From Natrialba swarupiae (GTDB lineage: Archaea > Halobacteriota > Halobacteria > Halobacteriales > Natrialbaceae), in contig NZ_VTAW01000034.1 of the NCBI RefSeq assembly GCF_008245225.1, positions 1-35,342 on the forward strand: a DNA stretch of 35,342 nt. The letters run 5' to 3'. The translations under genes and the position numbers were made by a program. How positions within the stretch are numbered: the first letter of the stretch is position 1; each line of letters begins with the position of its first letter. Positions 1 to 35,342 of this stretch are shown here, one piece after another. The notes under the pieces are model-generated. The model was not told where the DNA came from, did no database searches, and was given only the letters and a program-made list of their open reading frames with translations.

Positions 1-194
1 CTCACCTCAGATTTACTGTAGAAGTTAGTAGAGTTGCTTGTTAACACTGACCGTGTCAAGTTTTCTGTGGCACCCTCTTGATACGGTTTACTGGCCGTCA
101 GTACCGCCGTGTCCGGAACCCGTTTTCCGGGAGCAGCGGGACACAGGGAAAGCAGTCCGTATGGGACCGCGACGCGTCGGTCGAACAACGAACG

Positions 195-200
195 TATAAG
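195..200 (+). promoter_or_regulatory. TATA box for the Nramp-family gene
   Basis: TATAAG in an otherwise gene-free first 300 bases. Transcription would start near 223-228. That leaves a leader of roughly 90 bases before the likely GTG start at 316. The leader contains an ATG at 231 opening a 31-codon reading frame that ends at 326, out of frame with and overlapping the transporter start. Upstream (109-144) there is a GTGTCC/GGACAC inverted repeat of unknown meaning. Otherwise I see nothing in 1-190. Confidence 0.5.
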
Positions 201-315
201 TACACCCTCGAGAAGTTGCGGACGATTCATATGGCGATCACAGATCGGCGTCTGGGGGAGTGGGGTTCGACGAACGGTGAGTCGAGACGGACCGCTGTGC
301 GAAGGGGTGAGTGGC

Positions 316-1668
316 GTGGCCGGTGAGGCCGGAGCCGAAAGTGAGGTCCACCGATCCGAGCTTACGTATCCGTCGACTGACTGGCGCGGGTTCTTCAGGA
401 ACCACTTCGGACCCTCGATGCTGTGGGCGCTGATCGGCATCGGCGCCAGCCACATCGTCCTCGCGCCGACGCTCGGCGGGACGTTCGGACTGTTTGCCGT
501 CTGGCTGTTCGCGCTCATCTACCTCGCGAAGTACGGCGCCTGGGAACTGGGCATTCGGTACAACTACGGCGTCGGCGGGAACCCGGTCGAAGCGTACGGC
601 GACCTGCCGGGGCCGAACAACTGGATGCAGTGGTTTACAGTCGCGGTCTTTCTCGTCGCCTACGCCGGGATCACCGCCGCGGTCGGGATGAGTACCGCCG
701 CGTTCGTCGAGGCGTTGACGCCGCTTTCGTTCCCGCAGGCGTTCGTCGCCCTCGTCGGTCTCGCCGGTGTGCTCGTCCTGTTCACCCGGTACAGCCTCCT
801 CGAGAAAATCCTGCTGGGCTTTACGATCGCACTCGGCCTACTGATCGTACTGGGCGTGTTCGTGGGCCCGCCGCCGAGTGACGTCGCCATTGGAACGGCG
901 TTTACCGTTCCCGATCTCACCGGACCGGTGTTCGTCGGTCTGTTCGCCGCCGCGGCGGGCTTTGCGCCGACCGGCCTCAGCACGAGCGTCCTCATCGGAA
1001 GCTGGAGCATGGCGAAAGGCGAGGGTGCTGGCGAACTGCGCGACCGCGGCCTCGATCCCGAAGACGAGGCCCACCACGACTACATCCGCGCCTGGATCCA
1101 GACCGGCCGACGTGACTTCAACATCGGCTACGCGTTCAGTTTCGTCCTCATCGTCGCGATGGTCGTCCTCGCCGCGAACGTCCTCTATCCGAACCCGCCG
1201 GCGGACGCGAACCTCGCGGTCGCCATCGGCACCATCCTGAGCGACTCCTTCGGCGAGTGGTCCTACTACGCGATGGTCCTCGGCGCGTTCGCCGCGCTGT
1301 ACTCGACTGTCATCACGCTCCTCGACGGCGCCTCGCGGGCGACCGGTGACATCGTCCCGATGGCCGTAGAGCGCCCCGACCTCGACGGCGAGCGCATCAG
1401 GAAGGCCGTCGTGGTCGCCATCGTCGCCGTGAGCATCGGCGTCGTTCTCACACTCGGCGCCGTCCCCGTCACGTTCCTCATCTGGATCTCGGCGATCCTC
1501 GCGATCACGGAGATCCTCTTCTACCCGGCGAACTGGTACGTCGTCAGAGAACACCTGCCCGAACAGTTCCAGCCCTCGCGGCGGTGGGTCGCCTACTACG
1601 CGATCAGTCTGGCCGTCGTCCTCGTCTTCGGGCTCATGGGTGCGGCCCACGAGTTCGGCTACGTCTAA
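316..1668 (+). CDS. Divergent Nramp-family (SLC11-like) membrane transporter
   Basis: About 450 residues with roughly 11 hydrophobic helices separated by short loops. It resembles the Nramp (NRAMP/MntH, SLC11) fold of the APC superfamily, which normally imports Mn2+ or Fe2+ with protons. The two metal-binding motifs of canonical members are not present: TM1 reads GIGASHIVLAPTLGG instead of a DPGN motif, and TM6 reads GFAPTGLSTSVLIGSW instead of MPH. The substrate may therefore differ, and assignment is to the superfamily only. The GTG at 316 is chosen because GGGGTGA lies just before it (304-310); GTG at 307 or 277 in the same frame are alternatives. The gene stands alone and converges on top6A across a hairpin. 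Confidence 0.75.
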   Translation: MAGEAGAESEVHRSELTYPSTDWRGFFRNHFGPSMLWALIGIGASHIVLAPTLGGTFGLFAVWLFALIYLAKYGAWELGIRYNYGVGGNPVEAYGDLPGPNNWMQWFTVAVFLVAYAGITAAVGMSTAAFVEALTPLSFPQAFVALVGLAGVLVLFTRYSLLEKILLGFTIALGLLIVLGVFVGPPPSDVAIGTAFTVPDLTGPVFVGLFAAAAGFAPTGLSTSVLIGSWSMAKGEGAGELRDRGLDPEDEAHHDYIRAWIQTGRRDFNIGYAFSFVLIVAMVVLAANVLYPNPPADANLAVAIGTILSDSFGEWSYYAMVLGAFAALYSTVITLLDGASRATGDIVPMAVERPDLDGERIRKAVVVAIVAVSIGVVLTLGAVPVTFLIWISAILAITEILFYPANWYVVREHLPEQFQPSRRWVAYYAISLAVVLVFGLMGAAHEFGYV

Positions 1669-1741
1669 CGGTCGCCGGACTCCCAAAGGTGTGAGAAACT
1701 GAACGTACTGGTTGTCTCCCGTTCTCTCCCATCGAACTCGA

Positions 1742-1767
1742 CCGACCGGAGTCCTCGACTCGGTCGG
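1742..1767. terminator. Hairpin between convergent genes
   Basis: CCGACC-(G)-GAGTC pairs with GACTC-GGTCGG around a three-base CTC loop: eleven pairs with one bulged G. It sits between the stop of the Nramp-like gene (1668) and the stop of top6A (1882), which are read towards each other. A bidirectional terminator or an mRNA-end stabiliser is likely. No clear U tract follows. Confidence 0.5.
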
Positions 1768-1881
1768 AAACGCGACCTCTTCGGCTCGACTCGAATCAGG
1801 ACCCGAGTCGACCGGCGACATCGGTAACTGCGAACCGAAACGCACGGTACCGGTAACTGATCGTACACGCGGCTCGTGCGC

Positions 1882-2973
1882 CTAGATCACGCCCATCGCA
1901 TCCAGACGCTCGGGGAGATACGTATCCGTCACGAAATCCAACCCGTGGGAGGCCAGCGACTGCTGTTCGGACTTCTTCTCGATCTCGAGTTGCAACTCGA
2001 TCTGTTCTTCCCAGTAGTCGGTCTGGAACCGGGGGTCCTCGAGTTCGCTCTCGAGGGCGTTCTTGTCCGAGTCCGAGAGGGGATCGGTCGGCAGGTCGTA
2101 CTCGACGATATCGGCGGGCTGGATGCCGATGTAGTCGGCTTCGGGCGTCGCGAGATACTCCGAGAGGTGGGCGGATTTGATCGAGCCGTAGGCGACGGAG
2201 CCGTAGATCCGATACGACCACGGGTCGCCGTCGGCGAACACCGTCGCCGGGAGGTCGAGTTCGTCGTGTAAGCGCTTGATGATCCGACGAGTCGCCCGTG
2301 CGGGCTGGCCTTTGAGGTGGACGATCAGGGCGTTGTACTCGTCGTCGAAACCGTTCTCGACGAGTCGGTCGCGCATCCCGCCGGTCTCGACTGCGAGCAT
2401 GAAGTCGGCGTCGCTATCGAGAAACTCGATCGTATCGGGGTTGTTCGGAATCTGGTACCCCCCCTCGCCGACGTCTTCCTGACAGTGAATCTCGCGTTCC
2501 CCGCGGCGAGTCTGCTCGCGGAGATGCAACGGTCCCATTATCGTCGCACCCGATTCTTCGGGGCGCATGTGGAAATCCTCGCGGGTGACTCCCGAAACGA
2601 TCTCGAGATCCTCGATCAGCCCGTTCGACTCGTCTTGGTCGCTGAACTGGGCTTCCTTGTTGTCCCAGCTCTCCGAGAGGTAGTACAGTTCACGCAGGGT
2701 CGACGAGCGATCTTCCTCGAGTTGATCGGCGAGGAACTCGATGGTGTAGACCGCCTTCAAGAGCTTTCGCGCGCCACGAACCGAGTTCGCCGATCGGGTC
2801 GACTCCCGGTCGCCGTACACCCAGACGCCGCTTCCCTCGTCGTACTCGATGTTGTTTTTCGTCCGCGTCGGCACGGACATATGCGGAATCTCACCGAGTT
2901 CGAACTGGTCGTAAAACTGTGCGGCGAGGTCGATCAACTGCTCTCTGGCTTGCTGGTCTTTCTGGGTACTCAT
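1882..2973 (-). CDS. top6A: DNA topoisomerase VI subunit A
   Basis: Catalytic subunit of the archaeal type IIB topoisomerase, which makes and reseals double-strand breaks in an A2B2 complex with Top6B to relax and decatenate DNA; homologous to Spo11. 363 residues, the usual size. The winged-helix 5Y-CAP domain carries RELYY, with Y98 the likely DNA-linking tyrosine. The Toprim domain shows the acidic metal ligands E196 (AVETGG) and D248-G-D250 ([12 protein letters not shown]). The start ATG overlaps the top6B stop codon (ATGA). A GGAGG ribosome binding site lies at 2981-2985, which fixes the start and implies translational coupling. An upstream extension of the frame inside top6B has no support. 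Confidence 0.97.
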
Positions 2974-5450
2974 CGGTCTCCCTCCGTGACGGTGAGTTTC
3001 TCGGATTCGACGCCTTTGACGTCCAGATCGAACGCCGCGTCGTCGGCGATCTCGTACTCGAGTTCGGCCTCGTCGCCGCTCCCGACGTCGGCTTCCCACT
3101 TGACGAACCACTCGCCATCCATCTCGACGACGGTCGCGCCGTCGCTGAGCTTCCGTGGCTCGGCGGAGACGATGTCGGTGATCTCGAGCGTTTCGGTCGT
3201 ACTCGAGTTGTTCTCGACGACGACCGAGACGGCCTGTCCGTCGCCGTTTGCTTCGATCCGCCGTTCGACCAGGACGTTGTTCATGATGCGAGCGATGGCG
3301 TCGTCGATATCCGGTTCCTCGCGGCCGGTGACCTCGGCGACTTTCGTGGCCATCTCCGGCAGAATCTTCCCGAGGACGTTCTGTTTCTTCCGGCGCTGTT
3401 GCATCGACCGGCGCTTGTTCAGGTAACTTTTGAGTTCGCGGGCTGCCTCCCGAATCGCGAGTTCGATCTCGTCTTCGATCTCGGGAACGTTCGCGACGGC
3501 GTCTTTCGACTCGCTGGTAAAGGGAACGTTCGTCGAGGCGACGTGGACCATGATCACTGCTGGGCCGTTCGGCAGGCCCGAGCCGCCGGGCTGGTCGAGC
3601 CCGTAGTTGCGCCAGCCGATCGACTTGACGACGTCGGTCGTCGCACACGCGCCGCGCTGGTAGACGAGTGGGACGCGGTTCGCAAAGCGCAGGACGTCCG
3701 CGCTCCCTTCCGCCTCGAGGTCGCCGCCGTAGGCGATCCCGGCCTCGACGATGAACGGATCGCCGCCGTGAACTTCGGCGTCACGGGTCGCGGAGGCGTA
3801 GAAGTCGGCGTCGAACTCCTTCTCTAAGCCAGCCTCGATGAGATCCGCGGAGATCGGCGAGAGACACCGCGTCGGCGGTGCCATGATGTCGGTCTCGCGC
3901 ATCCCGTCGACGAGGTCGCTCGCGGCGTCTCGATCGTCGGCGAGTTCGCGCACCAGCGGCAAGTCGTCGGGAACGGTCGCCATGACGTCCCAGATCGCCT
4001 CCACGACGTTCTCGCGGGCAGTGTCGCCGAAGGCGACGTCGTCGTACTCTTCGGTCAACTCGGCCGCACGGTCGACGTACTCGCGGAGTGCGCGGCGGGT
4101 GAGGCGGTGGCGAACGTCCTCTTTGTCTTCGAACCTGGCCCCGAGCCGGTCGGCGAAGGCGTGGACGACTTCGTCGTCTTTGCGAGTGCTCGTCGCGTCG
4201 TCCGCGAGGTCGTAGAGGTCGGATACGAGCCTCGAGTCGACCGTCTCTCCGTCACCCGCAGCGTCGGCATCCCCAGGGGTGCTCTCGTCCTCTTCGGCGG
4301 CGTCGATCAACGCGAGCCAGACGGCTTCGACCGCGTTCTCCCGAACTGTCTCGCCGAACGTCGTTCCGTGTTCGGATTCGGTGGCCTCGGCGGCCGCCTC
4401 CACGTCGGCGCGCAGTTCGTGGTGGGCGATCCGGTCGCGGTCGTCGACGGCCTCGGCGATCGCGCCGGCAAAGGCGGCCGTCGCGTCGGCACCTTTGTTG
4501 GCGGTCGCATCCGAGACGATCGACTCGAGGTCGATTCTCTCCTGTGGTGCGGGTGGTCGCCAGCGCATCTCGCGGCCGTAGTGGCGGTCGCGGAAGGAAT
4601 CGATCACCGAGTCGGCGGTCTTCTTCCCGACACGGGTGAACTCCTCCTGGAGGAATCCCGAGACGCTGTGGGAGTCAGTCGCCGTGAGCATCTTCATCAC
4701 GGTGCCGAGTTCGACGCCGTGGGGGTGGGGTCGAATCTCCTCGGTTTCCTCGGGGAGCTGGTCGGTCGCCCGCTCGAACTTGAACTCCGCTTTCGGCTCG
4801 CGCAACTCGAGTCGGGCGTGGGGGTTGACGACCGCCGTGTGTTTGATGTAGTCGTGAAGCTGCTGGCGGGCGCGCATGTTCGCCTCCATCTCGAGTTCGA
4901 TTCGGGTGCCGTGGGGGCGGTCCCAGGAGGTGGTCTCTTCGACGCTGATCTCGGGTTCGTTGTCGTCGGTGTCGACGATCAGCTCGAAGTACTGGGCGTC
5001 GCTTTCCCCCTGGGTTCGGCTGGTGATCTTCGCGGGCTTGCCACTCGTGAGCTGCGAGTAGAGCACTGCCGCCGAGATTCCGATCCCCTGCTGGCCACGG
5101 TTCTGTTCGCGGACGTGAAAGCGCGAGCCGTACAGCAGCTTCCCGAAGACCTTCGGGAGTGACTCTTTGGTCAGCCCCGGCCCGTTGTCCTCGACGATGA
5201 GGGTGTAGTAGTCTCCCTCTTCTTGAATTTCGACGTAGATGTCCGGTAAGATGCCGGCTTCCTCGGCGGCGTCTAACGCGTTGTCGACGGCCTCCTTGAC
5301 GGCCGTCACGAGGCCTCGAGCGCCGCTGTCGAAGCCGAGCATGTGCTTGTTCTTCTCGAAGAACTCGGCGATCGAGATCGCCTGCTGGTTCTCGGCCAGC
5401 TCCTCGGCGATCCCGGCGTCCTCACCGAGTGTCGACTGGAACGACGTCAT
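2970..5450 (-). CDS. top6B: DNA topoisomerase VI subunit B
   Basis: ATPase subunit of topoisomerase VI. The N-terminal GHKL domain shows the Bergerat motifs: [10 protein letters not shown] (ATP/Mg site), VEDNGPGL, and the glycine lid [16 protein letters not shown]. An H2TH region follows (about residues 253-290), then the C-terminal transducer domain. At 826 residues it is clearly longer than crenarchaeal Top6B (about 530). The extra length is mainly an acidic segment around residues 300-490 that contains a roughly 35-residue internal duplication (see findings). First gene of a top6B-top6A operon with a 4-bp overlap. The start is supported by a TATA element about 28 bp upstream, so the mRNA is probably leaderless. 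Confidence 0.97.
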
Positions 5451-5474
5451 TGTCTCCCCATACTAACGGCGAGG

Positions 5475-5480
5475 CTAAAA
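5475..5480 (-). promoter_or_regulatory. TATA element of top6BA
   Basis: TTTTAG on the minus strand, centred about 28 bp from the top6B ATG, as expected for a leaderless haloarchaeal mRNA. Two near-identical 15-bp direct repeats (5492-5506 and 5516-5530) lie immediately upstream. Confidence 0.6.
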
Positions 5481-5491
5481 GGTGTGCGTTA

Positions 5492-5530
5492 CCGGAGTGA
5501 AAGTGAATGGGGTTCCCGGAGTGGTAGTGA
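5492..5530. repeat. Pair of 15-bp direct repeats upstream of top6B promoter
   Basis: CCGGAGTGAAAGTGA (5492-5506) and CCGGAGTGGTAGTGA (5516-5530) differ at two positions and are 24 bp apart start to start. They begin about a dozen bases upstream of the top6B TATA element, a position suited to an activator or repressor. No function is known to me. Confidence 0.6.
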
Positions 5531-5531
5531 T

Positions 5532-5564
5532 ACACCGATCGCCAGAGTGGCGGCGATCGGGTGT
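5532..5564. repeat. Inverted repeat between the cupredoxin gene and top6B
   Basis: ACACCGATCGCC (5532-5543) pairs with GGCGATCGGGTGT (5552-5564) with a single extra G, around an 8-base loop. It lies downstream of the cupredoxin stop and upstream of the top6B direct repeats, so it could be a terminator hairpin or an operator. The rest of 5565-5738 is gene-free, with only small imperfect ACACC/GGTGT inversions. Confidence 0.5.
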
Positions 5565-5738
5565 GTAGTGACGTGCACCGACACCGATAGCACGGCGGTT
5601 CCGAGACGAGACCGTATCACAGAATCGATCTCACACCGCCGCTTCGCTCGTGGTGTACTCGTACATACAGGTAGCGATGGAGCGAAACTGCGTATGATCG
5701 ATTCGGCAACTGGAAAATAGCGCACAATATGTAGAGGA

Positions 5739-6239
5739 TCAATTCGTAATGATCTCGAGGTCACCGACCTGCGTCGTCGGATGGAACTCACAGATGTACG
5801 TCACCATCTCCTCGGAAGCGACGACGTTCTCGAGCGTCTGTTCTTCGCCTTCGTCGCCCATCCCCTCAGTTGCGTAGTCGTCAACGACGTCCTCGTTCTC
5901 GTCGTGCATCGCGATATTGTGTACCGCGCCGTCTTCGTTTATCCAGCGAAAGTCGTACTCTTGACCCTCGAAAAGGACCAAATCTGGGTTATCTACTCCA
6001 GCGATAATCTCCGGTTCGATTCCCGTCCAGGCCGCGATTCGTCCCTCGAAGTAGAACTCGTCTACCCCTTCCCAGGCCTCGTCGTCGACGTCCTCGTCGT
6101 CGACGTCACCGTCTTCCTCTTCGTCCTCTTCTGTCTCGCCGGGGCCCTCGTCGCCACAGCCAGCGACGAGCGCTGGCAAACTCACCGCGCCAGTGTATTT
6201 CAGGTACGTTCTTCGATCGAGCGATTTCTTTCGGGGCAT
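5739..6239 (-). CDS. Halocyanin-like blue-copper (cupredoxin) lipoprotein
   Basis: 166 residues. The N-terminus has a twin-arginine motif (DRRTYLK) and a lipobox ending LVAGC28, so it is predicted to be exported folded and lipid-anchored outside the membrane. An acidic Glu/Asp linker (about 30-55) follows, then one cupredoxin domain. Visible copper ligands are H107 (GAVHN), C150 and H153 in YICEFHPTTQVG. The axial position, where related halocyanins carry Met, appears to be Q157. Likely role: electron carrier or copper-binding protein at the cell surface. It is transcribed alone; a TATA element (6264-6271) places the transcript start at or near the ATG. Confidence 0.85.
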   Translation of the reverse strand: MPRKKSLDRRTYLKYTGAVSLPALVAGCGDEGPGETEEDEEEDGDVDDEDVDDEAWEGVDEFYFEGRIAAWTGIEPEIIAGVDNPDLVLFEGQEYDFRWINEDGAVHNIAMHDENEDVVDDYATEGMGDEGEEQTLENVVASEEMVTYICEFHPTTQVGDLEIITN

Positions 6240-6263
6240 TCATAGATTCGAATACAGAGGCAC

Positions 6264-6271
6264 TAATAAAA
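6264..6271 (-). promoter_or_regulatory. TATA element of the cupredoxin gene
   Basis: TTTTATTA on the minus strand, centred about 28 bp upstream of the cupredoxin ATG at 6239. This implies a leaderless or near-leaderless transcript. Confidence 0.65.
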
Positions 6272-6456
6272 CGCGTTCAGTCATATCATGAAAGTCATTA
6301 TTTTGTGTCCACTCGTTTCGAACCGCGGCACTCGCAGTGCGACCGGGTGCGCCCTGGCGTTCAGTGGATATCTAATTCCCGAGAACCCATCGACGATGGT
6401 GACTCGAGCCAGTGCGGGCGGGTCAAGCACCGACCGCGCTGACTCGGCACGCCGAA

Positions 6457-6735
6457 TCAGTATCGAATCTCGAATCCGTTCTCGCCCAGCGGGTCGCCGT
6501 ACTCGACCTCGACGTCCTCGACGCTGGCTTTCGGGCTCCCGTTGTGACACCACTCGACCATCGACTCGACTGCATCCTCCGGTCCTTCGAAGACCGCCTC
6601 GACGCGGCCGTCCTCGAGATTTTTGACCCAGCCGTCGACGCCTCGCTCCCTTGCGGTATCGCGCGTCGTCGCCCGGTAGAAGACGCCCTGGACGGTTCCG
6701 GAGACGAACACGTGTGCGCGGGTTCGTTCTGTCAT
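6457..6735 (-). CDS. acyP: Acylphosphatase
   Basis: 92 residues, the normal size of the small cytosolic enzyme that hydrolyses acyl phosphates such as carbamoyl phosphate or 1,3-bisphosphoglycerate. Both family signatures are visible: GTVQGVFYRA near residue 14 with the phosphate-binding loop and catalytic Arg, and GWVKNLEDGRVEAVFEG with the catalytic Asn. The frame extends upstream to 6972, but the ATG at 6735 is the family start. It is also preceded by a TATA-like TTTTTGA (6759-6765) at the leaderless distance. No obvious operon partner. Confidence 0.95.
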   Translation of the reverse strand: MTERTRAHVFVSGTVQGVFYRATTRDTARERGVDGWVKNLEDGRVEAVFEGPEDAVESMVEWCHNGSPKASVEDVEVEYGDPLGENGFEIRY

Positions 6736-7093
6736 GTCCGTGCGGTCGACCGCGACCGTCAAAAATCCCGCGCGTTCGCGGCCTCGAGTCCGACGGGCCC
6801 TCCCAGTTCCCACCCTCGGAACGGCACACTCTCCGGTCGAGGTCCATCGCGTCTGACGTCCGTCTGACGCGTGGCTGACGAACGGCGTGCGACAGTTACA
6901 CACGCGACGCACCCCCCGGCAGATGATTCCTGGACAGACCGATTCGAAGACCGGGCGCTCAGCTGTCGCCATCCGCTGTGGCGGCCGTAAACTCGTGGCC
7001 TCCGTCTCGGTGAGTTTCGTCCGGAGCTGTACCGCCCCACGAAACAGTTTGGAGCCGACAGGACGAGGGTTCTCGAGCCCGTAGGGATAGCCG
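6736..7093. other. Intergenic region, 358 bp
   Basis: Lies between the divergently read acylphosphatase (-) and a small membrane protein (+). Apart from the acylphosphatase TATA element (6759-6765) I see no convincing gene, RNA or repeat. Open frames here are antisense or high-GC artefacts with no family features. Confidence 0.5.
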
Positions 7094-7348
7094 ATGGGAG
7101 TCCTCGACCGCCTCGAGGAAGAGTTCCTCGAAATCTCGAGTCACCGGCGGACGCTCCGGGAGCTACTCGAACTCGTCGTCGGCTCGGTCCTGTTCGTGCT
7201 CGTCGCGAGCGGGCTCGCGTACTACCTGCTGGGTCGGGTGACCGCGATCGGCGTCGCCGCGATCTTGGCGATTATCTTTACGATCACGATCGTCTCGCAG
7301 GCGTACTGGGCGATGTCGGGACGGAAGGACTACGATGACGGCCAGTAG
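7094..7348 (+). CDS. Small two-helix membrane protein, unknown function
   Basis: 84 residues. A charged, probably cytosolic N-terminus (MGVLDRLEEEF...SSHRRTLREL) is followed by two hydrophobic helices, roughly residues 25-48 and 50-70, and a short polar tail with RKDYDDGQ. I do not recognise a family. The acidic/Arg N-terminus and the clean two-helix pattern argue that it is a real gene, not a shadow. No strong TATA box at the leaderless distance and no clear Shine-Dalgarno sequence were seen. It converges on the OGG glycosylase gene. Confidence 0.65.
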   Translation: MGVLDRLEEEFLEISSHRRTLRELLELVVGSVLFVLVASGLAYYLLGRVTAIGVAAILAIIFTITIVSQAYWAMSGRKDYDDGQ

Positions 7349-7397
7349 CCGCCGAACGACGTGATTAGACGGCGGTCGCCAACCAGTCTGGAAGGAG

Positions 7398-8279
7398 TCA
7401 CTCGCCAGTCCGGAGATGGTGGAAAATGTAGGTCTGGGCGTAGCCGGCGTACTCCCCGCCCAGGCGCTCCCGGATCGCTCGAGAGGTGTCGGCGTAGGAA
7501 CCGCGATCGCAATCAGGGTAGTACTCCTCGATGGCCGACGTGATCCAGGTGTCGAGGGGAACGGCCTCGTCGAAGCCCAGCGAGAACAACAGGACGCAGT
7601 CGGCGACTTTCTCGCCGACGCCGACGAACCGGGTCAGGTACTCGCGGGCGGCTTCGTACTCGAGGTCGCGAGCCGCCTCGGGGTGGGCGTCGCCGTCGGC
7701 GACCATCTCAGCGGTTCGGACGACGTAGGGGGCGCGGTAGCCAAGCCCCAGGTCCCGAAGCTCGGCCTCCGTTGCCGCCGCGAGCTGGTCGGGCGTCGGG
7801 AAGGCGTGGTAGGTTTGCCCGTCGAGAGCGATCTCGTCGCCGTACTCGCGGGCGAGCGTCGAGACCATCCCGTGGATGCGGTCGACGCGCATCTGTGCCG
7901 AGCAGATAAAGGCGATCAGCGTCCCGAACGGCGGATCGTCCACGAGCCGCAGTCCGCGGTGTGTCTCGTAGGCCTCGGCGAGCAGCGGATCGTCCGGTGC
8001 GTCGGCGACGACCGCCTCGAGGTCGTCCTCGAGACGCAGGAGTCGGCGGACGATCGGCTCCGCGTCGACGGTCGACTCCCACTCGAGGACGCCGTCGCGG
8101 GACCGAACGCGGATCACCTCGCCGTCGACGACGGTGACGTACCACGCCTCCGGCGCGCGCTGGCCTCCGTACATCTCGCCGTCCTCCCGGCGCCAGAGGT
8201 AGCTCTGTCCGCTCTCGAGTGTCAGATACAGGTCGAGTCCGCCCGATAGCTCGTCGATATGGATCGTTCCCGACGCCAT
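7398..8279 (-). CDS. ogg: 8-oxoguanine DNA glycosylase, OGG1 type
   Basis: 293 residues. Bifunctional base-excision enzyme expected to remove 8-oxoguanine and nick the abasic site. The N-terminal domain has the OGG1-like LTLESGQSYLWRRE. The helix-hairpin-helix/GPD core reads GVGEKVADCVLLF with catalytic Lys K224 and VPLDTW with Asp D243, 19 residues apart as in human OGG1 (K249/D268). The start at 8279 begins the conserved domain; the frame runs on to 8438 but overlaps the M50 gene without support. Last gene of the TraB-M50-OGG run, 74 bp after M50 and with no evident promoter of its own. It probably shares their transcript. Confidence 0.9.
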   Translation of the reverse strand: MASGTIHIDELSGGLDLYLTLESGQSYLWRREDGEMYGGQRAPEAWYVTVVDGEVIRVRSRDGVLEWESTVDAEPIVRRLLRLEDDLEAVVADAPDDPLLAEAYETHRGLRLVDDPPFGTLIAFICSAQMRVDRIHGMVSTLAREYGDEIALDGQTYHAFPTPDQLAAATEAELRDLGLGYRAPYVVRTAEMVADGDAHPEAARDLEYEAAREYLTRFVGVGEKVADCVLLFSLGFDEAVPLDTWITSAIEEYYPDCDRGSYADTSRAIRERLGGEYAGYAQTYIFHHLRTGE

Positions 8280-8353
8280 TCGTCCGAGCCTTCGGGGGCG
8301 AGGGCTTGGGGCTTTCGGACTGCGTTGAAACGCGTCTGAGAACGGTGGCTCGA

Positions 8354-8986
8354 CTACCAGAACCCGAAGACGAGTAAGAAGCCGACGAGCAATACGACGC
8401 TCAGTCCGAACACGGCCCCGAAGACGCCTTTGTTCCACTCGAGGACGGTCTTCCCGTCGAGCGGTCCGAACGGAATCATGTTGAACGCGGCGAGAAACAG
8501 GTTTATCAAGACACCCATGTGTCCAATGAGGCCGAGGTAACCGCCGAACAGCATCATCGGCAAGAACAACACTGCGAGCAGGTGGTTCGTTACCGGGCCC
8601 GCAACTGCGATCATGGCATTTTCCCGCTTGGTGATCCGTCCCCGGTGGTAGACGGCCCCTGGCGCGGCGAACAGAAAGCCGATCAGGGCGCTCATGATCG
8701 CCAGAAACAGCATCTGGTAGTCCGCGCGGAACTCGGCGATCTGGCCGTACTCGATCGCGACGACCTTGTGTGCGAGTTCGTGAAGCAGGAAGGCGACGCC
8801 GACGGTGACGAAGCTCAGACCCACCATCGTAACGAAGTAGCCGACGTCGATGTCGAACCGGTGGATCGGGGCCATCAGGAGCGCGAACGCGACGCTCAGC
8901 ACGATCCAGGCGACCGCGAGATCGAACAGCTCCTTGTCGCTGAAGCTGAGTTCGGGATCCGGCTGGCGACCTACCTGGACGCTCAC
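8354..8986 (-). CDS. M50-family zinc intramembrane metalloprotease
   Basis: 210 residues with about six transmembrane segments. The site-2-protease zinc motif HELAHK is at H69-E70-H73, and the second motif NMIPFGPLDG lies near the C-terminus and supplies the Asp ligand. Members cut transmembrane substrates within the bilayer, for example in stress-response signalling or membrane-protein turnover; the substrate is unknown here. The start is GTG at 8986. It overlaps the upstream gene's TGA by 4 bp and has a near-perfect Shine-Dalgarno sequence (8989-8997), so it is translationally coupled to the TraB-family gene. Confidence 0.92.
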   Translation of the reverse strand: MSVQVGRQPDPELSFSDKELFDLAVAWIVLSVAFALLMAPIHRFDIDVGYFVTMVGLSFVTVGVAFLLHELAHKVVAIEYGQIAEFRADYQMLFLAIMSALIGFLFAAPGAVYHRGRITKRENAMIAVAGPVTNHLLAVLFLPMMLFGGYLGLIGHMGVLINLFLAAFNMIPFGPLDGKTVLEWNKGVFGAVFGLSVVLLVGFLLVFGFW

Positions 8987-10755
8987 GTGATCACCTCACG
9001 GATCAACTCGAGGCTGTTCTCGGCGCCTCGAAGCAACTCGTTCATGAGCGCGTCGACGCCGCCGATTTCGGGGGCGAGCCACGGGAGGACGACGAACGGG
9101 AACAGGAAGGTGCCGATGACGCTCCCGATGTTGGTGAACGCGACGATCATGATGAGTCGGAACAGCGGCACGTCGAACATGTCTCCGACGGCGTCACCGA
9201 TCGGTCGGGTGGTGTCGTTGACGATCTCGTTTAGCGTCTGGATGTCCCGGACGTTGACCGGCCGATACTTGAGTTCGACGTAGCCGACGAACCACCCCGG
9301 CGCGAGCAGGGGGTTGATGCTGGTCAGCCAGGCGACCGCGCCGCCGACGCCCGCGCTGGTCCAGCGCGCCCCCGCGAGCCGTGCGAGCGTGAACGCGAAG
9401 ACGCCGTTGAACAGGAACCACGCGCCGAACAGCTGGAGTAAGAACGTGTTACGAACGCCGGCCATGATCAACAGGAAGAAGAATCCGAGAAAGCCGAGCA
9501 TGACGAGGTAGCCGAAGATCTTCAGCGGCGAGAACCGGCGGCTCGAGGCGGTGCCGGTCAGCGACTCCATCGGCGGCAGCTGATCGGGGTTCCGGAGATA
9601 GCGTTCGATCCCTGCTTTGTGTCCGGCGCCGACGACGGCGAGTACCTCGTAGCCCTGCTCGCGTAACTGGTGGAGGTTGTGTGCGATGTACGCGTCACGT
9701 TCGTCGATCAACGCGTTTGCCCCGCGGGGGCTGAACTGGCGGAACTCCTCCATCATCGCCGCGACGACGTCGCCGTCGGTCATCTCCTCGATGTCGACCT
9801 GCTCGACGTCCTCGACGTCACCGCTCAACGCGTCCAGGACGATGCCCAGGGCTGCGCCGGCGACGACGCCGATGCCCAGACCGGCGACGACGCCCGTCGT
9901 GGCGCGAATCGAGTAGATGCCGGCGTTCTCGAATCGCCCCGCCGAGACTGGGCCGGCGAACGTCTCCGTGACGACCAGCGCGAGACAGATCCCGATCCCG
10001 ATCACGACGCCGGCGAGGATCCGTATCGAGAAGTCGTTTACCAGGCCGCCGGTGTAGTTCTCGGCCGACTCGAGCGAGGGGAGAAAGAGCACGCCCAGAA
10101 AGGCTCCCCCGAGGGCACCGAGGCCGCCGGCACCGACGTACTGGAGCGTCGTCGGCTCGCTCACGCCGAGTAAGAGAACGTCGCCAAGGCCGAGAAGCGG
10201 CGCGAATACGATCGCGAAGAGGGATCCGAGGAACGCGCCGACGGCCGCGCCGAGGGCGAGTCCGACGGTGCGGGGGTCGGTGATGCCGAGCGCGAGCCCG
10301 CCGACCATCTTCAGTTTCTCGGTGACGGACAACCGACGCCAGAACCGCTGGATCGTCACCTGGATGTCCCGGTCGACGAGCGCGACGCCGCTGCCGTTTC
10401 GCTCGGCGGCTTCGATGGCAGCGCGCATGTCGGCACCGGGCTCGATGTCGAATCGCTCACCGAGTCGCGACTGGACGTACGAGAGCATCCAGTAGGCCAG
10501 AAACTGAAAGACGGTGTTGCCCGAGAGAATGTCCTTCGCCTCGATGTCGTCCGGGGTCCCCCCCTGCATCTGGCGATAGCGCCCCTCGTCGAGTTCGACG
10601 GCGACGACGTCCGGGCGGTCCCGATCGACGACCTCGTGTACCTCGTCGACGCTCGCCTGCGAGACGTGGGCCGTCCCGAGGACTTCGACCGACCCCTCGC
10701 CGCTCGCGCTCGCGTCGGGCGGGGAGGGTACGTCGGCGTCGCCTGCATCGCTCAT
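8983..10755 (-). CDS. TraB/PrgY-family membrane protein
   Basis: 590 residues. The N-terminal TraB domain carries GTAHVSQASVDEV (about residue 30) and VAVELDEGRYRQM, the conserved GxxH and ELD-type motifs of the TraB/PrgY family, related to Tiki/erythromycin-esterase-like putative metalloproteases. PrgY in enterococci limits the activity of a pheromone peptide. The C-terminal half has several hydrophobic helices. The start at 10755 is chosen because a TATA-like GGTAAAAG (10778-10786) sits at the leaderless distance and the domain begins soon after; the frame upstream is antisense to the thioesterase. First gene of an operon with an M50 protease and OGG. Biochemical activity in archaea is unknown to me. 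Confidence 0.88.
   Translation of the reverse strand: MSDAGDADVPSPPDASASGEGSVEVLGTAHVSQASVDEVHEVVDRDRPDVVAVELDEGRYRQMQGGTPDDIEAKDILSGNTVFQFLAYWMLSYVQSRLGERFDIEPGADMRAAIEAAERNGSGVALVDRDIQVTIQRFWRRLSVTEKLKMVGGLALGITDPRTVGLALGAAVGAFLGSLFAIVFAPLLGLGDVLLLGVSEPTTLQYVGAGGLGALGGAFLGVLFLPSLESAENYTGGLVNDFSIRILAGVVIGIGICLALVVTETFAGPVSAGRFENAGIYSIRATTGVVAGLGIGVVAGAALGIVLDALSGDVEDVEQVDIEEMTDGDVVAAMMEEFRQFSPRGANALIDERDAYIAHNLHQLREQGYEVLAVVGAGHKAGIERYLRNPDQLPPMESLTGTASSRRFSPLKIFGYLVMLGFLGFFFLLIMAGVRNTFLLQLFGAWFLFNGVFAFTLARLAGARWTSAGVGGAVAWLTSINPLLAPGWFVGYVELKYRPVNVRDIQTLNEIVNDTTRPIGDAVGDMFDVPLFRLIMIVAFTNIGSVIGTFLFPFVVLPWLAPEIGGVDALMNELLRGAENSLELIREVIT
8989..8997 (-). promoter_or_regulatory. Strong Shine-Dalgarno sequence of the M50 protease
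   Basis: GAGGTGATC on the minus strand matches the 16S rRNA 3' end closely and ends two bases before the GTG at 8986. It lies inside the last codons of the TraB-family gene, supporting this GTG as the start and reinitiation-type coupling. Confidence 0.8.
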
Positions 10756-10899
10756 TAGGGGGACCAGTCGGCGACGACTTTTACCAGTATCGAACTCGGG
10801 GGAGAGAGCCGACTCGTGGATCGCACCCGAGGTGTTCGCTGCGCCGATGGCTGAGAGTTGACAGGAAGACTCATCACTCTCCTCGAGCAACACCGACCG

Positions 10900-11346
10900 A
10901 TGACCGATCTCATCGAGACGTTGATCGAGAACCGCGAGATGGTTCAGCCGAACCACGCGAACATGCTCGAGGTCGCCCACGGCGGGAACGTGATGAAGTG
11001 GATGGACGAGATCGGCGCGATGTCGGCCATGCGCTTTTCCGGCGAGACTTGTGTGACCGCACACGTAAACCGGATGGATTTCGAGCGCCCGATCCCTGTC
11101 GGCGATACGGCCTACATCACGGCCTACGTCTACGACGCAGGCACCTCGAGCGTGAAGGTTCGTCTCGTCACCGAGCGCGAGGACCTGCGGACGCGCGAAC
11201 GAGAGAAGACCACCGAATCGTACTTCGTCTACGTCGCGATCGACGAGGAAAACGACCCGACGACGGTGCCGGAACTCACCGTCGATACGGAGAGAGGACA
11301 GCGCCTCCGTCAGGTCGCCCTCGAGGGAGAGAACGGGGATCGATAA
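10900..11346 (+). CDS. Hotdog-fold acyl-CoA thioesterase (ACOT/YciA type)
   Basis: 148 residues, one hotdog domain. The family pattern is clear: NHANMLEVAHGGNVMKWMDE followed by VTAHVNRMDFERPIPVGD, as in cytosolic acyl-CoA thioesterases that hydrolyse acyl-CoA to the free acid and CoA. Acyl chain preference cannot be read. The frame extends to 10858, but the ATG at 10900 gives the normal family N-terminus (MTDLIETLIENREMV). Divergent from the TraB-family gene; the promoter is not clear. Confidence 0.9.
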   Translation: MTDLIETLIENREMVQPNHANMLEVAHGGNVMKWMDEIGAMSAMRFSGETCVTAHVNRMDFERPIPVGDTAYITAYVYDAGTSSVKVRLVTEREDLRTREREKTTESYFVYVAIDEENDPTTVPELTVDTERGQRLRQVALEGENGDR

Positions 11347-11402
11347 CCGCCACGCTCGCCTCCGTTTCCCGACGAATGCGGATTAGTTCCTGTGGCTTCG
11401 AG

Positions 11403-12185
11403 TCACTCGAGAAGCGTCTCGACCTCGCCGAGGGACTCGAGGACGTAATCGGGCTCGATCGTGCTCGACTCGAGGCTTCTCCGGTCCGTGATTCCGGAGA
11501 GGACGACCGCCGTCGCCATTCCGGCGTTCGCGCCGAGGGCCACGTCGGTCTCCAGACGATCGCCGACGACCAGGGTTCGCTCCGGCGGGACGTCGAGTCG
11601 GTCGATCGCGGCCGTTGCGGCGACCGACGACGGCTTGCCGAGGACCGCGTCGGGTTCGCGGCCGGCGACCGCTTCCATGGCCGCCAGGATCGCGCCAGTC
11701 CCTGGCTTCACGCCGTCGTCGTCGGGGATCGTCACGTCAGGGTCGGTTCCGTAGAAGGGGACACCGTCCGAAAGCGCCTCGAGAGCAGTCGACAGGATGT
11801 CGTAGCTGAACTGATCGTCGAACGAGCCGAGGACGACCTCCGCCGCCTCCGGATCGGCCGTCGTCTCGACGCCCGCGGTCTCGAGGATCGCCTCGAGTCG
11901 GTCGCCCCCGACGACGAACACCCGTTCGTCGGGATGGGTCTCCCCGAGGTACGCCGCCGAGACCGTCGCCGAGGTGAGCACCAGTTCGGGCTCGACCGCG
12001 ACGCCGTGTGGTTCGAGCAACTCGGCGTAGTGGTCTGTGCCGCGGGTCGGGTTGTTCGAGAACAGCAATCGCGAACAGCCCGCCTGCTCGAGCGCTCTCA
12101 GGCCGTCGGTCACATCGGGGATCAGCGACTCGCCGCGGACGATCGTCCCGTCGACGTCGAGGATTACCGCCTCGTACTCCGTCAT
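11403..12185 (-). CDS. HAD-IIA family phosphatase (NagD/pNPPase-like)
   Basis: 260 residues. HAD motif I is DVDGT with nucleophile D10 and acid D12, motif II is LFSNN, motif III is the Lys of GKPS, and motif IV is GDRLETD. The layout with a large C2 cap between motifs II and III fits subfamily IIA (NagD, p-nitrophenylphosphatase, phosphoglycolate phosphatase). Likely a cytosolic sugar- or nucleotide-phosphate hydrolase; the substrate is not predictable. Single gene, convergent with the thioesterase and 100 bp upstream of the SHOCT-like gene's stop on the same strand. Confidence 0.9.
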   Translation of the reverse strand: MTEYEAVILDVDGTIVRGESLIPDVTDGLRALEQAGCSRLLFSNNPTRGTDHYAELLEPHGVAVEPELVLTSATVSAAYLGETHPDERVFVVGGDRLEAILETAGVETTADPEAAEVVLGSFDDQFSYDILSTALEALSDGVPFYGTDPDVTIPDDDGVKPGTGAILAAMEAVAGREPDAVLGKPSSVAATAAIDRLDVPPERTLVVGDRLETDVALGANAGMATAVVLSGITDRRSLESSTIEPDYVLESLGEVETLLE

Positions 12186-12285
12186 CGGGAGTGCTTGGAT
12201 CGGGGTCCGATTGAGTGTTGGGTTCCCGGCCGTCTTCGGATGCTCGGCGGAGTCTCCGCTCGAGACCTAATCCGTTCGCTCGAGG

Positions 12286-12672
12286 TTAGTTCGAACGCTC
12301 GAGTTCGAGCTCTTCGGTCTCGATACCCGCCCGCTCGGCGCGCTCGTTGGCGTCGATCAGCCACTCGAGTTTCGCCTCGAACTCCGCTTCGGAGAGTTCT
12401 CCAGCAGCGTACCGGTTCTGGAGTTTCGTAACGGGGTCGACGGCGGTGTCGGCCGTTTCGGATGCACCCACCGTGGCGGCTTCCGGCCGTGGAGGGTCGC
12501 GATTCGTGAGATACCACACGAGGAACGTGCTGACGACGAACAGTGCCGCGAGTCCGATCGCGTACCACACGCCGGCAAACAGCAGGACGAAGATGATGAG
12601 CACGTCCGCGAGGACGAACTTGAGGACGAACAGCTCCGCGAGGCTGTAGCCGTCGTCGGAGTCCTCGGCCAT
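12286..12672 (-). CDS. Two-helix membrane protein with C-terminal SHOCT-like domain
   Basis: 128 residues. Two adjacent hydrophobic helices (about 15-55) precede a polar linker and a short C-terminal helix pair, KLQNRYAAGELSEAEFEAKLEWL. That matches the SHOCT (short C-terminal domain) pattern common in small haloarchaeal membrane proteins. Function unknown; SHOCT domains are thought to mediate oligomerisation. The ATG at 12672 is preferred to 12717 because a TTATTC element (about 12696-12701) lies 27 bp upstream of it, fitting a leaderless transcript. Confidence 0.82.
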   Translation of the reverse strand: MAEDSDDGYSLAELFVLKFVLADVLIIFVLLFAGVWYAIGLAALFVVSTFLVWYLTNRDPPRPEAATVGASETADTAVDPVTKLQNRYAAGELSEAEFEAKLEWLIDANERAERAGIETEELELERSN

Positions 12673-12815
12673 ACCTGAACCGACGGCCTCGCGAGGAATA
12701 ACTGTAGGGATCGACACACACCGTGGCGTTTCGCGAACTGCTGGTACTGCGGTTATAGCCCGTCCGCGCGAGCGGGGGTGAGAATTCTTATCCGCCGACC
12801 GCCTCTAGGTCGGGT

Positions 12816-13286
12816 ATGGGACTCGAGGTCGATCCGCCGAAGCCGCCAGAACTGGAGTTCGTCGATCCGAACGAGTACGAAGACGCCACGATCACCGGAG
12901 ACGGAGCAACGGAGATCGATTACCGACGCGAGGAACTCCAGACGTTCCTCGAGGAGGGCGCCTGGGAGGAGGCGCTCGAAGAGTGGCTCGGCGACACCGA
13001 TCTCGGCGAGCGCGAGTACCTGATCGCCCGCGACCTCGATCTTTTCGCGGAGTTCGACTTCTTCTGGGACGACTTCGCGGACCGCGTCGGCTACCACGCG
13101 CCGGGGATCCCTGAGGACTGGCAGACCAGGGAGTACCACCCCGGACTCGACACCTGGGGTACCGTCTCGTCGATCAACGCCGAACTCACGGAGTTCGGTC
13201 AGATCGTCTCGGTCGTCCTCAAAGAGGAGTACATCGACTGGGAGGCCGAGTACGAACCGCCGGAGGATCTTCCGGATTTCGACTGA
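12816..13286 (+). CDS. Conserved haloarchaeal hypothetical protein
   Basis: 156 residues, very acidic, soluble, no signal or membrane segment. Rich in Trp/Tyr near the centre (FDFFWDDFADRVGYHAPGIPEDW) with no cysteines. I do not recognise a domain. The start ATG has a TATA-like TTCTTATCC about 28 bp upstream, supporting a real leaderless gene. It converges on the small two-CxxC ORF. No function is proposed. Confidence 0.8.
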   Translation: MGLEVDPPKPPELEFVDPNEYEDATITGDGATEIDYRREELQTFLEEGAWEEALEEWLGDTDLGEREYLIARDLDLFAEFDFFWDDFADRVGYHAPGIPEDWQTREYHPGLDTWGTVSSINAELTEFGQIVSVVLKEEYIDWEAEYEPPEDLPDFD

Positions 13287-13319
13287 TCGTTCGACCGAAC
13301 GGGACCACCGCGACGGGGG

Positions 13320-13460
13320 TTACTCTCGAGCGACGGCGATGTTTCGTACTGGCCCCTGACAGGACGGACACGAACCGAGCGAGTCGGCCGCTTCGCGGTA
13401 GCCACACTCTTGGCACTCGTAATACGATCGCTTCGGCGTGTACGGGTCGGTTCGGACCAT
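13320..13460 (-). CDS. 46-residue rubrerythrin-like/zinc-ribbon miniprotein
   Basis: Reading from the ATG at 13460 gives 46 residues. There is one CxxC knuckle in YYECQECGYRE and a second in SLGSCPSCQGP, separated by 16 residues. Two such knuckles form a rubredoxin-like or zinc-ribbon site for Zn or Fe. Short proteins of this type are, to my knowledge, annotated in haloarchaea as rubrerythrin-like domain proteins. The frame is intact, ends in TAA, and a TTTTGCA element lies about 25 bp upstream. Many haloarchaeal zinc-finger microproteins are regulatory, but the role here is unknown. Confidence 0.7.
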   Translation of the reverse strand: MVRTDPYTPKRSYYECQECGYREAADSLGSCPSCQGPVRNIAVARE

Positions 13461-13655
13461 GGTTCGTGTCGACGTATTTCATGCAAAAGCGTTGTGCTAC
13501 TACTGTTTAGTGTGAGTTATACAATCGGGTGATGGGATATATCCTTATTTCCTGACCGTACGTCCACTTCCCCTCGCAGTCGAGATCGCTGCTATCGCCG
13601 TGTGCCCGAACGTATTCGGAGACGGGTTTTCCCCCACCGAACCCGTAGGTCGGCC

Positions 13656-14069
13656 ATGGACCAACCAGGGACCGCAACTCAACTCGAGGCGGACGACTCC
13701 GCCCAACAGGAGACGACCGTCACGGTCCGGTGTACCGGGCACGTACGCATGGCCGTCGGCGCACACGAACTCGAGTACACGTTTACGGGGACGACACTCA
13801 GAGCGTTTCTCGAGGCGTTCTTCGACGAGTACGACGTCGAGGAGCTGCTGATCGCCGAGACGGAAGCCGAGGCGACGGCTCGCGGCTGGGCTCCCGTTCC
13901 GGACGAGCTTCCGGGCACCTGGCGGAAGAATCCGGAGGGCGATCAGACCCGTCCCTACGCTAGGGTCTGTATCAACGGCCGGTTCAACGAACACGACGAC
14001 GGCTTCGAAACCGAACTCGAGCACGGAGACCGTATCGCGCTCGTCTATCCGTTCATGTTTTGCGTGTGA
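13656..14069 (+). CDS. MoaD/ThiS-like (ubiquitin-fold) protein lacking a C-terminal GG
   Basis: 137 residues. After a polar N-terminal tail, the segment TVRCTGHVRMAVGAHELEYTFTGTTLRAFLEAFF and the C-terminal VCINGRF...ELEHGDRIALVYPFMFCV give a beta-grasp pattern like MoaD, ThiS and archaeal SAMP proteins, with an insertion in the middle. Those proteins end in Gly-Gly, the site of adenylation and thiolation or conjugation; this one ends FMFCV. It may be a binding or regulatory beta-grasp protein rather than a sulfur carrier. A TTTT element near 13628 lies about 28 bp before the ATG. No molybdopterin genes are adjacent. Confidence 0.72.
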   Translation: MDQPGTATQLEADDSAQQETTVTVRCTGHVRMAVGAHELEYTFTGTTLRAFLEAFFDEYDVEELLIAETEAEATARGWAPVPDELPGTWRKNPEGDQTRPYARVCINGRFNEHDDGFETELEHGDRIALVYPFMFCV

Positions 14070-14303
14070 TCTCCCACCCAGCACGAGCGGGGACTCGACA
14101 GCCGACAGCACGTCGACGCCGCGACGGTTCGCCCCGTAGCTCATCTGTCCACCGATGATTCGGACGCTCTCGGTCATCTACTCGGGTTCGAGCCGGATCG
14201 ATTGTATCGTGATCTACTATCACAGATCCGGAAGGATTGACAGAGGCTTCTTTCGCCGTCGTTCGATCGGCCTGACGCGCGAACTCGTCGTCGACAGATT
14301 TAG

Positions 14304-14319
14304 GGTTAGACGCCCCGAA
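14304..14319. promoter_or_regulatory. Candidate metalloregulator box at the DtxR-type gene
   Basis: GGTTAGACGCCCCGAA directly follows the TATA-like TTTAGG (14299-14304) of the regulator gene. It matches 12 of 16 positions with the sequence in the same place at the ZIP promoter (15097-15112). A repressor bound here would block transcription start. Confidence 0.45.
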
Positions 14320-14330
14320 ATATTCGTACA

Positions 14331-15011
14331 ATGATGCTGAGTGACGTGATGGAGGACTATCTCAAGGTGATCTACCAGCTCCAGCAGGCGACCGACGATC
14401 GGATCAAGACCTCCGAGATCGCCGACGAACTGGACGTCACGTCACCGACGGTCACCAGCATGCTCGAGAAACTCGAGGAGCGCGGCCTGATCGACCGCGA
14501 GAAGTATCGCGGGGTAACCCTGACCGACGAGGGAGAGACCGTCGCTCTCGAGATCGTCCGCCATCACCGTCTGCTCGAGGCGTATCTCACCGAACATCTC
14601 GATTACGACTGGGCCGAGGTTCACGACGAAGCCGACCGCCTCGAACATCATATCAGCGAGAGCTTCGAGGAACGAGTCGCCAACGCGCTCGATCAACCCG
14701 ACGTCGACCCGCACGGATCGCCGATCCCGAACGCCGACCTCGAGCCGCCGGAACGGTCGCCGGGCGAGTCGGTAATCGAGTTCGCCGAGGGGGAGACGGT
14801 CGTCGTCGAGGAGGTCGCCGACGACGACGCCGAGGTCCTCTCGTATCTGTCCGACCACGGTGTCGCACCCGGCGTCGAACTCGAAATCGTCGAAATAGCG
14901 CCGTTTGGAATGGTAACGGCGCGCTCGAGTCAAAACGAGAAAACCGTCTCGTTGCCGGAACACGTCGCACACCAGATCCGCGTCGCTCAGCCGGCCGAAG
15001 CCGAAGGGTAG
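14331..15011 (+). CDS. DtxR/SirR-type metal-dependent transcriptional regulator
   Basis: 226 residues. The N-terminal winged helix-turn-helix reads MEDYLKVIYQLQQATDDRIK...VTSPTVTSMLEKLEERGLI. A dimerisation/metal-binding domain with the usual ligands (HHRLLEAYL, LEHHISE) follows, then a C-terminal FeoA/SH3-like domain (about 145-220). Such proteins bind DNA when loaded with Fe2+ or Mn2+ and repress metal uptake genes. It is followed by a ZIP transporter that shares a promoter motif with it, so autoregulation and control of the transporter are likely. ATG at 14331 or 14334 are equally possible; the TATA element at about -29 favours a leaderless start. Confidence 0.93.
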   Translation: MMLSDVMEDYLKVIYQLQQATDDRIKTSEIADELDVTSPTVTSMLEKLEERGLIDREKYRGVTLTDEGETVALEIVRHHRLLEAYLTEHLDYDWAEVHDEADRLEHHISESFEERVANALDQPDVDPHGSPIPNADLEPPERSPGESVIEFAEGETVVVEEVADDDAEVLSYLSDHGVAPGVELEIVEIAPFGMVTARSSQNEKTVSLPEHVAHQIRVAQPAEAEG

Positions 15012-15090
15012 TGGATATCGTCTCCGATCCTGTCTCTGGTGACCCGAGCAGTTTGTTTCGAATCAGTCCCACGGATTGCTCGCGGAAAGG

Positions 15091-15096
15091 ATATAT
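15091..15096 (+). promoter_or_regulatory. TATA box of the ZIP transporter transcript
   Basis: ATATAT centred 28 bp before an ATG at 15122. That ATG opens a 14-codon frame whose stop overlaps the transporter start. The candidate regulator box (15097-15112) begins at the next base. Confidence 0.6.
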
Positions 15097-15112
15097 GTTT
15101 AGACTCCTCTAA
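15097..15112. promoter_or_regulatory. Candidate DtxR-type operator at the ZIP promoter
   Basis: GTTTAGACTCCTCTAA contains the inverted repeat TTAGA-CTCC-TCTAA, which resembles the TTAGG...CCTAA ends of bacterial DtxR boxes. It lies between the TATA box and the expected transcription start, and shares 12 of 16 bases with the motif upstream of the DtxR-type gene. Confidence 0.5.
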
Positions 15113-15121
15113 TTCCATGTA

Positions 15122-15166
15122 ATGATGACTCGAGTTTCCTCTGTCGGCGGTGATCGACCGCGATGA
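15122..15166 (+). CDS. Putative 14-residue leader ORF coupled to the ZIP gene
   Basis: ATG-ATG-ACT... to TGA encodes MMTRVSSVGGDRPR. The first ATG is at the leaderless distance from the TATA box, and the stop TGA overlaps the ZIP ATG (ATGA). GGCGGTGATC (15146-15155), one mismatch from a full haloarchaeal Shine-Dalgarno sequence, lies inside it 7 bases before the ZIP start. Whether the peptide matters or only translation through it is unknown. Confidence 0.4.
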   Translation: MMTRVSSVGGDRPR

Positions 15167-16095
15167 GTCGCCGATCGCTTTACGATCTTCCGCGGTGGCT
15201 GCTCGCGATCGGTCCAGTGGTGATCCTCCTCGCCGTATTCGGATTTCTCTACCTGAGCTCGCCGTTCGGTGACCTCTCGAATGCCGGCGAGGCAAGTACG
15301 CTCGACGTGATCTGGGTCGTGACAGTGATCGGCGCGATCGCGGGTATCGTTCCGGTCGCGATCGGCATGCTCTGGTTCCCGTTCATCCGGGAGCTCGATA
15401 CGCGGTATATTCACGGCTTTATGGCGCTCGCTGCCGGCGTTCTCGCGTTCATCGCTGTCGAGATGACCGAGGACGTGGTCGAATACGCCGGCGACACCGG
15501 TACCCCAGTGCTCGCGTTTGGCCTCGCGGCCGCCGGTGTCGGCGTGACGTTCGCCGTCATGTACGTCGTGAGTCAGTGGCGACAGCGAACGATGAACAGG
15601 ACCGAAAAGAGCGGCGTCGAGATCGCCTACCTCGTCGCGATCGCGCTCGGACTCCACAGCATCGGGGAGGGACTCGGCATCGGGGTGTCGTACGTCATGG
15701 GTGATACGGCGACGCTTACCCTGCTCGTCCTGGCGTTCGTGATGCACAACGTCATGGAAGGGCCGACCGTGGTCGCCGCTATCGCCCGCGACAGGGCGAC
15801 GCCACCGTTGCGTCACTTCGTCGCAATCGGCGTCATCGCCGGCGGCCCCGTCATCGTCGGCGGCTGGATCGGCAGTTTCGCACAGTCCGACCTGCTTGCG
15901 ATCCTCTTCTACGCCGTCGCGATCGGTGCGATCCTGCAGGTGCTCATCGAGGTCGCGGAACTCATCCGGTTCGACGCCGACGCCGTCCTCACTCGAGCAA
16001 ACACGATGGCGTTTGCGTTCGGATTCGTCCTCATGTTCCTCCTCGAGGACGTCCTCACGGAGGTCTTACTCGAGGGGTGGCTCGTTCCCGCCTGA
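15163..16095 (+). CDS. ZIP-family metal transporter
   Basis: 310 residues with about eight transmembrane helices. The ZIP metal-binding helices are recognisable: ALGLHSIGEGLGIG (HxxxEG on TM4) and FVMHNVMEGPTV (HNxxEG on TM5). ZIP proteins move Zn2+, Fe2+ or Mn2+ into the cytoplasm. It lies 150 bp downstream of a DtxR-type regulator on the same strand, with its own TATA box and a shared operator-like motif, which suggests Fe or Mn rather than Zn (inference). The ATG at 15163 is preceded by a good Shine-Dalgarno sequence within a 14-codon leader frame. Confidence 0.92.
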   Translation: MSRRSLYDLPRWLLAIGPVVILLAVFGFLYLSSPFGDLSNAGEASTLDVIWVVTVIGAIAGIVPVAIGMLWFPFIRELDTRYIHGFMALAAGVLAFIAVEMTEDVVEYAGDTGTPVLAFGLAAAGVGVTFAVMYVVSQWRQRTMNRTEKSGVEIAYLVAIALGLHSIGEGLGIGVSYVMGDTATLTLLVLAFVMHNVMEGPTVVAAIARDRATPPLRHFVAIGVIAGGPVIVGGWIGSFAQSDLLAILFYAVAIGAILQVLIEVAELIRFDADAVLTRANTMAFAFGFVLMFLLEDVLTEVLLEGWLVPA

Positions 16096-16224
16096 CCGTC
16101 TCGAACTGGTCGACCAACGCCACGAAGAGAAACGACTTACTGTATTCGGTCCGAAAGATCGAACACCGAAAACCAACTTGGCCCACCCGTCGGGTTTAAG
16201 GAAATCAATTACGAACATTTCGCC

Positions 16225-16758
16225 ATGTCATCAATCGAACTGACTCCGAGCCAGAAGAAAATCCTCCGGGCGTTGACGAACCTCCACAAGGAGTCCGAAG
16301 ACGCCATCAAAGGGGAAGATATCGCCGAACAAGTAGACCGCAATCCGGGGACGATCCGCAACCAGATGCAGAGTCTCAAAGCCCTCCAACTCGTCGAGGG
16401 CGTTCCCGGTCCGAAAGGCGGCTACAAACCGACTGCTGCGGCCTACGAAGCCCTCGAGATCCAGCAGATGGACGATCCCGCCTCGGTGCCGTTGAGTCAC
16501 GAGGGAGAACCCGTCGAAGACGTCATCGTCGAGGAGATCGATCTCTCGAGCGTCCATCATCCGGAGCTCTGCCGTGCCGAGATCCACATGCAGGGGACGA
16601 TCGGCGACATCTCCGAAGACGATGCCGTCACCGTCGGCCCGACCCCGCTGTCGAAACTCGTCGTCGAGGGCCGCGTCGACGGGAAAGACGACACCAACAA
16701 CATCCTCATTCTCCGCATCGACGATATGGTCGCGCCCGCGGAAGAGCCCACCCACTGA
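16225..16758 (+). CDS. Winged-helix transcriptional regulator
   Basis: 177 residues. The N-terminal winged helix (about 5-70) reads LTPSQKKILRALTNLHKES...GTIRNQMQSLKALQLVEGVPGPKGGYKPT, the pattern of archaeal regulators whose other members carry C-terminal CBS domains. Here the C-terminal part (about 90-170) is different: an alpha/beta segment with HHPELCRAEIHMQG and TPLSKLVVEGRV, which I cannot assign. It is probably a ligand-sensing or dimerisation domain. A TTTAAG element (16195-16200) is 27 bp upstream of the ATG, so it is leaderless. Target genes unknown; the gene converges on gyrA. Confidence 0.85.
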   Translation: MSSIELTPSQKKILRALTNLHKESEDAIKGEDIAEQVDRNPGTIRNQMQSLKALQLVEGVPGPKGGYKPTAAAYEALEIQQMDDPASVPLSHEGEPVEDVIVEEIDLSSVHHPELCRAEIHMQGTIGDISEDDAVTVGPTPLSKLVVEGRVDGKDDTNNILILRIDDMVAPAEEPTH

Positions 16759-16866
16759 CCAGACTGTTCCCGTCGGTGGACACTGATCTGTTTACGATCT
16801 TCCGGAAAACGCTCTCTCAGTTCGTCTGATGCGATACAGGGAGAGTCGTCTCGAGCGACCGTCCCC

Positions 16867-19353
16867 CTACTCGCTGTCGTCCGCGTCTTCGTCGCCACCG
16901 ACTGAGGCCGCCGGAATCACATCGACGCTGGCGACGGCGTCGTCGGCGTCGACCTCCATGACGATGACGCCCATGGTGTTTCGCCCGACCGTCGACACCT
17001 CGTCGACCCGGGTTCGGATGATCTGTCCGCGTTCGCTCATCAACACGGCCTGATCGTCCGCCGAGACCGCCTTGACGGCCCTAACGGGACCGTTTCGCTC
17101 CCCCGTCTTGATGTCGATCAGCCCCTTGCCGTACCGCGACTGGGTGCGGTACTCGGAGAGATGTGTTCGTTTTCCGTACCCGTTCCGGGTGACGGTCAAC
17201 AGCGCCCGGTCATCGTCCTCGTCGGTCGCGACCAGCCCCGCGACGGCGTCGTCGCCCTCGAGTTTGATGCCGTTGACGCCGCGGGCGTTACGGCCCATCG
17301 CCCGAGCTTCGGTCTCGTCGAAGCGGATCGTCATCCCCTGCTCGGTCCCGATGACGAGATCCTGGGAGCCGTCGGTTACCTCGACGTCGATCAGTTCGTC
17401 GCCGTCCTCCAGGTCGGCCGCGATGATCCCGGTCGAGAGGATGTTGTCGAACTCCTCGCCCGCGGTCCGTTTCACGTAGCCGTTACGAGTCGCCATCGTC
17501 ACGTACTCGTCGTCGCCGAAGGCGTCGGTGTCGACGATCGCCGTGATCTCCTCGTCGCCCTCGAGGTCGAGGATGTTGACCGCCGACTTGCCGCGGGCGG
17601 TACGGCTCATCTCCGGGATCTCGTACGCTTTGAGCTGGTAGACCTTCCCCCGGTTCGTAAAGCAAAGCAGGTAGTCGTGGGTGTTCGCCCGGAATACCGT
17701 CGTGACGCGGTCGTCTTCTTTGACGTCCGCGCCGATGATCCCCTTCCCGCCCCGCCCCTGGGGGTCGAAGGTGTCGATCGGCATGCGCTTGACGTAGTCG
17801 TCCTCGGTCATGACGACGAACACCTCCTCTTCAGGGATGAGGTCCTCGTGGGTGACCGTCCCCTGATCCTCGACGATCGAGGTGCGCCGATCGTCGTCGT
17901 ACTCGGCTTTGACCTCGCGGAGTTCGTCTTTGATGACCGAAAGAAGCTCCTGTTCGCTCTCTAAGATCGATGTCAGCCGCTCGATCTCGTCTGTGACGTC
18001 CTCGTACTCGTCTTCGATCTCGGCGGCCTCCATCGACGTCAGGCTACCGAGTTGCATCCGAACGATGTGATCGGCCTGATCCGCAGAGAAGTCGAACTCC
18101 TCCTGGAGTCCGTCTTTCGCCGCCGACCGATCGTCGGAGTTCTGGATGAGGTCGACGACCTCGTCGACGTTCTCGAGCGCTCGCAGTCGCCCCTCGAGAA
18201 TGTGCGCTCGATCCTCGGCCTCGGCCAGATCGTACTCGCTCCGTCGACGGACGACCTCGCGGCGGTGGGCGATGTACTCCGCTAAGCTCTCTTTCAACGA
18301 GAGCACCCGGGGCTGGCCGTCGACCAGCGCGAGGTTGATGACGCCGAACGTTCGCTCCAAGTGATTCTCGAGCAGTTTGTTCTTGACGACCTCGACGTTC
18401 GCGCCGCGTTTGCACTCGACGACGATGCGGACGCCGTCGCGGTCGGACTCGTCGCGCAGGTCCGAGATCCCCTCGAGGTCGCCGTCGTTGACGTCCTCGG
18501 CGATGCGCTCGACGAGGCGGGCTTTGTTGGTCTGGAAGGGGAGTTCGGTGATGACGATGCGCTCGCGGTCGTTTTTCCACTCCTCGACCTCGAACTCGGC
18601 TCGCACGCGGAGGCGACCGCGGCCGGTCTTGTACGCCGAGTAGATGGCGTCGCGACCGACGATGTTCGCTCCCGTCGGGAAGTCCGGCCCCTTGACGTGG
18701 TCCATCAGGTCTTCGACCGTCGCGTCGGGGTCGTCGATCAACTCGATCGTGGCGTCGATTATCTCGCCTAAGTTGTGCGGCGGGATGTTCGTCGACATCC
18801 CGACGGCGATCCCCGACGAGCCGTTCACGAGGAGGTTCGGAAACGCCGCCGGCAACACGTCGGGTTCCTGCAAGCGATCGTCGTAGTTCGCCGAGAAGTC
18901 GACGGTATCCTTTTCGATATCCTCGAGTAACTCCTCGGAGATGGGCGACATCCGCGCCTCCGTATACCGCTGTGCTGCCGCCGGGTCGCCGTCCATCGAG
19001 CCGAAGTTCCCCTGGCCGTCGACCAGCGGATAGCGCATCGAGAAATCCTGGGCCATCCGGACCAGGGTGTCGTAGATCGCGCTGTCGCCGTGTGGGTGGT
19101 AATCACCCATCGTCTCCCCGACGATCGAGGAGGACTTGCGGTGGCTGCTCCCCGAGGAGACGCCCATCTCGTGCATCGCATAGAGGATGCGCCGGTGAAC
19201 CGGTTTCAGACCGTCCTCGACTCTGGGAAGCGCACGACCCGCGATGACGGACATCGCGTAGTCGATGTAGCTCTGTTCCATCTCGTCCTCGATGCGGACG
19301 TTCTCTACCGCTCGTGCCTCTATGTCTGTGGGATCGGGTACGTCGGAACTCAT
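16867..19353 (-). CDS. gyrA: DNA gyrase subunit A
   Basis: 828 residues. Breakage-reunion subunit of gyrase, which uses ATP to introduce negative supercoils. The catalytic tyrosine is Y130 in [11 protein letters not shown]. The quinolone-resistance region is wild-type-like ([12 protein letters not shown], Ser and Asp both present). The C-terminal beta-pinwheel holds about six repeats, and the gyrase-specific GyrA box reads QGRGGKG in the first blade, so wrapping and supercoiling ability is expected. It follows gyrB after 27 bp and has a Shine-Dalgarno sequence of its own. Haloarchaeal gyrase is thought to be of bacterial origin. Confidence 0.98.
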
Positions 19354-19355
19354 AT

Positions 19356-19369
19356 GGTCACCTCACCTC
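19356..19369 (-). promoter_or_regulatory. Double Shine-Dalgarno sequence of gyrA
   Basis: GAGGTGAGGTGACC on the minus strand contains two overlapping matches to the anti-Shine-Dalgarno sequence just before the gyrA ATG. It fills the 27-bp gap after gyrB and points to gyrA being read from the gyrB transcript. Confidence 0.75.
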
Positions 19370-19380
19370 GTCTCGAGCGC

Positions 19381-21306
19381 TCAGATGTCGATCCATTCTG
19401 CCTCGGGGGCGTTCTCCTTGATGAACTGCTTTCGGGGCTCGACGGCGTCGCCCATGAGGACGGAGAACATCTTGTCCGCCGCCGCGGCGTCCTCGACCGT
19501 GATCTGTTTGAGGATCCGGTTGTCGGGGTTCATCGTCGTCTCCCAGAGCTGTTCGGGGTTCATCTCGCCGAGGCCCTTGAACCGCTGGACCTGCGAGGGG
19601 TTGCCGTTGCACTTCTGTTCGACGATCTCGTCGCGTTCGGCGTCGGTCATCGCGTCGTAGGTCTCGCCGCGATACCGGATGCGGTACAGCGGCGGCTGGG
19701 TCGCGTAGACGTAGCCGCCCTCCAACAGCGGGCGCATGTGCCGGTAGAAGAACGTCAGCATGAGCGTCCGGATGTGCGCGCCGTCGACGTCGGCGTCGGT
19801 CGCCATGATGATCTTCTTGTAGCGGACGTTCTCGACGTCGAACTCGTCGCCGATCCCCGCGCCGATCGCGGTGATCATGTTCCGGATCTGCTCGTTCTCT
19901 AAGATGCGATCCAGACGGTGTTTCTCGACGTTCAGGATCTTCCCCTTGATCGGCAGGACGGCCTGGAACTCGGGGTTTCGGGCCTGTTTGGCGCTCCCGC
20001 CAGCGGAGTCACCCTCCGCGATGAAGATCTCGGCTTCGTCGGGATCTTTCGTCTGGCAATCGGCCAGCTTCCCTGGCAGCGACGTGGAGTCGAGCGCCGA
20101 CTTCCGGCGCGTGAGTTCTTCTGCCTTCTGGGCCGCCTTCCGCGCTTTCGCGGCCTCGACTGCCTTCAACACGATCGCCTGGGCGGTGTCGGGGTGTTCT
20201 TCGAAGTAGGTGCCAAGCCCCTCGTGGATCGCGCTCTCGACGATACCTCGAACCTCGCTGTTGCCGAGTTTCGTCTTCGTCTGGCCCTCGAACTGCGGAT
20301 CTGGATGTTTCACCGAGATGACCGCGGTGAGCCCCTCACGAATGTCTTCGCCCTTGAGATTTTCGTCTAAGTCGTCGAGTAAGTCGTTGTCGTTGGCGTA
20401 ATCGTTGACCGTCCGGGTCAGTGCGGTCTTGAAGCCGGTGAGGTGGGTACCGCCCTCGCGGGTGTTGATGTTGTTCGCGAAGGCGTGGATCGACCCCTGT
20501 AGCTCCTCGGTGGCCTGCATCGCGACCTCGACCTGGATGTTCTGATCCTCGTCTTCGAAGTAGATGACTTCCTCGTGCATCGCCGAGCGCGTCTCGTTTA
20601 AATACTCGACGAACTCGCGGATGCCGCCGTCGTACTCGTACGTTTCCTCGGCGGTTTCGTCCTCGTCGGCCCGCTCGTCACGGAGCGTGATCCGCACGCC
20701 CGAGTTGAGAAAGGCCAGTTCACGCAGGCGATTCGACAGCGTCGAAAACGAGAACTCGTCGGTCTCGAAGATATCGTCGTCGGGCCAGAACCTGATCTCC
20801 GTCCCGGTCGCCTCGTCGGGCTCCATATCGCGAACCCGCTCCATGTCGCCGACGGGTTCGCCCGCCTCGAACGCGTGGCGGTAGACGCCCCCGTCGCGTC
20901 TGACCTCCGTCTCGAGACGACCCGAGAGGGCGTTGACCACGCTCACACCGACGCCGTGGAGTCCACCGGAGACCTGGTAGGACTTGTTGTCGAACTTCCC
21001 GCCCGCGTGGAGGACGGTGAGAATCACCTCGAGGGCGGGGCGGTCGTACTCCTCGTGTGTGTCGACGGGGATGCCGCGGCCGTCGTCGGCGACGCTCACC
21101 GCGCCGTCGTCGTGGATGGTGACGGTGATCTCGTCACAGTGGCCCGCCAGCGCCTCGTCGATCGAGTTGTCGACCACCTCGTAGACGAGGTGGTGTAGTC
21201 CTCGAGAGTCGGTAGAGCCGATATACATCGCTGGCCGTTTCCGAACGGCCTCCAGGCCTTCCAGGACCTGGATCTGTCCGGCGCCGTACTCGCTTTCCTG
21301 GGACAT
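19381..21306 (-). CDS. gyrB: DNA gyrase subunit B
   Basis: 641 residues. ATPase subunit of gyrase. The GHKL domain shows EVVDNSIDEALAGHC, DDGRGIPVD and the lid GGLHGVGVSVVNALS; this is the novobiocin site. The Toprim domain shows AEGDSAGGSAKQ and the DxDxD metal site in MATDADVDGAHI, followed by the GyrA-interacting C-terminus (GLGEMNPEQLWETTMNP). First gene of gyrB-gyrA. A TTTATTAG element (21338-21345) lies 35 bp before the ATG, so there would be a leader of only a few bases. Confidence 0.98.
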   Translation of the reverse strand: MSQESEYGAGQIQVLEGLEAVRKRPAMYIGSTDSRGLHHLVYEVVDNSIDEALAGHCDEITVTIHDDGAVSVADDGRGIPVDTHEEYDRPALEVILTVLHAGGKFDNKSYQVSGGLHGVGVSVVNALSGRLETEVRRDGGVYRHAFEAGEPVGDMERVRDMEPDEATGTEIRFWPDDDIFETDEFSFSTLSNRLRELAFLNSGVRITLRDERADEDETAEETYEYDGGIREFVEYLNETRSAMHEEVIYFEDEDQNIQVEVAMQATEELQGSIHAFANNINTREGGTHLTGFKTALTRTVNDYANDNDLLDDLDENLKGEDIREGLTAVISVKHPDPQFEGQTKTKLGNSEVRGIVESAIHEGLGTYFEEHPDTAQAIVLKAVEAAKARKAAQKAEELTRRKSALDSTSLPGKLADCQTKDPDEAEIFIAEGDSAGGSAKQARNPEFQAVLPIKGKILNVEKHRLDRILENEQIRNMITAIGAGIGDEFDVENVRYKKIIMATDADVDGAHIRTLMLTFFYRHMRPLLEGGYVYATQPPLYRIRYRGETYDAMTDAERDEIVEQKCNGNPSQVQRFKGLGEMNPEQLWETTMNPDNRILKQITVEDAAAADKMFSVLMGDAVEPRKQFIKENAPEAEWIDI

Positions 21307-21337
21307 GAGAAACCTGCTTTCGGGTAGTGGACGGCGA

Positions 21338-21345
21338 CTAATAAA
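21338..21345 (-). promoter_or_regulatory. TATA box of gyrBA
   Basis: TTTATTAG on the minus strand, centred 35 bp upstream of the gyrB ATG. It gives a predicted 5' leader of roughly 5-10 bases. Confidence 0.65.
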
Positions 21346-21506
21346 GCTTCACGTACGCGCGCGAGCGCGAGCCGAGAGCAAAAAGCGTGGGGTGGAAACG
21401 GCCGGGTCGGTTCGACTGTCCGCGAGCACGGGCCGTATTCGGCGCTCCCGGCCGGGTTCGACGTGAAGGGGTCCGTAAATCGCACAACGAGCCCGCTGAG
21501 AGGACG

Positions 21507-22493
21507 TTACTCCTCTGCGCCTTCGAGTTCCTCGACGATCTCGTCTGCGTCGACGTCGGCGTCCTCGAGCGCCTCCTCGATGTCGCCGCCGCCCATACCG
21601 CCCATGCCGCCCATCATGCCGCCCATACCGCCCATGCCCATGCCGTCGATGACCTCCTGGACGATGACGCGGTCGACGCCGATCTGGTCGATGATCTGCT
21701 GGCCGATCTGTTGTTTCCCCATCATCCACTGCTGGTTCATCGTCATCTGGGGCGTGGCCTCGAGATAGAGCGTCTCCTTCTCGACGACCTCCGTTTCGAA
21801 CTCGGGTTCGGCTGGCTCGTCGTCTTCGTCCGCATCGTCGTCGGGTTCGACGGGGACCTCCTCTTCGACCTCGTCGGTCTCGATCCAGAGCTCGGGCTCC
21901 ATCCCGAGGTACATCTCGAAGAGACCGGCGGCCTGTTGCTCGCGGTCGTCGACCTCGTCGACGACTTCGTACTCGTACTCGACGTCCTCGCCGGCCAGCG
22001 GGTGGTTGAAGTCGACGCGTGCGCGGCCGCCGACGATCGTGCTGATGTAGCCCTGCTGGCCGTCGACCTGGACGTTCGCGCCGGGGTAGCGGTCGTCTTC
22101 GTCGATCTTCTCGGCGCTTACGGTCTCGACATTGTCGGGATCGTACTCGCCGAAGGCCTCCTCGGCGGAGATCGTGACACTGCCGGAATCGCCGGCCTCG
22201 CTGCCGGTGATGGCCGCTTCGACGCCCTCGAAGATGTGTCCTTCACCGAGGACGATCGTCCGCGGTTTGAACTCCTGGCCCTGGTCGTCGACACCTTCCT
22301 CCTCGGCGACTTCCGGGTCGGTGGTGTCGACGAGCTGTTCGCCCTCGACGGTGTAAGCCGTGTACTCGATTTCGACGAAATCGCCCTGCTGGAGCCCGTC
22401 TTCCGCGTCGGTATCCGGACTCTCGCTTTCGGCTTCCTCTTCAGCGACGTCATCGGCCTGCTCGTCTAGCTCGGCCTCCTGATCCTCAGTCAT
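21507..22493 (-). CDS. SlyD-like FKBP-type peptidyl-prolyl isomerase (long archaeal form)
   Basis: 328 residues. After an acidic N-terminal tail, the FKBP core starts at GDFVEIEYTAYTVEGEQLVDTT and shows VLGEGHIFEGVEAAITG. The inserted chaperone (IF) domain of the SlyD type follows (AEEAFGEYDPDNVETVS...VDGQQGYISTIVGGRARVDFNHPLAG). It catalyses cis-trans isomerisation at proline and probably acts as a holding chaperone. A long acidic C-terminal extension ends in a Met/Gly-rich run (about 282-303) and an acidic UBA-like helix. The start at 22493 is set by CTTAAA (22518-22523) 27 bp upstream, hence leaderless. Confidence 0.93.
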   Translation of the reverse strand: MTEDQEAELDEQADDVAEEEAESESPDTDAEDGLQQGDFVEIEYTAYTVEGEQLVDTTDPEVAEEEGVDDQGQEFKPRTIVLGEGHIFEGVEAAITGSEAGDSGSVTISAEEAFGEYDPDNVETVSAEKIDEDDRYPGANVQVDGQQGYISTIVGGRARVDFNHPLAGEDVEYEYEVVDEVDDREQQAAGLFEMYLGMEPELWIETDEVEEEVPVEPDDDADEDDEPAEPEFETEVVEKETLYLEATPQMTMNQQWMMGKQQIGQQIIDQIGVDRVIVQEVIDGMGMGGMGGMMGGMGGMGGGDIEEALEDADVDADEIVEELEGAEE

Positions 22494-22517
22494 ACGTTGT
22501 ACGTCCCGCCGTCTACA

Positions 22518-22523
22518 TTTAAG
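22518..22523 (-). promoter_or_regulatory. TATA box of the FKBP gene
   Basis: CTTAAA on the minus strand, 27 bp from the ATG at 22493. It shares a 109-bp divergent intergenic region with the CYTH gene promoter. Confidence 0.65.
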
Positions 22524-22551
22524 GACCGCGTTTTTCGCTGGGAGCGACCAA

Positions 22552-22599
22552 TACTTACCGCCCCTCCCCCTCGTATCCACCATGGACGAGGTGGCGTAG
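22552..22599 (+). promoter_or_regulatory. CYTH-gene promoter and in-frame five-codon leader
   Basis: TACTTA (22552-22557) lies 27 bp before an ATG at 22582. That ATG reads M-D-E-V-A and stops at TAG (22597-22599), in the same frame as the downstream GTG at 22603. Either a leaderless mini-ORF precedes the gene, or the ATG is the ancestral start cut off by a stop. Confidence 0.4.
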
Positions 22600-22602
22600 A
22601 CC

Positions 22603-23157
22603 GTGTACGAGGTGGAAGTGAAGGTCCCTGTCGACCGCGAGCGCGTTCGATCGAAACTCGACGCGCTCGAGGCGACCCCCTTAGGGACGGTCGTCCAGGT
22701 CGATACGTACTACGACGCACCCCATCGCACCTTCGCGGAGACGGACGAAGCGTTGCGGATTCGGTCCGAGCACCGACCGGACGACGATGCGGAAACCAGG
22801 CTCACGTACAAAGGGCCACTCGTCGACGACGAGTCGAAGACGCGCGAGGAAGTCGAAACCGCAGTTCGGGACGACGATCGGATGGACGCGATTCTGGCAA
22901 ACCTGGGCTTCGAGCCGGCCGCCACCGTCCGGAAGGAACGCGAGCGGTTCGCACTCGAGGACGGCGAGTACACCGTCACCGTCGACGACGTCGACGGGAT
23001 CGGCGAGTACGTCGAAGTCGAGACCGAAACCGCGGACGAAGCGACACTCGAGGCGGCACGGGACGGCGTCTACGGCGTGCTCGAGCGACTGGACCTCGAC
23101 CCCGACGATCAGATCCGCACCTCGTATCTCGGCCTCTTACTCGAGGCCGAAGACTGA
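22603..23157 (+). CDS. CYTH-domain protein (class IV adenylate cyclase/CyaB-like)
   Basis: 184 residues, a single CYTH (CyaB-thiamine triphosphatase) domain forming a triphosphate tunnel. The signature ExExK is YEVEVKVP at the N-terminus; RIR (about 47), TYKGP (67), and the acidic strands KERERF and YVEVETET complete the tunnel residues. Family members bind or cleave triphosphates (ATP to cAMP, ThTP, inorganic PPPi); the archaeal substrate is not known to me. The GTG at 22603 begins exactly at the conserved strand and has GAGGTG (22588-22593) before it. It is upstream of and on the same strand as methionine adenosyltransferase, which releases PPPi as an intermediate; that link is speculative. 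Confidence 0.9.
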   Translation: MYEVEVKVPVDRERVRSKLDALEATPLGTVVQVDTYYDAPHRTFAETDEALRIRSEHRPDDDAETRLTYKGPLVDDESKTREEVETAVRDDDRMDAILANLGFEPAATVRKERERFALEDGEYTVTVDDVDGIGEYVEVETETADEATLEAARDGVYGVLERLDLDPDDQIRTSYLGLLLEAED

Positions 23158-23182
23158 GTTCGACGACCGCTGGCATATTACC

Positions 23183-23200
23183 GGAGAGTATATTCTCTCC
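23183..23200. promoter_or_regulatory. 18-bp palindromic element upstream of MAT promoter
   Basis: GGAGAG-TATATT-CTCTCC has perfect 6-bp arms with an AT-rich centre. It ends about 18 bp before the MAT TATA box. It could be an operator for the S-adenosylmethionine synthetase gene; as a terminator for the CYTH gene it would be weak, with an AT-only loop and no U tract. Confidence 0.55.
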
Positions 23201-23218
23201 AGGATCGGTTTCCGCAAG

Positions 23219-23224
23219 TTATAG
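23219..23224 (+). promoter_or_regulatory. TATA box of methionine adenosyltransferase gene
   Basis: TTATAG centred 28-29 bp before the ATG at 23250, so transcription would start at or next to the start codon. Confidence 0.65.
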
Positions 23225-23249
23225 AATGTCGCTTCCCCAACGTCGGGTA

Positions 23250-24479
23250 ATGAGCGAGCGGAACATTCGGGTCGAGCCGATCGACCGTCAGGCAGTCGAG
23301 GATCAAGAAGTCGAAATCGTCGAGCGAAAGGGGATCGGTCATCCCGATTCGATCTGTGACGGAGTCGCAGAGAGCGTCGCGGGGGCACTCGCCCGCGAGT
23401 ACATAGATCGCGTCGGTGAGGCACTTCACTTCAACACCGACGAGACGCAACTCGTCGCCGGCGAGGCTGCGCCCGCCTTCGGCGGCGGCGAAGTCGTCGA
23501 TCCCATCTACCTGCTGATCGTCGGCCGCGCGACCAAACGCTACGACGGTCAGACCATCCCCGCCGAGACGATCGCATTGCGCGCCGCTCGCGAGTATCTC
23601 GAGGAGACGATCCCGCAACTCGAGTTCGGCGAGGAGATCGTCGTCGACGTGAAACTCGGCGAGGGAAGCGGCGACTTACAGGAGGTCTTCGGTGAGGATG
23701 GCGAGGGCTCCGACGCGGACGGCCCGGTGGGCGTTCCGATGGCCAACGACACGAGCTTTGGCGTCGGTCACGCGCCGCTGACCGAGACCGAACGGATCGT
23801 CCACGACGCCGAGTCGCGACTCAACGGCGAGTTCGCCGCCGAAAACCCGTATCTCGGACCAGACGTGAAGATCATGGGCAAACGCGAAGGGGACGAGATC
23901 GACGTCACCGTCGCGGCAGCGATGATCGACGAGTACATCGCTGACTTAGACGCGTACGCCGAGGCCGTCGAGTCGGTTCGTGAGTTCGTCGCCGAGGTCG
24001 CGAGCGAACACACTGACCGCGACGTCGACGTCCACGTCAACACCGCCGACGACTACGAGGATGGCTCGATCTACCTGACCGTCACCGGCACCTCCGCCGA
24101 GCAGGGCGACGACGGCTCCGTCGGCCGTGGAAACCGAGCGAACGGGCTCATCACGCCCAACCGATCGATGTCGATGGAGGCCACGAGCGGCAAGAACCCC
24201 GTCAACCACATCGGAAAGATCTACAACCTGCTCTCGACGGAGATCGCCGAGGCCGTCGTGAGCGAGGTCGACGGCATCCGCGACCTGCGCGTCCGTCTTC
24301 TCTCCCAGATCGGCCGTCCGATCGACCAGCCCCACGTCGCCGACGTCCACGTCGTCACAGTCGACGGCGTCGACCTCGCCGACGTCGAAGACGAGATCGA
24401 GGCGATCGTCGACCGCGAACTCGCCGACGTCACCGGGATCACGCGACGGGTGATCGACGGCGAACTCTCGACGTTCTAA
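23250..24479 (+). CDS. mat: Archaeal-type S-adenosylmethionine synthetase
   Basis: 409 residues. Makes S-adenosylmethionine from methionine and ATP, releasing phosphate and pyrophosphate. It is the archaeal MAT family, only distantly related to bacterial MetK. Recognisable blocks are [17 protein letters not shown] at the N-terminus, [33 protein letters not shown], and the C-terminal [16 protein letters not shown]. Length and order are normal. The frame is open far upstream, but the ATG at 23250 starts the conserved protein and matches the TATA spacing. Monocistronic or read with the CYTH gene; a palindrome lies upstream. Confidence 0.97.
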
Positions 24480-24483
24480 GGGA

Positions 24484-24502
24484 ATTCACCGGACTGGTGA
24501 AT
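24484..24502. terminator. Hairpin after MAT / upstream of the transducer
   Basis: ATTCACC-GGACT-GGTGAAT has perfect 7-bp arms and a 5-base loop, starting four bases after the MAT stop. It could end the MAT transcript. It also lies just upstream of the transducer's TATA element (24516-24523), so an operator role is equally possible. Confidence 0.45.
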
Positions 24503-24515
24503 CGGCCCAAACTCG

Positions 24516-24523
24516 TATTATAA
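24516..24523 (+). promoter_or_regulatory. TATA element of the transducer-opsin operon
   Basis: TATTATAA in a notably AT-rich stretch 21-28 bp before the transducer ATG at 24544, consistent with near-leaderless transcription of the two-gene unit. Confidence 0.6.
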
Positions 24524-24543
24524 TTCAATATAGTTACCGGACT

Positions 24544-26139
24544 ATGCGTTTGGTATCGACGATCGAAGAGAGATACAGCCTCCGGGTTACCACGGCGATC
24601 GGCCTTACGCTGGTTACGACGCTTGCGTTCGGAGTACTCTTTACGGCGTACGCTGGGGCTACTGCCGCCGGTGCCGTGCCGGCGCTGGTCGGTACGCTGT
24701 TCGTACTTACGCTGAACATGGGGCTGCTTGGGATCGTCCTCGGGGGAAACGTCGCAGTCGAGTTTCGAGAACTGATCGAGGCCGCGAAATCGATCGAGGA
24801 CGGTGACCTCGAGGCGACCGCGGACTCGAACAGGCGCGACGAGATCGGACAACTGGCAACGACCCTCGACAGCATGCGCCGTTCGCTGAAGGAGGCGTTC
24901 GACGAGTCCGAGCGAGCGAAACGCGCGGCTGAGGCGGCCCGAGCGGACGCCGAATCCGCTCGTGAACGGGCAGAAGCCGCGAGAGCGGAGTCCGAGGAAC
25001 GAAACGAGCGACTGCTCGAGTACGCGGACGAGATCGGAACCGCGATGACGACCGCCGCGTCCGGTGACTTTCGACGGCGGCTGTCGACGGACGCCGACAT
25101 CGACGCGGTCGATCGGATCGCGAAGGGGTACAACGAGATGACCCGCGATCTCTCGGAGACGATCGACGAACTCGCTGCGTTCGCAGTCGACGTCGAGGCG
25201 ACCAGCGAAGCCGTCGCCAACGACGCGACGGCCGTCGAGGAGTTAAACGAGTCGCTCGCGGCGGACATCCGTGCGCTCGCGGACGATGTCGTCTCGCAGG
25301 CCGATCAACTCGAGGCGACGGTAGCCGAAACGAACGACCTCTCGGCGACGATCGAAGAGGTCGCGTCGACGACCGACGAGGTAGCGGATCGGACGGCCGA
25401 CGCCACGGAGATCGGTGCTGAAGGGGCCAAACGAGTCGAAGATGCCGTCGAATCCGTCCAGTCAGTCGAGGACGCGATCGACGATCTGGCGATCCTGATC
25501 GACGAACTCGACGACCGGATGGCCGCGGTCGAATCGACGACGGAGTTAGTCGACGACATCGCCGATCAGACGAACCTGCTGGCGTTGAACGCGAACGTCG
25601 AGGCCGCACGCGCCGACGAAGCCGGCAGCGGGTTCGCCGTCGTCGCGAACGAGGTCAAAGCGCTCTCGGAGGAGAGCCAGACCGCGATCGACGACATCGG
25701 ATCGATTATCGCCGACGCTCGAGCAGAGGTCGACGACGTCACCGCGGAGATGGCGACGACGCGCGAGCGGATCGAAACGGGGGTTGACACCGTGACCGAC
25801 GCCGGTGAGACGATCCAGGACCTCACCGAGACGGTCGACGAGGTCGACACTGCGATGGAGGACATCGCGCAGGCGACGGACAGCGGTGCTGCGGCGACCG
25901 AAGAAGTCGCGTCGACCGTTCAAAGCGTCGGCGACGCCGCGACCGACGTCGCAGACAGATCGCGCGACCTCGCGGATGCGGCCGACGAGACGGCAAAAAC
26001 GATGGGGGAGGTCCGCTCCAGGGCCGAGGATCTCGTCGATCGGACGAACGATCTCCGCGACACACTCGAGACGTTCGAAACCCGGGACACGACGACCAGC
26101 CACGAACCGGTTGGAAAGGTGGAGGTGAACGATGTTTGA
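24544..26139 (+). CDS. HtrII-like transducer (methyl-accepting chemotaxis protein)
   Basis: 531 residues. Two transmembrane helices (about 15-38 and 45-68) are joined by only a few residues, so there is no extracellular sensor domain. Two HAMP units follow (about 68-120 and 160-215) linked by a charged coiled coil ([20 protein letters not shown]), then a signalling helical hairpin with the tip [20 protein letters not shown] (about 340-360) that contacts CheA/CheW. This is the layout of haloarchaeal HtrII, the partner of sensory rhodopsin II. TM2 reads [14 protein letters not shown], close to HtrII ILLGINLGLVAATLGG as I remember it, including the Asn (N58 here, N74 there) that contacts the receptor. 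It overlaps the opsin-like gene by 8 bp. Confidence 0.93.
26121..26128 (+). promoter_or_regulatory. Perfect Shine-Dalgarno sequence of the opsin-like gene
   Basis: GGAGGTGA ends three bases before the ATG at 26132, inside the last codons of the transducer gene. It supports active, coupled translation of the opsin-like protein. Confidence 0.85.
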
Positions 26140-26866
26140 GCCGACGCCGGTGTACGCCGCGTCGGGCGTCGTGTACGCGATCGCGTTCGTCGTGTTTCTC
26201 TCGTGGTCACGCCGGTTGTCTCCCCGCGTTCGGCGGATGTGTCACGTGTTGATCGCGCTCGTCGGGATCGCAGCGTTCGCGTCGGTTCTCAATGCAGCGG
26301 GAGTCGGGGTAATCACGTACGGTGCGGAGTCCGAGAATCTCCCGGACCTGATCGACGATCTGCTGGCGTATTCGCTACTGTGCGGTCTCGCTGGGGCGCT
26401 CGCCGGGGCATCCAGGCAATTGGTTGCAACCCTCGTGGCCGTCGTGTTTCTCATGCGTGCCTCGTTCGCCGCAGCGACGTTCGCCGACGGTATCGTCGCG
26501 ATCGGTGGCGTTCTCGTCGTCATCGTCGGCTACGCAGTCGTCGTCTTCCTGTTCGCCGGTCGCGTCTGGGAGAACGCAGAGCAGGTCTCTGATCGGCAAC
26601 GGCTCCTCCACTGGAAGGCGAGGAACCTCTTTCTGTTTCTGTTCGGGATGCTCATCGTCTTCGGGGTGGCCGTCTTCGTAGATCTCCTCGACCCGTTCGT
26701 CACCGGCGTGGTGAAAAACTACATCGACGTCCTCTTTCGCGTCGGATTCGCCGGCTTCCTGTTCGCAAACGCCAGCGTGATCGAGGACGACACATCGGGT
26801 GCGTTGCTCGCCGAACGGGCCGGCGGCGAAGGTGGGGCTGAGACGACGTCGAACGCGGCCACCTGA
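26132..26866 (+). CDS. Sensory-rhodopsin-II-like protein lacking the retinal lysine
   Basis: 244 residues, seven hydrophobic helices, no signal peptide. It aligns to Natronomonas sensory rhodopsin II (recalled from memory) without gaps over the first 90 residues: R34-R35, G45-I-A-A48, G57-V-G59, P71 and I74-D75 all coincide, and R164-N-L166 of helix F has the same numbering. Helix G reads [13 protein letters not shown] against VYLDLVTKVGFGF. The Schiff-base Lys205 is therefore Arg (R203), Thr204 is Phe, while Tyr199 and Asp201 are kept (Y197, D199). Other pocket changes: R72 to D, W76 to D, T79 to A, W171 to F, Y174 to L, P175 to I, W178 to G. Covalent retinal binding is not expected. Translated with its transducer, so probably its partner; the stimulus is unknown. 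Confidence 0.88.
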
Positions 26867-27093
26867 TCTGGGGCCGAGAGACCCTCTCCGTATCCGACGG
26901 CGCGCTCATCCACCCGGGAACGCGAACGAATTCCAGTACTGGTACATCTACAGCGAGGCCGCGAACGCAACGAGAACTGGAGTGTAACGGACTCGAGCGG
27001 GATGTTCACAGAACGTTGGGCCACACCCGGACGGCGTAGCCTGCCGCGACGATCGTCCACTCGATACGCGCCTGTCGGATCCGCTCGTAATCC

Positions 27094-27100
27094 CCTTATA
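27094..27100 (+). promoter_or_regulatory. TATA box of thiI
   Basis: CTTATAG lies about 27 bp before the thiI ATG at 27124, the leaderless spacing. The 230 bp before it, after the opsin-like gene, hold no gene that I can support. Confidence 0.6.
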
Positions 27101-27123
27101 GCCCCCACCGACTATCCCTGCCC

Positions 27124-28302
27124 ATGCATCCGCCGGGAGCCGACACCGTCCTCATCCGCCACGGGGACGTCAACACCAAGAGTAACACGGTCAAGCGGTA
27201 CATGGAGGACATCCTCGCGGAGAACCTCGAGGCGCTGCTGGCCGATCGGTCGATTCCCGGCGACGTCGAACGCCGGTGGAACCGACCGCTGATCCACACC
27301 ACCGAAGCCTCCGTCGAGGAGGCGACCGCGGCGGCGACCAACGCTTTCGGCGTCGTCTCCGCGAGCCCAACCCTGACGACGAGCACCGAGTTCGACCGGA
27401 TCCTCGAGGCCCTCGCCGACATCGCCCGCGAACGGTACGACGGCGGGACGTTCGCCGTCGACGCCCGGCGAGGGGACAAGCGCCTGCCCTACGACAGCGA
27501 AGACCTCGCCAGGGAGGGCGGACAGGAAATCTGGGACGCGGTGGCCGACGAGTTCGACCCCGAAGTCGACCTCGACGACCCCGACCTCACGTTCGGCGTC
27601 GAGGTCCGGGAGGATCTCGCCTTTCTCTACCTCGAGTCGGTTCCCGGCCCCGGCGGACTTCCGCTCGGCGCCCAGGAGCAGGTGATCGCGATGGTCAGCG
27701 GCGGCATCGACTCCCCCGTGGCGGCCTACGAGATGATGAAACGCGGCTGTCCGATCGTCCCCGTCTACGTCGACCTCGGTGCCTACGGCGGGGTCGACCA
27801 CGAGGCCAGGGCGATGGAGACGGTCCGGACGCTCTCGCGGTACGCACCGAACTTCGACACGCAAGTCTACAAGATTCCGGGCGGAGAGACGGTCGACCTG
27901 CTGGTCCGGGAGATGGAGGAGGGGCGGATGCTCTCGCTTCGTCGGTTCTTCTACCGAGCCGCGGAGACCCTCGCCGAACGCGTCGACGCCCACGGTATCG
28001 TCACCGGCGAGGCCGTCGGCCAGAAGTCGAGCCAGACGGTCCAGAATCTCGGCGTGACGAGCCGCGTCACCGACCTCCCGATCCATCGACCGCTGCTGAC
28101 CCGGGACAAACAGGAGATCGTCGCCATGGCCCGCGAGATCGGAACCTACACCGACTCGACCATCGACGCCGGCTGTAACCGGGTCGCACCCGACCGCGCC
28201 GAGACGAACGCCCGCCTCGAGCCGTTGCTCGCTGCGGAGCCTGAGGATCTGCTCGAGCGAGCCGAACGAGCGGCTCGAAACGCCGAACTCGTCGATCCCT
28301 GA
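27124..28302 (+). CDS. thiI: tRNA 4-thiouridine sulfurtransferase (ThiI)
   Basis: 392 residues. An N-terminal ferredoxin-like/THUMP region (about 1-165) binds tRNA. The adenylating PP-loop SGGIDSP begins at S192. The C-terminal part contains TGEAVGQKSSQT and the conserved C351 in DAGCNRVAPDRAETN. The enzyme activates U8 of tRNA with ATP and inserts sulfur, giving 4-thiouridine. As usual in archaea there is no C-terminal rhodanese domain, so sulfur must come from elsewhere; a cysteine synthase lies 0.9 kb downstream on the other strand, a loose thematic link only. Confidence 0.95.
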   Translation: MHPPGADTVLIRHGDVNTKSNTVKRYMEDILAENLEALLADRSIPGDVERRWNRPLIHTTEASVEEATAAATNAFGVVSASPTLTTSTEFDRILEALADIARERYDGGTFAVDARRGDKRLPYDSEDLAREGGQEIWDAVADEFDPEVDLDDPDLTFGVEVREDLAFLYLESVPGPGGLPLGAQEQVIAMVSGGIDSPVAAYEMMKRGCPIVPVYVDLGAYGGVDHEARAMETVRTLSRYAPNFDTQVYKIPGGETVDLLVREMEEGRMLSLRRFFYRAAETLAERVDAHGIVTGEAVGQKSSQTVQNLGVTSRVTDLPIHRPLLTRDKQEIVAMAREIGTYTDSTIDAGCNRVAPDRAETNARLEPLLAAEPEDLLERAERAARNAELVDP

Positions 28303-28488
28303 GACGGATCGGTGTCGCGTTTTGCCGGTGATCGCCGACCCCATCCGAGCGATCACCGGTACCGAACGACAACGGACCGGATGACGCGACGAGCGCGGCT
28401 CCGCCGGGTTCCCTCCGCGTCGTCGTTTTTTCGAGCCGCCGCCTGGGAGACGAAACCCACATTACGCGACCGCACACACCACCACGTA

Positions 28489-29139
28489 GTGACCCGCGTC
28501 TGTCTCATCGGGAACCCCGATTGCACCCTCCAGTACGAACTCCTCTCTCGAGAGACCTCCCGCGAGGCGCTCGCGACCTACGATCTGACGCGCCCGTTCG
28601 AGAACTCGCTCGCGGTCCGAACCGTCAGCGTCGGCGCCGCGGTCTCGCTGCTGAACGACCTCGACTGGTATCTCACCCGGTTCGTCGACGAGGCGCTCGT
28701 CCTCGAACCGAGCGTCAGCGACGAGGAGTGGCTCTCGCGACCGCTGGCTCGCGCTCTCCGCAACGGCGCGGTCGACCCCGAGGACACCGGCGAGTTCTGC
28801 AAGGTCTACGGCCTCGAGCGCGTCGGCGAACCGAATTCGAGCAGTGATACCGAACCGAACTCGAGCGGCGACGAAAGACCGCGCTCGAGCGCCGACGCCG
28901 GACGGGAATCGAGCGGTGACGACGGACGGGAGTCGAACCGTGACGACGCGTCCGCCGACGCCGATTCGGGTGGCGAGGAGGCCAAACCCGCCGACGCGTT
29001 TGGCGTCGCTGGCCAGACTCACCGCCTCGTGGAGCCGCTTTACGTCCGCCGGACGGACGGCGAACTCCCGGAGTACGACCTCCGGGACGTCGGGGAGACG
29101 CTCGTCGTTCGACTGACGGAAACCGAGTACTCTTCGTAG
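28489..29139 (+). CDS. DUF5804-like haloarchaeal protein with repetitive Ser/Asp linker
   Basis: 216 residues from GTG at 28489. The conserved part (VTRVCLIGNPDCTLQYELLSRET...VSLLNDLDWYLTRFVDEALV) resembles a haloarchaea-specific family that I recall as DUF5804; its function is unknown. Residues about 114-168 are a low-complexity hydrophilic insert of imperfect repeats (EPNSSSD, EPNSSGDE, RPRSSADAG, RESSGDDG, RESNRDD), after which the conserved C-terminus resumes (FGVAGQTHRLVEPLYVRRTDG). The frame is open to 28312, but a CATTAC element about 27 bp before the GTG and the family N-terminus support the start chosen. Confidence 0.75.
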   Translation: MTRVCLIGNPDCTLQYELLSRETSREALATYDLTRPFENSLAVRTVSVGAAVSLLNDLDWYLTRFVDEALVLEPSVSDEEWLSRPLARALRNGAVDPEDTGEFCKVYGLERVGEPNSSSDTEPNSSGDERPRSSADAGRESSGDDGRESNRDDASADADSGGEEAKPADAFGVAGQTHRLVEPLYVRRTDGELPEYDLRDVGETLVVRLTETEYSS

Positions 29140-29172
29140 CGGTTCGGCCGGCGGACGTCGAGACGAGCGCGC

Positions 29173-30150
29173 TCAGTCGAACAGCCCCGTCGAGAGGTAC
29201 CGTTCTCCGCTGTCCCAGAAGACGGTAACGACCAGCGGGCAGTCCTCGACGGCGCCGCCGTCGGTCTCGGATGAGGCTGGCTGACCGCCGTCGAACGCTG
29301 TCGACACCTCGGGACACTCGAGGTCGGGTTCGGCGATCTCGCGAGCGATTCGCTGGGAGACGAGACTCGTCGCACCGCTCGATTGCCCGACGAGGACGCC
29401 CTCCTCGCGAGCGAGTCGGCGACACTCGTCCTCAGCGTCCTCGAGTCGAACCGTCTCGACGCGGTCGATCAGCTCGCGATCTAAGTTCTCGCTGACGAAG
29501 CCAGGTCCCATCCCCTGGAACTCGTCGGTTCCGGGTTCGCCCGTCGAGAGAATCGCGTTTCGCTCCGGTTCGACTGCGACGATCTCCATCTCGGGGAACG
29601 CCTCGCGGAGCCGCCGGCCAGTCCCCGAGATCGTCCCGCCCGTACCGACGCCCGCGACGAAAGCGTCCACCTCGCGGTCGCCGACCTGCTCGACGATCTC
29701 TTCGCCCGTCGTCCGGTAGTGGGCCTCCGGATTCGCGGGGTTGTCGAACTGGCCGAGCTGGATCGCTCCCTCCGCCTCGAGTTCGTCGGCGCGGGCGCGG
29801 GCCGTCTCCATATCGCCGTCGACGAGCTCGAGGTGGGCCCCGTAGGCGGCCATGATCTGTCGGCGCTCCTCGGACTTGTCGGCGGGCATGACGATCGTCA
29901 GGTCGTAGCCTCGAGCCGCACAGACCAGCGCGAGGCCGATTCCCGTGTTTCCGCTGGTCGGTTCGACGAGCCGATCGCCGGGTTCGATCAGTCCCTCGCG
30001 TTCGGCCGTCCGGACCATCTCACGGGCCGGCCGGTCCTTCGCCGAACCGCCGGGGTTGAACGATTCGATTTTGGCGGCGACGGTCGCCCCCTCCGGCGAG
30101 TCGACCTGGACGAGCGGCGAGCCGATCGTGTCCAGGATACTCCCTTTCAT
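29173..30150 (-). CDS. cysK: Cysteine synthase (O-acetylserine sulfhydrylase family)
   Basis: 325 residues, fold type II PLP enzyme. The PLP lysine is K38 in NPGGSAKDR. SGNTG binds the substrate carboxylate, GTGGTISG binds the cofactor phosphate, and the C-terminal QSSGAT holds the pyridine-ring Ser region. It replaces the acetyl (or phosphate) group of activated serine with sulfide to give cysteine. A hydrophilic insert (about 285-300, GGQPASSETDGGAVED) lies near the end. The ATG at 30150 is preferred; a TTTAT element at about -26 supports a leaderless start. O-phosphoserine or cystathionine beta-synthase activity cannot be excluded. Confidence 0.92.
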   Translation of the reverse strand: MKGSILDTIGSPLVQVDSPEGATVAAKIESFNPGGSAKDRPAREMVRTAEREGLIEPGDRLVEPTSGNTGIGLALVCAARGYDLTIVMPADKSEERRQIMAAYGAHLELVDGDMETARARADELEAEGAIQLGQFDNPANPEAHYRTTGEEIVEQVGDREVDAFVAGVGTGGTISGTGRRLREAFPEMEIVAVEPERNAILSTGEPGTDEFQGMGPGFVSENLDRELIDRVETVRLEDAEDECRRLAREEGVLVGQSSGATSLVSQRIAREIAEPDLECPEVSTAFDGGQPASSETDGGAVEDCPLVVTVFWDSGERYLSTGLFD

Positions 30151-30679
30151 TAGCAACCTCTAGTGAGTCGAGCCATAAACCGATGCTGGACGAAGGCAGG
30201 ACGTGCCGGTGTATCTGTGATCTGAATTACCAAATCCCTCGGCTCTATAGTAGCCACTGCAAGGGAGTGTTATGTTCCTACTGTACTTCTTCCACTGAAT
30301 CCTCCGTGGACTATCCAGCACGTGAATGTGCTTATTGACCAGCGAGCGTTCTATCAGGTTCGAGTGAGGTTCGTAGCATCGTGCTAAATACAGGTCGCAT
30401 ATCGGTCACTCGATACTAATCATATCCGTGTGACTCAGGAGCCAAGTGCGATTCTCGGTGCTGCCGATTGGCATGAGTAAGCTAGAACTGCCACCGCTAA
30501 ACGGCTGACCGTCAGACACGTACCGTGATGAGAGCTCGAGGGTGAGAAAGCACGGACTTCGAGACGGAGTGCCTGCAGACCACTGTCGGCGAGTCGTCTG
30601 CATCAATCGTGCCATCGACATGTACGCATTGGTGGGACAGAAGCAGCACGCGAAGAGGTGTCGGATTACGGAACGCTCG
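30151..30679. other. Gene-free region of about 530 bp with lower GC
   Basis: Between the divergently placed cysK promoter and the stop of the ABC permease. Base composition is visibly less GC-rich than the flanks, all frames are broken by stops, and codon bias is absent. It may be decayed DNA at an insertion boundary, but I recognise no transposase, tRNA or repeat end. Confidence 0.5.
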
Positions 30680-31561
30680 CTATCGAACGTCCGAACTCGA
30701 AGCCCTCGAGAGCAGATAGACGGCTCCCGCACCGAACACGAGCCCGAGACCGGCGAGAACGGCGACAGCAGGGACGATCGTATCGAGCGCGCCATCGAAA
30801 GCCGTCACCTCGATGACGGTCATCACGTCTTCGTCGAGCATAATCGCACGTGCGGCATCGACGCCGTACGTGACGGGATTGATTCGAGCGAACAGCTGGA
30901 TCCAGTTCGGGAGTACCTCGAGGGGAAGAAAGGCACTCGAGAGGAACAAGAGCGGAAACTGCAGGAGGTTCGCGCCGATGATGGTCGACTCCTGGTCTCG
31001 AGTCAGCACCGCGAGCATATTCGAGAACGCAATAAACCAGAACGAAAAGAGGATTCCGACGGCCATGATCCCGACGGCACCGACGACGCCTGTCGTAATC
31101 TCCGCGCCGAGGAGCACGCCGAGTCCGAGAATGATGGCTATCTGGAGGGCGATGCGGAACACCTCGGCGAGAGTCTTCCCGATAAACACGGCGGTTCGGT
31201 TCATCGGCGAGACGAGTACCTTCTCGAACATGCCGTTCTCGATGTCATTGACCAGCCCGATTCCCGAGGTGACCGCTGACGCGAGTGCGACCTGGATCGC
31301 GATCGCCGGGACGAGAAACGTGGTGTAGTCGACGCCCGGCCCCAACCCCTCGCTCACCGCCCCACCGGCGACGTTGCCGAACACCTCCGTGAACAACACG
31401 AGGAAGATGAACGGCTGTGCGAGCGAGACAACGAGGACGAACGGGTTCCGGACGGCCTTGAGGCTCCAGCGCTTGAAATTGACCCAGACGTCTCCGGTGA
31501 ACGTGTTTGCGGATCTCGCCACCTCGCGGTCGGTGGTTCCCGATTCGGTCGGCGTGCTCAC
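30680..31561 (-). CDS. ABC-2 type export permease
   Basis: 293 residues with about six transmembrane helices and the ABC-2 membrane signature region (SGIGLVNDIENGMFEKVLVSPMNRTAVFIGKTLAE; ARINPVTYGVDAARAIML). It resembles DrrB/NodJ-type drug or lipid exporters. It forms the membrane half of the transporter with the ATPase encoded just upstream. Start is GTG at 31561, overlapping the ATPase TGA by 4 bp, with a GGAGGAG ribosome binding site at 31567-31573. Substrate unknown. Confidence 0.92.
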   Translation of the reverse strand: MSTPTESGTTDREVARSANTFTGDVWVNFKRWSLKAVRNPFVLVVSLAQPFIFLVLFTEVFGNVAGGAVSEGLGPGVDYTTFLVPAIAIQVALASAVTSGIGLVNDIENGMFEKVLVSPMNRTAVFIGKTLAEVFRIALQIAIILGLGVLLGAEITTGVVGAVGIMAVGILFSFWFIAFSNMLAVLTRDQESTIIGANLLQFPLLFLSSAFLPLEVLPNWIQLFARINPVTYGVDAARAIMLDEDVMTVIEVTAFDGALDTIVPAVAVLAGLGLVFGAGAVYLLSRASSSDVR

Positions 31562-32628
31562 GGTGACTCCTCCATTATGGCCGCGCCATCGTCGGTGTCG
31601 ACGCGCTCACCCGTAATCGCGAGGAAGACATCGTCCAGTGTCGGCGCCCGAACATTAAATCCGGTGACGATCAGTCCCGCGTCCCGCAGTGCAACGAGGA
31701 GATCCGTTCCCGACTGACGGGCCGCTTTCGCGGTGACGCTGATTCCCGTCTCGGTCTCCTCAACGGTCGCGGCATCGAAGTCGTCGAACTCGCGTGCGAT
31801 TGTTGCAGCGCGCGCCCTGGCCTCGGGTCCATCGCCCAGTTCGATATCGAGGACATCGCCACCGACCTCCTGCTTGAGATCGGCGGGAGAGCCGTCGGCG
31901 ACAATCCCGCCGTCGAGAATGACTGCCAGCCGCTCACAGAGCGTGTCGGCCTCCTCAAGGTACTGCGTGGTGAGGAAGATCGTCGTCCCTTGCTCGTTGA
32001 TCCGCTGGAAGTACTCCCAGAGCCGATTGCGTGCTGTTGGATCGAGACCAGTCGTCGGTTCGTCCAGGAAGACCAATGGCGGCCGGTGGACGAGCGCGGT
32101 GGCAGCGTCGAGTCGCTTTTTCATCCCGCCGGAGAACTCTTCCGAGCGCTTGTCGGCGACCGCTTCGAGGTCGACGAGGTCGAGCAGTTCGGCAGTCCGC
32201 TCATCGCGGTCGCCCCGTGGGACGCCGTAAGCTTCACACGCGAATCGGATATTCTCCTCGGCCGTGAGCTCCGGATCGATGCTCGTCTCCTGGGCCATGT
32301 AGCCGATCGATTCCCGGATCTTCCGTGGCTCGGTTCGAACGTCGAACCCGTTAACTCGGACCTCGCCGGCAGTCGGTGACAGCAGCGTCGCGAGCACTTT
32401 GATCACCGTCGTCTTGCCCGCGCCATTGGGGCCGAGAAATCCAAAGAATTCGCCGTCACCGACCGTCAGGTCGACGCCGCTGACCGCTTCGGTTCCGTCG
32501 CCGTACGTGAGCTCGAGACCGGAGATGTCGATCGAGGTCTCCTCGGCGAACCCGCTTCGACTCGCACTCGAGCCCTGTGAGTGCTCACGGGGAGTTTCAG
32601 CATCCGCTATCGATTGTTCGTTCGACAT
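31558..32628 (-). CDS. ABC transporter ATP-binding protein (DrrA-like)
   Basis: 356 residues. Walker A GPNGAGKTT with K72, Q-loop GYMAQE, a signature of EFSGGMKKRL rather than LSGGQ, Walker B LVFLDEP, and the D-loop TTGLD. A C-terminal extension of about 100 residues with TLDDVFLAITGE is typical of DrrA-type daunorubicin-resistance ATPases. It powers export through the permease downstream. A TATA-like TATTTCC (32651-32657) lies 27 bp before the ATG, and 6 bp beyond that is ACTTCGAA, a half site of the palindrome found at the HxlR-linked operon. An acidic/Ser N-terminal tail of about 30 residues precedes the domain. Confidence 0.94.
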   Translation of the reverse strand: MSNEQSIADAETPREHSQGSSASRSGFAEETSIDISGLELTYGDGTEAVSGVDLTVGDGEFFGFLGPNGAGKTTVIKVLATLLSPTAGEVRVNGFDVRTEPRKIRESIGYMAQETSIDPELTAEENIRFACEAYGVPRGDRDERTAELLDLVDLEAVADKRSEEFSGGMKKRLDAATALVHRPPLVFLDEPTTGLDPTARNRLWEYFQRINEQGTTIFLTTQYLEEADTLCERLAVILDGGIVADGSPADLKQEVGGDVLDIELGDGPEARARAATIAREFDDFDAATVEETETGISVTAKAARQSGTDLLVALRDAGLIVTGFNVRAPTLDDVFLAITGERVDTDDGAAIMEESP

Positions 32629-32650
32629 ACAGTTGATACGGGCGCAGAAG

Positions 32651-32671
32651 GGAAATACGTCCGACTTCGAA
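32651..32671 (-). promoter_or_regulatory. ABC operon promoter with ACTTCGAA half site
   Basis: The TATA element (32651-32657) is 27 bp from the ATPase ATG. ACTTCGAA (32664-32671) lies 6 bp upstream of it. The same eight bases form half of the 18-bp palindrome 5 bp upstream of the TATA box at 33299, so one regulator could act on both. Confidence 0.5.
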
Positions 32672-32699
32672 ACTCGGTGGTCGCTTCAATAATCGAATT

Positions 32700-32730
32700 A
32701 CTGTTCAGAGTACCGACAGAACTGTTCAGA
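32700..32730. repeat. Direct repeat ACTGTTCAGA x2, 21-bp period
   Basis: ACTGTTCAGA at 32700-32709 and again at 32721-32730: two helical turns apart on the same face. A shorter copy, ACTGTTCA, is at 32780-32787, and another at about 35318. They lie between the ABC operon and the HxlR gene end and may be protein-binding sites. Confidence 0.5.
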
Positions 32731-32789
32731 CACCATTGTGGCGCTGCTCGCTCGATTTGGAAGAGACGGACCATCGGCGACTGTTCACG

Positions 32790-32817
32790 TACGAGCTGAC
32801 CGTTCTCAGAGCTCGTA
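32790..32817 (-). terminator. Hairpin at the end of the HxlR gene
   Basis: TACGAGCT (32790-32797) and AGCTCGTA (32810-32817) form an 8-bp perfect stem around a 12-base loop that contains the stop codon of the HxlR gene (32806-32808). Probably a transcript-end structure; no U tract is seen. Confidence 0.45.
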
Positions 32818-33201
32818 AGACATCGCCCACCTGTGGAGGTGGCCAAACACCGGGAAGATCGCTCGAGCTTTATCCGTCGGTTCGTACTCGACTCGCGGCG
32901 GAACCTCGTCGTAGGCCGTTCGGTCGAGAAGCCCGACCTCGGTCAGTTCCCGGAGTCGTGTCGAGAGCGTGTTCGCCGGTACCTCGAGTGCGGTCTCGAG
33001 GTCGGAGAACCGTAACGGCCCGCTCGCGAAGGCGAACTCGGAGAGCACCGCCATCGTGTGCGTCCGGCCGAGCAGATCGAGCAGGTCAGCGACCGTTTGT
33101 TCGACCCGATCCCGTTCACTCGGCTCCAGCGATTGTCTGAGTCTGCGGGCTTCCTCGGGAGACCGTCCAGCGTCCAACCGAGTTACACTATCGTCGTCCA
33201 T
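32806..33201 (-). CDS. HxlR-family winged-helix transcriptional regulator
   Basis: 131 residues. The HxlR domain covers about 38-130: LLGRTHTMAVLSEFAFASGPLRFSDLETAL (where most members have a W-x-x-x-IL core), recognition helix VPANTLSTRLRELTEVGLLDR, wing YDEVPPRVEYEPTDKARAI. HxlR proteins are small dimeric regulators, often sensing electrophiles, redox state or aldehydes, and frequently control adjacent detoxification genes. The ATG at 33201 is preferred to 33228; TTTTATTC (about 33240) would start the mRNA a few bases upstream of it. No cysteine is present in the sequence, so a thiol switch is unlikely. Divergent from the oxidoreductase operon. Confidence 0.88.
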   Translation of the reverse strand: MDDDSVTRLDAGRSPEEARRLRQSLEPSERDRVEQTVADLLDLLGRTHTMAVLSEFAFASGPLRFSDLETALEVPANTLSTRLRELTEVGLLDRTAYDEVPPRVEYEPTDKARAIFPVFGHLHRWAMSYEL

Positions 33202-33275
33202 ACCCAACTGGATGAGCTCGAAGGCCAAGATCGTTTCCCGAATAAAATGGCGTTACAAGCTCTTTCCCACCCGCT

Positions 33276-33293
33276 ACTTCGAAGCTTCGAAGT
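33276..33293. promoter_or_regulatory. Perfect 18-bp palindrome, candidate HxlR operator
   Basis: ACTTCGAAGCTTCGAAGT is identical to its reverse complement. It lies between the divergent HxlR gene and the oxidoreductase operon, 5 bp upstream of the latter's TATA box (GTATAT, 33299-33304), covering the position of the TFB recognition element and just upstream of it. Confidence 0.7.
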
Positions 33294-33298
33294 TGGAA

Positions 33299-33304
33299 GT
33301 ATAT
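33299..33304 (+). promoter_or_regulatory. TATA box of the oxidoreductase operon
   Basis: GTATAT centred about 28 bp before the ATG at 33330, giving a leaderless mRNA for the three-gene unit. Confidence 0.65.
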
Positions 33305-33329
33305 CCCTTTTGACGCCGTACGTCCGGGT

Positions 33330-33959
33330 ATGAAAATCGCCGTTTTCGGTGCAACCGGCCGCACTGGTCGCCCGTTTTGCGAACAGGCGCTCGAGCGCGG
33401 TCACGAGATCGTCGTCCATGCTCGCTCACCGGATCGTGTTCCGTTCACTGACGATCGAGTAACTGTTGTAGAGGGAGATGCCTACACAGGTGACGGTGTT
33501 TCCGAAGCTGTCGAGGGCGTCGACGCCGTCGTCAGCGTCCTCGGTCAGGGTGACGGCTCTCCGAACAATTTGTTGACCGTCGCCGGCGATTACATCACCG
33601 ACGCCATGACGGAGGCGGGTGTCTCGCGATTCGTCACGCTCGTCGGTGCCGGCGTTCGCGAGGACGGAGAGTCCGTTTCGCTCGGCGGGAAGATGATGGG
33701 TGTGCTCCTGAAACTGCTCGCCAGAGACGTTCTCGAGGACGCCGAATTCCACGTCGAGTCCATCCGCGAGACGAACCTCGAGTGGACGGTCGTTCGTGCG
33801 CCGCGGCTGAGCGAGGGCGACCCGATGGGAACGTACCGCGCCGGTGAGATCGATCTCGGATTCGACGCGATCGATCGTGGCGACGTCGCCCGGTTCATTC
33901 TCGATTGTCTCGAGGATAACCGGTACGTTCGAGAGATGCCGAAGGTGGGGCCCGCATGA
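33330..33959 (+). CDS. NAD(P)-binding atypical SDR (BLVRB/NmrA-like)
   Basis: 209 residues. The Rossmann nucleotide loop GATGRTG is at the N-terminus (8-14). VDAVVSVLG and SRFVTLVGAGV are typical of the atypical short-chain dehydrogenase group that includes biliverdin reductase B and YhfK-like proteins. No classical YxxxK catalytic pair is evident, as usual in this group. It may reduce small quinone or flavin-like substrates or act as a redox sensor. First gene of a run of three with overlapping ends; preceded by the palindromic operator. Confidence 0.9.
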   Translation: MKIAVFGATGRTGRPFCEQALERGHEIVVHARSPDRVPFTDDRVTVVEGDAYTGDGVSEAVEGVDAVVSVLGQGDGSPNNLLTVAGDYITDAMTEAGVSRFVTLVGAGVREDGESVSLGGKMMGVLLKLLARDVLEDAEFHVESIRETNLEWTVVRAPRLSEGDPMGTYRAGEIDLGFDAIDRGDVARFILDCLEDNRYVREMPKVGPA

Positions 33960-34339
33960 CCGCTGTCAACCGATACCGAGTCGTCCTCGCCGTCGGCGGC
34001 GCAGTCGCTGCAAACCTCGCCGTTCTCGCACTCGCCCTCATGACTGTCGGTGCTGGCGGGTTCGACCCGTTCGCTGTGCCACCGGTTGCGATTGCCAGCG
34101 CTGTCGGTGCCATCGGGGGTGTCGTCGTCTACGAAGGCTTCAAGCGTGCATTTGGAGATGCAGCCGACCGTTGGTTCGTTATCGTGGCCCTTCTCGTGAC
34201 GGCACTCTCGTTTCTCACGCTCCAGCAGGCAGCCACGTTCGAAGGCGCAACCACGGGACGGCTCGCATTTCTCGGGGCGATGCACGTCGTCGCGGCAGCA
34301 GTCGTCGTCGCCGTTCTTGTCGACTGGGAGGCGGTGTAA
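33956..34339 (+). CDS. Four-helix membrane protein, DUF6069-like
   Basis: 127 residues with four hydrophobic helices and short polar turns. It resembles the small membrane family that I recall as DUF6069, found in bacteria and haloarchaea next to oxidoreductases; function unknown. Its ATG overlaps the previous stop (ATGA) and its stop overlaps the next start (TAATG), so it is firmly within the operon. Confidence 0.8.
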   Translation: MTAVNRYRVVLAVGGAVAANLAVLALALMTVGAGGFDPFAVPPVAIASAVGAIGGVVVYEGFKRAFGDAADRWFVIVALLVTALSFLTLQQAATFEGATTGRLAFLGAMHVVAAAVVVAVLVDWEAV

Positions 34340-35169
34340 TGTTGCTCGTAACAGGCGCGACCGGGACGGTCGGAAGCACAGTCTGCGCGGCGCTCGCCGA
34401 CGGCCCACTCGAGGTTCGTGCAGGGGTGCGATCTCCCGACCGCTTCGACGGACCCACCGACGAGGTTGTCACGTTCGACTTTACCGACCCGTCGACCTAT
34501 CGAGAGACCTTCGAAGGAGTCGATTCCATGTTTCTCGTTCGTCCGCCCGCCCTGTCTCGCGTTCGTCGCGACATCGTCCCGGCACTGGCGGCCGCGGTTG
34601 GGGCGGGCGTCGATCACGTGGTCTTCCTCTCGGTCATCGGGGCAGACCGCAATCGTTTCGTCCCACACGCACGGATCGAGTCGTGGCTCGAGTCGGCACC
34701 GTTCTCGACGACGTTCCTCCGGGCGTCGTTTTTCATGCAGAACCTCTCGACGACCCACCGCGAAGAGATCCGATCCGGCGAGCTGATCGTCCCGGCCGGT
34801 ACCGGTCGGACGAGTTTCATCGATGCACGCGACGTCGCGGCGGTGGCTGCAGAGACTCTCCTCACGGGAACGACTGGCGAGTACGATCTAACTGGACCGG
34901 AGGCGCTGGGGTATCAGGATGTCTGTCGACAGCTCTCGGCAACCCTTGAGCACGAGGTGACGTACACGGCCCCGTCGCTCTGGCGATTTCTGCTTCATTC
35001 GCTCCGAACCGATCGTGGACTCTCGAAGTCTCTCGTCATGGGTGGAATCTACACGACGGCTCGGCTCGGACTTGCCGATCGGATGACTGATGATGTCTCT
35101 CGACTGCTGGGACGTGAACCGACCGCTCTAGAAACGTTCATGGAGGACTTCCGCAGCGTCTGGGAGTGA
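34339..35169 (+). CDS. NmrA-like NAD(P)-dependent oxidoreductase
   Basis: 276 residues. N-terminal Rossmann loop TGATGTVG, then VDHVVFLSVIGADRN and STTFLRASFFMQNLS, the pattern of NmrA/QOR2-type proteins related to quinone oxidoreductase 2 and azoreductase-like sensors. The C-terminal part has the conserved TGPEALGYQDVCRQLS. Likely binds NAD(P)H and reduces quinones or acts as a redox-responsive protein. The start at 34339 overlaps the previous stop by one base and has GGGAGG at 34326-34331. Last gene of the operon. Confidence 0.9.
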   Translation: MLLVTGATGTVGSTVCAALADGPLEVRAGVRSPDRFDGPTDEVVTFDFTDPSTYRETFEGVDSMFLVRPPALSRVRRDIVPALAAAVGAGVDHVVFLSVIGADRNRFVPHARIESWLESAPFSTTFLRASFFMQNLSTTHREEIRSGELIVPAGTGRTSFIDARDVAAVAAETLLTGTTGEYDLTGPEALGYQDVCRQLSATLEHEVTYTAPSLWRFLLHSLRTDRGLSKSLVMGGIYTTARLGLADRMTDDVSRLLGREPTALETFMEDFRSVWE

Positions 35170-35342
35170 GTACGTACACGTATGTACTGTGCAGACCCTC
35201 TAGCAGTACTTCCGGGGTTTAGTTCCAGCAGCTGTTTTTCGGCGTAGAACACGTCTATTGACAGAATGAAAGAGACGAAACGTGCTCAGGCGGAAGGGCT
35301 ACAGTTTCTCAGCAATTACTGTTCAGCATTCACGACTCGGTT

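Follow-up and report, generated by a model that had tools for sequence, protein, structure and literature searches.

A conserved palindrome as the proposed operator of an HxlR-family regulator at paired exporter and oxidoreductase operons in Natrialba swarupiae

Introduction

The window considered here, a stretch of 35,342 nucleotides of Natrialba swarupiae DNA (contig NZ_VTAW01000034.1), carries a gene for an HxlR-family regulator between an ABC exporter operon and a divergent oxidoreductase operon. A palindrome lies at the divergent promoter and a matching half site at the exporter promoter, which raises the question of whether the adjacent HxlR protein reads both, and in what manner. A sequence-only reading of the locus had proposed one regulon consisting of the exporter, two redox enzymes and a membrane protein. 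The features of the regulator, the divergent operon and the exporter operon are as follows.

33276–33293, no strand assigned: perfect 18-bp palindrome ACTTCGAAGCTTCGAAGT, proposed HxlR operator, from its sequence and its conservation at HxlR loci
33294–33304, plus strand: 6-bp spacer/BRE region TGGAAG and TATA box TATAT (33300–33304) of the oxidoreductase operon, from sequence
33330–33959, plus strand: NAD(P)H-binding SDR-like protein (NAD10; PF13460), nearest solved relatives flavin reductase and biliverdin IX beta reductase
33956–34339, plus strand: DUF6069 protein (PF19545), presumed membrane protein
34339–35169, plus strand: NmrA-like oxidoreductase of the QorB/YtfG and triphenylmethane-reductase type
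32806–33201, minus strand: HxlR-family regulator of 131 aa, ATG at 33201, without cysteine (PF01638, E = 2e-18 on the longer TTG-start form)
31558–32628, minus strand: DrrA-type ABC exporter ATPase (PF00005; TIGR01188 at 321.8, above its curated cutoff of 312.45)
30680–31561, minus strand: ABC-2 (DrrB-like) permease (PF01061; TIGR01247 at 109, below its cutoff of 223)

The Palindrome at the Divergent Promoter

The dyad near HxlR is perfect over 18 bp, as had been described, while its distance from the oxidoreductase TATA box, previously given as 5 bp, is 6 bp. In the whole 4.2-Mb genome ACTTCGAAGCTTCGAAGT occurs as a single copy; the nearest other matches, two with three mismatches each, both fall within long open reading frames (ORFs), and dinucleotide shuffles of the window gave a mean of 0.05 matches to the 18-mer at three or fewer mismatches. 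A regulon spread across the organism's own genome is unsupported, the palindrome matches at up to three mismatches being coding. A transcribed hairpin or terminator was also set aside, since transcription from either inferred start site would begin downstream of the dyad. Among 35 orthologous promoters, a TATA-like box fits best at a 6-bp gap in 31, and the palindrome lies 35–36 bp from the ATG in 24, the distance expected for leaderless transcripts with start sites placed by inference.

The half site ACTTCGAA that had been reported 6 bp from the ABC TATA box was recovered at 32664–32671, followed on the minus strand by CGGACG and TATTT (32657–32653). The proposed sharing of motif and geometry is borne out, in that 6 bp separate TTCGAAGT from the TATA-like box at both promoters. 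The 8-bp likeness between the promoters was real but understated, as positions 32637–32674 and 33283–33320 are 79% complementary over 38 nt, in inverted orientation. Exact matches to the promoter-type pattern TTCGAAGTNGGANGTAT occur in the genome at these two promoters only. Two further copies of ACTTCGAA, at 20200–20207 and 20554–20561 on the minus strand, are contained in an ORF of 641 aa on the same strand and probably have no bearing on the matter.

The Exporter Promoter Array

The half site at the exporter promoter was correctly seen, but the picture was incomplete: it belongs to a conserved two-element array, whose upstream member, an imperfect dyad separated from the half site by 11 bp, had been overlooked. 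The array comprises the following elements.

32664–32681, minus strand: promoter-proximal ABC element ACCACCGAGTTTCGAAGT, with strong right arm TTCGAAGT and weak left arm AC
32683–32699, minus strand: upstream 17-bp imperfect dyad AATTCGATTATTGAAGC, consensus ACTTCGATTTCTGTAGT, at a constant offset of 28 bp from the proximal element across 19 orthologous promoters
32653–32657, minus strand: ABC operon TATA box TATTT, 6 bp from the proximal element, with a TATA-like box in the same place in most of the 19 promoters

The 19 orthologous DrrA promoters have a common layout, in which the 17-bp dyad (ACTTCGATTTCTGTAGT) is followed by 11 bp, TTCGAAGTC and a TATA-like box. At the −28 offset the promoters match the 17-mer at 12.9 of 17 positions on average; every other offset averages below 7, save −2, where the match is to the proximal element itself. 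A scan of 25 genomes with TTCGAAGTNNNANGTAT gave 21 matches, 20 of them either at the HxlR locus itself or at a second copy of one of its operons; the remaining one, L162, has no ORF of more than 60 aa nearby. The upstream dyad consensus gave only three-mismatch scatter in the N. swarupiae genome. The array thus recurs in the 19 orthologous promoters and at a second DrrAB copy in genome G205, the conservation at the exporter promoter that a shared regulon would call for. HxlR binding at the proximal element is less certain than at the palindrome, because its left arm is degenerate. At the level of sequence, comparison of the promoters shows that a constant 6-bp interval separates the dyad from the downstream TATA box of the divergent operon, and likewise the variant two-element array from the DrrAB TATA box.

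The second DrrAB operon of G205 (L158; C80 near 3251) encodes a DrrA that is 93% identical and has the same ABC-type array, making it a possible target in trans. Just upstream of the array in the window lies an exact 10-bp direct repeat, ACTGTTCAGA, at 32700–32709 and 32721–32730, 21 bp apart.

The HxlR Regulator and Its Mode of Action

The regulator has an HxlR-like winged-helix domain, with a PF01638 score of 66.4 bits against a cutoff of 20.8, and phmmer matches it to solved HxlR-family structures. The best Foldseek matches to its structure model, which has a modest pLDDT of 67, were HxlR, HypR, YodB and QsrR. By family and predicted fold, the protein would therefore resemble the thiol or electrophile regulators of the Firmicutes HxlR/DUF24 group (Bacillus subtilis HxlR, HypR and YodB; Staphylococcus aureus QsrR). 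It differs from them in the archaeal BRE/TATA context of its promoters and in its lack of cysteine. The conserved N-terminal sensing cysteine of the YodB/HypR/QsrR type is absent, as is any other cysteine; nearly all orthologues are also cysteine-free, and the few cysteines that do occur sit at non-equivalent positions. Cysteine-based switches cannot apply to such proteins, and a YodB/HypR-type thiol switch was rejected for the window's HxlR. For the same reason, ligand binding is the likely trigger, and a ligand pocket would be the likely sensor. In five loci (L081, L083, L100, L107 and L112) HxlR's own promoter has a TTCGAA-type half site near a TATA-like AAGTATT, hinting at autoregulation in some genera.

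The closest arrangement among known systems is that of Escherichia coli ytfH, an HxlR-family gene divergent from the redox enzyme gene qorB/ytfG, which encodes an NmrA-type NAD(P)H:quinone oxidoreductase. The window's HxlR shares 35% identity with YtfH over 80 aa, and the window's NmrA-like protein (NmrA2) shares 25% with QorB (E = 1e-11). E. coli differs in having no adjacent ABC operon, and the first divergent gene of the window encodes a flavin-reductase-like SDR, the QorB-like gene being third. In placing a palindromic site just upstream of BRE/TATA, the locus resembles those of haloarchaeal OxsR and TrmB-family regulators (PMC9426492, PMC4158304), which belong to protein families other than HxlR. 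OxsR is moreover thiol-based, acts globally and has a CG-rich motif, whereas the regulon proposed here is local, with ACTTCGAA arms.

We propose that a winged-helix dimer of HxlR binds the dyad ACTTCGAAnnTTCGAAGT and, by occupying both promoters, co-regulates the exporter, the flavin-reductase-like enzyme, the DUF6069 protein and the QorB-like enzyme. The direction of control could be either. As an activator, HxlR seated at the upstream edge of the BRE would help TFB and TBP to bind. As a repressor, HxlR would sit as a dimer on both the palindrome and the ABC array and keep TFB from the BRE until ligand released it. Many HxlR/DUF24 regulators, YodB and QsrR among them, are repressors relieved by quinones, which counts for repression, as do the presence of those two proteins among the nearest folds of the HxlR model and the possible overlap of the last one or two bases of the site with the BRE region. 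Repression is nevertheless judged somewhat below an even chance. The dyad covers the TATA box of neither divergent gene; in archaea, a site upstream of BRE/TATA is usually an activating one and a site downstream a repressing one (PMC4158304, PMC9426492); and in B. subtilis the response of HxlR to formaldehyde is positive, with enhanced transcription (PMC7835342). With the operator directly adjoining the BRE on its upstream side, and in light of these precedents, we lean slightly towards activation.

Conservation and Specificity of the Operator

Orthologues of HxlR were sought in 392 genomes of the order at E ≤ 1e-25 and were found in 72. Exact ACTTCGAANNTTCGAAGT occurs 18 times in the 392 genomes, once per genome, across 13 genera and six families, where base composition predicts 0.04–0.1 matches. 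Seventeen of these lie about 80–240 bp upstream of an HxlR orthologue, and the eighteenth (L074) adjoins an HxlR remnant and NAD10/NmrA fragments. The association between motif and HxlR has a Fisher p of 9e-13, uncorrected for phylogeny, and related genomes are not independent. Matches with two mismatches in 25 related genomes were mostly judged to be coding noise.

After near-duplicates and cut-off loci were left out, 38 orthologues of at least 60% identity were scored. The motif is conserved at orthologous promoters, the point on which the sequence-only reading had staked its proposal: 35 of the 38 reach at least 13 of 16 positions, and 19 have all 16, as against 5 of 2080 shuffled regions at the lower threshold. 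It is missing at three close orthologues (L082, L102 and L105); in the stretches fetched for L082 and L105, the divergent NAD10 gene is missing as well. Column counts over the 35 sites show a nearly invariant left arm, ACTTCGAA, and flanks that decay except on the TATA side. Most of the more distant HxlRs, of 50–60% identity, lack the motif too (3 of 14 reach 13/16), which, with the three exceptions among close orthologues, counts against the operator reading. In its favour, the motif is absent at 14 HxlR paralogues, whose best score is 11/16. Taken together, these sequence comparisons show a dyad under strong conservation and tied to the HxlR orthologue group. In a distant HxlR subfamily (51–53% identity), L089 and L091 have ACTACAAATTCTGTAGT and ACTACAATTTCTGTAGT, of the form ACTACA-N5-TGTAGT, upstream of DrrA, which suggests operator divergence within the family.

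Many haloarchaeal genera have the gene order NAD10 / HxlR / DrrA-DrrB, so that a conserved operator at the divergent promoter is joined by a conserved neighbourhood, the combination looked for in a local regulon. At several loci the operator persists independently of the neighbouring operon. Natronorubrum thiooxidans (L023) retains a perfect palindrome next to HxlR even though the divergent operon has been replaced and survives only as an NmrA-like scrap, which counts in favour of the operator reading. A second locus of this species, L132 (G359:C21:1-5000), has a 15/16 operator before an NAD10-NmrA operon with both genes intact and only fragments of HxlR and DrrA; an intact HxlR is encoded elsewhere in the same genome. 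Halorubrum sodomense (L024) keeps a 15/16 operator, with the divergent NAD10 protein reduced to its start. At L133, a 15/16 operator with a TATA box (near position 2853; G369:C10:81352) lies about 6 kb from HxlR and precedes a short MRIAVFGE remnant and then an ORF with an F420H2-dependent quinone reductase domain (PF04075).

The retention of the motif at L074 and L132 despite a decayed local HxlR gene could be taken to mean that another, unlinked transcription factor reads the site and that HxlR is a bystander, the more so as HxlR binding is a prediction. This is improbable, since many sites per genome would be expected of a general regulator, the genome of L132 has its intact HxlR, and none of the other 319 genomes, which lack a strong HxlR orthologue, contains the exact motif. 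Least probable is a chance or merely inherited promoter sequence without regulatory function, rejected on the shuffles, the genome uniqueness and the 392-genome counts: short palindromes do arise by chance and much flanking sequence is common to the nearest relatives, but the excess of exact matches over expectation argues against it, as does the survival of the motif amid unrelated flanks in several families.

We conclude that the palindrome is very probably the operator of the adjacent HxlR, which would control both the exporter and the oxidoreductase operons. The single regulon first proposed, of exporter, two redox enzymes and membrane protein, is supported and fits the conserved gene order.

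Implications for Haloarchaeal HxlR Regulation

In the open-access literature searched, no earlier report of a haloarchaeal HxlR or ytfH/ytfG operator was found, nor any characterised member of this HxlR orthologue group. The family is known; the predicted operator and local regulon are well supported, and the operator is previously unreported in that literature. They provide a concrete operator, a target set and a DNA probe for an orthologue group present in about one-fifth of the sampled genomes of the order. From the gene families involved, the regulon would respond locally to some small toxic molecule, perhaps quinone-like, aromatic or another electrophile or drug, and would tie an exporter to redox enzymes within one predicted xenobiotic response. 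The locus also raises the question of how a cysteine-free HxlR senses its signal. Tentatively, a cysteine-free archaeal branch of the family may activate from a BRE-abutting site, with two promoter designs answering to one non-thiol ligand. If so, the single dyad at the enzyme operon and the abutting two-site array at the exporter operon would stage detoxification and export differently.
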